Shown here: piece after piece, positions 1 to 58,824 of the stretch
How the letters are laid out: each line of letters begins with the position of its first letter
Position numbering within the stretch: the stretch's first letter is position 1
Source of the DNA: an uncultured Granulosicoccus sp.
GTDB taxonomy: Bacteria > Pseudomonadota > Gammaproteobacteria > Granulosicoccales > Granulosicoccaceae
NCBI GenBank assembly: GCA_937991945.1
Contig: CALKLO010000043.1
Span: 1 to 58,824, forward strand
Length of the DNA stretch: 58,824 nucleotides
Direction: 5' to 3'
Notes under the pieces: model-generated
What the model saw: the letters and a program-made list of their open reading frames with translations, nothing else
Databases searched by the model: none
What the model was told of the DNA's origin: nothing
Position numbers and translations under genes: made by a program

Positions 1-108
1 CTCAGTGATGATGAGTTATCATCGTTGAAAGGTCATTCAGCCATGAATGACGAGCATGCAGAATCTGGATTTTCCAGCCGCAATGGAACGACTAACCAAG
101 CAAATTAA
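1..108 (+). CDS. C-terminal end of an unidentified protein (truncated by window start)
   Basis: Frame 1 is open from the first base to a TAA at 106-108 and encodes about 35 polar residues rich in Ser, Asn and acidic residues, like a disordered C-terminal tail. A hairpin follows three bases after the stop. The stretch is too short and low in complexity to identify a family, and an open frame this short could occur by chance. Confidence 0.35.
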   Translation, partial: LSDDELSSLKGHSAMNDEHAESGFSSRNGTTNQAN

Positions 109-110
109 GA

Positions 111-136
111 GGGCCTGCTGGTAAACCAGCAAGCCC
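111..136. terminator. Hairpin, probable shared terminator
   Basis: GGGC-c-TGCTGG and CCAGCA-a-GCCC form a ten-pair stem with one C/A mismatch and a TAAA loop. On the minus strand the stem is followed by TCTTAATTT, so it suits the small minus-strand gene ending at 143. On the plus strand it lies just after the partial gene but has no T run. Confidence 0.5.
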
Positions 137-142
137 GATCCC

Positions 143-421
143 CTAGGAATGAACAGTAAACTGCCCTAGCTTTCGGATACCATTCGCACGTGAACGATGT
201 GCCCTAGATTCGCGTTGTTGCCTGCGAAATCCAGGATCTTCCATGAGTTCGAAGTTCTCTCTAGCCGTACGCTGCATACCCAACATCTGGATAACAGCAA
301 AGAGATAAACTCCTAAAAACGCAAGCAAGATGTGGACACCTTGCATCGTTATTAACGTTACTACCCCCGCACAAAAAATCGTGCCACATGCGATGATTCC
401 CACCTTTTGAAATGGATTCAT
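143..421 (-). CDS. Small hypothetical membrane protein, 92 aa
   Basis: Family not recognised. The ATG is at 421. Two hydrophobic stretches, at about residues 7-24 and 28-48, are separated by a short turn and look like a transmembrane hairpin. They are followed by a hydrophilic tail of about 40 residues that is rich in Arg, Glu and Gln and probably cytoplasmic. The gene is transcribed away from the dehydrogenase starting at 584, with 162 bp between the starts that must hold both promoters. The stop lies seven bases from the hairpin at 111-136. No enzymatic motif is visible. Confidence 0.6.
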   Translation of the reverse strand: MNPFQKVGIIACGTIFCAGVVTLITMQGVHILLAFLGVYLFAVIQMLGMQRTARENFELMEDPGFRRQQRESRAHRSRANGIRKLGQFTVHS

Positions 422-583
422 CGTCTTTCTCTTTTTAGAAACTACTCTTCGAATATACGCTCGAGCTTTCTACATGGCAAGCCCAAGAAACCCGTAATTT
501 ACAGGCTTTTTTGCGCATTACGTGTCAAAACGCCAACTACGTGGCACTATTAAAAAGAACCCGTATTCTTTAGTGTCCTTCTT

Positions 584-1549
584 ATGCCATCAAAACCCGT
601 ACTGTGGATTACACGCGCGCTGTCTGATAACACGCTAGCTAGGGCTCGCAAAGATTACGACGTTATTCTCGACCCTGCTGATAACCCTGCAAGTGCTCAA
701 AGCATCATCGAACATAGTCAAAAAGTCGATGCCATCATTCCTTGCCATTCTGAAATATTCACAGAAAACGTTGTTAACCAACTTCACGATCGAGTGCGCA
801 TTATTGCCAACCATTCGGTAGGGGTTGATCATTGCAATCTTAAGGCATTCGAAAAGCGCGGCATTGTAGTAACCAATACTCCTGACGTGCTCTCCGATGC
901 CACCGCAGAAATTGCATTCTTACTCCTACTCGGAGCCGCACGAAAAGCGGTCGAAGGGGACACACTAGTGCGTAGTGGGCAATGGACGACTTGGAGCCCC
1001 TCATTCATGGTTGGCCAACAAGTTACGGGAAAAACACTGGGCATTATTGGTATGGGCAAGGTAGGCCAAGTGATGGCAAAGCGCGCTCGCGGTTTTGACA
1101 TGGTCGTGCATTATCACAACCGAAGCCGACTCAGCGCTCAGGAAGAACAAGGCGCTGTCTTCCACGAATCTCTGGACACGTTGTTACCCAAGTGCGACTA
1201 CCTATCGCTACACTGCCCAGCGACAGAGGCCACAAAGGGCCTCATCAACACAGACACCCTCGCCAAATTGCCCAAAGGCGCCATATTGGTCAATACCGCT
1301 CGTGGTGCCCTAGTTGACGAAACAGCGTTGCTTGAAAGCATAGAGTCAGGCCACCTATACGCGGCAGGCCTAGACTGCTTTGCCACAGAACCCTGCGGCA
1401 ACCCAGCGCTAGCCAAGCATCAGAACATATTTACCCTGCCGCACATTGGCAGCGCAACGTATGACACTCGTGACGCCATGGGCTTTCGCGCGTTAGATAA
1501 CCTTGACGCCTTCTTTTCAGGGGCTGAACCCCGTGATCGCCTTGTGTAA
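584..1549 (+). CDS. D-2-hydroxyacid dehydrogenase (glyoxylate/hydroxypyruvate reductase-like)
   Basis: A cytoplasmic NAD(P)H-dependent enzyme of 321 aa that interconverts 2-oxo acids and D-2-hydroxy acids. The Rossmann motif GMGKVG is at 156-161. The family catalytic triad is complete: Arg240 in NTARG, Glu269 in ATEP and His287 in PHIGS. Arg180 and Arg182 follow the second Rossmann strand, where arginines usually favour NADP(H), so a GhrB-like reductase is the likeliest subtype. The length is normal for the family. It is the first gene of a plus-strand set that continues with a TRAP transporter and an amidase, which suggests it acts on an imported or amidase-released organic acid. The exact substrate cannot be read from sequence. 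Confidence 0.88.
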   Translation: MPSKPVLWITRALSDNTLARARKDYDVILDPADNPASAQSIIEHSQKVDAIIPCHSEIFTENVVNQLHDRVRIIANHSVGVDHCNLKAFEKRGIVVTNTPDVLSDATAEIAFLLLLGAARKAVEGDTLVRSGQWTTWSPSFMVGQQVTGKTLGIIGMGKVGQVMAKRARGFDMVVHYHNRSRLSAQEEQGAVFHESLDTLLPKCDYLSLHCPATEATKGLINTDTLAKLPKGAILVNTARGALVDETALLESIESGHLYAAGLDCFATEPCGNPALAKHQNIFTLPHIGSATYDTRDAMGFRALDNLDAFFSGAEPRDRLV

Positions 1550-1682
1550 TGCAGTTGTGCATTGAATTCCTTATAGCCTGATCTTTCTAGTGCAGATTTT
1601 AGAATATGGACTTGTGCACACATCACTTGTGACGTACATTGATAAGCCATTTTCCGAAAAATCCACCACTGAGGTCCTGCCC

Positions 1683-2801
1683 GTGAAAGATCTAGCAAAA
1701 GAACCGGCAACTCGCCGTAAATTTCTCAAAGGCTCAGCTGTTGCTGCAGCAGCTACCGCGGGTGGCGTAATCACAGCACCTGGTATTGCACGCGCAGCAC
1801 CAGTTACACTGAAAATGCAGGCTGCTTGGGGCGGTGGTATTTTCCTCGAGAATGCAAAATCCTACGTTGACCGCGTTAACGCAATGGCCGGCGATGCTCT
1901 CAAAATCGACCTCCTCCCCGTTGATTCGGTGGTTAAGACAAGCCAGATGCAAGACGCCGTTCATCGCGGTGTCCTTGACGCTGCTCACTATGTACCTGCT
2001 TACTGGTACTCAAAGTCACCAGTAGCCTCGCTATTTGGAACGGGCCCTTGCTACGGCTGGTCTAGCCAAGAAGTACTAGGCTGGGTCTACTACGGTGGCG
2101 GTCAAGAGTTGTTCGACGAACTCATGGGCTCACTAGGACTCAACCTTGTTAGCTTCTTCAACAGCCCAATGCCGGCTCAGCCAATGGGTTGGTTTAAAGA
2201 AGAAATCAAAGACGCTAGCCAAATGAAGGGCCTTAAGTATCGTACGGTTGGCTTAGCGGCTGACGTTCTACTAGAAATGGGCATGTCTGTCGTCCAACTC
2301 CCAGGTGGAGAGATTCAACCGGCTATGAAGTCTGGTCTTATCGATGCGGCTGAATTTAACAACCCAACGTCAGATCGTGACTTCGGAATGCAAGATGTTT
2401 CAAAGCACTATCACCTTGCCAGTTTCCACCAGTCGCAAGAATTCTTTGAAGTCACTTTCAACAAAAAGAAGTACGACAGACTGCCAGCTGAGCTGCAAGC
2501 CATTCTCAAGTATGCATCTGAAGCAGAAAACTCAAACTTCTACTGGCACAACACTAAGCGCTATGCAGGCGATCTCACTACGTTGCGTGATGAGCAAGGC
2601 GTTAATGTTTACCGTACACCTGATTCCGTCATGCAAGAGCAACTCAAAGCATGGGACATCGTCGTTGAGCGCATGTCCGGTGGTGATGAGTTCTTTGCTA
2701 AGGTCATCGAGTCTCAAAGAATTTACGCAGAAGAGGTTATGGGTTATCTCAACCTTAACCAGCCTGACTACAAACTGGCTTATGACCACCACTTCGGTTA
2801 A
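1683..2801 (+). CDS. TRAP transporter substrate-binding protein, Tat-exported
   Basis: Periplasmic binding protein of a tripartite (TRAP) secondary importer, most like the mannitol/chloroaromatic/2-oxoacid group (TakP, FcbT1). I place the start at GTG 1683, giving 372 aa, because GAGG lies 8 bases upstream and the protein then begins a few residues before a twin-arginine signal (TRRKFLKG followed by an Ala-rich core). An in-frame start at 1590 would add 31 residues before the signal and is less likely. The YRT and AEFNNP segments in the second half match the ligand-binding region of this group, whose known ligands are carboxylates such as 2-oxo or hydroxy acids. Tat export suggests folding or metal loading before secretion. 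A hairpin separates this gene from the permease genes. Confidence 0.88.
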   Translation: MKDLAKEPATRRKFLKGSAVAAAATAGGVITAPGIARAAPVTLKMQAAWGGGIFLENAKSYVDRVNAMAGDALKIDLLPVDSVVKTSQMQDAVHRGVLDAAHYVPAYWYSKSPVASLFGTGPCYGWSSQEVLGWVYYGGGQELFDELMGSLGLNLVSFFNSPMPAQPMGWFKEEIKDASQMKGLKYRTVGLAADVLLEMGMSVVQLPGGEIQPAMKSGLIDAAEFNNPTSDRDFGMQDVSKHYHLASFHQSQEFFEVTFNKKKYDRLPAELQAILKYASEAENSNFYWHNTKRYAGDLTTLRDEQGVNVYRTPDSVMQEQLKAWDIVVERMSGGDEFFAKVIESQRIYAEEVMGYLNLNQPDYKLAYDHHFG

Positions 2802-2884
2802 ACCATTTTGTCAGGTCGCTGATGCTTAACGTGCTCAAACGTTAGGGCTTCAAGCAAAAGCTTCCGTATACTGGTGTATCCAAG

Positions 2885-2912
2885 CGGGGGTCGCATTGCG
2901 ACTCCCGTTGTC
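2885..2912 (+). terminator. Intra-operon hairpin between TRAP binding protein and permeases
   Basis: Arms at 2885-2895 and 2897-2907 pair over eleven positions with one G-U pair and almost no loop, so the innermost pairs would open. TTGTCGTTTCT follows. It probably acts as a leaky terminator or 3'-end stabiliser that lowers permease expression relative to the binding protein. Confidence 0.6.
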
Positions 2913-2969
2913 GTTTCTATAGTCTCTATCGGGCGTCATATCTATGCCGCGTAGCGAACAGGTAAACTC

Positions 2970-3578
2970 ATGAACAAGACCATTCATGCAATCGAAGGAT
3001 TGAGCGTCTGGGTCGGCCGAGCCTTCGGCTGGTGCATACTCATATTGACGCTATCAGTCACCTATGAAGTGTTTGTGCGTTATGTATTGAACAGCCCAAC
3101 AGTCTGGGCATTCGACATGATGGTGCAAATGTATGGTGCGCTATTCCTCATGGCAGGCCCGTACGCCCTAGCTCAGGACGGTCATGTCCGAGCCGACGTT
3201 ATTTATCGGTTATTTCCGGTTCGCGTGCAGGCATCACTCGATTTCTTATTGTATTTGTTGTTTTTCTTCCCAGGCATGCTTGCACTGTTTTGGTACGGCG
3301 CTGAAATCGCTTCCGATTCTTGGCGGTATAAGGAAGTCAGCTGGAACAGCCCGGCTCGCATACAAGTCTATTTTTTCAAAACATTAATTCCTGTGGCGGG
3401 CGCTTTGCTCATCATTCAAGGCATCGCCGAGCTTATGCGATGCTGGATAGCCATACGCACAGGCGTTTGGACTAAGCGTGTGCAAGATGTTCATGAAACT
3501 GAAGACATGCTCATGCAAGAAGGCGTTTCACAAAAGCCTGCGCAAGACGCAGGTGCAGTAGCTCAAAAGAATTCGTAA
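2970..3578 (+). CDS. TRAP transporter small permease (DctQ type)
   Basis: A 202-aa inner-membrane protein with about four hydrophobic helices, the standard layout of the DctQ/SiaQ small subunit. The VFVRYVLNSPTVWAFDM segment near residues 30-48 resembles the conserved region of this family. The hydrophilic C-terminal tail of about 40 residues is rich in Gln, Glu and Ala and probably not part of the core. The subunit pairs with the large permease encoded next, 67 bp downstream, and with the Tat-exported binding protein upstream. Confidence 0.85.
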   Translation: MNKTIHAIEGLSVWVGRAFGWCILILTLSVTYEVFVRYVLNSPTVWAFDMMVQMYGALFLMAGPYALAQDGHVRADVIYRLFPVRVQASLDFLLYLLFFFPGMLALFWYGAEIASDSWRYKEVSWNSPARIQVYFFKTLIPVAGALLIIQGIAELMRCWIAIRTGVWTKRVQDVHETEDMLMQEGVSQKPAQDAGAVAQKNS

Positions 3579-3645
3579 TTGACGCTGACGCGACAACTTA
3601 CGTGCTCACTTTCTCACCTTATTTAAAAACTAATCGAATAGCGCC

Positions 3646-5013
3646 ATGACGAATCCAGAAGTCGCCATATTCATGCTCTCCTTGTTTATCATCTTGGTGT
3701 TGCTCGGTTTTCCGATTGCATTCACCTTGCTGGCAATGGGTATTGCATTCGGTTATTACGCGTACTACACCGAAGGCTATATCGAAGTCTTCGCTGATAT
3801 TTTCGATAACCAGATTTTTTATCTAGTTAATCAAAATACCTACTCCGTTATGGAGAACGACACACTGGTAGCCATCCCCTTGTTTTTGTTCATGGGCTAC
3901 GTAGTCGAACGCGCCAACATCGTTAATCGCCTGTTTACATCACTAAACATGGCCGCTCGGAACTTACCCGGTTCGATGGCCATCGCCGCTCTACTCACCT
4001 GCGCTGTGTTCTCAACCGCTAGCGGCATCGTTGGCGCGGTTGTGACGCTAATGGGTTTATTGGCCTACCCAGCCATGGCAGACGCTAAGTACCGACAAGA
4101 CTTTGCGGCTGGCGTCATCTGCGCTGGGGGCACGCTAGGCATATTAATACCACCTTCTATTATGCTGATTGTCTACGCCGCCATCGCAGAACTATCGCCA
4201 CTGCGTCTATATGCAGCAGCAGTTATACCAGGCCTCATGCTCGCAAGTTTTTACATCGTTTATGTTATTGCTCGCGTTTGGGTGAATCCTGCAATTGCCC
4301 CAAAACCTGATATGAGCCATGCGCCATCAACCGCTCGTATTTGGCTAAATCTAATAACCTCATTTGTACCGCTCACCTTACTCATCATGTTGGTGTTGGG
4401 CTCTATACTAGGTGGTCTCGCTACTCCTGCAGAAGCTGCCGCCATGGGTGCGATGGGTGGCTTGGTGCTAGCAGCCTTATATCGTTCGTTGTCATGGGTA
4501 AAAGTTAAAGAGTCGGTTTTCTTAACAGCTAAAGCCACAGCCATGGTTTGCTGGTTGTTCGTCGGCTCTTGGACTTTCGCTTCAGTATTTTCGTATTTAG
4601 GTGGCCACGACATTATCGAGCACTGGGTACTAGCCATGGAGCTCAAGCCATGGCAGTTCTTGGTACTCGCACAGCTCATAATCTTTTTGCTGGGTTGGCC
4701 TCTTGAGTGGTCAGAAATTTTGATCATCTTTGTGCCTATCTTTTTACCTATGCTCGATACCTTTGGCGTTAACCCCTATTTCTTCGCCATGTTGGTTGCA
4801 CTTAATTTGCAAACTTCGTTCTTAACCCCGCCCATGGCCATGAGTGCCTATTACTTAAAAGGGGTGCTCAAAGACCAGATAGAGCTCATGATGATATTCA
4901 AAGGCATCATGCCGTATTTGGGTATCGTCATATTCACCATGTTCTTGATGTACATGTTCCCAGGCATTGCACTGTGGCTACCTGACGTCCTATTTGGGGT
5001 TTATATTCCTTAG
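3646..5013 (+). CDS. TRAP transporter large permease (DctM type)
   Basis: Inner-membrane translocation subunit of 455 aa with roughly a dozen hydrophobic helices, which uses ion gradients to import the ligand delivered by the binding protein. Landmarks include TASGIVGAVVTLMGLLAYPAM in the first half, GTLGILIPPSIMLIVYA in the middle, and LQTSFLTPPMAMSAYYLKG near the end. These Gly/Pro-rich segments are characteristic of the DctM/SiaM family. The slightly long size agrees with the FcbT3/TakM-like subgroup that accompanies this type of binding protein. The stop is two bases from the amidase start, implying translational coupling. Confidence 0.92.
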   Translation: MTNPEVAIFMLSLFIILVLLGFPIAFTLLAMGIAFGYYAYYTEGYIEVFADIFDNQIFYLVNQNTYSVMENDTLVAIPLFLFMGYVVERANIVNRLFTSLNMAARNLPGSMAIAALLTCAVFSTASGIVGAVVTLMGLLAYPAMADAKYRQDFAAGVICAGGTLGILIPPSIMLIVYAAIAELSPLRLYAAAVIPGLMLASFYIVYVIARVWVNPAIAPKPDMSHAPSTARIWLNLITSFVPLTLLIMLVLGSILGGLATPAEAAAMGAMGGLVLAALYRSLSWVKVKESVFLTAKATAMVCWLFVGSWTFASVFSYLGGHDIIEHWVLAMELKPWQFLVLAQLIIFLLGWPLEWSEILIIFVPIFLPMLDTFGVNPYFFAMLVALNLQTSFLTPPMAMSAYYLKGVLKDQIELMMIFKGIMPYLGIVIFTMFLMYMFPGIALWLPDVLFGVYIP

Positions 5014-5015
5014 TC

Positions 5016-6374
5016 ATGAGCACTAACAATCCTTTAGGAACAAGCGAGGTCGCAACCGTTGTCGAACAACTCGCCAACGGTTCGACGACATCAGAAGTAA
5101 TAACGCAACGGTGTTTAGATCGCATTGGCGAGACCGATAACTATCTGGGCGCTTGGCAACACATCGACGCCGACGTTGCACTACAACAAGCACGTGTTGC
5201 CGATGAACGCCGGCGCCACAGTAAAGCGATTGGCTCATTGCACGGCATACCGGTCGGACTCAAAGACGTAATCGATACCGCCGAACTTCCTACTGAACGC
5301 GGTAGCGAAATTTACAGCGGTCGCATACCTTCAGCAAACTCGGCTGTGGCTGAAAAACTTCGTGAGTCAGGTGCTGTCATTCTTGGCAAAACCGTTACTA
5401 CAGAATTAGCATGGATGCACCAAAGCGCAACACGCAACGCCGTTAACGGAGAATTCAGCCCAGGTGGTTCTAGCAGTGGATCCGCTGCGGCTGTAGCCGC
5501 TGGCCAGGTGCCACTTGCCGTGGGTACGCAAACAGGCGGCTCTGTTATTCGTCCAGCTGCCTACAACGGCATCTATGGATTGAAACCCTCTCGCGGTCTA
5601 ATTTCCAGACGTGGCGTGCTTCAAACATCTCCAACACTGGATCAAATTGGGGTGTTCGGAAATCATTTATCTGACGTATGCACGTTGGTTGATGCGTTGG
5701 CAGGCTACGATGCAACAGATACAAAGACCTACCTTGCGCCACGTCCCAAGCTACTTGATGGATATCATGCGAAAGCCCCTGTCGACCCTGCATTTGTATG
5801 GATAGACATGCCCTATGCAGATCGCTACTCAGACACGCTTAATGCCGGTATCAATGAACTTTGCGATGTCATCGCTAAAGACACATCGGCGACATTAGAC
5901 AGAATTCCAGCACCTCAATCATTTTCAGCGCTGCCAGCCTGTCATCAGGTTATCTACGATGTAGAGATACTGCAAAGCCTTGAAAATGAATGGAAGCAGC
6001 ATCGCGAAAAACTCAGCAGCACGGCTATCGAAGGCTTAGAGAGAGCCGAAGCCCGTACGCCTGGCGAATATGAAGAGGCTATGGAAATTCTTGAAGCAGC
6101 GGAGAAATGGTTCGATACCTTTTTCCATGACTACGACGGAATACTCACTCCCTCAGCACCTGATATCGCACCACGATATGGTCACGGTACTGGCGATTCT
6201 ATTTGTTGCGTTGTGTGGACACTGTGTGGATTACCATGCTTATCCATGCCGCTATTAACCGGCGACAACAATATGCCTCTTGGCATTCAACTTGTCGGTG
6301 CTTATGACAGAGATGAGCGACTCATGAGAACAGCACATTGGCTGCTCGATGCTCTAAACAATCCCGAGGCTTAA
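5016..6374 (+). CDS. Amidase-signature family amidohydrolase
   Basis: A 452-aa cytoplasmic enzyme of the amidase signature family, which hydrolyses carboxylic amides using a Ser-cisSer-Lys triad. All three residues can be placed: Lys83 in GLKDVID, cis-Ser152 in the Gly/Ser-rich motif at 150-156, and the nucleophile Ser176 in TGGSVIRP. The 24-residue spacing between the two serines matches fatty-acid amide hydrolase. The start is two bases after the TRAP permease stop and has no good ribosome site of its own. The operon suggests it hydrolyses an imported amide or a product related to the TRAP ligand. It is not a GatA candidate from context, since no gatB or gatC is present. Confidence 0.88.
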   Translation: MSTNNPLGTSEVATVVEQLANGSTTSEVITQRCLDRIGETDNYLGAWQHIDADVALQQARVADERRRHSKAIGSLHGIPVGLKDVIDTAELPTERGSEIYSGRIPSANSAVAEKLRESGAVILGKTVTTELAWMHQSATRNAVNGEFSPGGSSSGSAAAVAAGQVPLAVGTQTGGSVIRPAAYNGIYGLKPSRGLISRRGVLQTSPTLDQIGVFGNHLSDVCTLVDALAGYDATDTKTYLAPRPKLLDGYHAKAPVDPAFVWIDMPYADRYSDTLNAGINELCDVIAKDTSATLDRIPAPQSFSALPACHQVIYDVEILQSLENEWKQHREKLSSTAIEGLERAEARTPGEYEEAMEILEAAEKWFDTFFHDYDGILTPSAPDIAPRYGHGTGDSICCVVWTLCGLPCLSMPLLTGDNNMPLGIQLVGAYDRDERLMRTAHWLLDALNNPEA

Positions 6375-6381
6375 AACCACC

Positions 6382-6585
6382 ATGAACTCAAGACTAGTCA
6401 ACATCATAAACGGGCTAATAGCTACCGCATTACTCATGGTATTTATTATTGGCTTGGCCAAGAGTATTGCAGAAGGTTTTGCAGGCTTTGAAGGTGCCCT
6501 GCCTTTTATCGTTATTGTCGCCTTCGTACTTAGCTTGGTCATTTACGATTTTTACGACCAATGCATAAGACGACGCAAAAAGTAA
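6382..6585 (+). CDS. Small membrane protein, 67 aa
   Basis: Not recognised. Two hydrophobic stretches, at about residues 10-27 and 38-55, flank an acidic loop, and the C-terminus ends in Arg and Lys (IRRRKK), consistent with a two-helix inner-membrane protein with a cytoplasmic positive tail. It begins seven bases after the amidase stop, so it is probably the last gene of the dehydrogenase-TRAP-amidase set. It converges with the Fic-like gene 36 bp away. Confidence 0.6.
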   Translation: MNSRLVNIINGLIATALLMVFIIGLAKSIAEGFAGFEGALPFIVIVAFVLSLVIYDFYDQCIRRRKK

Positions 6586-6621
6586 TACGCAGGCACTAAA
6601 CCTGTATAACCAATCTATTGG

Positions 6622-7737
6622 CTAACTTGCCAGTAGACTCAGCACTGCGTTGTTAATGTAGCGTTTATGATTGCCTAAGCGCACTTCTGAGAGCACACCA
6701 GCTGACACTAACCGCTGCATCCATGCTGTAGCAGTTTGCCGACGAGCTAAACCACTTTCACCTAATTCTGCCAATCCAAAGCTGGGTTTGTAGCAAACCG
6801 ACAGTAATTCAGGCGTTGGCTCCTTAGGTAACAACTCTTTCATAACGTCTCGCATTTTAACGTTTAGTTGCTCCCATTTCATGAGCTGCGTCGTTGCATC
6901 AATAGATGCCTCAGCCACTGCTGTCATAAAAAACTGTAACCATGTGCCATGCTCGCCATGAGCAACCGCCTCATATAGAAATTGCCAATGCCTTGAAGAG
7001 CGCCGGCTGAAGTAGAGTGATAGTGGTAACGCAGGAGCTGGCAGTAAATCTTCTTCGCACAACAATAACGATGTCAGCAATTGCCCAACTGCTACGTTTT
7101 GCTCACTAAACGGTCTCAGTGCCATCCATTGACCGTTTGCAGCTGCAGCCATGAGTAATGGATCTAAATCACCCGAATCACTTTGAACAAAACCATGCCA
7201 GTTATCCAACAGCACTTGTAGGCGCTCTGCCCCGGTTGGCGAAGACAAATTTAAGCGATTTTCATCAGCCGTCGTGCATGACACATCGGTTGCATCGCCA
7301 CGACGAATGGAGGTGGGCTTTCCTGCTAAGGCCGCTGCCAGATCCAACGCCAAGGTGCTTCCCACAGGCTCACCAGACAAATTCTCATGGCTCATTTGGC
7401 GAGTTGCAATATGTCGAGCCAAGCTATCGGAGGCGTAACAACCTTCACACCCCTGCAAGGCTGTTGTCAGCTCAAGCGCCTCACCTTGCATTTGCAGCGC
7501 ACCCACCGATTCAATCACGCTGAACGCATCTTGAGCGATGCCTGAAATTGGAGATTGTTTTAATGCTTGTGCAAAGCCTGCCAAAGCCGCTCTTGCTGGA
7601 ATAACCGCTTTCAACGCCGGTATTGTTTCTAGGCGCGCCGATGACGGCAACAACGGCAAAGCGCGTTTGGCGTTGGTCGTCACAAATTCTGGATTAGCAG
7701 ACACGTTGTCTGTGTGCATAGATAGCTTCGAAGCCAC
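6622..7737 (-). CDS. Degenerate Fic-fold protein, predicted catalytically inactive
   Basis: A 371-aa protein resembling the larger stand-alone Fic proteins. It has an N-terminal Fic_N-like region (about 35-95), a Fic core (about 165-290) and a C-terminal winged-helix-like region. The core region LPLSLYFSRRSSRHWQFLYE and the following helix fit Fic adenylyltransferases well. However, the active-site motif HPFxDGNGRxGR aligns without gaps to RPFSEQNVAVGQ at 208-219: the catalytic His is Arg208 and the glycine/arginine nucleotide-binding positions are replaced. AMP transfer should therefore be impossible, and a regulatory or DNA-binding role is more plausible. The gene is intact, not a pseudogene. 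Starts are uncertain: GTG 7737 or ATG 7719, neither with a clear ribosome site. Confidence 0.75.
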   Translation of the reverse strand: MASKLSMHTDNVSANPEFVTTNAKRALPLLPSSARLETIPALKAVIPARAALAGFAQALKQSPISGIAQDAFSVIESVGALQMQGEALELTTALQGCEGCYASDSLARHIATRQMSHENLSGEPVGSTLALDLAAALAGKPTSIRRGDATDVSCTTADENRLNLSSPTGAERLQVLLDNWHGFVQSDSGDLDPLLMAAAANGQWMALRPFSEQNVAVGQLLTSLLLCEEDLLPAPALPLSLYFSRRSSRHWQFLYEAVAHGEHGTWLQFFMTAVAEASIDATTQLMKWEQLNVKMRDVMKELLPKEPTPELLSVCYKPSFGLAELGESGLARRQTATAWMQRLVSAGVLSEVRLGNHKRYINNAVLSLLAS

Positions 7738-7795
7738 GGTTAAGCAAAGCGCCCCCTATTTTACAAGGATATCTACCTGTAAGTTAAGCGTTTTC

Positions 7796-8113
7796 TTAAC
7801 GAGCAGCCAATTGCAGCCCTGGCACTGATAAGTTCACAACACCGTAAAGGTAATTCGCCAAAGGTTCGTTTCCAAAAAACTCATAAACCGCCAAATTATC
7901 GACACACTCTGCACCCCAATATCGAACATCGATAGTGTCTGGGCTATCGATTCTTTCAGCGACAAATCCTTCCGGCCGCTGGTAGAGGCGGAAAATACGA
8001 CGTACCCTGTCATCATGATTTAACGCCACGACATCTGCCAAACAGACGCCGTGAAAAGCAAGCTCACTATGCCTATCAAGCTTCACCACTACCGCGCATC
8101 CATTGTCTGGCAT
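7796..8113 (-). CDS. Hypothetical protein, 105 aa
   Basis: Not recognised. ATG at 8113. The sequence is soluble and mixed in composition, with no signal peptide or membrane segment. The second half is rich in aromatic residues (DVRYWGAEC near 62-70, YEFFGNEPLANYLYG near 77-91). It lies 58 bp upstream of the Fic-like gene on the same strand, so the two may be cotranscribed. No function can be proposed. Confidence 0.5.
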   Translation of the reverse strand: MPDNGCAVVVKLDRHSELAFHGVCLADVVALNHDDRVRRIFRLYQRPEGFVAERIDSPDTIDVRYWGAECVDNLAVYEFFGNEPLANYLYGVVNLSVPGLQLAAR

Positions 8114-8458
8114 TTGAACGACTCAATCAGTTGTTGTATGTACGCAATAACAAACGAGAAAAGGGCTGAAGTGCCTCGTGTTGTCTAAAACCAAGCTGAT
8201 ACGGAGTCGGCTTGGGTTACGTATAAGCGTTAATGTATCCGGCGATCCGCTTTACGGGCTACGACACCCTGAACTCGCAAAACGTCTAGTTTTTAGGTGT
8301 TTATAACGATTCCCACCATCACATTGGGAACAGCATTTAGTCCGTAGCAGATCACTGTAATCACCGTCTGTCTCTAGCGAAAAAAAGAATACAGCCGTAC
8401 TATCATTTTAGTCTGTAGTTTTTCAAATGTTGCGCCTTAACTCACTGCGTTGTTACTT
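8114..8458. other. 345-bp intergenic region upstream of the RND operon
   Basis: No convincing gene. It must hold the promoters for the RND adaptor (plus) and the 105-aa gene (minus). Two weak inverted repeats are visible: CCAAGC/GCTTGG at 8191-8196 and 8210-8215, and TACAG/CTGTA at 8390-8394 and 8413-8417. The second lies about 45 bp upstream of the adaptor start, where an operator could be. No regulator gene is adjacent and I see no strong -35/-10 pair. Confidence 0.4.
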
Positions 8459-9589
8459 ATGATCAAACGAATACTTCTCTCCTTAATTGGAGTGGGCATC
8501 ATTTTCGGTGTTCTGGCGTTTTTTAAAATCACGCAATTTAAAGACATGGGTGCTGCAGCGCCTAAAGGTGGACCACCACCCACCGCAATAACCGCTGCAA
8601 GCGTAGAGCGCGCTGAGTGGGAAGTCACCATACGCTCCATCGGCACGCTCGAAGCTGCACAAGGGGTGATCATTACAGCCGACTTACCGGGCCGAGTATC
8701 ACGCCTGTATTTTGATGGTGGCGAGCGAGTAACAACTGGCAGCCTTCTGTTGGAGCAAGAGACCAGCACCGAAGATACACAATTAAACGCCGCTGATTCA
8801 GATTTAGTCCTGGCGCAAAGCAATCTGGATCGCGTATCGCGACTGTATCGGAGTCGAGTTGTTTCTCGAGCAGAGTTTGACGCAGCACAATCTCAAGCAA
8901 GTGCTGCACAGGCACAGCTAGACAACATCACGGCAAGCCTGGCTAAGAAGAAAATCACCGCACCGTTCGATGGAAGACTCGGATTGCGTTTAGTGAATAT
9001 CGGCCAAGACCTCTCCCAGGGCGTCGCTATTGTTTCATTGCAAGCACTTGATCCTATGCGCGTCAACTTCTCGCTGCCACAAAAAGCGTTGGCCGACATC
9101 AAGGACGGCTTAACGGTTCGCGTCACAAGCAATGCGGTCCCCGATCGTGTATTCGATGGCAGCATTACCGCCATAAATACAGTAGTTGATGCGCAAACGC
9201 GCACAATCCGAACCCAAGCGACTCTCAACGTCAATGCTGACGATGGGTCAGAAACACCCAGCCTACTACCGGGCATGTTCGCAAGCGTTGAAGTGGTATT
9301 GCCAGAAGCAAAACAAGTATTAATGATTCCTATATCGGCCGTTAATTTTGCCACTTTCGGCGATTCTGTATTCGTCCTTGAAAACAATGAAAACGATCAG
9401 CTCAGCGCCAGGCAACAGTTTGTGCAGCTGGGCGAACGGCGAGGCGACTTTGTTGAAGTCACCAAAGGTCTTGAGGAAGGTCAAAACCTGGCAAACGACG
9501 GCGTCTTTAAATTACGTAACGGTGCTACCGTTTTGATAAAAGAAGGCGGCTCAGAACCTAGCCTGAACCCGCAACCAGACAACGCCTGA
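8459..9589 (+). CDS. RND efflux periplasmic adaptor (membrane fusion protein)
   Basis: A 376-aa HlyD/AcrA-type adaptor that links an inner-membrane RND pump to an outer-membrane channel. I use ATG 8459; a TTG three codons upstream is possible. An N-terminal hydrophobic anchor (about 2-22) is followed by a lipoyl half-motif, a helical hairpin rich in Ala, Gln and Ser (about 95-160), the second lipoyl half (ITAPFDGRLGLRLVNIGQ), and beta-barrel and membrane-proximal domains. There is no lipobox, so it is probably held by an uncleaved anchor. The RND pump follows 7 bp later. No outer-membrane channel gene is in the set. Confidence 0.93.
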   Translation: MIKRILLSLIGVGIIFGVLAFFKITQFKDMGAAAPKGGPPPTAITAASVERAEWEVTIRSIGTLEAAQGVIITADLPGRVSRLYFDGGERVTTGSLLLEQETSTEDTQLNAADSDLVLAQSNLDRVSRLYRSRVVSRAEFDAAQSQASAAQAQLDNITASLAKKKITAPFDGRLGLRLVNIGQDLSQGVAIVSLQALDPMRVNFSLPQKALADIKDGLTVRVTSNAVPDRVFDGSITAINTVVDAQTRTIRTQATLNVNADDGSETPSLLPGMFASVEVVLPEAKQVLMIPISAVNFATFGDSVFVLENNENDQLSARQQFVQLGERRGDFVEVTKGLEEGQNLANDGVFKLRNGATVLIKEGGSEPSLNPQPDNA

Positions 9590-9596
9590 GACCACC

Positions 9597-12500
9597 ATGC
9601 ATTTCACGGATATATTTGTAAAACGTCCTGTCCTTGCGGTGGTTGTCAGTCTGCTTATCGTTATTGCAGGCATTCAAGCCGTCAGCAGTCTTAGCGTCAG
9701 ACAATACCCAAGAAACGACAACGCAGTTGTCACGATTAATACAGCCTACATTGGTGCCAGCGCTGAGTTGGTTCGAGGCTTTATCACAACCCCACTCGAA
9801 CGCGCTGTTTCAGGGGCCGACGGCGTTGAATACGTATCGTCTTCTAGTGCTCAAGGACTATCAACGGTCAATGTTCGCTTGGAGCTCAATTACGACCCTA
9901 TTAAAGCCTTGTCCGAGATCAGTTCAAAGGTCAATCAGGTGCGCGGGGACTTACCTCCTGAAGCTGAAATTCCGGTTATTAATGTCGAATCTGCCGACAG
10001 TACGGTGGCTTCTGCGTATTTAAGTTTTACCTCAGACATTCTTGAACCCAATCAAATCACAGATTTTCTAACCCGCGTAGTGCAACCCCGGCTAGCGGCT
10101 CGTGATGGCGTCCAACGTGCTGAGATACTGGGTGGGCGAAACTTTGCCATGCGCATCTGGCTTGATCCAACCTTGCTTGCCGCACACAACGTCACACCCG
10201 GCCAAGTCAGGCAAGCTCTGGGTGCCAACAACTATCTATCGGCTTTAGGCAAAACCAAAGGTGCACTCATTGAAGTCAACCTTGCTGCCAATACCGACTT
10301 ATCAACCGTAGAGGAATTTGAGGAGCTTGTTATCGCATCCAATGGCGATGCAATCACGCGAATACGCGACATCGCGATCGTTGAGCTAGGAGCCGATTTA
10401 ACCGATGTAGAAGTTCGTTATAGCGGCGACAAAGCTATTTTTATGGGTATATGGCCACTACCCAACGCTAATACTCTAGATGTCATCAAAGGGGTTCGTG
10501 AAGAACTAGACGATATCAAACGCACGCTGCCTACGGGTATGACAGCGGCAGTTGCTTACGATGCATCTGAGTACATAGCCAGCTCAATCAGTGAAGTAGT
10601 TACAACACTTGTCGAAACCTTGATCATCGTCATGCTCGTAATCTTCCTGTTCATGGGATCACTGCGATCGGTCATCGTGCCTATTATGGCAATACCCATC
10701 TCATTGATTGGGGCTGTCTTTCTGATGCAAACCTTTGGCTTCAGCGTAAATCTATTAACGCTTCTGGCTATTGTTTTATCAGTGGGTTTGGTTGTCGACG
10801 ATGCCATCGTTGTTGTAGAAAATGTTGAACGCCACATAAGCGAAGGCAAGTCCCGTGTCGATGCTGCCCTACTGGGCGCCAGAGAACTCGTAGGTCCTGT
10901 GATAGCCATGACAGCAACCTTGGTCGCCGTGTATCTGCCCATTGGTTTGCAAGGTGGACTAACAGGCTCTTTGTTCAAAGAGTTTGCTTTCACGCTTGCC
11001 GGTGCTGTGACAATTTCAGGCATCGTCGCCCTGACTCTATCGCCCATGATGTCTGCAGCGCTGCTCAGAGAAGGCGATTCTGAACGCGGTTTTCAAAAGA
11101 AAGTTAACAACACCTTTGATGCTGTGCGACGCAGATACGTAAAATTGCTCAACGGCACGCTCAAAGCGCGACCAGCGGTGTACATCGTCTGGATCTGCAT
11201 ATCCTTAATGTGCGTCCCGTTGTTCATCTTGTCAGCCAAAGAGCTCGCCCCTACAGAAGACCAAGGCATTATATTTGGCATTGTAAACGGCTCTGGTAAC
11301 GCAACCATTGAAGCGGCCTCCCGCTATGCCGCGCAAGCAGACGATGCATTCAATAGCATTGAAGAAACAGATTTTACTTTCCAGCTGACGTTTCCTTCAT
11401 CCGGCTTTGCTGGCATGGTGCTAAAAGACTGGAGCGAACGTGAACGCTCAGTATTTGATATCAAACCAGAGATAGGTCAAAAGCTGAGTAACATCGCTGG
11501 GTTCAACATGTTTCCCATTACGCCAGCAGCCCTACCTGGTGGCGGGCAATTTCCTGTCGAATTCATCATAGCGTCTACCGCTGAGCCTGAAGAAATTCTG
11601 CAGTTTGCTCAGCAAATACAATTGAAAGCGCTTCGTTCAGGCAAGTTTGCTTTTCCGCCTATCATCGATACCAAGATCGATAAAGCTCAAACCGAAATCG
11701 TGTTTGATAGAGACCGAGTCGCCGACATGGGACTCACCATGCAACAAGTCGGTGCCGATGTCGGCACATTGCTGGGCGGAGGCTTTGTAAATCGCTTTAA
11801 TATCGAAGGGCGAAGCTATCGCGTTATTCCACAAGCCTTACGAAGCGAGCGACTAAACCCCGATCAACTACAAGACCTATATGTAACAGGCCCTGATGGC
11901 ACGATGATCCAACTGGGATCAATAGCCTCAATTGAACACAGCACAGTGCCGCGCGCGTTAAATCGATTTCAACAGCTCAACGCGGTCATGCTCAGTGGCG
12001 TCTCCACAGTGCCACTCTCCGATGCACTGGCCTACTTAGAAGAAGCTGCAGCTGAGGTATTGCCGTCTGGGTATACCTTGGATTACACAGGCGAGTCTCG
12101 CCAGTTAAAGCTGGAAGGCAATAAGTTCTTACCGGCATTCGCCTTAGCGGTTGTACTTATTTACCTGACACTGGCGGCGCAGTTCAATAGCTTTCGAGAC
12201 CCGTTTGTTATCTTGGCAGGTTCAGTACCACTAGCCATGTTCGGTGCTCTGATATTCACATTTTTGCGAATACTGAACCCGGAGATGCGGTACTGGACTG
12301 ACTCATTTTCCACCACACTCAACATCTACTCACAAGTGGGCTTAGTAACATTGATTGGCTTGGTGGCAAAGAACGGCATCTTGGTGGTTGAATTTGCAAA
12401 GCAAATGCAACAACAAGGATTGAATAAGTTAGCTGCAATCAAAGCGGCGTCTACGACTCGATTCAGACCCATCCTGATGACTACATTTGCGACGGTAGCA

Positions 12501-12683
12501 GGACACTTCCCACTCATACTTGTCAGTGGACCTGGTGCTGAAGCTCGGAATTCAATTGGATTAGTGCTAGTCGGTGGAATGGCAATAGGGACTGTATTTA
12601 CCCTGTTTGTTATCCCGTCTATCTACATGTTGATCGCCAAAGACCTTGGCGGTAAACGTAACTCTTTGAAGGACCCTACCTGA
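9597..12683 (+). CDS. RND family efflux pump (AcrB/MexF-like, HAE1 type)
   Basis: A 1028-aa proton-driven inner-membrane exporter, full length for the hydrophobe/amphiphile efflux family. The paired acidic residues of TM4 are Asp401-Asp402 (VVDDAIVVVEN) and the TM10 lysine is Lys925 (VAKNGILVVEFA), so the proton relay is intact. Two large periplasmic loops follow TM1 and TM7. The N-terminus (FTDIFVKRPVLAVV) is typical. It forms an operon with the upstream adaptor. The specific substrate cannot be inferred. Its stop codon lies inside a perfect palindrome that should terminate transcription. Confidence 0.95.
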   Translation: MHFTDIFVKRPVLAVVVSLLIVIAGIQAVSSLSVRQYPRNDNAVVTINTAYIGASAELVRGFITTPLERAVSGADGVEYVSSSSAQGLSTVNVRLELNYDPIKALSEISSKVNQVRGDLPPEAEIPVINVESADSTVASAYLSFTSDILEPNQITDFLTRVVQPRLAARDGVQRAEILGGRNFAMRIWLDPTLLAAHNVTPGQVRQALGANNYLSALGKTKGALIEVNLAANTDLSTVEEFEELVIASNGDAITRIRDIAIVELGADLTDVEVRYSGDKAIFMGIWPLPNANTLDVIKGVREELDDIKRTLPTGMTAAVAYDASEYIASSISEVVTTLVETLIIVMLVIFLFMGSLRSVIVPIMAIPISLIGAVFLMQTFGFSVNLLTLLAIVLSVGLVVDDAIVVVENVERHISEGKSRVDAALLGARELVGPVIAMTATLVAVYLPIGLQGGLTGSLFKEFAFTLAGAVTISGIVALTLSPMMSAALLREGDSERGFQKKVNNTFDAVRRRYVKLLNGTLKARPAVYIVWICISLMCVPLFILSAKELAPTEDQGIIFGIVNGSGNATIEAASRYAAQADDAFNSIEETDFTFQLTFPSSGFAGMVLKDWSERERSVFDIKPEIGQKLSNIAGFNMFPITPAALPGGGQFPVEFIIASTAEPEEILQFAQQIQLKALRSGKFAFPPIIDTKIDKAQTEIVFDRDRVADMGLTMQQVGADVGTLLGGGFVNRFNIEGRSYRVIPQALRSERLNPDQLQDLYVTGPDGTMIQLGSIASIEHSTVPRALNRFQQLNAVMLSGVSTVPLSDALAYLEEAAAEVLPSGYTLDYTGESRQLKLEGNKFLPAFALAVVLIYLTLAAQFNSFRDPFVILAGSVPLAMFGALIFTFLRILNPEMRYWTDSFSTTLNIYSQVGLVTLIGLVAKNGILVVEFAKQMQQQGLNKLAAIKAASTTRFRPILMTTFATVAGHFPLILVSGPGAEARNSIGLVLVGGMAIGTVFTLFVIPSIYMLIAKDLGGKRNSLKDPT

Positions 12684-12697
12684 TCATCAGGTAGGGT
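12673..12697. terminator. Perfect bidirectional terminator palindrome overlapping the RND stop codon
   Basis: ACCCTACCTGA at 12673-12683 pairs perfectly with 12687-12697 around a TCA loop. TTTA follows on the plus strand. The arm includes the RND TGA stop, and the other end touches the stop of the opposing lipoprotein gene at 12698. It serves both convergent genes. Confidence 0.75.
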
Positions 12698-13384
12698 TTA
12701 AATTCTATCAGCGAAGTCGAATAGGCCAGTGTAATGACCCTCGGCACTCATACCGTTTTCAAGCATTAAGCTAAACGATAGTTCGATATCGGGCAGCTCG
12801 CCGCCGAATTCAAACGTGCCACCTATGACATTGAATATCTCGTTAGCCTCGACATCTCCACTACTATTCAAATCGATGCCCACTGTTGCTTGGTCAAAAT
12901 ACGAATTTCCAGCCAATACGCCACCCCCTGAACCAAACGGCGAATAACTGTACGTAGCAAATGCAAATGAATCGCCTGGGCTATACAACTCACCGTAGAC
13001 GATAGCCGAAGCCTCAACCGGTACCAACAGGCTGTGCGTCACGCCATCAATGATGGTCGGCGTTAGTAGAAACTTGCCATTTGTAATCGTAAAATCGATG
13101 CTGTAATGATCACCTTCAACGCCCCAAATGTCTCCTAGCGCGGAATTGAGAGGATATTGCTCTTCACTAACAGTGACACTGCTGTCCCCTTCAGGCCCCA
13201 AGGTATCGGGGACATCATCAATCGGCTGAGCAATGTTTGGCGGCTGAGAAGCATCGCTTCCGCTATCGTCATCTAATGGCAGTTGTGCTTCTTCAGCGGG
13301 TGAATCGGTTCCAGAATTCCCGCAGCCGACTAGCCCGAAAGCCATCGCGCAGGTACACCAGATGTAGATATGCAATCGACTCAT
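12698..13384 (-). CDS. Secreted lipoprotein with an EF-hand-like loop, function unknown
   Basis: 228 aa. The signal peptide ends in a lipobox, LVGC, with lipidated Cys21. An acidic, Pro/Ser-rich linker covers about 22-80, followed by a globular beta-rich domain. Residues 171-182 (DLNSSGDVEANE) have the spacing of a canonical 12-residue EF-hand calcium loop, with acidic residues at positions 1, 7 and 12 and Gly at 6. No family recognised. It lies 102 bp downstream of ynjF on the same strand but is separated from it by a terminator, so it is probably expressed independently. Confidence 0.65.
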   Translation of the reverse strand: MSRLHIYIWCTCAMAFGLVGCGNSGTDSPAEEAQLPLDDDSGSDASQPPNIAQPIDDVPDTLGPEGDSSVTVSEEQYPLNSALGDIWGVEGDHYSIDFTITNGKFLLTPTIIDGVTHSLLVPVEASAIVYGELYSPGDSFAFATYSYSPFGSGGGVLAGNSYFDQATVGIDLNSSGDVEANEIFNVIGGTFEFGGELPDIELSFSLMLENGMSAEGHYTGLFDFADRI

Positions 13385-13413
13385 TGACTATTCAACCGAC
13401 CTTCGGAAATTAG

Positions 13414-13435
13414 AAAAAAATTCGGGATTTCCGAA
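13414..13435 (-). terminator. Rho-independent terminator of the ynj operon
   Basis: Read on the minus strand, TTCGG-aaatc-CCGAA is followed by seven T residues. A longer alternative pairing exists between 13427-13435 and 13402-13410 (nine perfect pairs), which would be mutually exclusive with the terminator stem. Confidence 0.65.
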
Positions 13436-13486
13436 CTTTTGTTTTATCACACCATATTCATAGTTAATTTTTGGCGTTACGTCCAG

Positions 13487-14092
13487 CTATCTAAGCGTGC
13501 GGTAACCGAAAATGACGCGATTGGCGGTCGTAATAAGGCACAAAATCGAAAACACCCACGCAAAAATTGCAAAATACGACGCGAAGAGACACATGAGCGC
13601 GAAGCAGACGATAGTTTCCGTCCCTTCGGCTAAGCCATTGAGGTAATACAAGCTTTTGTACTCAAAATCAGGGCTGACTACCGAATGTTTGTCTGCAAGC
13701 GTTGCAAACGCGAGGAAACTGGCTCCGGTACCCACAAAACTGGCAATTAAAACAGCTGCTGCGAGTGCGTTTTGTTCAGGGTCTGCCAGTGCGAAGCCTA
13801 AGGGGAATAATGCATAGAATATAAAATCTAACGTTATATCCAGAAAACCACCTGCATCACTCGGAGAACTTAACCGCGCAAGCTCACCATCAACGCCATC
13901 CGCAAGACGATTGAGCAAAAGACAGGCTAGCCCTATTAGTGGGTATCCCAAGGCCACAGCCGGTACACAAGCAACACCCAGTACAAATCCAACAACCGTG
14001 ACAGTGTCAGGCTTGACTCCACGCCGATGCAAACTGACAGCGACCCGCTTCAAGGGTGCTTTGAGTAACGGCACGATGTGTTTATCCAACAT
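13487..14092 (-). CDS. ynjF: CDP-alcohol phosphatidyltransferase family membrane protein (YnjF-like)
   Basis: A 201-aa integral membrane enzyme of the CDP-alcohol phosphotransferase family, which transfers a phosphatidyl or phospho-substituent from a CDP-linked donor to an alcohol. The full catalytic signature is present: Asp65, Asp68, Gly69, Ala72, Arg73, Gly81, Asp85 and Asp89, which bind the metals and CDP. About six helices are expected. Gene order ynjB-ynjC-ynjD-ynjF matches Escherichia coli apart from the missing rhodanese ynjE. It starts 8 bp after ynjD, so it is probably the last operon gene. The alcohol substrate is unknown, but the ABC importer encoded upstream may supply it. Confidence 0.88.
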   Translation of the reverse strand: MLDKHIVPLLKAPLKRVAVSLHRRGVKPDTVTVVGFVLGVACVPAVALGYPLIGLACLLLNRLADGVDGELARLSSPSDAGGFLDITLDFIFYALFPLGFALADPEQNALAAAVLIASFVGTGASFLAFATLADKHSVVSPDFEYKSLYYLNGLAEGTETIVCFALMCLFASYFAIFAWVFSILCLITTANRVIFGYRTLR

Positions 14093-14100
14093 AGTGGTGG

Positions 14101-14766
14101 CTATACCGTTTGTATATTCAATGGCTCGACGCTATGGGTGCAATCGCTAATGGTCAACACTTTGGCACCTTCAGGAATGTCCGCTACATCATGCGTCACG
14201 AGTAGTACCGGAAGTTGTGCCGCCGCATCCCATGTGAAACGCCGAATCTGCTCTCTAAGTGCTGTGTCCAATCCTGAAAAAGGCTCATCGAGTAATAATG
14301 CGCACGGATCAGACAAAAGTGTGCGAACAAGACTGACTCGCGCTCGCTGCCCACCGGACAACGTTGCAGGATCACGATCTTCCATTCCACCTAAGCCTGC
14401 ATCAACCAGACTTTGACTGACGCGCTCACGACGTGTTTGACGAGTCCCGCCACGCAAACCAAATTGCAAGTTATCGCCCACCGTCATGTGAGGAAATAAG
14501 TAGTCCTGTTGCAGCATCAAACCCAACCGTCGCTTTTCAGTTGGCAGATGATTGAGCTTTTTATCGCCTAGCCAGACATTACCGTGAGTGGTAATTCGGC
14601 TATCGGCAGTGCCTGTTAACCAACTTAAAATACTGGATTTGCCACTACCACTGGGCCCCATTAACGCCAAAACAGAGCCTGGTTCTATCGAAAATGATAG
14701 GTCTTGGACCAAGCATTGGCCTGAAGGTAGATGCAGACTCAAATTGTCGACGCGCAAAGGATGCAT
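14101..14766 (-). CDS. ynjD: ABC transporter ATP-binding protein (YnjD-like)
   Basis: A 221-aa ATPase subunit of an importer. The Walker A motif GPSGSGKSS is at 37-45. The ABC signature LSGGQRAR and a Walker B LLLDEPFSGLD follow. I place the start at ATG 14766, two bases after the ynjC stop. A longer frame upstream overlaps ynjC by 60 bases and adds an uncharacteristic leader, so I reject it. Size and order match E. coli YnjD (217 aa). The protein energises the fused permease encoded upstream. Confidence 0.88.
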   Translation of the reverse strand: MHPLRVDNLSLHLPSGQCLVQDLSFSIEPGSVLALMGPSGSGKSSILSWLTGTADSRITTHGNVWLGDKKLNHLPTEKRRLGLMLQQDYLFPHMTVGDNLQFGLRGGTRQTRRERVSQSLVDAGLGGMEDRDPATLSGGQRARVSLVRTLLSDPCALLLDEPFSGLDTALREQIRRFTWDAAAQLPVLLVTHDVADIPEGAKVLTISDCTHSVEPLNIQTV

Positions 14767-14768
14767 GC

Positions 14769-16451
14769 TTAAGCAATCGCTCTTGTTTGTTTTGGGGAAC
14801 GATCTCTTTGCAATCGGTTTTGCCGCCATCGAGGGTAAATTAATGCCAATACAAACGCTAGTAACGGCAGCAAACTTTGCAGCACAGCCAGCGCCGCAAT
14901 GACTCGTCGATCAACACCACCAAAGCTTGTGACCAATTCGGTTGCTAACGTTTGATGCCGCCCTGCCCCAAGTAGCAGTGTAGGTAAATATTGGGCAACA
15001 CTGACGGCAATAGCGACAGCTGCCGCCTGACACATAGGGCGGCGCAGCATCGGTAAACGAATCTTCCAAAGCACCGTCCAATAACCCGCGCCTAATGTGT
15101 GAGCCGCGTGCCCCCACGCGGGGTCAAGCTCACGCCATGCAACAGCTAATATCAGCACAACGTATGGCAAAGTATATAACCAATGCGTGTAAACCACGGT
15201 ACCCCAGTGCCCGTCAATGCCAGACCACAATGCCACAGCCTGCCAACCAAACAATAAACTCACTTGAGGGATCAACAGCGGTAAAAACCAAATGCCATCG
15301 ATCTTTGGTGCTATCCGATGCCGTTCCAGCTCTAACCAAGTGATGGCCGTGAGTATCGATGCCAACGTGACAGTGATTGCAATGCTGATCGTCGTCCACG
15401 CGGGCTGCAACAAGATATCTCCGCGAGTCGTCCAATTTTGCAACGTCCACTCACTCGGTAGTGCATCGGGAAATCGCCAGCGCCTGGTGAAGCTCCACAT
15501 AAGCAACAAGACTAGCGAGCCGATACACGCAAAGAGCAAACTCACAACAACCCCTTTGCCCGCAAATCGAAACACACCAAAACCACGACCACGGGCACCA
15601 CTGCGCCGTCTAGCCGTGGCCACCTTACCGACATAACGCTCCAAGCCCCACATAAAGAGAAAACAACCAGCGACCAACAAAGCAAGCAGCAAAGCCCCAG
15701 CTGACGCGGCTCCTCTCGAGTCCGGATCATTCACCAAACTCATGAGCATCACAGACAATGTGGGAGGACTACTCGGCCCTAACAACAGAGCCATATCCAC
15801 AACCGTTAAATTAAACGCAAGGATAATGAGCAGGGTTAAACGAATCCTTGAATAGAGTCTGGGCAAGATAAGCCGACTCCAACAACGCGCCGGCGAATAC
15901 CCCAACGTTCTGCCAATACGCAGAGAAGCCTCCACATTCAAAGCAGAGAGCTGCGCGGCGGCGGCCAACAACAAGAAAGGTGTCTCTTTAACGACTAGGC
16001 CTATCACTAGAGCCCAACCACCTGCATCAGGCACCACCCAATCCGTAGGCGGACGCTCCCACCCCGTCAATTCCGGGGATATTAAACGCACAATGGCCCC
16101 GCTTGGCGAAATCAAAAATAGCAGCCCAACAGCGATGGCCGCATGAGGTACCGCAAGTACGGGAGGTAGCGAGGCGCTAAGCAGTCGCCATAGTTTTGTG
16201 TCGTGAACGCAGACTAGCGTCAGTAGCGTTACCGCCAAAACGAGAACAGTGGCGATAACACCTGTGCGAAGGCTCAATACAACCGCAGAAGCGAATCTCG
16301 GATCGCCGACGACCGTTGCAAAACCGTCGTCAGAGGCAAGAGAGTCTACCAGCCCAAAAGCTGGCAGCACCGTACCTGCTGTGCCCAAGGCAATAGGCAG
16401 CAAAAACAAAATGGCCACAAACGCTGCCAGACAATATAGAAGCGGACGCAT
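14769..16451 (-). CDS. ynjC: Fused two-domain ABC permease (YnjC-like)
   Basis: A 560-aa inner-membrane protein made of two tandem permease halves, each with about six helices, so that one polypeptide does the work of a permease dimer, as in YnjC, ThiP and FbpB. Each half carries an EAA-like loop: around GRTLGYSPARCWSRLILPRL in the first and HTLGAGYWTVLWKIRLPML in the second. I use ATG 16451; a TTG 13 codons upstream is less likely. The binding-protein gene ynjB lies 72 bp upstream and ynjD directly follows. The YnjBCD substrate is unknown, and sequence does not settle it. Confidence 0.87.
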   Translation of the reverse strand: MRPLLYCLAAFVAILFLLPIALGTAGTVLPAFGLVDSLASDDGFATVVGDPRFASAVVLSLRTGVIATVLVLAVTLLTLVCVHDTKLWRLLSASLPPVLAVPHAAIAVGLLFLISPSGAIVRLISPELTGWERPPTDWVVPDAGGWALVIGLVVKETPFLLLAAAAQLSALNVEASLRIGRTLGYSPARCWSRLILPRLYSRIRLTLLIILAFNLTVVDMALLLGPSSPPTLSVMLMSLVNDPDSRGAASAGALLLALLVAGCFLFMWGLERYVGKVATARRRSGARGRGFGVFRFAGKGVVVSLLFACIGSLVLLLMWSFTRRWRFPDALPSEWTLQNWTTRGDILLQPAWTTISIAITVTLASILTAITWLELERHRIAPKIDGIWFLPLLIPQVSLLFGWQAVALWSGIDGHWGTVVYTHWLYTLPYVVLILAVAWRELDPAWGHAAHTLGAGYWTVLWKIRLPMLRRPMCQAAAVAIAVSVAQYLPTLLLGAGRHQTLATELVTSFGGVDRRVIAALAVLQSLLPLLAFVLALIYPRWRQNRLQRDRSPKQTRAIA

Positions 16452-16523
16452 TACAGAGCGACACTCTGGCCGGAGGTTTGCCACAGCCAATCAGGCAAAC
16501 AACCGGAGGCACTCACAATAATT

Positions 16524-17741
16524 TTATTGGCTGTAACGTTCAAGCCACGCAGTTTCCAGGGCGTTTGCCCAAGATGCATGTGGCTCAGGCAACACCGAAC
16601 CTTCACCGATAGGCAAGGCCCAAATACCTAAATCAATGCCTGCAAAAAGCGCTTGATCCGTGGGCTCGAGTGTCGATACATCCAACACCGTTGGCTCACC
16701 CCAAAATTCTGGATCTGCCTTGCGAGCTTGTGCTTCAGCCGAAATAAAGAAGTTGGCCGTTACCATGGCCGCAGCCTTTGCATTGGCATTCCATGGAATG
16801 GTCACAAAGTGGGTATTACCAATGGTGCCGTTGTCGAATACATAAGTACGAACCGTGTCCGGCAATTGACCACCGCTCACAGCAGCTGTAGCCTCATTAG
16901 GATTAAACGATAAGGCGATATCAATCTCACCGTCGTCCAGTAGCTGTCGCGTCATTTCACCACTGGTAGGCCACGTTTTGCCATTGCCGCGAAGCATTGG
17001 GTGAAGCGAATCTAGGTAGGCCCATAAAGGCGCTGTCACCGCCTCAAAATCGCTATTAGTCACATCATTAGCCAAGGCATCAGTAACCGCTTCTGAACCT
17101 GCGCCCAGCTCAATTAACAGCTGCTTGACGAATGTTGTGCCGTGAAATGCCGGTGGTGCTGGATAGGTGAACCTGCCACCCTCTTTTACAAAATTTAGGA
17201 GTGCCTGTGCTGAACGAGGTGGCTCTTCAACCGTCGCAGTGTCATGGATAAACACGAGCTGTGCGCCGCCCCAAGGTGATTCCAGCCCATCAACAGGTAC
17301 TGAAAAATCAGCTTTTATTGAAGGGGAATCTTTCACGAACTGCGCATTAGGCAAATGAGTTGCAAACGAGCCCCAGGTAAGCGCTTCGCGCTTCATAGCC
17401 GCAAAGTTTTCACCATTCACCCACATTAAGTCGACATTACCTTTGTCGTTGCGACCCACGAGCTTTGCAGCCTCTAGTTGGCCGACAATTTCTGCAATGT
17501 CGCCCACTTTCACATGCTCAAGGGTGACACCGTATTCATCGCTTAGATGCTCTGCGGCCCAAGCTAGGTAGCTATTGATGCGCTCACTGCCGCCCCAAGC
17601 GTTGAAATAAACACTCTGGCCACGTGCTTCAGCAACCACATCAGCCCACGGGGAATCCGGCTCGACAGCTTTCACGTGTGCACTGGCGAACAGCGCTAGC
17701 CCAATAGCGACAGACAAAAAGCGTTTGCGATTAGTAAACAT
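16524..17741 (-). CDS. ynjB: ABC transporter periplasmic binding protein (YnjB-like)
   Basis: A 405-aa extracellular solute-binding protein with a Sec signal peptide ending around residue 25 (SAHVKA). The opening ARGQSVYFNAWGG and the DLMWVNGENFAAMK segment are characteristic of the YnjB branch, which is related to iron and thiamine/polyamine-type type II binding proteins. The start is ATG 17741. It is the first gene of the ynjBCD-F operon and is divergent from yejA. The ligand is unknown. Pairing with a CDP-alcohol phosphotransferase gene suggests an alcohol or head-group precursor, but that is inference. Confidence 0.87.
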   Translation of the reverse strand: MFTNRKRFLSVAIGLALFASAHVKAVEPDSPWADVVAEARGQSVYFNAWGGSERINSYLAWAAEHLSDEYGVTLEHVKVGDIAEIVGQLEAAKLVGRNDKGNVDLMWVNGENFAAMKREALTWGSFATHLPNAQFVKDSPSIKADFSVPVDGLESPWGGAQLVFIHDTATVEEPPRSAQALLNFVKEGGRFTYPAPPAFHGTTFVKQLLIELGAGSEAVTDALANDVTNSDFEAVTAPLWAYLDSLHPMLRGNGKTWPTSGEMTRQLLDDGEIDIALSFNPNEATAAVSGGQLPDTVRTYVFDNGTIGNTHFVTIPWNANAKAAAMVTANFFISAEAQARKADPEFWGEPTVLDVSTLEPTDQALFAGIDLGIWALPIGEGSVLPEPHASWANALETAWLERYSQ

Positions 17742-18078
17742 GCGAGCGGCAGTACTCCGAGTGGAAAATTTTGATCAACTTATAGCAATTGTCGCGATCT
17801 TTGGAATTTTACCAAACACATCCTCGCGCCGCATTTATGTCACCAACATTACACAAAGGTTCCAAAATGAACCTGATTGGCCTGTGCGGATCGTACCTAA
17901 TTAAAGAGAGTAGCCGTCAAGAAAACGCATAATCCTATGGTCCGAGCAAAATGGCACGGCTGTGGCATGTAACTTATCGCCCGTTCCAGTGAGAGTTGGA
18001 GGGCGGACTGCTAAACTCAAAAGAGCAATGACACTCGGTGAGCACTCCGCCATCGAGTCGACACGGGTGAGTATATTC
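17742..18078. other. 337-bp divergent intergenic region between ynjB and yejA
   Basis: No gene supported. It must carry promoters for both importer operons. The ribosome site of yejA (GGTGAG, 18065-18070) is at its right edge. A small perfect inverted repeat GGTTC-caaaat-GAACC at 17858-17873 sits near the middle and could be an operator half-pair. I see no near-consensus sigma70 promoter. Confidence 0.4.
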
Positions 18079-19944
18079 ATGACAACAAAAGGAACAGTCG
18101 GTTTGCGTAAATTAGCTCCATTGGCCAGTCTAGGTGCCTGCCTGCTTGGTGGTCTGTTGCTGACCTCGACGGTCGCTGCAAACTCCGACACCAACATAAC
18201 CAAAACCTGGAGCATGGCAGAGTTCGGCGAGCCCTTGTACGACGAGAGCATGACTCACTGGCCGTACGTCAACCCTGATGCGCCTAAAGGTGGCTCAATT
18301 GTTCTGGGCGCGTTCGGTAGTTACGACAGCCTGAACACTTATATTCTCAAAGGTGAGATCCCGCGCAGCATTGGGCTGACAGGAGACTCGCTGATGATAG
18401 GCTCGGCCGACGAATTATCGTCAGCGTATGGGCTTCTAGCTGAATCGGTTGAATACCCGTCGGATAAATCGTGGATCATATTCAACATGCGTCCCGAGGC
18501 ACGCTTTGACAATGGCACCCCGATTACCGCAGCTGACATTGCATTCTCTTTTCAAACCATTAGAGAGCACGGCAAACCATTTTTAAAATCGTTTTATGAA
18601 GAAGTGGATGGCGTGGAAGTCATTGACACTCATCAAGTCAAATTCACTTTCACCACCAGTAACACCATGAAGCCGCTGATGAAGGTGGCAGGCCTATCAC
18701 CGTTGTCTGTCGACTATTGGAAAGACAAAGACATCACTAAAACGTATCTGACACCACAACCTGCAAGCAGCGCGTACGCTATTTCAAACATTGATGCCGG
18801 TCGTTCAATTACCTACAAACGTGTTGATGATTACTGGGGAGATGATCTTGTTGCAAACAAAGGGTTGAACACGTTTGAAACAATTCGCTACGATTACTAC
18901 CGCGATTTAGAAGTCATGTTAGAAGCTTTTAAAGCGGGCGATATCGATTTTAGAGCAGAGAACAGTTCCAAGCGTTGGGCTACTGGCTACACCATTGATG
19001 AAGTCGACAACGGCGACATTATTCTGGACACACCTCCAGACAATTCACCGCAAGCGATACAAGGATACTTTCTTAACTTGCGCAGGGCCCCCTTCGATGA
19101 TTACAACGTCCGCAAAGCGATCAACCTGCTATACGATTTTGAAACGATCAAAAGAACCATTCTGTATAACCAATACGATCGCATAAACAGCTACTTCCCG
19201 AACTCAGAATACGGAGCATCAGGCAAACCTAGTGCCGCAGAAATTGCTGTACTTGAACCCTACCGCGACCAACTACCTGCTGAGATTTTCACTGAAGCAT
19301 TCCAACTACCTGTTAGTGATGGCAGTGGACGCAACCGTAAACAACTCAGAGAAGCCTTAAGCTTGTTTAATGCATCCGGTTGGGAACTGGACGGTGGCAA
19401 GCTGACTAAAAATGGACAACAACTCAGTATCGAATTGCTGATAGTGCAACCGGGCAACCAACGTGTTGCTGCACCGTTTTTGCAAAACCTTAAAAAAGCA
19501 GGCATTAACACGGCAGTCCGTCTTGTCGATAGCGCTCAGTATCAGGTGCGTGTCGATGACTCTGATTTTGACATGATCAGCGCAAGACTAAATTTCTTCC
19601 CACCGCCAGGACCTGAGCTTCGCTCCTACTACGGATCTGCAGCTGCAGACGAAAGAGGCTCTGGCAATATGGCCGGTATAAAAAACACCGTAGCCGATGA
19701 ACTTATCGAACAAATTGTTGCCGCAGAGTCGTTAGAGCAACTGCAAGTCATTAACCGTGCTTTAGATAGAGTACTGCTATGGAATTACTACGTGGTACCT
19801 CAGTTCTATAACGGAAACCATAGATTTGCACATTGGAATCGATTTGGAAAACCTGATGTACAACCAAAATATATCGGCTCAGGCTTTCCTACCGGCTGGT
19901 GGTTAGATGCCGAGCTGGATAGTCAATTGGATTTGGCTCGATAG
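18079..19944 (+). CDS. yejA: Peptide ABC transporter binding protein (YejA-like)
   Basis: A 621-aa family 5 extracellular solute-binding protein (DppA/OppA fold). I choose ATG 18079 because GGTGAG lies 8 bases upstream and the protein then begins with a normal Sec signal peptide (cleavage near TSTVAA at about 29-34). An open frame continues 117 bases upstream but adds a non-signal leader. Conserved landmarks are DGRSITYKRVDDYWG-like residues at about 238-253 and the C-terminal LLWNYYVVPQFYNG segment. E. coli YejA is 604 aa. With YejB, YejE and YejF it imports oligopeptides, and in E. coli microcin C. A terminator-like hairpin follows the gene. Confidence 0.92.
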   Translation: MTTKGTVGLRKLAPLASLGACLLGGLLLTSTVAANSDTNITKTWSMAEFGEPLYDESMTHWPYVNPDAPKGGSIVLGAFGSYDSLNTYILKGEIPRSIGLTGDSLMIGSADELSSAYGLLAESVEYPSDKSWIIFNMRPEARFDNGTPITAADIAFSFQTIREHGKPFLKSFYEEVDGVEVIDTHQVKFTFTTSNTMKPLMKVAGLSPLSVDYWKDKDITKTYLTPQPASSAYAISNIDAGRSITYKRVDDYWGDDLVANKGLNTFETIRYDYYRDLEVMLEAFKAGDIDFRAENSSKRWATGYTIDEVDNGDIILDTPPDNSPQAIQGYFLNLRRAPFDDYNVRKAINLLYDFETIKRTILYNQYDRINSYFPNSEYGASGKPSAAEIAVLEPYRDQLPAEIFTEAFQLPVSDGSGRNRKQLREALSLFNASGWELDGGKLTKNGQQLSIELLIVQPGNQRVAAPFLQNLKKAGINTAVRLVDSAQYQVRVDDSDFDMISARLNFFPPPGPELRSYYGSAAADERGSGNMAGIKNTVADELIEQIVAAESLEQLQVINRALDRVLLWNYYVVPQFYNGNHRFAHWNRFGKPDVQPKYIGSGFPTGWWLDAELDSQLDLAR

Positions 19945-19975
19945 TCATTCTTGTGAAACATTCACTCCCCATGGG

Positions 19976-20003
19976 AAAGGCCTGTAATCATCAGGCCTTT
20001 TTT
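19976..20003 (+). terminator. Perfect hairpin between yejA and yejB
   Basis: AAAGGCCTG (19976-19984) pairs perfectly with CAGGCCTTT (19992-20000) around a TAATCAT loop and is followed by further T residues. It has the form of a rho-independent terminator inside the operon, so yejBEF should be expressed well below yejA, or the hairpin protects the yejA 3' end. Confidence 0.8.
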
Positions 20004-20047
20004 ACATCCCCAATTCAACGCACGTCACTCACAACCATAGCCCACTG

Positions 20048-21142
20048 ATGCTGGCGTATATTGTCAAACGTTTGTTATTAATCGTACCCACGTTGGTGGG
20101 CATCATGATTATTAACTTTGCCGTAATTCAATTTGCTCCAGGCGGCCCGGTAGAGAAAGTACTCGCCGAGATGCAAGGCAATGCGACAAACGCAACCGCA
20201 GCTTTTGCCGGACAAGCAGGTGATCTTGCAGATTCAGGGCAGCAATCAGGGAGCACCTCTAAATATCGTGGGGCCCAGGGACTCGACCCTGCCATCATTG
20301 AAGAGATCGAGAAACAGTTCGGCTTTGACAAACCCGTTCATGTCCGCTTTTTCAATATGCTGTGGGACTATGCCCGTTTCGATTTTGGCAGTAGTTACTT
20401 TCGCGATGAAACCGTGTTCAATTTGATATTGGATAAAATGCCAGTGTCGATTAGCTTAGGCCTTTGGACCACGCTATTTGTTTATCTTATTTCTATACCC
20501 TTAGGCATTAAAAAGGCTGTTAAGGATGGCTCCTCATTTGATGTCTGGAGCAGTAGCGCCATTGTTATTGGTTACGCCATTCCAGGTTTTCTGTTTGCTA
20601 TCTTACTGATCATTATATTTGCGGGTGGTCGATATTTTGATTTCTTTCCATTACGCGGACTGACCTCCCCTAACTGGGACCAACTTGATTGGCCTGCACG
20701 AATTGCCGACTACTTCTGGCACATAACCTTACCGGTTACTGCCATGGTGATCAGTGGATTTGCAAGCCTAACCATGCTGACCAAGAATTCGTTCTTAGAT
20801 CAAATAGGCATGCAGTATGTTCAAACAGCACGAGCCAAAGGCCTAAACGAACGCCAGGTGTTGTACTCACATGTGTTCCGCAACGCCATGCTCATTGTTA
20901 TTGCAGGGTTCCCTAGTGCATTCGTCTCTATCTTGTTTACAGGCTCCATACTGATTGAGGTTATTTTCTCATTGGATGGGCTTGGGCTACTGGGATGGGA
21001 AGCCACTATTAACCGGGATTACCCCGTCGTTTTTGCCACACTCTACTTTTTTACACTGCTTGGTTTGATTCTCCAATTGGTGGGCGATGTCATGTATCAC
21101 TTGATCGATCCACGAATCGATTTCGACAGCCGGAACTTCTAG
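20048..21142 (+). CDS. yejB: Peptide ABC transporter permease (YejB-like)
   Basis: Inner-membrane permease of the peptide/nickel importer family, 364 aa, exactly the length of E. coli YejB. The N-terminal helix is followed by the family hallmark [13 protein letters not shown] and a long periplasmic loop (about 45-120) that is typical of YejB and longer than in DppB. The EAA-like loop [20 protein letters not shown] is near the middle of the second half. It lies 103 bp downstream of yejA, after the hairpin, and pairs with YejE. Confidence 0.93.
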
Positions 21143-21185
21143 TGCTAGCCATGGCAAATACGACACACGAAGACGAGGCAAGCAC

Positions 21186-22229
21186 ATGCCGCTAAGTCAG
21201 ATTAATCAACGACGGCTTGCTAGCTTTAAACGAAACCGTCGTGGGTATTGGGCATTCTGGATTTTCATCGTTGTCTACGGTTTCTCTCTGGGTGCCGAGT
21301 TTATTGCCAACGATCAACCACTCGCTGTTAAATACGACGAGCAATGGTACTTCCCGGTCTTCAAAACGTATTCTGAATCTACCTTTGGTGGCGACCTTGG
21401 CTTTACTGCCGACTACACCGATCCCTACCTGACAGATCTCATTAACGAGAAAGGCTCTCTCTATTGGCCAATCGTGCCTTTCTCTTATGACACTATCGAT
21501 TTTGACTTGCAGAGTAGTCCACCTAGTGCCCCCAGCAGCAGACATTGGCTCGGCACTGATGACCAAGGGCGCGACGTATTTGCCCGCTTGATATATGGCT
21601 TTAGAATATCGGTAAGCTTTGGCTTGCTACTGACAATATTCAGCACGCTTATAGGCGTATCTGCTGGTGCTGTGCAAGGGTACTTCGGTGGTCTTCTCGA
21701 TTTGCTGGCGCAACGTTTTATAGAAATTTGGCAAGGACTCCCCGTCCTCTATTTGCTAATCATCATGGCCAGCATCATACAACCCGGTTTTGTTTCTCTA
21801 CTGGTATTGATGACACTGTTTAGCTGGACCTCCTTAGTGGGAGTCGTCAGGGCTGAATTTTTACGCGCCAGAAACTTTGAATATATCCGTGCAGCAAAAG
21901 CACTAGGGGTTGGCAATCTCACCATCATGATTCGCCACACACTGCCTAACGCAATGGTTGCAACCGTTACTTTTTTACCGTTTATTTTAAGCGGTTCAGT
22001 AACAACGCTAACCGGTTTAGATTTTCTTGGCCTTGGACTTCCACCAGGCTCTGCTTCCTTGGGCGAGATGCTTAAGCAGGGAAGAGATAATCTTCACGCG
22101 CCTTGGCTCGGACTTTCCGCATTCTTAATTCTAGCGTTTATGTTGAGTCTATTAGTCTTTGTTGGCGAAGGTGTTCGAGACGCACTTGACCCCAGAAAAA
22201 CGTTTGCTGGAAATGCATCCGATGAGTGA
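21186..22229 (+). CDS. yejE: Peptide ABC transporter permease (YejE-like)
   Basis: Second inner-membrane permease, 347 aa (E. coli YejE is 341 aa). An N-terminal helix is followed by a long periplasmic segment containing the family sequence HWLGTDDQGRDVFARLIYG at about residues 119-137, then five further helices. The EAA-like loop YIRAAKALGVGNLTIMIRH is near 237-255. GACGAGG lies about 8 bases upstream of ATG 21186. The gene overlaps the start of yejF by 8 bases, implying coupled translation. Confidence 0.93.
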   Translation: MPLSQINQRRLASFKRNRRGYWAFWIFIVVYGFSLGAEFIANDQPLAVKYDEQWYFPVFKTYSESTFGGDLGFTADYTDPYLTDLINEKGSLYWPIVPFSYDTIDFDLQSSPPSAPSSRHWLGTDDQGRDVFARLIYGFRISVSFGLLLTIFSTLIGVSAGAVQGYFGGLLDLLAQRFIEIWQGLPVLYLLIIMASIIQPGFVSLLVLMTLFSWTSLVGVVRAEFLRARNFEYIRAAKALGVGNLTIMIRHTLPNAMVATVTFLPFILSGSVTTLTGLDFLGLGLPPGSASLGEMLKQGRDNLHAPWLGLSAFLILAFMLSLLVFVGEGVRDALDPRKTFAGNASDE

Positions 22230-23823
22230 ACCGCTACTCAGCATAAAAGACCTAAGCATCGCTTTCGGCGACGGCTCTGAGCCTGCGGTGAGCAACGTCA
22301 ATGTGTCGATCGACAAAGGCCAAACCGTTGCCTTAGTGGGCGAGAGCGGCTCTGGCAAATCGGTCACTGCATTGTCCGTGATGCAATTATTGCCCTACCC
22401 GTTTGCCCATCATCCGAGTGGCAGCATTGTTTATCAAGGTCAGGAGTTAATTGGTGCTGGTCCAACCGTCATGCAAACGGTGCGCGGCAATCAGATCAGT
22501 ATGATTTTCCAAGAGCCCATGACATCGTTAAATCCGTTGCATTCCATTGAGCGGCAAATTGGTGAATCTTTAAAATTGCACAAGGGTCTCGATGGAGCTG
22601 CATCACGAACACGCGTGCTCGAACTATTAGAATTAGTCGGTATTCGAGATGCACAGTCACGTTTAAAAGCATACCCACATGAGTTATCAGGTGGACAAAG
22701 GCAACGCGTAATGATCGCCATGGCACTAGCGAATGAGCCTGACTTACTTATCGCTGACGAGCCCACTACAGCGCTTGATGTAACGATACAGGCACAAATT
22801 CTAGAACTACTAACTCAGCTGCAAGAACAATTAGGAATGGCTTTACTGCTGATCACTCATGATTTAGGTATCGTGCGCAAAATGGCTGATCAGATACATG
22901 TCATGACCAACGGCCAGGTTGTGGAATCAGGCAACGCACCTGAGATATTCAAGAACCCGCAACACAGCTATACCCAACATTTATTAGCCGCAGAACCGGC
23001 AGCTCTGCCTATACGACACTCAGCACAGCAACCAGAGGTCCTTAAAGCTAACAATATACGTGTGCGTTTTCCGATAAAGGGTGGGCTGTTTGGGCGTGTA
23101 AAACACTATGTAGAGGCGTGCGACGATATCAGCCTGTCCCTACGAGCTGGCAGAACGTTAGGCGTTGTTGGGGAATCAGGCTCGGGAAAAACTACGCTTG
23201 GACTAGCGCTGCTTCGTCTCATTAAAAGTGAAGGGCAGATTTTCTTCAACGGTGATGCCATTCACGATCAATCTCAGAAAGAACTTCGCTCTTTGAGAAA
23301 ATCTATTCAGATCGTCTTTCAAGATCCGTTTGGCAGTTTGAGCCCACGTTTATCCATACTCCAAATTGTAGAAGAAGGGCTGAAAGTACACTTCCCCAAA
23401 CTGAGCCCAGCCGAGCGAGCTGAGCAGGTCAGCGCGGTGCTACAAGAAGTCGGGCTCGATTCACATGTTTTGAATCGATTCCCGCATGAGTTCTCTGGCG
23501 GGCAACGGCAGCGTATCGCTATCGCACGAGCCATGGTTCTTAAACCCTCGCTAGTCATTCTGGATGAACCCACCTCCGCCTTGGACATGTCAGTGCAGGC
23601 CCAAATTGTAGAGCTGCTCCAGTCTCTCCAAGAGAAGCACCAGTTGGCGTATCTGTTCATTAGCCACGATTTAAAAGTCGTAAGGGCCCTTAGTGACGAA
23701 ATAATTGTTATGCGGGATGGTAAGATTGTGGAGAGCGGATCAGCCTTTACCGTGCTTAATCACCCCAAGAAACCCTACACTCGCGAACTCATGCGAGCCG
23801 CATTCGAAATAGCCGCAGAGTAA
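22222..23823 (+). CDS. yejF: Peptide ABC transporter ATPase with two fused ATP-binding domains (YejF-like)
   Basis: A 533-aa ATPase with two complete ABC modules in one chain, as in E. coli YejF (529 aa). Both Walker A motifs are intact (GESGSGKSV in the first, GESGSGKTT in the second), as are both LSGGQRQR or FSGGQRQR signatures and the Walker B motifs (ADEPTTALD and LDEPTSALD). I choose ATG 22222, ten bases after GGA and inside the yejE 3' end. Earlier in-frame ATG codons are less well placed. It completes yejABEF, a peptide importer known in E. coli as the entry route for microcin C and a contributor to antimicrobial peptide resistance in Salmonella and Brucella. Confidence 0.93.
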   Translation: MSEPLLSIKDLSIAFGDGSEPAVSNVNVSIDKGQTVALVGESGSGKSVTALSVMQLLPYPFAHHPSGSIVYQGQELIGAGPTVMQTVRGNQISMIFQEPMTSLNPLHSIERQIGESLKLHKGLDGAASRTRVLELLELVGIRDAQSRLKAYPHELSGGQRQRVMIAMALANEPDLLIADEPTTALDVTIQAQILELLTQLQEQLGMALLLITHDLGIVRKMADQIHVMTNGQVVESGNAPEIFKNPQHSYTQHLLAAEPAALPIRHSAQQPEVLKANNIRVRFPIKGGLFGRVKHYVEACDDISLSLRAGRTLGVVGESGSGKTTLGLALLRLIKSEGQIFFNGDAIHDQSQKELRSLRKSIQIVFQDPFGSLSPRLSILQIVEEGLKVHFPKLSPAERAEQVSAVLQEVGLDSHVLNRFPHEFSGGQRQRIAIARAMVLKPSLVILDEPTSALDMSVQAQIVELLQSLQEKHQLAYLFISHDLKVVRALSDEIIVMRDGKIVESGSAFTVLNHPKKPYTRELMRAAFEIAAE

Positions 23824-23827
23824 TTTT

Positions 23828-25342
23828 TTGAACCCTACTCAAGACATTGTTTTGTGCACAATCAATGCGCGCTACATTCATGCCTCTCTAGGGCTTCGCT
23901 ACCTGTACGCCAACATGGGCGACTTACAGCCGCAAACTGCCTTGCGAGAATTTACGCTAGAGCAGCGCGCTGAAGATATCGTAGAGCTACTGCTTCAGCC
24001 ACATATCAAAATCATTGGCTTTGGCGTTTATATTTGGAACGTCACGTTAACCACCGACGTCATACGCCTAATTAAGGTTATTCGCCCCGACATATCTATC
24101 GTTATAGGCGGACCAGAAGTTAGCTACGAGCTAGACGACCAACCTATTTCAAAGTTAGTCGACTTCACTATCAGTGGTGCTGCCGATATACGATTTGGCG
24201 AACTGTGCCAAGACATATTAGACGGCCAAGCAAAAAGTCGGCAGGTGTCATCGTTACCCATTGAACTAGATGCACTGACTTCACCCTACCCGCACTATAG
24301 CGATTCGGACATTGCCCATAGAGTGATCTACGTGGAAGCCTCCCGAGGTTGTCCGTTTAAGTGTGAGTTTTGTTTATCCTCTCTGGATAAAACAGCGGTG
24401 GCGTTCGACCTACCTGAATTTTTAGGGCACATGCAAGATCTTATAGATCGCGGTGCGCGGCAATTTAAATTTGTAGATCGCACGTTCAATTTAAAAGCCG
24501 CTACCAGCAAACGTATTTTGGAGTTCTTCCTAGAACATATCGATAAAGGGCTATTTTTGCACTTCGAGCTTATCCCTGACCGCCTACCTGAAGTCTTATT
24601 AGAACTCCTGCCACGATTTCCTGCTAATTCGTTACAGTTTGAAATTGGTATTCAATCGTTCAATGCTGAAGTACAAAAGCGCATCAGCAGAAAACAACAA
24701 CATGATAAAACTTGCGAGAACCTAGTCTGGCTTCGAGAAAATACCGAAGCGCATATACACGCAGATTTAATCTTTGGCCTACCGGGTGAAACACTATCAA
24801 GCTTTGGTGAAGGCTTTAATTTGCTGCATTCGCTAGGGCCACAAGAAATACAAGTCGGTGTTTTAAAACGACTACGCGGAACGCCAATAGCCAGGCACAC
24901 CCAAGAGTTTGATATGCGATATCAAACAACACCGCCTTATCGAATCCTTGCGCACAAAGATGCCGACTTCGACACGATGCAACGCATGGTGCGCTTCGCG
25001 CGCTATTGGGATTTAATCGGTAACTCGGGTAGGTTCCCGAAAGGCCTGCCTATACTGTTAGCAGACAATGCGTTTGAACGATTCATGACACTCAGCGATT
25101 GGCTGTTTGAAACAACCACACAGACTCATAAAATTGCACTCGCAAGGCTCTTCACGCTACTGCATGAGCATTTAGTACATGTGCTGTGTATGGATGCAGA
25201 ACTTATAGAAGAAAACTTGTTAGACGACTATCAACATAATCGTTTAAAAGGTAGGCCGACGTTTAAGCAAACTGCAGTTGCAGCCGTCCTTACTCAAGGA
25301 CCCGCCACAGCGGGTCAGCGTCAACGTAGGCATGTCTCATAG
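23828..25342 (+). CDS. Cobalamin-binding-domain radical SAM protein (DUF4080 type)
   Basis: A 504-aa iron-sulfur enzyme. Residues about 1-140 resemble the cobalamin-binding Rossmann domain seen in many radical SAM enzymes, without an obvious DxHxxG base-off motif. The radical SAM cluster is Cys175-x3-Cys179-x2-Cys182 (RGCPFKCEFC). The C-terminal region fits DUF4080. The start is TTG 23828, four bases after the yejF stop; the conserved region begins only a few residues in, so no later start is likely. Its reaction is unknown. The tight spacing suggests cotranscription with yejABEF, and a link to modified peptides is possible but unproven. Confidence 0.85.
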   Translation: MNPTQDIVLCTINARYIHASLGLRYLYANMGDLQPQTALREFTLEQRAEDIVELLLQPHIKIIGFGVYIWNVTLTTDVIRLIKVIRPDISIVIGGPEVSYELDDQPISKLVDFTISGAADIRFGELCQDILDGQAKSRQVSSLPIELDALTSPYPHYSDSDIAHRVIYVEASRGCPFKCEFCLSSLDKTAVAFDLPEFLGHMQDLIDRGARQFKFVDRTFNLKAATSKRILEFFLEHIDKGLFLHFELIPDRLPEVLLELLPRFPANSLQFEIGIQSFNAEVQKRISRKQQHDKTCENLVWLRENTEAHIHADLIFGLPGETLSSFGEGFNLLHSLGPQEIQVGVLKRLRGTPIARHTQEFDMRYQTTPPYRILAHKDADFDTMQRMVRFARYWDLIGNSGRFPKGLPILLADNAFERFMTLSDWLFETTTQTHKIALARLFTLLHEHLVHVLCMDAELIEENLLDDYQHNRLKGRPTFKQTAVAAVLTQGPATAGQRQRRHVS

Positions 25343-25465
25343 AAATGCCTGCGTAAACTCGGCAAAGTGACTTTCGCCTAGAGTCAGTCTGACCTGTGAC
25401 AATCTCGAACTTTACCGCCCGTATAGCTTAGACAGCAAAGCCTGGTGGCAGCTCTAAACATCACC

Positions 25466-26464
25466 TTAACGACAATACTCACCCGTTTTTAACACACCAG
25501 CATCAGTAACTGTGCGCGTCTCAAACGCGTAACAACCCTGCTCATCTGTTGGTGTATAGCGCATGTAATAAGCCTGACCACCGTAGGTGTAATCCATACT
25601 GCGCGCACCCGAAGCATCTTGAACAAAGACCAAGTCTTGAACACCACCTCTGGGTGGTCTTCCCGCCTTTTTCCCAGGCCCTGCGGCGGCTGGGGATAAC
25701 GGCCTTACTCGCGGTAGGCTGTCGAAATTTGCAACATCACCCATCAAGCACTGCACAATGTAAGGCGCTTCTTGGGAGGTATGGTAACGGTACCCAAAAG
25801 TATCGTCGGTCTGGCCATTGCAGACATCTAGAACACCAATAGCAATCGGCGTCCCATCAGGATTGTTGTCACCGTAGATGGGAAAGCCATCGAAGGCCCA
25901 GCCGATAATGGCAGCGTCGCCAGCGTTGGCCATTTTTTCGATCATGCACGTGGGTTTAACATGATAGTGGTAGTCATCCCCTCGTCCGGCATGACCACCA
26001 CAAACGTCAAGTTGCTGAGTCAGTAGTGTGTCGTGCCGAGCCTGATGATGGAAGAGATCTTGTTCAGACATCTCACCACCACCGGTGTAGTCATAGATAG
26101 GCACACCATTAACAGCCACACCCAGTGCTGCATCTCTTGTGAGTGGTGTTGACCCAAGAGTGGTGGTCAAAGGAACAGGCGCTGCGTAAACAGCAGGCAC
26201 AGGCACTTGTTCATTCGTACCAACGATACCTGTCATTAACTCGTGGTCTGGGTAAGTATCCGATGTGATCAATGCTTGTTTGGCTGAGCAAGTGACCGTC
26301 ACTTCATCACTAAAACCCGCCTCACTAACAGAGGCTGTGACTGCGGCACAATGTTCATTTTGATCGTGCGCCGATGCAGTCGTTGCTCCAATCATCATGG
26401 TAGCGACCACTAACACTGGCGTTCCCAGTGTCAGGCCAAGTATTCTGAAATTACGCAATGCCAC
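25466..26464 (-). CDS. YHYH-domain secreted protein
   Basis: A 332-aa exported protein. I place the start at GTG 26464 because GGGAG lies 8 bases upstream; a GTG three codons earlier is too close to it. A signal peptide (about 1-30, ending near GATTASA) precedes the mature chain. The defining YHYH motif lies within GDDYHYHVKPTC near the middle, followed by GWAFDGFPIYG, both diagnostic of the YHYH family. Several Cys and His residues suggest disulfides or metal binding, but the family has no established biochemical function. The second exported-protein gene lies 27 bp upstream on the same strand. Confidence 0.85.
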   Translation of the reverse strand: MALRNFRILGLTLGTPVLVVATMMIGATTASAHDQNEHCAAVTASVSEAGFSDEVTVTCSAKQALITSDTYPDHELMTGIVGTNEQVPVPAVYAAPVPLTTTLGSTPLTRDAALGVAVNGVPIYDYTGGGEMSEQDLFHHQARHDTLLTQQLDVCGGHAGRGDDYHYHVKPTCMIEKMANAGDAAIIGWAFDGFPIYGDNNPDGTPIAIGVLDVCNGQTDDTFGYRYHTSQEAPYIVQCLMGDVANFDSLPRVRPLSPAAAGPGKKAGRPPRGGVQDLVFVQDASGARSMDYTYGGQAYYMRYTPTDEQGCYAFETRTVTDAGVLKTGEYCR

Positions 26465-26491
26465 TATGTCCACTCCCTTTAGAACTACGAC

Positions 26492-27136
26492 CTATTCAAC
26501 AACCAATCGGCACAACATTGTATTGTCAGTCTCTAAGTCGCTGCCCCAAATCAACTGAGCGTTTGAGTCCCATGAGATACGGTCATAGCCATCTTTTGGG
26601 CGTACTGAACTTTCGCTGTGCTCGGTTGCCTGTGGCCACTCGGAAACATCGAAGTTAGCAGTATCCCAACCAGCAGGTTCGGCCGTTATATCAAACCCAC
26701 ATGCGCCTTCTCCAGCAATAGGATTGTCTTCTTTTGCGCAAGACTTACTAGATGGGGCTTGATGTACGGGTAAGCATTTCCAGTTGGCATCGGTTACCGC
26801 AACAATTTGCCCGCTGGCATCCTTGATTTGAACAATAACGCCACCATCGCCCATTTGCTGCTTGCGTGTGCCTATGTATTCAAGTCCAGTATCGTTTTCT
26901 TTGAAATCCTTAGCTGTCAGTCCAAGTACAAACGGAGGTTCCGCTGTGAACGAAAAGCTCTCAGCATTGAACGAGCGCTCTGTTGTGATGGACACACTGT
27001 CTTCAGCGACTTGCACGCCATTAACGTTTAGTGAAAACCAGTTATCAGCCCACACATCGGCTGTATAGGTTTCAGCTGAAGCCGCCTGTGCAAACAGACA
27101 AAGAGTCGAGCTAGCAAGGAAGGTAAATTTATTCAT
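26492..27136 (-). CDS. Secreted protein of unknown function, partner of the YHYH gene
   Basis: 214 aa with a clear Sec signal peptide (cleavage near AQAASA, about residue 21). The mature part has a beta-rich look. WFSLNVNGVQVAEDS near 32-46 resembles the carbohydrate-binding-like fold at the N-terminus of some rhamnosidases and laccase-associated proteins. Several Cys residues in the second half probably form disulfides. ATG 27136 follows a GAGAG ribosome site. It is probably cotranscribed with the YHYH gene. I cannot assign a specific function. Confidence 0.7.
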   Translation of the reverse strand: MNKFTFLASSTLCLFAQAASAETYTADVWADNWFSLNVNGVQVAEDSVSITTERSFNAESFSFTAEPPFVLGLTAKDFKENDTGLEYIGTRKQQMGDGGVIVQIKDASGQIVAVTDANWKCLPVHQAPSSKSCAKEDNPIAGEGACGFDITAEPAGWDTANFDVSEWPQATEHSESSVRPKDGYDRISWDSNAQLIWGSDLETDNTMLCRLVVE

Positions 27137-27303
27137 TTTTCTCTCAATGGCTAGTGCAATTCAGTCAGTACGACGTTGACATGAAATTGTGTAAATAAAA
27201 AGTATTCTTTATCGCTTACAAGCGAACCTGCTTTATCGTGCGTAATACAACCCTACAACTTACAGAAAAAGCCACAGCCATTGACTGCTTACAGGTATGA
27301 ACG

Positions 27304-28587
27304 CTAAAAACGCACATTAAAGCCTGTGGGAAAACCTGACGAACGGACCGCATCAAATGCGCCTGCTTGGTTCAGCACAAGCAACGCGCCAGCGGCCAAT
27401 ATAAGCCCAGCCATAACTGCCAACGTGATTTTAACCACGCTATAGGGTCTCTCCCCTTGCACCTTACCTGTTCTACCATTCACCACAAAGCGATAGGTTT
27501 TTCCACGAAATTGGAATGCCGCTGTCCATAATGGCAACAGTACATGCTTAAACGTGGTGTCGCTATGGCGTGTTTGCAAAGACGTGACTCGCTGCTGATC
27601 ACCTCCAATGGCTCGCTTCACATCGGTACGTATAACCGTATCCATCGTTTCCTGCGCAATGTTGAAACCCTCATCAAGATTCACTTGATAAACCTCACTG
27701 CTAAAACCTGCCAGGTAGTCTTCCGTATACGGCACTAGATTTTCAAGGTCCCAAGGCGCCAGCCAGTCAGTTATTTTTCGTGGCAATGTTCGAGTGGCGC
27801 CCACCAGTACATCGTCGAAATGACGGGAAGTTCTGCCACTAGCAGGGTACCAACGCACCTTAGGTACTCGACGAGTCCGCGTAACTCGTCGACCGTTTAT
27901 TGTGGTCGTGTAGCGTTGCCTGACATAGTAAACCTCACCACGCTGACCTCGGTAAGCTGTTGCCGTATCGCTATCGTAGGTCCAATAAGGAATGTACACA
28001 CCGTTAAGGCCTTCATCACTTCGCGCGTATTTTTTTAACGCATTGGGTGCAAACCACCGCTTGTTCAACCAATGCTTGTACGCATCGAGAGCCACCTCAG
28101 AGGTGATGGCAAACGGCAGCAACCCTTTAGGCTTAAGCGGTTTAGATTGACTGGTTTCGGTAACGACAGACGTTCCACAAAATGGGCAGTCACCCGAATG
28201 TATGTGCGCGTCCATCGCAAATTGCGCTGCGCAATTTGGGCAGGCAATAATATTATTTACAGGCTCTACATGAGCAGAATCTTGTAACTGCCTAAGTGCC
28301 GAATGAAAATCTAACTCGCGGATACGCTCAGTACTATGAGCGATTGCATTTAGATGCCCGCAATAAGGACACTCTAATGATCGCGAACCAATCGCATAGT
28401 TTAATGAGGCACCACACTGAGCACACGGGAATCGCTTTTCTGTTAACGCTCGCGTAGTGGCCTCACCAATTTTGGGTGCATCGGATGTTTTTTCGGCCCA
28501 GTCGTAGGGAGAAACAGGCTCCGCACTGTTAGCCTGACCAGCCACACGCTCTTGCAACTGTGCTTGCAAACGATCACGCAGGCCCAT
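27304..28587 (-). CDS. Zinc-ribbon membrane protein (YdjG-like)
   Basis: 427 aa from ATG 28587; a 16-codon upstream extension is unlikely. Two TFIIB-type zinc ribbons lie in the first third: Cys55/Cys58 with Cys73/Cys76, and Cys116/Cys119 with Cys134/Cys137. A Trp/Tyr/Arg-rich middle region follows (YIPYWTYDSDTATAYRGQRG) and one C-terminal transmembrane helix lies at about 395-417. Such proteins are often mislabelled as PriA-related, but no helicase motif is present. In Bacillus subtilis a related zinc-ribbon membrane protein (YdjG) works with the SPFH protein YdjI and PspA in membrane stress. Here the neighbours are an SPFH protein, TelA and XpaC. Confidence 0.78.
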   Translation of the reverse strand: MGLRDRLQAQLQERVAGQANSAEPVSPYDWAEKTSDAPKIGEATTRALTEKRFPCAQCGASLNYAIGSRSLECPYCGHLNAIAHSTERIRELDFHSALRQLQDSAHVEPVNNIIACPNCAAQFAMDAHIHSGDCPFCGTSVVTETSQSKPLKPKGLLPFAITSEVALDAYKHWLNKRWFAPNALKKYARSDEGLNGVYIPYWTYDSDTATAYRGQRGEVYYVRQRYTTTINGRRVTRTRRVPKVRWYPASGRTSRHFDDVLVGATRTLPRKITDWLAPWDLENLVPYTEDYLAGFSSEVYQVNLDEGFNIAQETMDTVIRTDVKRAIGGDQQRVTSLQTRHSDTTFKHVLLPLWTAAFQFRGKTYRFVVNGRTGKVQGERPYSVVKITLAVMAGLILAAGALLVLNQAGAFDAVRSSGFPTGFNVRF

Positions 28588-28663
28588 GGTTTTTCTCTGA
28601 TCCGAATTTTTTATGAGTACTCCCCTGCACCGCATAGAGTGCAGTGGGTCAGTATTCGATTAA

Positions 28664-29773
28664 CTATGAGGATGGAACAGGAGGAGGCGTTGGAGCCGCA
28701 TCGCCCCATATACCCTCTAAGGAAGACACGGCACTGGCTGCTAGCCACTCGCTCATGCCCGGGCTCCACACAAGCGTATCGAAGCTCAGAGTACCCATGG
28801 CCACTTGCTTTTCTAACAAATCGACAGAGTATGGGCCGCGTGCCTCACCGTCGACGACCACGTGATAGACGCGCAGTTCCATTCCAGGTAATGGCGGCGG
28901 CGTTGCCGACTGACCTGCGCTGCTCATCTGATTGCTCATCTGGTTAGCCATCGCTAAACCGATACCCATGCCTACGCCATCTGATGCACCGCCACTCGGA
29001 TTGCTCGCAGCAGCTTCCATGGAAGCACCCGTTTGATATTGTAGGTATCGATCAAGGTTACCGGTCATACCCATACTGGTACGTTTATCCAATGCTTCAG
29101 ATACCTTTGGCGGTAATGAAATATTCTCAACCAATATGCGCGTCAGCTCTAGGCCGTACTCACCAAACTCTGGTGCTATGCGAGTGGTTAAAAATTCACC
29201 CAACTGGTCATAGTTAGCGGCCATATCGAGCACCGGAATATTCGAGCTACCAATAATGGTGGCAAAACGCGACGTGATTAAATTACGCAATTGCGAACTG
29301 ATTTCATCGGTTGTGAAAACACCTTCAGTTCCCACAATTTCTCTGATGAACATTAAGGCATCGGTGATTCTTACACCGTAAGTGCCAAAGGCTCGAATCC
29401 TTAAGCCGCCAAACTCACTGTCTCGAAGCATTAAGGGGTGTTTGGTGCCCCACTTCAAATCAGTAAAACGTCGGGCATTACAAAAATAGACTTCCGCTTT
29501 AAACGGACTTTGAAAGCCATGATGCCAATTCTGCAGTGTTGTCAAAACAGGCAGATTTTTTGTTTCTAGCTCATAAGTGCCGGGGCCGAGCACATCTGCC
29601 ACCACACCTTCATTAACAAACACGGCAAACTGCGATTCACGTACGACAAGCGTCGCACCGTATTTGATCTCGTTGCCATAACGCTCGAATCGGGACACCA
29701 TGGTATTGCTGGAATCATCGGTCCATTCGATGACATCAACAAACTCACTGAAGAATCTGCTAAACAGACCCAT
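28664..29773 (-). CDS. SPFH-domain protein with C-terminal GYF-like domain (YdjI-like)
   Basis: 369 aa. Residues about 1-250 form the SPFH/stomatin-like domain of the YdjI group (COG4260), often labelled virion core protein; the YGATLVVRESQFAVF opening is typical. A low-complexity Gly/Met/Ser linker (about 255-300) follows. The C-terminal domain (about 305-360) has the GYF_2 pattern (YHVVVDGEARGPYSVDLLEKQ and LVWSPGMSEW), replacing the zinc ribbon usual in this group. There is no transmembrane helix, so membrane contact is probably peripheral. The gene starts one base after the telA stop, so the two are coupled. Confidence 0.82.
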   Translation of the reverse strand: MGLFSRFFSEFVDVIEWTDDSSNTMVSRFERYGNEIKYGATLVVRESQFAVFVNEGVVADVLGPGTYELETKNLPVLTTLQNWHHGFQSPFKAEVYFCNARRFTDLKWGTKHPLMLRDSEFGGLRIRAFGTYGVRITDALMFIREIVGTEGVFTTDEISSQLRNLITSRFATIIGSSNIPVLDMAANYDQLGEFLTTRIAPEFGEYGLELTRILVENISLPPKVSEALDKRTSMGMTGNLDRYLQYQTGASMEAAASNPSGGASDGVGMGIGLAMANQMSNQMSSAGQSATPPPLPGMELRVYHVVVDGEARGPYSVDLLEKQVAMGTLSFDTLVWSPGMSEWLAASAVSSLEGIWGDAAPTPPPVPSS

Positions 29774-29774
29774 T

Positions 29775-30944
29775 TTAAACTCCCGCCGTTGGCGCTGATT
29801 GAGTTCGTGCAGAAGCCGCTTTCAATGTTTCTTTCAATTCAGCTTCCATAGACTCTAATTGCTTCTCGGCCTCAGCACGACGACGCTTGCCCTCGTCTGC
29901 AATTTGTAGGCTCTCTTCAACCGTTGCAATGAGATTCTCGTTAGCACGCTTTACCGCATTAACATCAAAAACGCCACGTTCTAATTCTTCTCTGACGGTT
30001 CTGTTAGCGGTGCGTAGGTTCTCTGAGTTTTTCTCTAACAACTCATTGGTTAAATCACTTGCAGCCTTAACACTCTTTGCAGCTTCTGCGGAGCGAAAAA
30101 TCGTGACTGCTTGAGCTAACTGCTGTCGCCACAAGGGAACCGTATTGACCAAGGTGGAGTTGATTTTGTTGACCAAGCCTTTGTCGTTTTCTTGAATAAG
30201 ACGAATGCTCGGTAAGCCCTGCATAGCCACTTGACGAGTTAAGCGCAAATCGTGAATACGACGCTCTAAATCATCACGACCACTGCGTAAATCTCTTAGC
30301 TCTTGAGCGAGTAATACGTCATCCTGGTTGTCCGCCTTAATTTCAGCCGCAGGAATCATCGTGTCATCGATGGCTTTGAGCTTTTGCTCACCGGCAACGA
30401 TGTAGGCCTCTAAATTATGGAAGTAATCAAGATTGGCGCTGTATAACTTATCGAGTGATTTTATGTCTCGTAGCAATAGTGTCTTATGTTTTTCTAGATC
30501 GTCAGTGACGGTATCAACCTGGCGTCTCACACCCTCATACTGCTGAATAAATTTAGCAACCGGTGTCAAACCGCCAAACAGACGTCGCAGCAAACGCGAG
30601 AAGAATCCAGGACGGTTGTTAGGATCAAAGTTCTCCACTTCAAAACCGCGCAACACACCAACCATATCGTTTAGTGATCGACCAGCAGAGCCTAAGTCTT
30701 TATTGCGTACACCTTCGAGCATATTGTCAGAGATAGCCGTAAGCTCTTGCTGAGCTTTGCTACCAAAAAATATAACCGAGTTGCTGTCAGTCAGATCAAT
30801 CTCACTCATGAGTCGATCTATGAGTTGACGCTCCGATACATCAGCCTGCTCATAAGGCACGATGTCATGCTTTAGATCAGGCAGTAGTTCGGTGCCAGGC
30901 AACACGTCAATTTTATCGGCAACATCTGTCTTCGATTCGGTCAT
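29775..30944 (-). CDS. TelA family protein (toxic anion resistance)
   Basis: A 389-aa, highly helical cytoplasmic protein of the TelA/YaaN family, named for tellurite-resistance plasmids. The family landmark FFSRLLRRLFGGLTPVAKFI lies at about 113-132, followed by a long coiled-coil-rich region and a conserved LVNTVPLWRQQLAQAV segment. The final 60 residues are Lys/Glu-rich coiled coil. No membrane helix. TelA genes commonly sit next to xpaC, as here. Biochemical activity is not established; roles in resistance to tellurite and cell-wall antimicrobials have been reported in Firmicutes. Confidence 0.88.
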   Translation of the reverse strand: MTESKTDVADKIDVLPGTELLPDLKHDIVPYEQADVSERQLIDRLMSEIDLTDSNSVIFFGSKAQQELTAISDNMLEGVRNKDLGSAGRSLNDMVGVLRGFEVENFDPNNRPGFFSRLLRRLFGGLTPVAKFIQQYEGVRRQVDTVTDDLEKHKTLLLRDIKSLDKLYSANLDYFHNLEAYIVAGEQKLKAIDDTMIPAAEIKADNQDDVLLAQELRDLRSGRDDLERRIHDLRLTRQVAMQGLPSIRLIQENDKGLVNKINSTLVNTVPLWRQQLAQAVTIFRSAEAAKSVKAASDLTNELLEKNSENLRTANRTVREELERGVFDVNAVKRANENLIATVEESLQIADEGKRRRAEAEKQLESMEAELKETLKAASARTQSAPTAGV

Positions 30945-31010
30945 GGAAATTTCCCTTCGTATAAATTTACGTTAGACGTCGCGCACATTATTTATGCACA
31001 CTAAACCGTG

Positions 31011-31859
31011 TTAGGTAACGCCTTCTTTTTCTAATTGCATCTGCAGGACTTCGATATTGACGTCCAGATCAGATAGGTTGTTTTCTTTGAGCTTCGTCTG
31101 TTGCTCAGCAATGACGGTTTCAATGGTGGTTAACACACGACGAAAATTATCTTCAAGCGCATGCGCCTCGCCTTCGGTGTGTGTCCTTGCATAGCCTTCC
31201 GTGACTTGCTGCGCACCGTCTAGGTAGACCTTCAAGAATTTGCGCGCTCGGCGAGCATCTACCGGGTCACTTTCAATCGTATCTAGAATGCCTCGCGCAT
31301 CTTTAACAATGCGGCGTAGACGATCCTTAAATTCAATATTATTGATTTGTCGGCTAGATTGCTCAATGCGTTCTAGGCGGCCTTCGGCCTCATCTAACAA
31401 CTCTATGAGTTCTTCGGTGGTGATACCTACTGCCGCAATGTCAGGATCTTTTCTGGCAGGGTCAAAATCGTAATACAAGTAACACCCCAACAAGGTGGCA
31501 CCGGCATACAAAATACTCTCGAACAGAGAATGCCTATCGCCTAAGCCTAACCAAGCGACAACAAACACTCCACCGGTTACCAAACCTGCGCCAATCATGC
31601 GGTACTGCACCGTGCTCGCCCGTCGTCTCAAACGACGCTTGCGTGCTTCGTTGTCCAAACGAATGCCTTTACGAATTAACGTGGCTGCGGAGACGATTAA
31701 TACAAACCCTGCCGCACGTGCTAGCGCCTCAATGGGCTCCTTATCTAGCAAAGATGAAAATATTGCCGGCAATAAAGGCAAAGCGAGAAAATACAACAGC
31801 AAACCACGCCATAGCACTTTGGGCTTAGTGTCAGAATTTATGCGGGTTACAGCAGCCAT
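31011..31859 (-). CDS. XpaC-like membrane protein
   Basis: A 282-aa protein of the XpaC family, historically named for 5-bromo-4-chloroindolyl phosphate hydrolysis in Bacillus, although enzymatic function is doubtful. Two hydrophobic pairs in the first half (about 18-58 and 87-125) anchor it in the membrane. The second half is a charged helical domain (LIELLDEAEGRLERIEQSS onward) like that of TelA partners. It lies 66 bp upstream of telA, matching the conserved xpaC-telA pair. No catalytic motif is visible. Confidence 0.82.
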   Translation of the reverse strand: MAAVTRINSDTKPKVLWRGLLLYFLALPLLPAIFSSLLDKEPIEALARAAGFVLIVSAATLIRKGIRLDNEARKRRLRRRASTVQYRMIGAGLVTGGVFVVAWLGLGDRHSLFESILYAGATLLGCYLYYDFDPARKDPDIAAVGITTEELIELLDEAEGRLERIEQSSRQINNIEFKDRLRRIVKDARGILDTIESDPVDARRARKFLKVYLDGAQQVTEGYARTHTEGEAHALEDNFRRVLTTIETVIAEQQTKLKENNLSDLDVNIEVLQMQLEKEGVT

Positions 31860-31861
31860 AA

Positions 31862-31948
31862 TTAAGTAAACAGGGCCTGACAGGAAACCATACCCACCGT
31901 TGCCAGCAGAATGAAAAATCCGATTACACGTTGTATTGGTTTAGGCAT
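31862..31948 (-). CDS. Possible 28-aa membrane peptide upstream of xpaC
   Basis: An ATG at 31948 opens a 28-codon frame ending two bases before the xpaC ATG. It has a basic N-terminus (MPKPIQRV), then a hydrophobic stretch over about 9-20 (IGFFILLATVGM), then VSCQALFT. It fills the gap between tpm and xpaC. There is no good ribosome site, and the cysteine context (MVSC) is a poor lipobox. The position hints at a leader or structural micropeptide, but the frame could be fortuitous. Confidence 0.3.
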   Translation of the reverse strand: MPKPIQRVIGFFILLATVGMVSCQALFT

Positions 31949-31962
31949 AAGACAATTATCAA

Positions 31963-32631
31963 TTAGTTACGCTTTAGGAGATATACCCGCTCATCGAGTG
32001 TTTCAAGCCCTCGTTTCGCAAGATTTCCCAGACGTTCTGCACCACTGTAGTGCTCTAGCGTGCAGATATCAAAGGCATTGCCCAGTAGTTTGCGAACGTT
32101 TTCATCTGTTACTGAATGCGGGGGGCCATTCATTAGGCTTTGATCGTAAGTAATAGTCAGTAGAAGCCCCGCAGAGGTGGCTTTCATCAGATTTGCTAAG
32201 TGTGAGCAATAATCAGCACGAAGCGCATCCGGCAGCGCAATCATGGCCGCCCTGTCAAAATACGCACCGCACTTTGCCACGTGCTCAGGGGATAAGCTAA
32301 AAAAGTCGCCTGCCCAAATATCTAAACCCGCAGCTGCTTTAATACCTTCAAAGACAGTAAAACCTGATTGTTCTTTAATCGAGTATTCCAACTCGTTGTC
32401 ACAAAAAAACGCCTCAGCAGCCTTCGCACTGAGCTCAACCCCCATAACAGGGTGTCCTTGCTCGTGCAGCCACAGCATATCCGTTGATTTACCGCACAAA
32501 GGCACAAAAACCGGCACCGGACCCGATAGCTCAAGTTTTGGCCAATACTGTACCAAACGGCTGTTGACGTTCTTCTGATGAAAACCAATTCGGTCTTCAG
32601 ACCAGGCCTTCTGCCAATATGCAGCTTCCAT
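31963..32631 (-). CDS. tpm: Thiopurine S-methyltransferase family protein
   Basis: A 222-aa SAM-dependent methyltransferase. The start MEAAYWQKAWSEDRIGFHQ is diagnostic of bacterial Tpm, followed by the SAM-binding segment VPLCGKSTDMLWLHEQGH and later WAGDFF and YFDRAAMIALP. Bacterial members methylate thiopurines and also selenium and tellurium species; in Pseudomonas syringae the gene was found as a tellurite-resistance determinant. It lies just upstream of xpaC-telA on the same strand, a suggestive pairing. Length and motifs are complete, so it should be active. Confidence 0.93.
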   Translation of the reverse strand: MEAAYWQKAWSEDRIGFHQKNVNSRLVQYWPKLELSGPVPVFVPLCGKSTDMLWLHEQGHPVMGVELSAKAAEAFFCDNELEYSIKEQSGFTVFEGIKAAAGLDIWAGDFFSLSPEHVAKCGAYFDRAAMIALPDALRADYCSHLANLMKATSAGLLLTITYDQSLMNGPPHSVTDENVRKLLGNAFDICTLEHYSGAERLGNLAKRGLETLDERVYLLKRN

Positions 32632-32673
32632 AGTCGTACCCGTTATATCTAAACCACAAAAAAATCAGGGTTA

Positions 32674-35600
32674 TTACAAATCTACACTAACCGATGGCTC
32701 CCATTCTCGCCAGCCCTTGAGCATGGGAAAATACAAACCTACTCGAATAGGCCGCTTTTCTATTTTGGACATAATATCAGCATAGCGATTGAGCTGATCG
32801 GAATAACGAGCCTGCTCAGCATCCAGGAATTTGTCGAGCTGGCCGCCACGGTGATCTCCCGTTTTAAAATCGACAATCCAGCGCGTGCCGTGCTCATCAA
32901 CGAACGTGCGATCAATAACCACTTTCTGCACGCCTTGGCTTGCACTACTGTCGTCACGCGGAACACTCAAGGCCCACTCTGACCGAGCCTCCTCATGAGG
33001 TGACAATATCCAATTTCCACGCTCATCATCCAAAGTGTTCTGAACACCCTGTAATACTCTTTCTAGCGCTGAGGCTATCTTATGAGACTGCACACCTAAG
33101 TTACGCAGTTGACGCGTAGCGATGGAACTCGCCCTATCGATATCAAAGTCGATAGACGCACCTGCCGCCGAACACGCGAGACGTTGCAACTGCAAATGCA
33201 CCACAGTTCCAATGTCTCGGGCCTCCCTACCCGCCCATGAAAATTCCACACCCTCATCAGTAGACGTATCGGGTGTTGCTTGTCTCTCCCACGTATAGGT
33301 GGACAACACAGGAAACTCAGCACTAAGAGGCAAACGCTCAAACTGCGCAACTGGCTGTTCAAGCTCAGACTCATCACCCAACAGTGATAACTGTTGGTCA
33401 GCTCCTGTGAGCGGATCTTGTGTGTCACTGGTGCGAGCGGCCGCGCCAGCCATAGCCTCAGCAGCATTTTTGAAATCTAATTCCAGCAGTGGCCAGAGCG
33501 GCTTAAGCAATGAAGAATTAATAGGTGTTTTTAATTCACCACTGGCGGCAATCGAACTACGCGCAACTAAATGAAGATGATGCTTTGCTCGTGTACAGGC
33601 CACATAGAGGAGACGCAATTTTTCTTGCGCGTCACATCGCTCGCGGGCTTTTCTGACTAAGCGATTTATTTTGTCTTTGGCACCGTACTGCAAACCCGAT
33701 TGCTCAAACGGCGCTAACAACAATTGCGGCTTACCGTCTAGTGTGCTTTCAAACCAATTAAGCAGTTGCGTGCTATCGGCACGTGTTTGTCTATCCAGCG
33801 CTGGCAGTATGACGGTATCAAATTCCAAACCCTTAGCTTTGTGCAAGGTCATGATTTGAATCTGACAATTGGCATCATCAGAATTCTCAGCGTACAGCGA
33901 CTTCATGACGTCAGTTAAAACACTTTTTTGCCACAACCTACCTTCAGCTTCAAGACTCAATAACCGACGGATAGCACGCTCGGCTGCATTCGCATCGATA
34001 TCATCACGACAAACTGCAGGGCCGCCGAGTTGCAACCAAATGGATTCAACCCACGGCATAAGACCACTGCGTGGAACTTGCTTTAATGCAGGCTCCACAA
34101 TGGTTAAGAAACGCTTAACGCGCACCTGACCATCTTGGGACAATGCTGCAAACCTATCAGCGTCTTTGAGTAATTCAATGACTGAGCGCGACTTAGCTTC
34201 GTTCATTAAGGCGTGTAAATCGTGCAACACCAGCCCCACAAACGGTGCGCGTAGTAAAGACAACCAATGCAATCGGTCGTGCGGATACCGCAGCGCCAAA
34301 CACAACGAGAGTATGTCTCTTACAACGGGCCGCTCACCCACCAAATCCATATCAATAGACTGATACGCTAAGCCATGCTCCCTTAAAGCTGCGAATATAT
34401 CTTTTGCCTGACTGCGCGCCCTAACCAATATGGCTACACGATGATTAGCATCAGAGGCGATTGCATCGCGAGCTAATATCGCTACATGCGTCGCTTCCGC
34501 TTCTTTATCGGCATCGATTAACGGGTGCACGACAACCGAACCTGTTGTCGTTAAATGTGCAGCAGATTCAGAGTACGGCACCGCACCGCTGTCAGGATCA
34601 GCACGCTCAGGAAAGATAGATGAAAAACTATCGTTAACCCAATCGATGACAGTGGGCGCTGCACGAAAATTTACACTCAACGTCAGTGATTCAAGATTCA
34701 CAGGACCAATACCAAAATCACGCGCCTGAGCAAACAAGGCTACGTCGCCTTCACGAAACCGGTAGATAGATTGCATGGGATCACCCACTGCAAAAAAGGT
34801 ACGTCCGTCGCCTTGATCCCACCCTCTGACTAATTGGCTAAACAAACGAAATTGGGTTTGGGAGGTATCCTGAAACTCATCAACCAATACATGCTTTAGC
34901 GATAGGTCCATAGACAGCGCTAAATCGGTAGGCGCATCCTCTGGCCCTAACGCCCACTGTGCACGTTCGGCTAGCTCTGCGAAATCGACAACGCCGCGCT
35001 CACTAAATAGTAACTGCAACTCCAGCAGTAAGTCTGGCAACGCACTGAGAAGCTCCGACAACAGTTCCCACTGTTCATCTTGATAACGAGGGTATGGCAA
35101 ACTGCATACTTCAACCAGCGCCTCTACAAAATCGGGGGCCTCTCGCACGGTTTCGAGAATACCCATCATCTCTTCCTTGTGTTGCTCTAACAAGGCAGGT
35201 TCGATACCACGCTTCTTTGCATCAGACTTTGCTGGAAAGCCTTCCTTCTTAGTCAGCCTGTTACGCACTTCAGGCTTCTTGGTCAGCAACGCCGCGGCAA
35301 TACTGTCCCACAAGTGTAAGTCATCAATTGACGCACCCGGCAAAGCCTCAATATCGAGCCACGCTTGCTTTTCAAATTCTATAGCGTCTAAGTCTCCTTC
35401 TTGGTCTTCCAGAAGAAAACCACAGGCAATTCTCAACCGAGCAGGTAGCGTGTCATCTAAGCCGAATGGAATGTACGAACATAAATTTTGCAGCCTGGAC
35501 TCGACAAGCTCTGCCAACATACCTTCCAAAATGTGTCGAAGCTGTTCGTGCTGATCGGAGGCGTAAACATGACGCTTCCATTGATCGCGATTTGCCAACA

Positions 35601-36156
35601 AGTTAGCCAACAACTGTTGAGCTAACTCAAGCTTATTGCCTAACTGCAACAACACTCGTTCAATCAACGGAATATTAGCGTCGATAAATCGCGTTGCCAC
35701 CTCTCGGTACAAACTACCTGCATCCTCTACAACACCTGTCGGTGCACCCAGTGCTGAGGTTACCGGCAAACGATGAGCAAGCTGAGTCGCTAACGCATCA
35801 ATGGTGCGAAGGTTAAGTCTCTGTGGGTTTCTAATTATCTGCCAGTCGCGTTCTTTGTCTTTATTTAATACCGCGGTAGCTAGTGCATGACCTTCAGCTT
35901 CGTAATCATTAGCAGGCTGCGCACCTGAAGCCACACGCTCTAAGGTTTCAACCACGCGCTGACGCATTTCGCTAGCAGCCTTACGCGTAAAGGTAATAGC
36001 CAGTATTTCTTCAGGCTCATCGACTGTTGCCAGAAGCGTTAATACACGACGCGTTAATAGCTCGGTTTTACCAGAGCCTGCAGGCGCTTGAACAATAAAC
36101 GATGTCTGCGCATCTAGCGCTCGCTCTCGTACTGCTGCATCAATAGGTGCGCTCAT
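32674..36156 (-). CDS. addA: AddA-type helicase-nuclease (double-strand break repair)
   Basis: 1160 aa. An SF1A (UvrD-like) helicase with a C-terminal RecB-family nuclease, which resects double-strand breaks for RecA loading. Walker A is APAGSGKT (Lys30). Further helicase motifs are VDEFQDTSQTQ, GDPMQSIYRFREGD, VNFRAA, IMTLHKAKGLEFD and LLYVACTRAKHHL. The nuclease motifs near residue 1085-1105 (IDRTFVDEHG and IVDFKTGD) retain the catalytic Asp and Asp-x-Lys, followed by a QLNRYAD helix. The ATG overlaps the addB stop by 4 bases. No recBCD gene is present in the window. Confidence 0.92.
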   Translation of the reverse strand: MSAPIDAAVRERALDAQTSFIVQAPAGSGKTELLTRRVLTLLATVDEPEEILAITFTRKAASEMRQRVVETLERVASGAQPANDYEAEGHALATAVLNKDKERDWQIIRNPQRLNLRTIDALATQLAHRLPVTSALGAPTGVVEDAGSLYREVATRFIDANIPLIERVLLQLGNKLELAQQLLANLLANRDQWKRHVYASDQHEQLRHILEGMLAELVESRLQNLCSYIPFGLDDTLPARLRIACGFLLEDQEGDLDAIEFEKQAWLDIEALPGASIDDLHLWDSIAAALLTKKPEVRNRLTKKEGFPAKSDAKKRGIEPALLEQHKEEMMGILETVREAPDFVEALVEVCSLPYPRYQDEQWELLSELLSALPDLLLELQLLFSERGVVDFAELAERAQWALGPEDAPTDLALSMDLSLKHVLVDEFQDTSQTQFRLFSQLVRGWDQGDGRTFFAVGDPMQSIYRFREGDVALFAQARDFGIGPVNLESLTLSVNFRAAPTVIDWVNDSFSSIFPERADPDSGAVPYSESAAHLTTTGSVVVHPLIDADKEAEATHVAILARDAIASDANHRVAILVRARSQAKDIFAALREHGLAYQSIDMDLVGERPVVRDILSLCLALRYPHDRLHWLSLLRAPFVGLVLHDLHALMNEAKSRSVIELLKDADRFAALSQDGQVRVKRFLTIVEPALKQVPRSGLMPWVESIWLQLGGPAVCRDDIDANAAERAIRRLLSLEAEGRLWQKSVLTDVMKSLYAENSDDANCQIQIMTLHKAKGLEFDTVILPALDRQTRADSTQLLNWFESTLDGKPQLLLAPFEQSGLQYGAKDKINRLVRKARERCDAQEKLRLLYVACTRAKHHLHLVARSSIAASGELKTPINSSLLKPLWPLLELDFKNAAEAMAGAAARTSDTQDPLTGADQQLSLLGDESELEQPVAQFERLPLSAEFPVLSTYTWERQATPDTSTDEGVEFSWAGREARDIGTVVHLQLQRLACSAAGASIDFDIDRASSIATRQLRNLGVQSHKIASALERVLQGVQNTLDDERGNWILSPHEEARSEWALSVPRDDSSASQGVQKVVIDRTFVDEHGTRWIVDFKTGDHRGGQLDKFLDAEQARYSDQLNRYADIMSKIEKRPIRVGLYFPMLKGWREWEPSVSVDL

Positions 36157-38954
36157 TGTGCAGCTCCGTTGCTTGCAGCAGCAGGTGACGCTGATGAGCC
36201 ATCGTCATCATCATCGACAGCGGTTAGTTGCTCATCACCGACACGGCATAACGATTTTAACTCACAATGCGTGCAGGCTTTATCCATTGGCGTCACCGAT
36301 GCCAAACCTTGCCTGACCTCACCTGCAACGGTATCTAGTGCCTCTTTCCAATGCAGACGCCAGTCATCCCAGGTTTCCAGCTCTCTGTCGGTTGCCTGAC
36401 CATTGCGAGATTTGATGACTGTCGTTTTTACTTTCGGAATCATGTCCGACTCACTAGCGACACCAATAAATTTACATTGGTTACGCGCCACCTGCGCAAA
36501 GCTTGCGCCTTTTATCGCCTCGTTGGTCAACACATACAAAGGCAACTGAGGATTAACAATGCGTTTATCTGCCCACGTATTCACTTTGCTCGATGTACCG
36601 GTTTTGTAGTCAACGACCACTAAGTCATCGCCAATTTTATCAATGCGATCAAGCATCACATTCATGATGACACCACCGTGTTCGATTTCTTGGCTGAGCT
36701 CCAGACTTTGCACTTCAAAGTCTGGCCGAATGGATTCTTGACCCATCAACCATTCAGTGAGCAAACCTAGTAACCGTGTTCGCTCAAGATCTTGCAATGC
36801 TCCCGGCACACCCATCTCTTCAATTGCAACATTGATTACCTCTAACAACGCCTCATTTAACTCATCCTCGCTAAGCGCAACGAGTTGCGAATGCGTACTA
36901 ATGCGTTGCCAAAAAAGCTCCAATGCATGATGCAACAACGTGCCATGTTGACGTGGATCTAAGCCTAAGCCGGCTTCTTCCAACGGGCGAATGGCCAGCC
37001 TATGCAATGCAAACGATTTGAAAGGACACAAGGCCTGATTTTCGAACAAGCGCGCACCGCCCTTGGCAATTGTCCCTGCCGGCAGAGCCGGGCCATAGTT
37101 GTCCTGAATACATTCAAGCTGTAAATGCGCCCTGAGAGCTGCAACTGGATTTACGAACGCCTCATACTCACCCAGCCTATCAATACGGGGTGCAGCCTTG
37201 GTTTGATTGTCATCACTTGCAACTACCGCCGGTAGATGCGCAGCGTCCAATTCTTTTCCATCTCGGGCAAGCGCTCTACTGGCTAACAACAACGGTGCTT
37301 GCGAGCTCCAGCGTAAGAATTCCTGCTCGGCTAATTGCAAACGCGCACTGGCAGAAGCATCAGGAACACCCGCTTCTTTTTGCTGAGCAATCGGTAAAAA
37401 TGGCGATGGCGATCCTGTTGGCGGCCACTGCTCAGTATCAAGACCTGTCACCCACAAGCATTCGAATGAAATGCCATGACTCTCCAAACGCCCCATAATT
37501 TGAATAGGCGTTGCGGGAGTCTCTAATTGAAAAACTCGTTCACGCGCTAAGCGTGATAACAGACGAAATGCACTTTGTGCATCCACACCTACATTGTCAT
37601 CTAACAGTTGCAAGTCATCCAAACATTCCACCCACGCGCTCACAGCTTGATACTCTTCGGTATCAATGCCCTTACCTGGCCAACCAAACGTAGTCAACCA
37701 TTGGCTGAAGCGACTTGCCCACGTGGATAACGTAGCCTTAGTAAACTTACGTTGAGTGAGTAATTTATTAACCGGCTTGGCAAGTGACCCTCGCCCATCC
37801 AATTGGACCGCTAGCTCCTCTAAACTCAACTTACGAACACGCAACTCTCTTAACCGTTTATCCAATTGCTCTTTGGCATGTGCATCGCTTGGACGACCCG
37901 ACATATACGGACTCAGTAATAGAGACGATATCTCATTACCTTGGATTCCAGCAGTCGATAGCCTGAGAATAGATAACGCCGCTTGAACCGGTGCCGTATC
38001 AGATAAGGGCAAACCGATTGATAAATCGTAAGGCCTGCCTTTATCGCGAATTTGCGTTGGTGATAATCCTGGGAAAAATACTTGATCAAAAGCCCTTAAT
38101 ACTTCTGCACGTCTATTTTGCAAGTCTGGCACTACCAAACCTAAACTCTGTGCAGCATCACGCTCCAGCTCACAGCGCATATGAGTTGCTACACCAATCA
38201 ATTCCCGAGCGTCGTCTTCGTATGCCACATCGTGAACAAGTGCACAGGCGTTGGCCTCCAACACCTCAACCTTAACGCCTCGCATTTGAAGCGCTGCAAC
38301 GATGGCTTTTAGCTGAGGTGGCAATTGTAGAAACCCATCTAAAATGATGTGATCAGGAAGTGCACTACCGCCCGCGCCACCACCTAAACTTGCTACCTCA
38401 TCAGCACCCACACCCGCACTTGCACCCGCACTTGCACCCGCACCTTCCCCAGCGACAACTCCCGCCATCAAGATGTCCCGCAGATGATCCGCTAGTGAAG
38501 CTTCATCGATACAACCTTGCTCATCAAGCTTTGATTGATAGCTTGCCTGCCATCGTTTCCAGGTGTATTGATCCAACGGTAAGTAGTCGTCATCAGCGGG
38601 GTGGCAATCCCATGCACAGGCAATGTCCCATGCTCGCTTAGCGGAACGACACGCCGCCTCAGAATCCAGTAAAGCAACGGCATCATCGTTATCAATGCAT
38701 TGCTGCCATAGACGCTGCTGCAGCAAATCAGGCAGGAGTGTTTTCTCGGACTCACCCGTGGCGAGATAGTGCGCGTGCAATGCCAACAACCAAGAGCGAA
38801 AAGGCAGGATCTCTGGGGTTTCCCACCACAAAGCCCCTTGCGCCTGCTGCCATTGTTGAAATTGCACGGAGCGGTGCCTGGCTAATCGCTGATTAACCGT
38901 GAGCAAAACAGAGCCGTTTACTACTTGCTCACAAAATCCAGTCACGTCGTCCAT
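36153..38954 (-). CDS. addB: AddB-like PD-(D/E)XK nuclease subunit
   Basis: A 933-aa partner of AddA, of the divergent beta/gammaproteobacterial type. The N-terminus (LLTVNQRLARHR) has no Walker A GKT, so the helicase half is probably inactive and serves Chi scanning. Near residue 640 an isolated Cys (ALCPFKSFALHRLA) and near 896-904 three more (CTHCELKSLC) form the predicted 4Fe-4S cage. The nuclease motifs are GTLLHHALELFW, MLDRID and VVVDYKTG. A Gly/Ala/Ser-rich insert at about 165-202 carries a short tandem repeat. Translation of addA is coupled through the ATGA overlap. Confidence 0.88.
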   Translation of the reverse strand: MDDVTGFCEQVVNGSVLLTVNQRLARHRSVQFQQWQQAQGALWWETPEILPFRSWLLALHAHYLATGESEKTLLPDLLQQRLWQQCIDNDDAVALLDSEAACRSAKRAWDIACAWDCHPADDDYLPLDQYTWKRWQASYQSKLDEQGCIDEASLADHLRDILMAGVVAGEGAGASAGASAGVGADEVASLGGGAGGSALPDHIILDGFLQLPPQLKAIVAALQMRGVKVEVLEANACALVHDVAYEDDARELIGVATHMRCELERDAAQSLGLVVPDLQNRRAEVLRAFDQVFFPGLSPTQIRDKGRPYDLSIGLPLSDTAPVQAALSILRLSTAGIQGNEISSLLLSPYMSGRPSDAHAKEQLDKRLRELRVRKLSLEELAVQLDGRGSLAKPVNKLLTQRKFTKATLSTWASRFSQWLTTFGWPGKGIDTEEYQAVSAWVECLDDLQLLDDNVGVDAQSAFRLLSRLARERVFQLETPATPIQIMGRLESHGISFECLWVTGLDTEQWPPTGSPSPFLPIAQQKEAGVPDASASARLQLAEQEFLRWSSQAPLLLASRALARDGKELDAAHLPAVVASDDNQTKAAPRIDRLGEYEAFVNPVAALRAHLQLECIQDNYGPALPAGTIAKGGARLFENQALCPFKSFALHRLAIRPLEEAGLGLDPRQHGTLLHHALELFWQRISTHSQLVALSEDELNEALLEVINVAIEEMGVPGALQDLERTRLLGLLTEWLMGQESIRPDFEVQSLELSQEIEHGGVIMNVMLDRIDKIGDDLVVVDYKTGTSSKVNTWADKRIVNPQLPLYVLTNEAIKGASFAQVARNQCKFIGVASESDMIPKVKTTVIKSRNGQATDRELETWDDWRLHWKEALDTVAGEVRQGLASVTPMDKACTHCELKSLCRVGDEQLTAVDDDDDGSSASPAAASNGAAQ
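38407..38442 (-). repeat. 12-bp tandem repeat inside addB
   Basis: The 12-base unit CTTGCACCCGCA occurs twice at 38419-38442, preceded by a diverged copy at 38407-38418. It keeps frame and encodes GASA units within a low-complexity Gly/Ala linker, so slippage would change linker length without a frameshift. Confidence 0.75.
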
Positions 38955-39072
38955 TTCTCTTAGCGAAAGTTACCATCAGGGTATGCGGCATTTTAACACT
39001 CATCATTTGTCAGTCGAGTGTGGTTACAATGTTCCCGCTGTACTCCCATTTGAACAACCGACTCTTAACACG

Positions 39073-40086
39073 ATGAGCAAAAAAGCGATACTGGTAACCG
39101 GCGGCGCAGGCTACATTGGCAGCCATGTAGTCAAACTACTCGGCGAGCGTGGCGAAACCGTTGTGGTGCTAGACGACTTGTCTACTGGCAACGCCGACGC
39201 GGTACTGTACGGTGAATTAGTTATTGGCAAAACAGGTGACATGGAACTTGTCAGCAAGGTCATTGCTGAACATGACATCGACACGGTTATGCATTTCGCC
39301 GCACACACTATCGTGCCTGAAAGCGTAGAAAATCCACTCAAGTACTACGCAAACAATACCTGCAGCACCCGCAACTTGTTACAAGTGTGTCAGGAACAAA
39401 ATATTAAACACTTTATTTTTTCCTCAACGGCGGCAACCTACGGCGTACCAGAGGCCGACATCGGCGCATGCCATGAAGAGCTAGCCACAGCCCCTATCAA
39501 CGCCTACGGCATGTCCAAACTCATGTCAGAGGCCATGCTACGCGACTTAAGTTCGGCGTGTGATTTAACACATGTCATTTTGCGGTACTTCAACGTTGCA
39601 GGCTCCGACCCAGACGGTCGCATTGGCCAGTCCACACCAGAAGCCACACTATTAATTAAGGTAGCCGCGGAAGTGGCCGTTGGTAAGCGAGATCAACTCT
39701 ATATGTTCGGGACCGACTACCCAACTGACGACGGTACAGGCGTCCGTGACTATATCCACGTCACTGATCTTGGAAACGCTCACCTCGCAGCGCTCGACTA
39801 CCTGCGCAAGCAAGGCGAATCCACACTGCTCAACTGTGGTTATGGACACGGCTTCAGCGTCAAACAAGTTATTGATGCCGTAGAGCGAGTACACGGCGAA
39901 CCGATCAAGGTTATTGAACAACCCCGCCGCGCAGGTGATCCGCCATCGCTGGTAGCCGCTGTAGGAAAAATCCATAAAACACTGGATTGGCAGCCTGAGT
40001 TTGACAATCTCGATACGATTGTCAAAACATCGTTAGATTGGGAACACACGCTAAAAGCGCGTAGGCACAATAATCCTGAAGGGTAA
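39073..40086 (+). CDS. galE: UDP-glucose 4-epimerase
   Basis: A 337-aa short-chain dehydrogenase-like enzyme interconverting UDP-glucose and UDP-galactose, with bound NAD. I choose ATG 39073, which puts the Rossmann motif TGGAGYIGSH at residues 8-17, as in E. coli GalE (338 aa). A longer open frame runs back into the addB promoter region and is rejected. The Ser-Tyr-Lys catalytic set is present: FSSTAATYG for the Ser region and YGMSK for Tyr and Lys. It is divergent from addB. It may feed exopolysaccharide or lipopolysaccharide synthesis; the polysaccharide export genes lie about 8 kb away. Confidence 0.95.
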   Translation: MSKKAILVTGGAGYIGSHVVKLLGERGETVVVLDDLSTGNADAVLYGELVIGKTGDMELVSKVIAEHDIDTVMHFAAHTIVPESVENPLKYYANNTCSTRNLLQVCQEQNIKHFIFSSTAATYGVPEADIGACHEELATAPINAYGMSKLMSEAMLRDLSSACDLTHVILRYFNVAGSDPDGRIGQSTPEATLLIKVAAEVAVGKRDQLYMFGTDYPTDDGTGVRDYIHVTDLGNAHLAALDYLRKQGESTLLNCGYGHGFSVKQVIDAVERVHGEPIKVIEQPRRAGDPPSLVAAVGKIHKTLDWQPEFDNLDTIVKTSLDWEHTLKARRHNNPEG

Positions 40087-40108
40087 TAGAAGGAAATTCA
40101 GACAGGGT

Positions 40109-40134
40109 AAGCCGACGCTATATAGCGTTGGCTT
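40109..40134. terminator. Hairpin between convergent galE and kinase genes
   Basis: AAGCCGACGC and GCGTTGGCTT pair over ten positions, with one G-U pair, around TATATA. No T run follows on either strand, so it may be a 3'-end barrier rather than an efficient intrinsic terminator. Confidence 0.45.
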
Positions 40135-40160
40135 GCTCTGAGCCCATCACACGCTAGACG

Positions 40161-41705
40161 TTATAGAGACACATCTACGGCTGGAACGTCTTCTTGGGCC
40201 GATCGGGTAACAAGAATTTCAGAGATGTGTCGGTAGTAGTGCAAATGTATTTTAGGCGGTAGCTCGGCCAACATTTCAGCGGATAGCTCCAACACATTGA
40301 CCGATGTTAGCGCCTCAATACGATGCTTTTGCGCACCACCATTGATAAAGCCCGTTTCTCCAAAGCACTGCCCTTCACCTAGCATGCGCAGATAGTGGCC
40401 ATCGCTTTGCATTTTAGCCAAGCCATCGGTCACGATCATGATGCGGCGTTGATCATCACCCACGTTAATCATTGTCTCGCTTGGTGCGAATGAGCGAACG
40501 TCAACGTGCTCTAGTAAATGAGCAATTTCCAGCTCGGAAAACGTTGCAAAAAACTCTTGCCCTTGAAGCTGACGAATTAATCGTTGCTGTGCCTCTGGGC
40601 GTTTTTCAACAACCCGGAAAATCTCTTCGAATGGCTCTAGTGCATCCGCCATTTCACCGCCTGTTTGAAAACGATCTTCAGGCTTCTTCTCTAATGCCTT
40701 AGCAATGACATTGGACAATTCAACAGGTAAGTCAGGACGAATGTCGTGAAGCTTTGGAGCTCGCTTGTGCACAACTGTTCTGAACAAGTCTTTAACTTTC
40801 TTAGCTTTGAACAATTGACGGCCGGTTAACAGCTCAAAGAGAACGGTTGCCAACGAATAAAAATCACTGGGAGAGCCAAGCTCTCGACCTAAGATTTGCT
40901 CAGGCGACATGTAATTTGGCGTGCCAAGCGTAGGACCTTTATTTTTAAGACCACCACCTTCGCGAATACTGACAGCGATACCAAAATCGAGCAATTTAAC
41001 GTCGCCGTTTTCAGCCAACATTATATTTGCAGGTTTGATATCTCTATGCAAAATACCCTGCGAATGTGAGTAATCCAGCGCACGGCAACACGCACAAACA
41101 ACACGCAATGCCTCGTGAACCGGCAGTAAGGTTTTACCTTTGCCGTATTCTTTTAACGACTCACCATCAACAACTTCCATGACCAAATAATTTAGGTCTT
41201 CGAATTGTCCTGCATCGTGAACCGTCACAATGTTGGCGTGCGTTAAACGCCCCGCGGCGACAATTTCAGTTTGATAGGCTCGTTGTGCACCTGGCACTTT
41301 GCCTGTAGATAAATGTGCCTCACCGATAGGTGATAGCTTGACGGCAACATCACGTCCTAAAAGATTATCCAGTGCTTGATGCACGACACCGCAAGTGCCG
41401 GAGCCGATACGCTTACCAATGGTGTACCGGTCTATCTCACCCGGCACTGTTATGTCTAATGGACGAATAGGACCTGGAGGCGTCGTTTTCTTGACACTCT
41501 CGGGTTCTGCAGGTACATTAGGGACTTCACTGCTTGCTTCGGACTCATCCATTGCACGTTTAGCGGCTAGCAGCGAAGGAGACTCGTCAACAGGTTTCAC
41601 CTGTTCTTCCCCGGCTTTACTTTTCGCGCGCGACATACCCAGTGCCATGGCGCGCCGCGCCAATTTAATGGGTACCGAAGAACGTTGTTGAAGCGTTGCA
41701 GACAC
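40161..41705 (-). CDS. Ser/Thr protein kinase fused to a cyclic-nucleotide-binding-like domain
   Basis: 514 aa, cytoplasmic, no transmembrane helix. A basic then acidic linker covers 1-90. The Hanks-type kinase domain (about 92-360) has a Gly-rich loop at 101-106, Lys123 in VAVK, Glu147, HRD at 220-222, the DFG motif at 240-242 and GTPNYMSPE, so it should be active. A cNMP-binding-like domain (about 385-485) includes FGETGFINGGAQKHRIEAL, where the phosphate-binding cassette is altered from the usual FGExAL(x)nRxA, so ligand binding is doubtful. The fusion suggests allosteric control of the kinase. No target or phosphatase is nearby. Confidence 0.87.
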   Translation of the reverse strand: MSATLQQRSSVPIKLARRAMALGMSRAKSKAGEEQVKPVDESPSLLAAKRAMDESEASSEVPNVPAEPESVKKTTPPGPIRPLDITVPGEIDRYTIGKRIGSGTCGVVHQALDNLLGRDVAVKLSPIGEAHLSTGKVPGAQRAYQTEIVAAGRLTHANIVTVHDAGQFEDLNYLVMEVVDGESLKEYGKGKTLLPVHEALRVVCACCRALDYSHSQGILHRDIKPANIMLAENGDVKLLDFGIAVSIREGGGLKNKGPTLGTPNYMSPEQILGRELGSPSDFYSLATVLFELLTGRQLFKAKKVKDLFRTVVHKRAPKLHDIRPDLPVELSNVIAKALEKKPEDRFQTGGEMADALEPFEEIFRVVEKRPEAQQRLIRQLQGQEFFATFSELEIAHLLEHVDVRSFAPSETMINVGDDQRRIMIVTDGLAKMQSDGHYLRMLGEGQCFGETGFINGGAQKHRIEALTSVNVLELSAEMLAELPPKIHLHYYRHISEILVTRSAQEDVPAVDVSL

Positions 41706-41748
41706 GAGAAGTATTTATCAGCCGTAGTTGCTGGCAGCAGTCTCAAGA

Positions 41749-42381
41749 TCATAACACTGTCACAGTCGATGCCACCAGCTCAAAGGCAGCTAGCTGATCA
41801 AAAGACACAGTATCTAACAACTTGAATAACGGTATAGCCTGAGATATGTCTAACACCTCAGGCTGAGTTAACGCAGGTGGTGGCAAAAACGTAGTGATCA
41901 AAGAAGACCACACCAACACGTAAACAAAAGCGATAAACACACTGACGACCATCTTGACGTCAAAGGTGTGTCGAATGATGTGCGCTAATAACGATAGCCC
42001 CCAAACCAACAACACGAATTCTGCAAGCATTCCACTTGAATCTGGCTCGCCATTGGCTGACGTAGCTCTGAATAAATAGATAGGAAGGCTTGCAAGGTTA
42101 ATGAATGCAGAAGCGCCACACAAACCGCCAAATGCTTGAGGGAAACGAGACAACTGGTCGGTATGTTTCAACGCAAACCAAACAATAATTCCTGTCCCGA
42201 TTAAATCAATAAAAGCCTGTGCAACGGCCAAACCGAATCCGTAAGGCCTTGACACCGCCATAACGTAGGTGACAAACGCCAACGCGATTCCGACTTTCAT
42301 TTGCGAATGACCACTGGGCAAGTCTTGTGGCTTGCCCATTAGGAACGCAATGTTGAAATAGTGTGTTATCAGTTCGCGCAC
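41749..42381 (-). CDS. Hypothetical integral membrane protein, 210 aa
   Basis: About five hydrophobic helices. The N-terminus [15 protein letters not shown] resembles a recurrent proteobacterial opening seen in Yip1-like membrane proteins, but I cannot assign a function. The start is GTG 42381; an ATG at residue 15 (42339) is possible. It is divergent from rnt, 117 bp away, and lies 43 bp upstream of the kinase on the same strand, so the two may be cotranscribed. Confidence 0.65.
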
Positions 42382-42498
42382 GGCTTGAAAGATAGTGCTT
42401 TTTTAGATGTTGAGATGGTATCACCTGTATCGGCGTGTATGATTCGCTCAAACGCTATTTCATCGTTCCCGTTAAATAACCAGAGCACACCTCTCAGC

Positions 42499-43161
42499 AT
42501 GTACCAACCCGGAAAACCCTACAGCCTCAGCGAACGCTTTCGTGGTTATCTGCCGGTCGTGGTCGATGTGGAAACCGGTGGCTTTAACGAGCGCACCGAT
42601 GCATTGCTGGAAATAGCCGCCGTCATACTCGATATCGACGAGAACGGGCAACTAAAGCCTGTGAAAAGCTACACCACCCATGTGGTGCCTTTCGACGGAT
42701 GCAATATAAATCCAAAGTCATTAGAAGTGAATGGAATAGACCCCTACCACCCTCTGCGTGCTGCCCGTGAAGAAAGAGCGGCCCTGTCGCACATATTCAC
42801 ACCGGTTCGAGAGGCAGTCTCAGCAGCAGGTTGCACGCGGGCAATTCTGGTCGGCCACAATGCATTTTTCGACTTAAAGTTCGTCAATGCAGCTGCGGAC
42901 AGAACAGGCATCAAGAAAAACCCATTTCACCCGTTTAGCTGCTTCGACACCGTGTCCTTTTGCGGTCTTGCTTACGGCCAAACCGTATTAGCTCGCTCAG
43001 CAGTGGCTGCCGGTATGGATTGGGACACCGCAGAAGCTCATTCAGCCATTTACGACACTCGAATGACTGCCGATCTTTTCTGCAATGTGGTTAACCGGTG
43101 GGAAACGCTTCATGCCGATCTAGATATGCCGATAGCTGATGGATCAACCATTCCGCGCTAA
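42499..43161 (+). CDS. rnt: Ribonuclease T
   Basis: A 220-aa DEDDh 3'-5' exoribonuclease that trims the 3' ends of tRNA and other stable RNAs. I choose ATG 42499, because the catalytic residues then fall at Asp23, Glu25, Asp125, His181 and Asp186, the same numbering as E. coli RNase T (215 aa). The longer frame upstream runs through the promoter region. Substrate-binding basic residues lie in the N-terminal and middle loops as usual. arfB follows 54 bp downstream. Confidence 0.94.
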
Positions 43162-43215
43162 GCGCGACAAAGCCCAATGGCTGCGGACAACGCAGCCTTT
43201 GGCTTTCAATACGTC

Positions 43216-43629
43216 ATGTTAAAGATCAACGATACGCTCAGCATCCCCGAAGAAGACATTGAATGGCAGGCCATTCGATCTCAAGGGGCGGGCGGACAGA
43301 ACGTCAATAAAGTTGCCTCAGCCGTGCATTTGCGTTTCGATGTCACAGCCTCCTCCCTGCCAGCTCACATCAAGACGAGAATCTTGGCGACTCGCGACAA
43401 GCGGCTCAACAAAGAGGGGGTCATTGTTATTAAGGCTCAACAGCACAGGCGCCAAGACCAAAACTACAGCGCGGCACTGGAAAGGCTGGCTGAACTCATA
43501 CAAAGCGCAACCCATGTGGCAAAAACCAGGCGTGCTACTAAACCCAGCCGCGGCTCAGTGCAACGGCGGCTGGACAGTAAAACCAAACGATCGAAAATTA
43601 AAGCCAATCGCCGAAAAGTAGACGATTAG
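43216..43629 (+). CDS. arfB: Alternative ribosome-rescue factor ArfB (peptidyl-tRNA hydrolase)
   Basis: 137 aa. Codon-independent release factor that hydrolyses peptidyl-tRNA on ribosomes stalled without a stop codon. The GGQ catalytic motif is Gly26-Gly27-Gln28 within SQGAGGQNVNK, the same position as in E. coli ArfB (140 aa). The C-terminal tail is rich in Lys and Arg (PSRGSVQRRLDSKTKRSK onward), the part that enters the empty mRNA channel. I choose ATG 43216 over 43177 because it matches the family N-terminus. It converges with grxD 19 bp away. Confidence 0.92.
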   Translation: MLKINDTLSIPEEDIEWQAIRSQGAGGQNVNKVASAVHLRFDVTASSLPAHIKTRILATRDKRLNKEGVIVIKAQQHRRQDQNYSAALERLAELIQSATHVAKTRRATKPSRGSVQRRLDSKTKRSKIKANRRKVDD

Positions 43630-43648
43630 CTAACGTCGTCGTCAACCT

Positions 43649-43987
43649 CTAATCAGCTTTGTTAGCAGCGACGTCAATCATTTTCTTAAGCTCGCCATTT
43701 TCAGCCAGCTCCATAGTGATATCGCAACCACCAACCAACTCGCCTTCGATGTAAAGCTGTGGGAATGTGGGCCAATCAGAAACCTGAGGCAGGGTTTCAC
43801 GGATGGCAGGGTCAGCAATGATGTTGACGTAGGCAAACTCTTGATTGCACTCTTTAAGTGCCTCAACCGTGCGCATTGAAAATCCACACATAGGCAACTG
43901 CGGTGTGCCTTTCATATACAAAATGACAGGATTTTCTGCAATCTGTTGATCGATTCGGGTTCGTACGTCGCTTGCTTGGTCAGTCAT
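43649..43987 (-). CDS. grxD: Monothiol glutaredoxin, Grx4 type
   Basis: A 112-aa monothiol glutaredoxin that binds and transfers 2Fe-2S clusters with glutathione, often with BolA. The CGFS active site is at 34-37 (Cys34), Lys26 lies in MKGTP, and the glutathione-binding WPTFPQLYIEGELVGG and GGCDI segments are complete. It follows the superoxide dismutase gene on the same strand, with a terminator hairpin between, so it may have its own promoter. The pairing with an oxidative-stress enzyme fits iron-sulfur maintenance. Confidence 0.94.
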   Translation of the reverse strand: MTDQASDVRTRIDQQIAENPVILYMKGTPQLPMCGFSMRTVEALKECNQEFAYVNIIADPAIRETLPQVSDWPTFPQLYIEGELVGGCDITMELAENGELKKMIDVAANKAD

Positions 43988-44013
43988 GGTGCTACGCCAT
44001 TAAAGGATTATTA

Positions 44014-44058
44014 AAAACGAAAAAGGACACGTGCTGCTGGGGCCTGAACCCCAACAGC
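44014..44058 (-). terminator. Terminator after the superoxide dismutase gene
   Basis: Arms at 44033-44042 and 44049-44058 form GCTG-x-TGGGG pairing with CCCCA-x-CAGC, nine pairs with one C/A mismatch and a six-base loop. Read on the minus strand it is followed by a T-rich run (CCTTTTTCGTTTTT). It separates the dismutase gene from grxD. Confidence 0.6.
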
Positions 44059-44074
44059 CTCGTATAAGCGTTGC

Positions 44075-44686
44075 TTAAGCCGCAGTTGCAGCAGCAAAAC
44101 GCTCAGATGTCTTAGCCCAATCAACGACTTCCAACCAGCCATCGATGTAGTCAGGACGCTTGTTTTGGTACTTGAGGTAGTACGCGTGCTCCCAAACATC
44201 CAGCGCAAGGATAGGCGTGGCTTGCATATCAGCAACAGGCATTAGTGGGTTGTCTTGATTAGGCGTAGAAGTCACAGCAAGCTTGCCGTCTTTTACAACC
44301 AACCAAGCAAAGCCAGAACCGAAACGCGTGATACCAGCCTGCTTCAGGCCAGTTTTCAGCTCATCCATGGAACCGAAGGCACCGTCGATAGCGCTGGCAA
44401 GCTCAGAACTTGGGCTGCTGCCGCCGTCACACATGGAGTTCCAGTACAAAATATGGTTGTAGTACCCGCCGCCGTTGTTGCGAATAGCAGGAGATGTATT
44501 GCCATCAACCTGAGCCATGACTTCTTCCAACGACTGATCAGCCATGGGTGAATCAGCTACAGCACCTGTGAAGTTATTGAAATAGGTGCGGTGGTGCCGA
44601 TCGTAGTGGATTTCCATGGTTTGGGCATCGACGTGAGGCTCAAGCGCTGTGAAATCGTAAGGTAGATCTGGAAATGTAAAAGACAT
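44075..44686 (-). CDS. Superoxide dismutase, Mn/cambialistic type
   Basis: 203 aa. Converts superoxide to hydrogen peroxide and oxygen. I choose ATG 44686, with AGGAG upstream; a longer frame only adds a non-family leader. The four metal ligands are His27, His78, Asp163 and His167. Metal-type residues are mixed: Gly73-Gly74 and Gln144-Asp145 are the Mn-type signature, whereas Tyr81 is Fe-type. The body otherwise resembles sodB. I therefore expect Mn use or cambialistic activity, not strict Fe use as the usual sodB label would imply. It lies between argD (divergent) and grxD. Confidence 0.92.
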   Translation of the reverse strand: MSFTFPDLPYDFTALEPHVDAQTMEIHYDRHHRTYFNNFTGAVADSPMADQSLEEVMAQVDGNTSPAIRNNGGGYYNHILYWNSMCDGGSSPSSELASAIDGAFGSMDELKTGLKQAGITRFGSGFAWLVVKDGKLAVTSTPNQDNPLMPVADMQATPILALDVWEHAYYLKYQNKRPDYIDGWLEVVDWAKTSERFAAATAA

Positions 44687-44896
44687 AATGACTCCTAGAA
44701 GGTTGACCCTTGAATAGTAGGGCCAATAAGTGTTCAAAAAAAGGGGGCAAGGTTCACGTACGGGTAAAACAACAGACCCGCAGACAACCCAAAAGTGCGC
44801 TTCCGATGCCCTATGTTCGCACCGCCTGTTCTGCCTTGGCAAGTGTGGGGAGATACGGTTGAAAGATTAGACTGGATTTTGCATTGAATCGATTGC

Positions 44897-44925
44897 TTGG
44901 CGTAACGCGCGAACTGTAATAATAT
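44897..44925 (+). promoter_or_regulatory. Candidate sigma70 promoter of argD
   Basis: TTGGCG at 44897-44902 and TAATAT at 44920-44925 are separated by 17 bp, four of six matches to each consensus hexamer. The argD ATG is 33 bp downstream, with AAGG 8 bases before it. Confidence 0.5.
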
Positions 44926-44957
44926 GAATCGCCTGTCCAAAAAATAAGGCTGGATCA

Positions 44958-46169
44958 ATGGCTTCACTAATGGCCGCCTACGGCCGTCTCCCCGTTACTA
45001 TGAAACGCGGGGAAGGCGTGCGCTTGTGGGATGACGCAGGTAACGAGTATCTCGATGCTCTCTCAGGCATTGCTGTGTGCTCTCTGGGCCACGCTAATAC
45101 CGCGATCAGCGAGGCAATCTCAGAACAAGCTCGCGAGCTCATGCACGTAAGCAATTTGTACAATATTCCTCAGCAAGAAGCCCTAGGGGAGGCCCTTTGC
45201 CGCATTTCGGGCATGGATAAGGCTTTTTTCTGTAACTCCGGTGCTGAAGCTAACGAGGCCTGCATCAAGATTGCACGCCTTCACGGCCACAAAAAAGGCA
45301 TCGAAAACCCAACGATTATCGTGACCGACACGGCATTCCATGGCCGCACAATGGCCACGATAGCCGCCACCGGCAACAAAAAAATCCAAGCAGGCTTTGG
45401 CCCGATGCTCGGTGGCTTTGACATTGTACCGTTCAACGATGCTAGCGCAGTAGCAGACGTCGCCGCTCGACGCGATGACATCGTGGCGGTACTCGTTGAA
45501 CCCATTCAAGGTGAAGGCGGCATCAACATCCCTACTCCAGGGTATTTAAAAGACCTTCGCAAGCTCTGCGACGAAAACGACTGGCTGCTCATGTGCGATG
45601 AAATTCAGGCGGGCATAGGACGTACAGGCAAATGGTTTGGCCATCAACACGACGACATAACGCCTGATGTTATGTCCGTGGCTAAAGCGCTGGGAAATGG
45701 CATGCCTATTGGAGCATGCTTGGCACGAGGCGCAGCCGCCGAGCTTATCCAACCGGGCACCCATGGAACCACTTTTGGCGGTAACCCTATTGCCTGTCGC
45801 GTGGGGCTTACGGTTGTCAATGAAATCGAAAAGTACAATTTGGTCGAAAGAGCCGAGGAACTCGGGGAACGTTTCAAACAAGGATTCAACAATGCTTTGC
45901 ATAACCAGCCCGGCATCACTGAGATTCGAGGCAAAGGTTTGATGCTCGGCATCGAACTAGACCGGCCGTGCGCAGAATTAGTGGGCAAGGCACTCGATGC
46001 AGGTGTGCTTATCAATGTCACCGCTGGCAGCGTGGTCAGACTACTCCCCCCGCTGATCCTCAATAATGAAGATGCAGACGAAATTATTCGACGAGTCAGC
46101 GACCTGATTATCGATTTCATTCAACAATCTGAATTAACAGCAGGCGATCAGCCCGCTGCCAACGCTTAG
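44958..46169 (+). CDS. argD: Acetylornithine aminotransferase
   Basis: A 403-aa class III PLP-dependent aminotransferase of the arginine pathway, converting N-acetylglutamate semialdehyde to N-acetylornithine. It often also serves as succinyldiaminopimelate aminotransferase. The PLP lysine is Lys243 in [10 protein letters not shown], preceded by [12 protein letters not shown], which carries the Asp that contacts the PLP ring. [15 protein letters not shown] is the usual cofactor phosphate-binding segment. The start ATG 44958 has AAGG 8 bases upstream. argF follows 13 bases after the stop, which favours argD over other class III enzymes. Confidence 0.92.
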
Positions 46170-46182
46170 ACACCCTATATAC

Positions 46183-47079
46183 ATGAGACATTTTTTAAAC
46201 GAGCTAGACCTGACTGCTGATGAGTTTCGCGGCATTATTCTGCGCGGTAGCGAACTACGCAAACAGTGGGAATCAGGCACGCTAGAAGCCACATTGCCCC
46301 ATCGCGTGTTGGGTATGATTTTCGAAAAATCATCCACTCGCACACGAGTATCTTTTGAAGCGGGCATGACTCAATTAGGCGGTCACGCTATCTACCTATC
46401 CCCAGATAACACGCAACTAGGCCGTGGCGAACCCTTAGCCGATACCGCAAAAGTGCTGTCACAAATGGTCGACGCCATATCCATACGCACATTTTCTCAA
46501 GAGAGCGTGGAGCGCTTTGCTGAAGTCTCCACCGTGCCGGTCATCAACGCCCTCACAGACCTGCTGCACCCTTGCCAACTACTCGCCGACATGCAGACCT
46601 ACTTCGACCATCGTGGCGACATCGCTGGCAAAAAAGTCGTTTGGGTTGGCGATGGCAACAACATGTGCAACTCTTACATCAATACCGCATCGCTACTCGG
46701 TTTTCATCTCACCGTAGCGGGCCCTGATGGATTTGAACCCGACGCCCAAATTATGGAAGCTGCCGCAGGCTCAGTAACACGCACAACGAGTGCCGCTGAA
46801 GCGTGTGCTGACGCCGATTTAATCGTCACTGATGTATGGGCCAGCATGGGCCAAGAAGAAGAGCAAAAGAGCCGCGAAATTGCTTTCGCAGATTACGAAG
46901 TAACCCCTGAGCTTATGGCACTTGCTAGCGAAGACGCCTTGTTCATGCATTGCCTACCGGCACACAGAGGCGAAGAGGTCTCGGCCGATGTAATCGATGG
47001 CGCTCAGAGCGTCGTTTGGGAGGAAGCAGGCAACCGTTTACACGCGCAAAAAGCCTTATTGGAATTCCTTCTTCAGTAG
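46183..47079 (+). CDS. argF: Ornithine carbamoyltransferase
   Basis: A 298-aa cytoplasmic enzyme that makes citrulline from ornithine and carbamoyl phosphate. The carbamoyl-phosphate motif is STRTR at 51-55, HPCQ is at 129-132, and the ornithine-binding [11 protein letters not shown] lies near the C-terminus. The protein is slightly shorter than the typical 310-330 aa but complete in all motifs, as in the pseudomonad-type short form. It is cotranscribed with argD. A GC-rich hairpin follows 19 bases after the stop. Confidence 0.95.
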
Positions 47080-47098
47080 CACACAATCACAGATCTCG

Positions 47099-47117
47099 GG
47101 CGGGGCAAATCCCCGCC
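47099..47117 (+). terminator. Terminator-like hairpin after argF
   Basis: GGCGGGG (47099-47105) pairs perfectly with CCCCGCC (47111-47117) around CAAAT. A pyrimidine-rich stretch (TCATCCTCTCTT) follows. Confidence 0.6.
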
Positions 47118-47214
47118 TCATCCTCTCTTGAGGAACGCCACTGACTGACTAGCAATGGCCCGCACTTTGCATTTTCATCTTCACGTTAACTTGTGAATTT
47201 TGGAGATACACACA

Positions 47215-48051
47215 GTGCACAACACAGCCAACTCTTGGTTGAGTTCACCCCCATCTCGCGGTGCCGCCTTTGCTATTCACATGGCACTGAGCTTGTTGAT
47301 ATTTTCATCACTCGTTTTCATGATGGTGCTGTACTGGTTTCCCGGCAAGCTATTTTTTATTGATGGTGGCTGGCAAGGACTGAAACTGGTTGCCATGGTA
47401 GATTTAGTACTCGGCCCTGCTCTCACGTTATTGCTATACAAACCCGGCAAGCCCAAGCTGGTTATGGATATGTCGCTGATTGCCGTCATTCAAATAGCGG
47501 CTCTGGGGTATGGTTTTTACACCACCCATCAGCAGCGTACTGTTGCGTTAGTTTTCGCTGAACGCGGATTTAATACTGTCTCGGCCAAAGACAATCTGGA
47601 TGCCAATGTCATGTTGCGAGCTCTGGATATCGACCCTCAGCCTCTTCCAGCTACCAGCCTATTGAATGTGCCGTTATTACTAACGCCAGCTCCAGGGCCT
47701 GGCAAATATTCAGAGTATCTGACGGAAATATTCAATGGCTATCCCGGACCACAACGCAGAAGCGACCAATACGTAAACCTTGCGGACAACCACAACGCCA
47801 TTCAAGACGATGCCCTAGACATCGCTAAATTGGACAAGTTAGGCGCCACATCGCTTGTGACGAGCGTGCTGCGGGACAAAAATCTAAGCCTGGACGCAAT
47901 TGAGCTGTATAAGTTTAAAGCTCGCTATGCTGACGGGGTTGTGATCTTCGACCCCGTAGAAAAACGCATTATTGACTTCATTTCGACCGAAGGCATCACT
48001 AAAAAGGGCGCTAAAGAGGCACCCGTTGTAGCCGAAAACAGCGATGAGTAA
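47215..48051 (+). CDS. TfpX/TfpZ-type type IV pilin accessory protein
   Basis: 278 aa. The DGGWQGLKLVAMVDLVLGP segment and the following membrane helices match the TfpX/TfpZ family, inner-membrane chaperones for type IV pilins. Three hydrophobic helices in the first 105 residues precede a periplasmic or cytoplasmic domain. I place the start at GTG 47215 because GGAG lies 9 bases upstream; a TTG at 47200 overlaps that site. No pilin or pilin-glycosylation gene is nearby, so its pilin must be encoded elsewhere. Confidence 0.8.
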   Translation: MHNTANSWLSSPPSRGAAFAIHMALSLLIFSSLVFMMVLYWFPGKLFFIDGGWQGLKLVAMVDLVLGPALTLLLYKPGKPKLVMDMSLIAVIQIAALGYGFYTTHQQRTVALVFAERGFNTVSAKDNLDANVMLRALDIDPQPLPATSLLNVPLLLTPAPGPGKYSEYLTEIFNGYPGPQRRSDQYVNLADNHNAIQDDALDIAKLDKLGATSLVTSVLRDKNLSLDAIELYKFKARYADGVVIFDPVEKRIIDFISTEGITKKGAKEAPVVAENSDE

Positions 48052-48057
48052 TACGGA

Positions 48058-49551
48058 TTAAAGCCCGTTGGCTGCCGCTGCATCTCGAAGCTTCGATGGT
48101 GGCGTGTATTTTATCGCTAACAAGATAGCGTTGCTCTCAGCAGAAGCTGGATCGATACGAGCTTTCTGACGACGATAGCGGTAGGCCGCTGATGCCGTCC
48201 AATTCCTCGCATACTTCCACTCAACCTTTGGTTGAATACTGATGAAACGACGCGCAAAAGTATCATCGACATTAGCGCCAAGTCGATCTGGCTCATAGGC
48301 ACGCGCACGTAGTGAGACATTCAACCGAGGTGATAACACTCGAAAAACATCGCCTGTTAGCTCTTGTGTCTCAACCTGAGATCCAGAACTACTGGGCTGA
48401 ACATCGACTGAAAACTTGCCGACATAACGCGTCAGGCCCGCATCATGACTTAGAGACACACTGGCAAGCCAACCGTCAGTTTCACTTTCAAGAGCCTCAA
48501 GACGCTCAGCGGCAATGACTTCACCTGGACGATCTTCAGCCCGCAAAGTGTCTGTGGTATCAGAGGAGTTGGTATAGAGCCCAGCAGAGACGCCTAACAG
48601 CACTGTCGGTGTTAGGGAACGCTCGTACCCTAACGTAAACGATGCTGTCGTAGAGAGCGAGTCTCGACGTGGACGACGGCGAATACCTGGCTCTCTGGAA
48701 TCTGCGATCAAATCATCGAACGGTACGATAGCGAAAGAATCGATCAAGACGTCCGCGTCGAATTTACTGTACGCCAACGTTGCTGAAATCGTTGATATCG
48801 TGTCGTATTTATACCGTAAGCCAAACTGAATTTCGCTCTCTTGAAAGTCATCCAACTCACCGACAGGACTAAAGACGTTTCCTGCATCTTCGATGGTGAC
48901 TTCGTTATACGGCAAGACCGGACCAATAATGTTGCCGCTTTCATCGCGTGGCAACAAACTGTAGTAGCGCTCATAGATGGCGTCTTGCACGTCAGGTAAT
49001 TCATGCTCTACGAAGGTCAACGTCGCCTTGGAGTTGAACTCTAGCCGACGCGTAATATCGTAGGCATAGTTGGGCTGAAGCGTGATTTCTTGACGCGCTA
49101 CATTACTGGATTGAGACGGGTTTAAACCTGTGTCGCTGGCGATGCTGCTTGTATCGCTCAAATCAGCGGCGATATCTCGACTAGGTGTATCTTGCTTGAA
49201 GCTAACGTACGCGCCGTAGCGGCTACGCGCTGATCGCATTTTTGCATCAAAAGCAACCAACTGGTTTGATTCAAGGCCTTCATCACCAGAATCTGATTGG
49301 GTGGTTAACAAGCCATCGACTCTAACTAGACCCTTGATGACTGCCACTTCAGATTCGCGGCTAAGACCCAACTCACCCACAACACGAGTTGCACTTAGGT
49401 CGCCGTCACCAGAAGCCTCAAGAAAATAATTATCGTCAAAGCGCTGATCGAGAGAGATAGAAGGCTCAAAGACCCAAACATCAGCAAATGCTGGCGTTAA
49501 AGTGAGAGCACAACCTGCGAACAAGCAACGACTAAGAATAGACTTTTTCAT
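48058..49551 (-). CDS. Outer-membrane beta-barrel protein of exopolysaccharide export type
   Basis: 497 aa from ATG 49551, which is preceded by a strong GGGGAG site; the frame extends six codons further. A signal peptide (about 1-23, ending near PAFA) is followed by a repetitive alternating pattern of polar and hydrophobic residues. The opening VWVFEPSISLDQRFDDNYFL and the RRLEFNSKATLTF and YARNWTASAAYRYRRQ strands are typical of the EpsL/TIGR03016-like barrels that accompany polysaccharide export operons. The gene is directly downstream of the Wza-like gene, so it is a plausible partner or alternative exit channel. Confidence 0.75.
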   Translation of the reverse strand: MKKSILSRCLFAGCALTLTPAFADVWVFEPSISLDQRFDDNYFLEASGDGDLSATRVVGELGLSRESEVAVIKGLVRVDGLLTTQSDSGDEGLESNQLVAFDAKMRSARSRYGAYVSFKQDTPSRDIAADLSDTSSIASDTGLNPSQSSNVARQEITLQPNYAYDITRRLEFNSKATLTFVEHELPDVQDAIYERYYSLLPRDESGNIIGPVLPYNEVTIEDAGNVFSPVGELDDFQESEIQFGLRYKYDTISTISATLAYSKFDADVLIDSFAIVPFDDLIADSREPGIRRRPRRDSLSTTASFTLGYERSLTPTVLLGVSAGLYTNSSDTTDTLRAEDRPGEVIAAERLEALESETDGWLASVSLSHDAGLTRYVGKFSVDVQPSSSGSQVETQELTGDVFRVLSPRLNVSLRARAYEPDRLGANVDDTFARRFISIQPKVEWKYARNWTASAAYRYRRQKARIDPASAESNAILLAIKYTPPSKLRDAAAANGL

Positions 49552-49565
49552 TTTCTCCCCTCCCA

Positions 49566-50153
49566 TCAAGGAATGAGGACAACATCACCGCTTTGCAAAA
49601 TTATGTTTTGCTTTAGATTCCGGCCTCGTGAAACCGAGCGAAAATCAAACGAGAATGTCACTTCTCTGCCATCTTGACGACGCAAAATTTGAATATCTCG
49701 GCTGTTAGCGTATGGCGTGAACCCACCAGCCAACGTCAGCGCTTGAACAACATCGACATAGCGGCCCAAAGTAAATTGTCCTGGCTCCTTAACTTCGCCC
49801 AGTACAAAAACCGTGTAGCCCGAGATTTTGTCAACGGAGACAGTGACTTCCGCGTCTTGCACATAACGTTGCAGGCGAGAGCGAATTTCATCTTGGACTT
49901 CCAGTGGAGTTCTGCCTGAGACTTGGATATCGCCCGCTAGTGGGAATGAGATGCCGCCATCGGGACGCACCAGCACTTTACGATCGAGGTCGTCTTCTTT
50001 CCACACAGAGATGTGCAATACATCCTCAGGCCCAATCCGATATTCAAGGCCCGAGCTTTGGGCGTTGGCGGCGGAAGGAAGGATCAGCAAAACCGACAGC
50101 AAAGCGCCGAGAGTCAGCGAATTACGGAGAGCTGAATATAGTCTAGCTGGCAT
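49566..50153 (-). CDS. Polysaccharide export protein (Wza-like, short form)
   Basis: A 195-aa periplasmic or outer-membrane protein with a Sec signal peptide (cleavage near AANA, about residue 31) and no lipobox. Poly_export domain (about 35-110; YRIGPEDVLHISVWKEDDLD and VRPDGGISFPLAGDI) followed by one SLBB domain (about 112-190; VFVLGEVKEPGQFTLGR). Too short to be a complete Wza, it lacks the C-terminal helix that crosses the outer membrane, so the adjacent barrel may supply the pore. AGGAG lies 9 bases before ATG 50153. No glycosyltransferase, Wzc or Wzx is present in the window. Confidence 0.88.
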   Translation of the reverse strand: MPARLYSALRNSLTLGALLSVLLILPSAANAQSSGLEYRIGPEDVLHISVWKEDDLDRKVLVRPDGGISFPLAGDIQVSGRTPLEVQDEIRSRLQRYVQDAEVTVSVDKISGYTVFVLGEVKEPGQFTLGRYVDVVQALTLAGGFTPYANSRDIQILRRQDGREVTFSFDFRSVSRGRNLKQNIILQSGDVVLIP

Positions 50154-50227
50154 TGGGTCAAACTCCTATGGAGTACTTTTGGCTATCGGTAAGACTCCGA
50201 TAGACGTAACAAGTTTCTGATATCGGC

Positions 50228-50254
50228 ATTATAGCTGATCACGCCGACATGCAA
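50228..50254 (-). promoter_or_regulatory. Candidate promoter of the polysaccharide export operon
   Basis: On the minus strand a perfect -10 hexamer TATAAT lies at 50233-50228. TTGCAT (50254-50249) is the best -35, with a shorter than ideal 15-bp spacer. Transcription would start about 70 bases upstream of the Wza-like ATG at 50153. The promoter overlaps the inverted repeat described separately. Confidence 0.5.
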
Positions 50255-50269
50255 GTGGGCGTGATCAGC
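50234..50269. repeat. Perfect 12-bp inverted repeat beside the export promoter
   Basis: GCTGATCACGCC (50234-50245) pairs perfectly with GGCGTGATCAGC (50258-50269) around a 12-base loop. It is downstream of the cytochrome stop (50291) and directly abuts the TATAAT box. It can be a terminator stem for the cytochrome gene, an operator for the export operon, or both. There is no T run. Confidence 0.7.
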
Positions 50270-50290
50270 CACTGTTACGCTAATGGGTGA

Positions 50291-52096
50291 TTATTGGATA
50301 GTTTCCGTAGCGGTGCCGATGATCTCATCGCGCAGCTCAGTAGCGTCATAGATAGTTCGAAACATGTCCACTTGGTCAATCTGAGTACCCTCTGTGAATA
50401 ATTGTTTCAGATGCCCAAAACTGAACGGCTGGTAACGAAGTTCGGCTGCAACCGTGTAAGAACCAGAAATATCCACCGGTATGCGGTATGTCACCGTATC
50501 GGTTCCGCCATTAAAATCAGGATCTTCAATGGCTTTGCCAAAGGTACCAAAGCTATCTGGCAGCGTGGTGTCGTTCTGGATGGTGAATTTATTCGCACCA
50601 GAGGGCAGCAAGCGGTTGTCCTTCAGATATTGCATACCGTCGAGCAGAGAATGCGTACGCTCGCCTTCGATAGTACCCACAATCGATTGATAAACCTGCA
50701 CTTGGGTTTCTGAGGTAATGACATCGTAGTGCTGTTCCCATGTCGACGGAGAGGTGTCTTCTGCAACACCCACAATACTGCCGTTTGCATTAATTTTACC
50801 GCTTTCAAAAACCTGCTGGCCATTGAAGTCCAACACCTGTACGTGCAAATAAACGCGTCGTGAATGGTAGCCACCAGGCAATTTATGCCCTGTGTTGTTT
50901 TGAATGTTGACATCAAAACTCAGCGTACCGTCATCAACCAAGCCTTCACTGATAGTGACGTCAGCTGAGGTTTTTAAGAACTCGCGGTTTCTGGTAATAG
51001 CTCCGTCAAAGTCCAATCCAGGCTTGATGCCCAGTTCGTCTGCAAAGTTTTTAAACATATCCTGCATGACAGTATTGGCACCCAGAAACACATGCTCAGA
51101 AAAACCTTCACGCTTACCCGGTGCACCTTGGCCAATGATAACTTCTTCATCAACAACAGGCATATGACAGCCTTGGCACGTGGCTTCTTTCGAACCACCG
51201 ATTGCAAAGTCACTATTCAACCATTCGGTATAAATAGCCTGCTCAGCAAAGTGACCAATATCAGGGATTTTCTCGTCCGTGTTTGAGTAGACAGGTTCGA
51301 TATTAAGATTATGGCAGGTCGCACAACTTTCAGAGGTACTTATGTGCGCACCGTATTGCGGTAAGAATCCCGCTTGCTGACGCATATAACCCACGTCAGG
51401 ATCTGTGTATTGTCCGTACGCAGGCCGATCAGCATTATCATCAGTGGGTGAACCCAAGATGGTGTAACCACCGGTCATGCTTTCATCATTACCGAAATTA
51501 ACGTCTTCCATCTGATGGCATAGTGAACAACTTACCCCATCCATTGCATGGTTAAACAGTTCGTCCTCTTCATTCATTGAATAGAGGCCTTCTTGGAAAT
51601 CGCCAGCTTCTACAGAGCCTTTGCTGAACAATCTAAGGTCGACACCTTCCTTCTTCGCAAAGTCATTGGCCATAGGCGCATGACAAACGGTACATTTGTC
51701 ATTGATTTCATCTTCCATGTCCGGGAAGTTATGTAGCTCTGATGCAACCACAGCATGCCAGTAAGGATCGCGTGTGGCATTGGCCATGACGCTAGTTTCC
51801 CAAGCGGTGCCAATCGAGACGTTGCGAGTAACATCAGGAATCGGTGTGCTTATCGTCATTTCCGGATCGTTGTGACAAGAGGCACAAGAATCACTACCCG
51901 CATGATGCGTACCTTCAAAAGCGGCATCGGCTCGCGCGATATTGGGCACAGTGCCTCTGGGCGCTGTGCCTATGTTCAATTCTTCTGAATCAAACCCTGA
52001 GTCACCACTCCCACCGCCGCAAGCACTCAGCAGCGTAACGAAAGCGAGTAACAAGCCAACACGGGTAGAGGCAGTTAACGTTCTAGTAAATTCCAT
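50291..52096 (-). CDS. Five-heme cytochrome c lipoprotein
   Basis: 601 aa from ATG 52096, with a GTG six codons upstream rejected. The signal peptide ends in LLSAC with lipidated Cys26 followed by a Gly/Ser linker. Five CXXCH sites bind c-type heme at 71-75, 135-139, 190-194, 258-262 and 307-311. The C-terminal half is heme-free and beta-rich. It is likely a periplasmic or surface-exposed electron carrier related to cytochrome c554-type multiheme proteins. No cytochrome maturation genes are nearby. Its neighbour is a secreted sorbosone-dehydrogenase-like protein. Confidence 0.87.
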   Translation of the reverse strand: MEFTRTLTASTRVGLLLAFVTLLSACGGGSGDSGFDSEELNIGTAPRGTVPNIARADAAFEGTHHAGSDSCASCHNDPEMTISTPIPDVTRNVSIGTAWETSVMANATRDPYWHAVVASELHNFPDMEDEINDKCTVCHAPMANDFAKKEGVDLRLFSKGSVEAGDFQEGLYSMNEEDELFNHAMDGVSCSLCHQMEDVNFGNDESMTGGYTILGSPTDDNADRPAYGQYTDPDVGYMRQQAGFLPQYGAHISTSESCATCHNLNIEPVYSNTDEKIPDIGHFAEQAIYTEWLNSDFAIGGSKEATCQGCHMPVVDEEVIIGQGAPGKREGFSEHVFLGANTVMQDMFKNFADELGIKPGLDFDGAITRNREFLKTSADVTISEGLVDDGTLSFDVNIQNNTGHKLPGGYHSRRVYLHVQVLDFNGQQVFESGKINANGSIVGVAEDTSPSTWEQHYDVITSETQVQVYQSIVGTIEGERTHSLLDGMQYLKDNRLLPSGANKFTIQNDTTLPDSFGTFGKAIEDPDFNGGTDTVTYRIPVDISGSYTVAAELRYQPFSFGHLKQLFTEGTQIDQVDMFRTIYDATELRDEIIGTATETIQ

Positions 52097-52312
52097 ATCT
52101 ATGCTCAGCGCCACACTCTGTTTTGAGACTCAGAGCGTGTAGTTATTAAGCGTGCGAGATCGTTATAAACAAAAAATCTCTTCATACTGTCGTAACGGCC
52201 TGAAGTCACCTGCAGTTAAGCAAAACTAACGATAAAACCGCATACAAATGGTTACTAACCTGAAGCAGCGCAGACTGAACAGTTACGTTGCATGCGCCGC
52301 GCCTCAGTTTAA

Positions 52313-54457
52313 CTATTGGTAATCACTGGGCTCGAGCACTGTGATGGTTGACGCGATGTTATCGACGACCCAAATAGTGCCTGGAAAAACATCGTCGTCT
52401 CCCTGTGCCGTAACATCTAAAGGAACAGTTCCCAAATCAGTCTTTAACTCTGATTTTGATTGAACTTGTGTTCCATTGTTTGTTAGCTCCACTCGGTAAA
52501 TTACCTTACCGAAAGCTGCAGCTATCAAATTACCTTTCATGGAATTTGCAAAGTTAGATGCGGTGTATTCAACAAGACCATTTGTAGAGGCATTGTTTGT
52601 CGTCAGTGAGCCATCGCCGTTACCGGGGATCAGGTAGTTACATTCTTGGGGTCTCGCATCTCCTTCAATTGGAGACTGACCACCAAAGGTATTACCTTTG
52701 TTACCGCGAGTCGGATTCGGATGCCCAGCGTAGTAACCATCACTGATAAGGTGTAATCCATCTTGGTATTTATTGCCACCATCATCAACATTGTTACTAC
52801 AAGTGTTATTGGGCGTACCACCCCAACCCGTGTTAGGTCCGTTGTCCCAAACATAGAACTGGCCTGACTCTGTATAAACTATGTCGAACGCGTTACGTAA
52901 TCCTGAGGTGAATATTTTTACCGGACCGTTTTCCTCAAGTATCGCTTGGTTAAGACCGTCATGTCCGCCGAATGGATCATACTCATCAGCAGGACCATTC
53001 AATGTTGGTAAATCGTAAGTGGTTTCACCAATCGCACCTAGATCAATAACAAGAACAGATGCCGACAAAGCGTACTCAGGTAACTCGGCGAAGTTGTTTG
53101 ATGGCAGCCCTTGATTAGTATTGCCACCCACGTTCAGATAAATTTTGTTGTCTACTAACACTAAGCCGTTTGAGACGTGATTCTCTTCAGAGCGCGGAAT
53201 ACCACGCACTAAATCAAGTTTTGTCCAAGCACCGCCAGTACGTGTCAGCCTGTGCAAGATACCCGAGTTGGTGTCCAATCCAGAGTCGTTACCAGACGGA
53301 CCCGCTGCCTGACGAGGGTCGCTCGAGGCGGCATAAATAATAGGCTGCCCAGCCGTACCAACAACATGGATACCCGTTAACAATCGCTTACTTGCATAGT
53401 CACGAGTTCCGTCATCATTATGGTTAATTACCTCTTTAATTAATTCAATCGTTTCGAACAACGTCGCTGAATAATTATTAGGGCCATTTCTGACAACGTC
53501 GAATACTTCAATGAGCCCATCCATCTCCGCCACATACAAGCGGTTATCAGGACCAAACTGAATAGAGGTGCCACGCGTAATTTCATGGGTTGTCGCCAAC
53601 ACACTGTCGCCAAAGTTAACTGCAACAGACTCAGGCGTCACGACGGTACCTTCCACTTCCATTTCAAGTGATCCGTTATTACCGTCATGGAACACTTCCA
53701 TTTCAGCTGATTTGAAACCAACTGTCCCCGTTTGCATCTGCGCTTGAACAGTCATTTGCTGCCCCGCAGCCAATGCAGTTGGTGTGAAATTCAATGTGAA
53801 GTCGCCTGGATTAGTGCCACTCAGTTGTATCGCTGACACATTAATGACCGGTGCTCCGGTCTCACCATTGTTCGTTAAGGTAAAGGTCCCTTGAGCTGCA
53901 CTGTTTTGCAGTGATTGACCTAGATCAATGCTCTCACCAGAAGTACTTAGTTCTGAGGTTAAAGGGTACCGAGCTTCGGCAGTAAACAACACGACATACG
54001 GTGTCGTTGCACCACCAATAGTAAAGCGAAGACCCGCAGCTTTGTCGCCAGAGGTTAACGGCGTAAACGTAACCGTCACTTCGTAAGACTGGTCGGCGGC
54101 CAAGGTTATAAAGCCATTAAAGTCTGTGGCAAACTCCAGCGCACTGAGACCAAACAACTCAGTGTCCTCGATGGCTAAAGCCGAGCCTCCAACGCTATTA
54201 GTGTTCTTTAAGGTGAACGTAGTCGTGGTCGACTGTCCAACCTCCACCATTCCAGCGTCGACTTTGCCGGGCACTATAGAGAGCGAAGAGTTTGAGGTCA
54301 TGGTAGCCGTACCAGACAACGGAACTGTTATCTGCCCACTGGTTTGAGCAGCAACATCAGTATCTTCCTGCGCGCTTACTTGCTGAACAGAGACGAGCAG
54401 AACCAGCAAGCTTGCCATGAAAACATTGCCAGACCAGACCAGAAAATTGTAGACCAT
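52313..54457 (-). CDS. Secreted protein with Ig-like repeats and sorbosone-dehydrogenase-like propeller
   Basis: 714 aa. Signal peptide about 1-29 (ending QQVSAQ). The N-terminal half (about 45-265) has two Ig-like choice-of-anchor-D/ASPM-Hydin-type modules (VEVGQSTTTTFTLKNTNS and LGQSLQNSAAQGTFTLTNNGE). The C-terminal half (about 285-710) resembles the six-bladed glucose/sorbosone dehydrogenase propeller (GPDNRLYVAEMDG, FTSGLRNAFDIVYTESGQFYV, DNGPNTGWGG), a fold that often binds PQQ and calcium. Catalytic residues cannot be confirmed by eye. It may pass electrons to the multiheme cytochrome encoded 217 bp downstream; that is inference. Confidence 0.78.
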   Translation of the reverse strand: MVYNFLVWSGNVFMASLLVLLVSVQQVSAQEDTDVAAQTSGQITVPLSGTATMTSNSSLSIVPGKVDAGMVEVGQSTTTTFTLKNTNSVGGSALAIEDTELFGLSALEFATDFNGFITLAADQSYEVTVTFTPLTSGDKAAGLRFTIGGATTPYVVLFTAEARYPLTSELSTSGESIDLGQSLQNSAAQGTFTLTNNGETGAPVINVSAIQLSGTNPGDFTLNFTPTALAAGQQMTVQAQMQTGTVGFKSAEMEVFHDGNNGSLEMEVEGTVVTPESVAVNFGDSVLATTHEITRGTSIQFGPDNRLYVAEMDGLIEVFDVVRNGPNNYSATLFETIELIKEVINHNDDGTRDYASKRLLTGIHVVGTAGQPIIYAASSDPRQAAGPSGNDSGLDTNSGILHRLTRTGGAWTKLDLVRGIPRSEENHVSNGLVLVDNKIYLNVGGNTNQGLPSNNFAELPEYALSASVLVIDLGAIGETTYDLPTLNGPADEYDPFGGHDGLNQAILEENGPVKIFTSGLRNAFDIVYTESGQFYVWDNGPNTGWGGTPNNTCSNNVDDGGNKYQDGLHLISDGYYAGHPNPTRGNKGNTFGGQSPIEGDARPQECNYLIPGNGDGSLTTNNASTNGLVEYTASNFANSMKGNLIAAAFGKVIYRVELTNNGTQVQSKSELKTDLGTVPLDVTAQGDDDVFPGTIWVVDNIASTITVLEPSDYQ

Positions 54458-54636
54458 CCGAATTGACCTTTAAGTAGTTAGAGCCCCACACACGAAACAG
54501 GTGCAGGTAATACGGTTTTGCAATTTTCGTGACAAGATCGATAATTTGACCAAATAACACAGGGAGATAATCACTTTGAGAACTCATGTGAGCATTCCTG
54601 AGGGATAATCGCCGGACACTTTAGCGAGCACACTTA

Positions 54637-55134
54637 ATGAAATTCAGCGTCAAACTTATTTCAGTAAAACTTTTGCTAACAAGCTTTGCAGCACTAGCGA
54701 GCTCGCCAGTGTGGGCAGTCGACCTTGGCCCTCTGGACCAACCTCTGCCGGTTACAGGCAATCAAATACCAGGCAAACCGGGTGCCGTATCCCTACAAGC
54801 ACAAACAGTAACGCTGACGACTGACCCGGTAACCGCTCAGGCTGAACTACGTATTGAGGTTGCAGAAGAACAACGCGAACTCGAGTTATTACCCCGGGAA
54901 GAACTACAAGATAGAGCTGAAAGCGGTGAACGAGCAGCTCAGGTAGTACTCGGTGCGGATTTTGCACACGAAGCCACGTTACTTTCGTTCGCACCAGAAG
55001 CTGCAAATGATGCATTAAGTGATGCTGCACGCTGGTACTCATTAGCTGCAAGTCGTGGCTTCCCAGGCGCACCCTCTTTGGATCAATCAGGCGTACGCTT
55101 CTACCCCATCAGAATTCAACGTGCACTGCGCTAG
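54637..55134 (+). CDS. Small secreted protein with Sel1-like C-terminal motif
   Basis: 165 aa with a Sec signal peptide (about 1-27, ending SSPVWA). A Pro/Gly-rich stretch is followed by an acidic helix. The C-terminal part, AARWYSLAASRGFPGAPS at about 137-154, looks like a single Sel1-type repeat unit. It is divergent from the propeller gene and converges with the TPR gene 24 bp away. Not otherwise recognised. Confidence 0.6.
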   Translation: MKFSVKLISVKLLLTSFAALASSPVWAVDLGPLDQPLPVTGNQIPGKPGAVSLQAQTVTLTTDPVTAQAELRIEVAEEQRELELLPREELQDRAESGERAAQVVLGADFAHEATLLSFAPEAANDALSDAARWYSLAASRGFPGAPSLDQSGVRFYPIRIQRALR

Positions 55135-55158
55135 TAGTATTATTTGCCGTACATGTAT

Positions 55159-56484
55159 TCAGCTAATATTTAATTGCTGATACACCTCATTAAGCCGCTG
55201 ATGTAACAGCGGACTCTCAGGCTCCCACGATTTTCGATGCTCTAGCGTTTTACGTGCAGCATCCCAATGACCCGCTCGCAAGCGAGCATCAAGCAGTATT
55301 TGCTCAAATAGATCACGTTGGGCGTGGCTTCCGCCAATCCTCCATAGTTGTTGCCTGACCGGGGCCAACAAACGAACAGCTTGCTCGAAGTCTCCTTGGG
55401 CATGTGCCATTAACGCATTGGCTGTCGGAATACCAACCTGTGTCCAAAGCGCTTTATCTTGAATAACCACCGGCTTTTCAGCTTGTTGTTGCATCAAGGC
55501 AAGTAACGTTTGCGCTGATGGCGACTCAGCCTTGGCAAGTCCATACAAATACTGCAAACACAAGAAAGGCTGTATAACGTCATCGTCTCGAGTCTCCAGA
55601 TAAGGACGTAACCCCTGCCACCGATCACCCACATCAACTGCTGCCATCTCCAACCGCGCCAATAACGATACAGCGCCAATCTGATCCTGACTGTATTCAG
55701 GCTCGACTCCCCAACAACGTTCGTCATAAATAGACAGCGCCTTCGTGACGTCACCGTTCGCAATTTCAAACAGCGCTATGTGCCACCAGTTGTGCGTAAA
55801 CATGAATGAATTGAGTTCGCTCCAGCTATCAGAGCTGGCTTTTAGAATATTCAGACCATTGCGAGTCGTACCTCTACTCAGGTGCACATGAGCTAACGCA
55901 TGGTGAGCCCAAGGTTCATTGGCATTAATATTCAACGCGGTATGCGCCGCTTTTTCTGCGAGGGCAATCTCGTTTGATTGTTCATAGCCGAATGCAATCA
56001 TGCTGTGGACGGCGGCTTGATGTGCATTGGCAGATTCCCCTGCCAATGCCAGCCTGAGCATACGCGGAGCATCGCCTGCATTAAACGCATGGTATTGAAC
56101 AATTTTTAGCAGGGCTAAATCGTGTGGGTAAGCAGCACACAAGGTTTCACCAATAGCGAGCACCTGAGTAAATTCATATCGCTGCCAAGCCTTGAGCATC
56201 GATAACAATCCAACCTCACGCTCATTCAAGCCACTGAGTGCTTCTGCACGTTGACTGTAGGGAGTAGATTTTGACGGAGCTTCTGGTCGCTCCAGAAACA
56301 TCCAGAGCATGCCCGCATAAATATTGGCCAACGCACTGTCTTCGTGATCATCTGCTGTTTGCAGCACATTAACGGCACGCGGTTGATAGGCAATAAAACC
56401 TTCACAGAAATCATTAATGCCAGCCATTGCAGCCGTAGGGCTTGTGCAAAGCGATCCAAAACTGTCAGCGGTGCTCATTGCCAT
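55159..56484 (-). CDS. Tetratricopeptide-repeat protein, TTC38-like
   Basis: 441 aa, cytoplasmic, no signal peptide. Helical TPR-like repeats run through the protein. PWAHHALAHV (191-200) and HNWWHIALFE (231-240) are the most conserved features of the TTC38 family, which is found in bacteria and animals, where its function is unknown. Their conserved His and Trp residues could form a binding site, but no reaction is known. The gene is complete for the family. It is divergent from the alpha/beta hydrolase, 90 bp away. Confidence 0.8.
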   Translation of the reverse strand: MAMSTADSFGSLCTSPTAAMAGINDFCEGFIAYQPRAVNVLQTADDHEDSALANIYAGMLWMFLERPEAPSKSTPYSQRAEALSGLNEREVGLLSMLKAWQRYEFTQVLAIGETLCAAYPHDLALLKIVQYHAFNAGDAPRMLRLALAGESANAHQAAVHSMIAFGYEQSNEIALAEKAAHTALNINANEPWAHHALAHVHLSRGTTRNGLNILKASSDSWSELNSFMFTHNWWHIALFEIANGDVTKALSIYDERCWGVEPEYSQDQIGAVSLLARLEMAAVDVGDRWQGLRPYLETRDDDVIQPFLCLQYLYGLAKAESPSAQTLLALMQQQAEKPVVIQDKALWTQVGIPTANALMAHAQGDFEQAVRLLAPVRQQLWRIGGSHAQRDLFEQILLDARLRAGHWDAARKTLEHRKSWEPESPLLHQRLNEVYQQLNIS

Positions 56485-56574
56485 AGATAATAGCCAGTAT
56501 CGATTGAATGATTGTTATAGCGTACAGTCTACCTATATTCACTCTGACATCGATGCCGCCCGGACGTTTCATTC

Positions 56575-57393
56575 ATGCCCGTTATAACCAGCCAAGAACT
56601 CTCCCTGCACTACCAACACAGTGTCCCCAAGACCCCAAACGATCACGCACCTGTCCTGCTACTGGCAGGCATGGCTAGCGATAGCGCTAGCTGGCAACCG
56701 CTGGTTCAAGGCTTACACAATGACTACGAACTCATCCTGCCCGATAATCGCTGCACCGGTCAGACACTACCGAATCCGGTGCACACTGACCGCGACTGCA
56801 TGCTCAGTGACATAGTAAGGTTGCTGGACACCCTAGAGATCGAACGCGTCAGTGTCGTAGGACATTCCATGGGAGGCATGCTCGGTTGGGCATTGGCATC
56901 GATGGCACCCGATAGAGTTCAACACTTAGTTGCCGCAGCGGCACTGCCCAACGTTATTAACGCCAGAATAGAACTGTTTGAATCCTTGAGCGTTCTACGT
57001 ACTGAACAAAACGAAGCTCAATGGTTCAGACTGCTTTACCAATTTTTGTTTCACCCTAGTTTTTTCAATGACAAGGCTACCGTTGATTTCGCAGTCAATG
57101 CATCGATGAGCTATCCACACAAACAAAGCGCTGCAAGCTTTGCCATGCAAGTAGCGGGTTTGAGTAGCTTCTTATCAATGCCCGATATACACGCAATAAA
57201 CGGTAAGGTAACGCTGGTCACAGGATCTCACGATGTATTAACAACGCCTGCCATGATCGAGCAATTTGCCGCCGACAAGACCTTTGTAAACACCGTCATT
57301 ATCGACGACGCATCTCATGCACTGCACTGGGAACAAACGGAACGCTTTGTTAACATTGTGCAAGAGGCTTTGGCAGAACCGCTAGCACCGTAG
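56575..57393 (+). CDS. Alpha/beta-fold hydrolase
   Basis: A 272-aa cytoplasmic esterase or lactonase-like enzyme. The nucleophile elbow GHSMGG gives Ser98, with Asp220 (TGSHD) and His248 (ASHAL) completing the catalytic triad in the expected order. The oxyanion region is near LLLAGMASDSASW. The exact substrate is unknown; the fold is shared by many small-molecule hydrolases. The stop codon directly abuts that of the convergent peptidase gene. Confidence 0.87.
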   Translation: MPVITSQELSLHYQHSVPKTPNDHAPVLLLAGMASDSASWQPLVQGLHNDYELILPDNRCTGQTLPNPVHTDRDCMLSDIVRLLDTLEIERVSVVGHSMGGMLGWALASMAPDRVQHLVAAAALPNVINARIELFESLSVLRTEQNEAQWFRLLYQFLFHPSFFNDKATVDFAVNASMSYPHKQSAASFAMQVAGLSSFLSMPDIHAINGKVTLVTGSHDVLTTPAMIEQFAADKTFVNTVIIDDASHALHWEQTERFVNIVQEALAEPLAP

Positions 57394-58458
57394 TTAAGAT
57401 TTAATAGAGCTCCAGACTGGCAAGGTATCACTAGCAGCTGCACTGGCATGATAGACGCCACGAGCGATGGCTCGTGACAAACACACAGCCGCTGCATGGC
57501 CCAACTGCATACTATCAATGATGGGCTCTTGCAGTTCATGCTCACCCGTTGACAATGCGAAAACCAAATCACCATCAAACGGGGTATGTGAGGGCACTAT
57601 GGCTCTAGCCATACCGTCTTGCGATGCGACTGCCAATCGTTTCAACTGTGCTTTGTCCATCTTAGCGTTAGTGGCAATGATGGCAATGGTGGTATTCATA
57701 CCCGCAGGTGGTGCTGACGAGTGGGATTCTTCACCTTGCATAGCTTCGTAGGCACGCAGTTTTTCGTTTTTAGGCAATAGGGTTGGCGAGTGTCGCGTCG
57801 CCGCACCCAGCCCTCCAAATTCTCGATCCATTTCAAACGGTGCCGCCCAGAACTGTTGGGTACCGGGTACCACAACACTGCCATGTGGGTTCACAACAAC
57901 CAACGCACCCACGATGACACCATTAGGCATAACAAGCGACGCCGAACCCAAGCCGCCTTTTAATACCGCAGTGGTGGCACCTGCCCCTGCACCGTGGCTA
58001 CCTAGTTCAAAGTCAGAACTTGCGCAGCTAAACGCATTAGCGCCTAAACCACGGTACGGATTGTCTTGCCAGTCTGACGCACCGCCGTTTATCAGATCAA
58101 AAATAATAGCCGACGGCACAATGGGTACTTTCACAGGCCCCACAGATAGGCCCCGATTCTGGGAGCGCAATACATCCATCACCCCTGAAGCCGCATCTAG
58201 GCCAAACGCTGAACCACCCGATAAAACCAGAGCGTCGACTTGTTGCACTAATTTGTCAGGCGCTAAGCAATCGGTTTCACGCGTGCCCGGTGCTCCACCC
58301 ATGACATCCACACTGGCAACAAAAGGGATGTCCGCCGTCAGCACGCTCACACCTGATTTGACGTGCGCATCATCCGCGTTCCCCACCTTGATACCCGGCA
58401 CATCGGTAATCAGGTTTCGGTCGCCGACCTGCCACTCTAACGGTTCGCTGTTTTGCAT
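57394..58458 (-). CDS. P1 family (S58) N-terminal nucleophile hydrolase, NylC/DmpA-like
   Basis: A 354-aa autoprocessing hydrolase of the DmpA/NylC/BapA group. GGAPGTRETD near 54-63 and SGGSAFGLDAASGVM near 80-94 are family-specific. The predicted cleavage site is Asn255-Thr256 in GMNTTIAIIATNA, giving Thr256 as the N-terminal nucleophile, as in the nylon-oligomer hydrolase NylC (DmpA uses Ser). Members act as aminopeptidases, beta-peptidases or amide-oligomer hydrolases. It starts 6 bases after the stop of the peptide-type ABC ATPase gene, so it may process imported peptides or amides. Confidence 0.88.
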   Translation of the reverse strand: MQNSEPLEWQVGDRNLITDVPGIKVGNADDAHVKSGVSVLTADIPFVASVDVMGGAPGTRETDCLAPDKLVQQVDALVLSGGSAFGLDAASGVMDVLRSQNRGLSVGPVKVPIVPSAIIFDLINGGASDWQDNPYRGLGANAFSCASSDFELGSHGAGAGATTAVLKGGLGSASLVMPNGVIVGALVVVNPHGSVVVPGTQQFWAAPFEMDREFGGLGAATRHSPTLLPKNEKLRAYEAMQGEESHSSAPPAGMNTTIAIIATNAKMDKAQLKRLAVASQDGMARAIVPSHTPFDGDLVFALSTGEHELQEPIIDSMQLGHAAAVCLSRAIARGVYHASAAASDTLPVWSSIKS

Positions 58459-58464
58459 TATGTC

Positions 58465-58824
58465 TTAGCTTTGAGGTATCAGAAGCTTAGGTGCTGCTGA
58501 TATAAGTTGCTGTGTGTACGGATGTTGCGGATCAGAAAACACGGACTGTGTATGACCGCGCTCAACTATCTGGCCTTGTTGCATCACTAGCACCCGATCG
58601 CTGACCCGCTGCACGACCGATAAATCGTGTGAGATAAACAAATAGGCAAGACCGTCACGTTGCGCAAGATTATGTAGCAGCTCAAGCACTTGAGCACGCA
58701 CAGAAACATCCAACGCCGATACGGCTTCATCAAGAATGATTAGCGACGGCTTTAAAATTAACGCACGAGCGATAGCAATACGTTGTCGTTGTCCACCCGA
58801 GAACTCATGAATGAATTTGTCCGC
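58465..58824 (-). CDS. Peptide-type ABC transporter ATPase, C-terminal part (truncated by window end)
   Basis: The frame is open from the window edge to a TAA at 58465, giving 119 residues of a DppF/OppF/YejF-like ATPase. Visible features are the ABC signature FSGGQRQR at its start, Walker [10 protein letters not shown] (Ala replaces the usual Pro), the H-loop ISHDLSVV and the oligopeptide-ATPase tail PQHPYTQQL. Walker A lies outside the window. The protein is distinct from YejF at 22222. Its permeases and binding protein should lie to the right of the window. Confidence 0.88.

Follow-up and report, generated by a model that had tools for sequence, protein, structure and literature searches.

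A conserved XpaC-TelA-SPFH-zinc-ribbon operon with an upstream microprotein gene, a candidate envelope-stress module

Introduction

To our knowledge, TelA is widespread and has no agreed function. Ter systems were reportedly covered by Anantharaman in 2012, and Psp partners are said to have been covered by Ravi.

Among the closest described systems are two transcripts of B. subtilis, pspA-ydjGHI and xpaC-yaaN, both of which are listed as sigma-W dependent in the relevant part of PMC3498285. According to passages of PMC8581546, B. subtilis PspA requires YdjI for its presence at the membrane, and both proteins require YdjG and YdjH. In Listeria, the XpaC and TelA genes show mild bacteriocin induction (log2 0.63 and 0.61), and sections of the same paper report a telA mutant with a 4-fold increase in nisin sensitivity and a 2-fold increase in tellurite sensitivity (PMC12791056, citing Collins 2010). 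For L. lactis, a transcriptome table on CesSR and membrane-protein overproduction gives ratios of 10.3 and 3.44 for an xpaC-like gene and telA1 (PMC3139573).

Among open-licence PMC papers, we found none dealing with TelA, XpaC and SPFH together, and neither the operon analysed here nor its microprotein is described in the titles or abstract openings of the matches listed; those for TelA with XpaC mostly concerned xeroderma and cancer. Here we compare with these systems a locus of an uncultured Granulosicoccus sp. lying in the window, the whole 58,824-nt stretch of DNA that was analysed.

Results

The original prediction described five same-strand genes encoding Tpm, XpaC, TelA, an SPFH protein and a two-zinc-ribbon membrane protein, with telA and the SPFH gene one base apart. 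ORF coordinates confirm all five on the minus strand at the positions given, with a single base separating the end of telA from the beginning of the SPFH gene (Table 1). Two amendments were made: the start of the zinc-ribbon gene was revised, and a sixth gene was added, which had been overlooked because it is shorter than usual ORF cut-offs and whose stop lies 2 nt upstream of the xpaC ATG. A promoter scan returned 5 sites against 7.7 expected, and Rfam gave no matches in the window. When compared to PADLOC defence proteins, SPFH, TelA and XpaC had no match up to E 1 and the zinc-ribbon protein and Tpm had only weak ones (best 2.8e-4 and 0.0042, respectively), identifying none of them as a known defence protein.

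Table 1 Genes of the locus, with positions in the window.
Gene	Position	Strand	Features
tpm	31963..32631	-	Lineage-limited neighbour; 14 nt upstream of the microprotein gene; TIGR03840 above cut-off
microprotein gene	31862..31948	-	28 codons + stop; one hydrophobic helix, basic N-terminus
xpaC	31011..31859	-	PF10112; three hydrophobic segments at N-terminus
telA	29775..30944	-	PF05816; without hydrophobic helix (hydropathy)
SPFH-GYF gene, YdjI type	28664..29773	-	Band_7_1 at residues 26-235; C-terminal GYF_2 at 303-352; without hydrophobic helix
zinc-ribbon membrane protein gene	27304..28587	-	Two ribbons of four cysteines each; beta domain with long strands; tail anchor at C-terminus

Pfam models matched TelA (5e-111), XpaC (XpaC/Halogen_Hydrol, 3.8e-27) and the SPFH protein, which carries Band_7_1 (PF13421, 1.6e-96) and GYF_2 (4.2e-14); PF13421 also matches in B. 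subtilis, identifying the protein as YdjI type. Its best sequence match to a solved structure (0.002) lies within the GYF part. The adjoining zinc-ribbon gene, a neighbour expected of a Psp-type arrangement, encodes a protein that falls below all Pfam cut-offs, displays a single hydrophobic helix at its C-terminus (by hydropathy) and retains all eight ribbon cysteines invariantly in 50 aligned sequences. Judging from relatives such as L003, its start is more likely to be the ATG at 28587 than that at 28635. Its AF2 model (pLDDT 86.6) contains confident long strands, with no PDB match at E <= 0.001 (best Z 3.4) and no credible match to solved structures by sequence; rows for secretins and pore proteins, at very low TM-scores, were not read as homologues.

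We then considered whether the genes belong together; one set of relatives, the best 80 of 110, is weighted to near ones. XpaC, TelA, SPFH-GYF and the zinc ribbon lie on one strand in all 68 complete loci, XpaC (PF10112) stands directly before TelA (PF05816) with a median gap of 49 nt (72 loci), as in an xpaC-telA operon, and the median gap from TelA to SPFH is 3 nt (75 loci). Across 184 gammaproteobacterial genomes, full-length SPFH (Band_7_1) genes adjoin TelA and XpaC in 12 of 12 cases, a count that leaves out 37 genomes with weak matches (<29 bits) and G179, whose divergent match (133 bits) is without TelA. These four genes are a real operon, and their designation as a conserved unit stands on the 68 loci and the 12 genomes. 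In the phylum sample, TelA lies within 3 kb in 36 of 62 SPFH genomes and the other 26 are without linked TelA; this linkage leans on one family, which contributes 34 of the 36 linked genomes and in which TelA and SPFH are separated by roughly 1 kb or more in 31 of those 34. One further locus, L155, has a divergent SPFH-like gene after TelA (GYF_2 8.8e-10; Band_7_1 0.0027, under cut-off).

The operon nevertheless consists of two sub-modules that occur apart, microprotein-XpaC-TelA and SPFH-zinc ribbon. XpaC-TelA is found without SPFH at 6 loci in the class sample, and SPFH with the zinc ribbon is a wider core also found without TelA, the pair therefore being separable; a zinc-ribbon homologue follows SPFH in an Enterococcus contig too. 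As each half is found alone, the halves can work apart, and independence of the SPFH/zinc-ribbon pair from TelA/XpaC, one outcome that would have counted against the original prediction, is thus half borne out. The two halves might then be independent stress cassettes that share a transcript for the same stress without physical contact, much as the B. subtilis counterparts are separate transcription units of one regulon in the part of PMC3498285 concerned. We consider this rather unlikely given the 3-nt median gap and the 12 class genomes with SPFH beside TelA; spacing and linkage suggest coupling at the level of assembly, while falling short of proof. Viewed from the side of a single module, TelA-SPFH spacing, linkage in the class and phylum samples and an xpaC-specific microprotein are supportive, whilst the phylum genomes without linked TelA and the class loci without SPFH count against it.

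Tpm had been proposed as part of the same module, which the neighbourhoods do not support: Tpm is found before XpaC in 19 of 62 loci and is absent there in 43 of 62 (the 62 being those of 72 loci whose sequence extends 1.2 kb or more upstream of XpaC), ruling it out as a conserved member. In this genome tpm is probably co-transcribed with the module. The protein matches Pfam TPMT (1.8e-63) and passes TIGR03840 (TMPT_Se_Te). Together with its 14-nt distance from the next gene, this Se/Te methyltransferase assignment would fit a metalloid or toxic-anion resistance operon in which tellurite or selenite is the joint target of TelA, XpaC and Tpm, with the SPFH/zinc-ribbon pair confined to supporting the membrane; the name TelA itself derives from tellurite resistance, and the Listeria mutant is 2-fold more tellurite-sensitive (portion of PMC12791056 cited above). 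That same source, however, gives a larger effect on nisin (4-fold), the published regulation of xpaC-telA in the relevant parts of PMC3498285 and PMC3139573 is by envelope stress, and Tpm is missing before XpaC in most loci, leaving a metalloid-resistance operon very improbable.

The original prediction also held that no PspA is visible and that TelA replaces it. PspA indeed has no match in the source assembly (3.8 Mb, 97% complete), and no PspA gene was found in the SPFH/TelA loci scanned, many of which are stretches of just 3.6 kb. TelA can be said to take the place of PspA by position, since in the Bacillota-like contig L173 PspA stands directly before SPFH, where TelA stands here. By homology no such link was detected: profile comparison of TelA with PspA gave a probability of 0.5%, which rejects TelA as a detectable PspA relative and leaves the notion of a PspA-like protein unsupported. 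XpaC likewise has no profile similarity to PspA, and TelA and XpaC have none to each other. Nor do the operon and PspA exclude one another: in the class sample PspA is present, unlinked, in 7 of 12 operon genomes as compared to 31 of 172 others, and in the phylum sample in 13 of 36 as compared to 149 of 361.

The AF2 model of TelA is all-helical with very long helices, at a pLDDT of 76 that conveys moderate confidence only. Foldseek with this model returned no matches at E <= 0.001, and PspA/Vipp1 are absent among the rows shown; fold-search rows at Z 9 to 14 are helical proteins, among them ClyA-type, BAR and vinculin structures, with values often reached by helical bundles, and speak neither for nor against an ESCRT-III fold. 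By sequence, TelA had no credible match to solved structures.

The sixth gene encodes a microprotein that is below every cut-off in Pfam and NCBIfam. Its ORF displays wobble-type conservation, and pN/pS among 14 close sequences is 0.163, indicating purifying selection. A profile search of small ORFs located it before xpaC in 62-63 of 70 loci (69 with at least 150 nt upstream, plus the window); all profile matches among the 6723 small ORFs scanned adjoin xpaC, and across 54 whole genomes significant matches occur solely beside xpaC. The microprotein is coding and conserved. Since its stop falls a few nt from the xpaC start in many loci, the small ORF could instead serve to tune xpaC expression, as a leader or translational-coupling peptide, rather than yield a working protein. 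We regard this as improbable: 38 aligned microproteins retain the pattern of a hydrophobic helix at a mean column identity of 36%, selection acts on the peptide as above, and some loci have a gap of 40-85 nt before xpaC, which is too wide for simple coupling. We infer that the microprotein may act as a small subunit of XpaC.

A lipoprotein reading was not general, a post-helix Cys being present in 23 of the 38 aligned sequences. Alphaproteobacterial small ORFs (a set without L087) were not established as homologues of the gammaproteobacterial family, as most scores lay within the range of shuffled peptides.

Discussion

Taken together, this analysis makes it fairly probable that microprotein, XpaC, TelA, SPFH-GYF and zinc ribbon constitute a five-gene envelope-stress module, with function and complex formation deduced from gene content and conservation. 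The gene set is widely conserved and probably senses or repairs membrane damage. We posit that the SPFH protein and its tail-anchored zinc-ribbon neighbour would form an inner-membrane platform like that of YdjG/YdjH and YdjI in B. subtilis, and that this platform would recruit TelA upon membrane damage or depolarisation. TelA, a long helical protein, might then coat or brace the damaged membrane, with XpaC and the microprotein as its putative integral-membrane receptor or regulator.

A bolder form of the five-gene module is PspA-independent membrane repair, in which an SPFH/zinc-ribbon ring would load TelA, a long helical protein unrelated to ESCRT-III, onto damaged membrane, gated by XpaC together with a transmembrane sensor peptide of 28 residues whose family has not been described before; in this full form it is unlikely. 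If true, SPFH rings would serve quite generally to load membrane-coating partners, which would be interchangeable.

Alternation of PspA, TelA and DUF350/DUF4178 on one SPFH core would show that bacterial membrane protection is modular. For TelA, conserved coupling to an SPFH/zinc-ribbon platform offers a direct hypothesis, namely that SPFH loads it as a membrane-stress effector, and delimits its set of partners. The microprotein contributes a component of marked specificity that escapes usual ORF cut-offs, and small peptides of the membrane are obvious candidates for sensing or for a place in a complex.

Among known systems, the locus resembles pspA-ydjGHI of B. subtilis in uniting a YdjI-type SPFH protein, a zinc-ribbon membrane protein and a coiled-coil partner in one operon. 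It differs in having TelA with XpaC and the microprotein instead of PspA, which is found neither in the locus nor in the genome, and in gene order, which in B. subtilis is pspA-ydjG-ydjH-ydjI. With xpaC-yaaN (xpaC-telA) of Bacillota (B. subtilis, Listeria, Lactococcus) it shares XpaC followed by TelA, a pair with published envelope-stress links, whereas here SPFH-zinc ribbon adjoins the pair and a conserved microprotein gene stands before it. The tellurite-resistance TelA proteins of conjugative plasmids belong to the same family but are distant in sequence, at 24-29% identity in 18 of the 20 rows listed (those not from Pseudorhodobacter, with at least 78% query cover, in a spread sample of 609 records); plasmid region L089 is without an annotated SPFH or zinc ribbon, and profiles match TelA alone. 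Finally, clusters of SPFH, DUF350, spermidine synthase and DUF4178 combine this SPFH family with a partner of the zinc-ribbon/DUF4178 kind (L128, and L125 with DUF4178), but have no TelA or XpaC nearby; here the shared SPFH core has other partners.

A conserved TelA-XpaC-SPFH-zinc ribbon operon

The window contig (C43) belongs to a 3.8 Mb assembly that is 97% complete. All five genes of the original prediction lie where it had placed them, and Pfam confirmed the families of four; no Pfam model matched the zinc-ribbon protein above cut-off. Its eight zinc-ribbon cysteines are nonetheless invariant in an alignment of 50 sequences, and hydropathy places a single membrane helix at its C-terminus. 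By the same analysis XpaC carries three N-terminal hydrophobic segments, and TelA, the SPFH protein and Tpm carry none. The zinc-ribbon protein model contains, at very high confidence, strands of ~30-36 residues (195-230, 233-263 and 331-360), odd for a tail-anchored protein, and found no clear match among PDB structures.

Features of the operon and its neighbours in the window
Feature	Coordinates	Strand	Description
YHYH-domain protein and protein with weak rhamnosidase-N match	25466-27136	minus	downstream of the zinc-ribbon gene
zinc-ribbon gene	27304-28587	minus	two zinc ribbons
SPFH gene		minus	PF13421 + GYF_2 domain (Pfam)
telA		minus	TelA, PF05816 (Pfam)
xpaC		minus	XpaC, PF10112 (Pfam)
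microprotein gene	31862-31948	minus	28 codons
tpm	31963-32631		TPMT family (Pfam)
UvrD-like helicase/PDDEXK protein and second PDDEXK protein	32674-38954		just upstream of tpm

Scanning genome contigs with the SPFH protein returned 110 relatives, the closest being in Granulosicoccus genomes. Among the best 80 of these 110, which were retained for analysis, TelA and the zinc-ribbon gene were each found near SPFH in 75/80 loci and XpaC in 72/80. Three of the eight loci without XpaC stop at contig ends (L020, L038 and L041; L-numbers denote loci of relatives), and L034, L040, L047, L063 and L067 have neither TelA nor XpaC. Four-gene loci lie on a single strand in 68/68 cases, with median gaps of 49 nt (XpaC-TelA), 3 nt (TelA-SPFH) and 23 nt (SPFH-zinc ribbon). 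The class sample comprised 184 evenly sampled gammaproteobacterial genomes. Full-length SPFH (>300 bits) occurred in 12 of them, and coordinate comparison placed TelA and XpaC adjacent to it in all 12; TelA exceeded its cut-off in 21/184, and therefore also occurs without SPFH. Across a phylum sample of 397 genomes, SPFH (E <= 1e-20) was present in 62, with TelA linked (within 3 kb, by coordinate comparison) in 36 and unlinked in the remaining 26. Of the 36 linked genomes, 34 come from one family; about 1 kb or more separates the TelA match from the SPFH match in 31 of the 34, and a DUF2927 gene lies within this gap in both Rhodobacter-type loci read (L083, 5891-6919; L171, 4679-5644). Clustering of these genes exceeds chance, and the 68/68 single-strand loci and 12/12 class-sample operons bear out the proposal that TelA, XpaC, SPFH and zinc ribbon form a conserved unit.

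The operon, microprotein included (see below), also occurs in metagenome bins named Helicobacteraceae and Sulfurimonadaceae (L031, L051), whose short contigs of 46-48% GC point to transfer or misbinning; TelA of L031 appears as a pair of ORFs.

Tpm had also been proposed as a module member. This did not hold: it precedes XpaC in only 19 of the 62 loci with enough upstream sequence, 17 of these 19 records being titled Granulosicoccus or Granulosicoccaceae (the other two are L024 and L029). Tpm is probably co-transcribed with the operon in the window and lies outside the conserved module. A UvrD-like gene accompanies Tpm in 15/19 loci and is kept in L014-L016, where Tpm is absent; among the best 80 of 110 relatives it lies near the operon in 18/80, all Granulosicoccaceae-like except L024. 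We take the window's UvrD-like/PDDEXK pair to be AddAB-like, judging by its arrangement.

A microprotein gene directly upstream of xpaC

Alignment of the tpm-xpaC gap with those of 11 relatives revealed wobble-type variation and a small gene, starting 14 nt past the tpm stop and ending 2 nt ahead of the xpaC ATG, whose product has a basic N-terminus and a single hydrophobic helix. Variable columns at codon positions 1, 2 and 3 number 14, 1 and 25 of 27, and pN/pS is 0.163 (14 close homologs). We surveyed 70 xpaC loci (69 plus the window) containing 6,723 small ORFs on the operon strand: the microprotein profile matched in 62/70, and all matches adjoin xpaC. The XpaC start of L013 had been set too early and the microprotein is present there, giving 63/70; L025, L046, L060, L061, L073, L074 and L076 had no profile match. 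Among nine fetched XpaC-TelA loci without a standard SPFH, it lies ahead of XpaC in L153, L154 and L160, with no match in L155, L156, L161, L163, L169 and L170; fetched loci without XpaC gave zero matches. In L155 (5510-8314), from a 2 Mb gammaproteobacterium, a highly divergent SPFH-GYF gene comes after XpaC-TelA, and the locus has a small hydrophobic ORF of its own near the xpaC start.

Among 54 whole genomes, the microprotein was found (E <= 0.002) in 15/17 gammaproteobacterial XpaC-TelA genomes, always just upstream of XpaC, and in 0/37 others (five with Rhodobacter-type operons, four with SPFH without TelA, four with TelA only, genome G179 and 23 without TelA). Weaker matches in genomes G132, G022 and G002 (E 0.02 to 0.06), all three away from XpaC, look like chance. 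The match in genome G161 sits at an SPFH-less XpaC-TelA copy, so the class sample has the microprotein in 11/12 SPFH operons and 4/6 SPFH-less pairs. Searches returned nothing in Pfam up to E 1, a single NCBIfam match far under cut-off (E 0.25) and no PDB match; this family, found in none of the three, is the most novel part of the module.

We looked at 25 Rhodobacter-type loci, 23 with XpaC found, measuring leniently to the nearest possible xpaC start; 20/23 have a small single-helix ORF at the same place. Four of these ORFs span 67-69 codons, and within-group pN/pS is 0.44, near saturation. Most scores of the gammaproteobacterial microprotein model on these peptides were not above shuffled controls, and it found no match in five Rhodobacter-type operon genomes.

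The SPFH-zinc ribbon pair without TelA

Where TelA is absent, a zinc-ribbon homolog often still adjoins SPFH, as in Vibrio, Tsukamurella and Comamonas plasmid records. Of 18 TelA-unlinked genome stretches (L120-L136 and L138; L135 ends at a contig edge), 11 had a zinc-ribbon profile match, five of them weak (E 6e-6 to 1e-4). Among the seven with no such match, L138 has a TFIIB-type zinc-ribbon neighbour, and L125 (6380-7054) and L128 (840-6590) have a DUF4178 protein beside a same-family SPFH; L128 also encodes DUF350 and spermidine synthase, and its DUF4178 protein has a weak zinc-ribbon match. Two records filed as phage read like bacterial chromosome: an Enterococcus contig (L174, OR846590) with the SPFH-zinc ribbon pair, and a short, Bacillota-like gut contig (L173, MT839532) with PspA immediately before SPFH. 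Given these zinc-ribbon, DUF4178 and PspA neighbours, the SPFH-zinc ribbon pair appears to be a core whose partners can be exchanged, of which TelA-XpaC would be the one in the window's lineage.

TelA, PspA and a proposed function

The original prediction had TelA replacing PspA. Neither PspA nor PspC was matched in the window genome. Across the class sample, however, 7/12 operon genomes have a PspA gene, located on other contigs, versus 31/172 of the others; in the phylum sample the counts are 13/36 TelA-linked genomes versus 149/361 others (E <= 1e-8). TelA therefore does not replace PspA at the level of the genome. Profile comparison detected no similarity between the two. TelA is modelled as a long helical bundle (pLDDT 76), and the structures listed against it (ClyA-type, BAR, vinculin and other helical proteins; Z 9 to 14) may reflect only a shared arrangement of helical bundles.

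We infer recruitment, complex formation and a stress function for the window module: SPFH and zinc ribbon would provide a membrane platform recruiting TelA, and XpaC with the microprotein would act as its membrane partner. Taken together, the module is real and conserved, and is a new variant on an SPFH-centred envelope-stress theme. Published studies link xpaC-telA to envelope stress in Listeria (PMC12791056) and Lactococcus (PMC3139573). For B. subtilis they list pspA-ydjGHI, like xpaC-yaaN, as sigma-W dependent (PMC3498285), and show that PspA is brought to the membrane by YdjI together with YdjG and YdjH (PMC8581546). In contrast to the separate pspA-ydjGHI and xpaC-yaaN of B. subtilis, the window operon joins the SPFH/zinc ribbon and XpaC-TelA sets as one.
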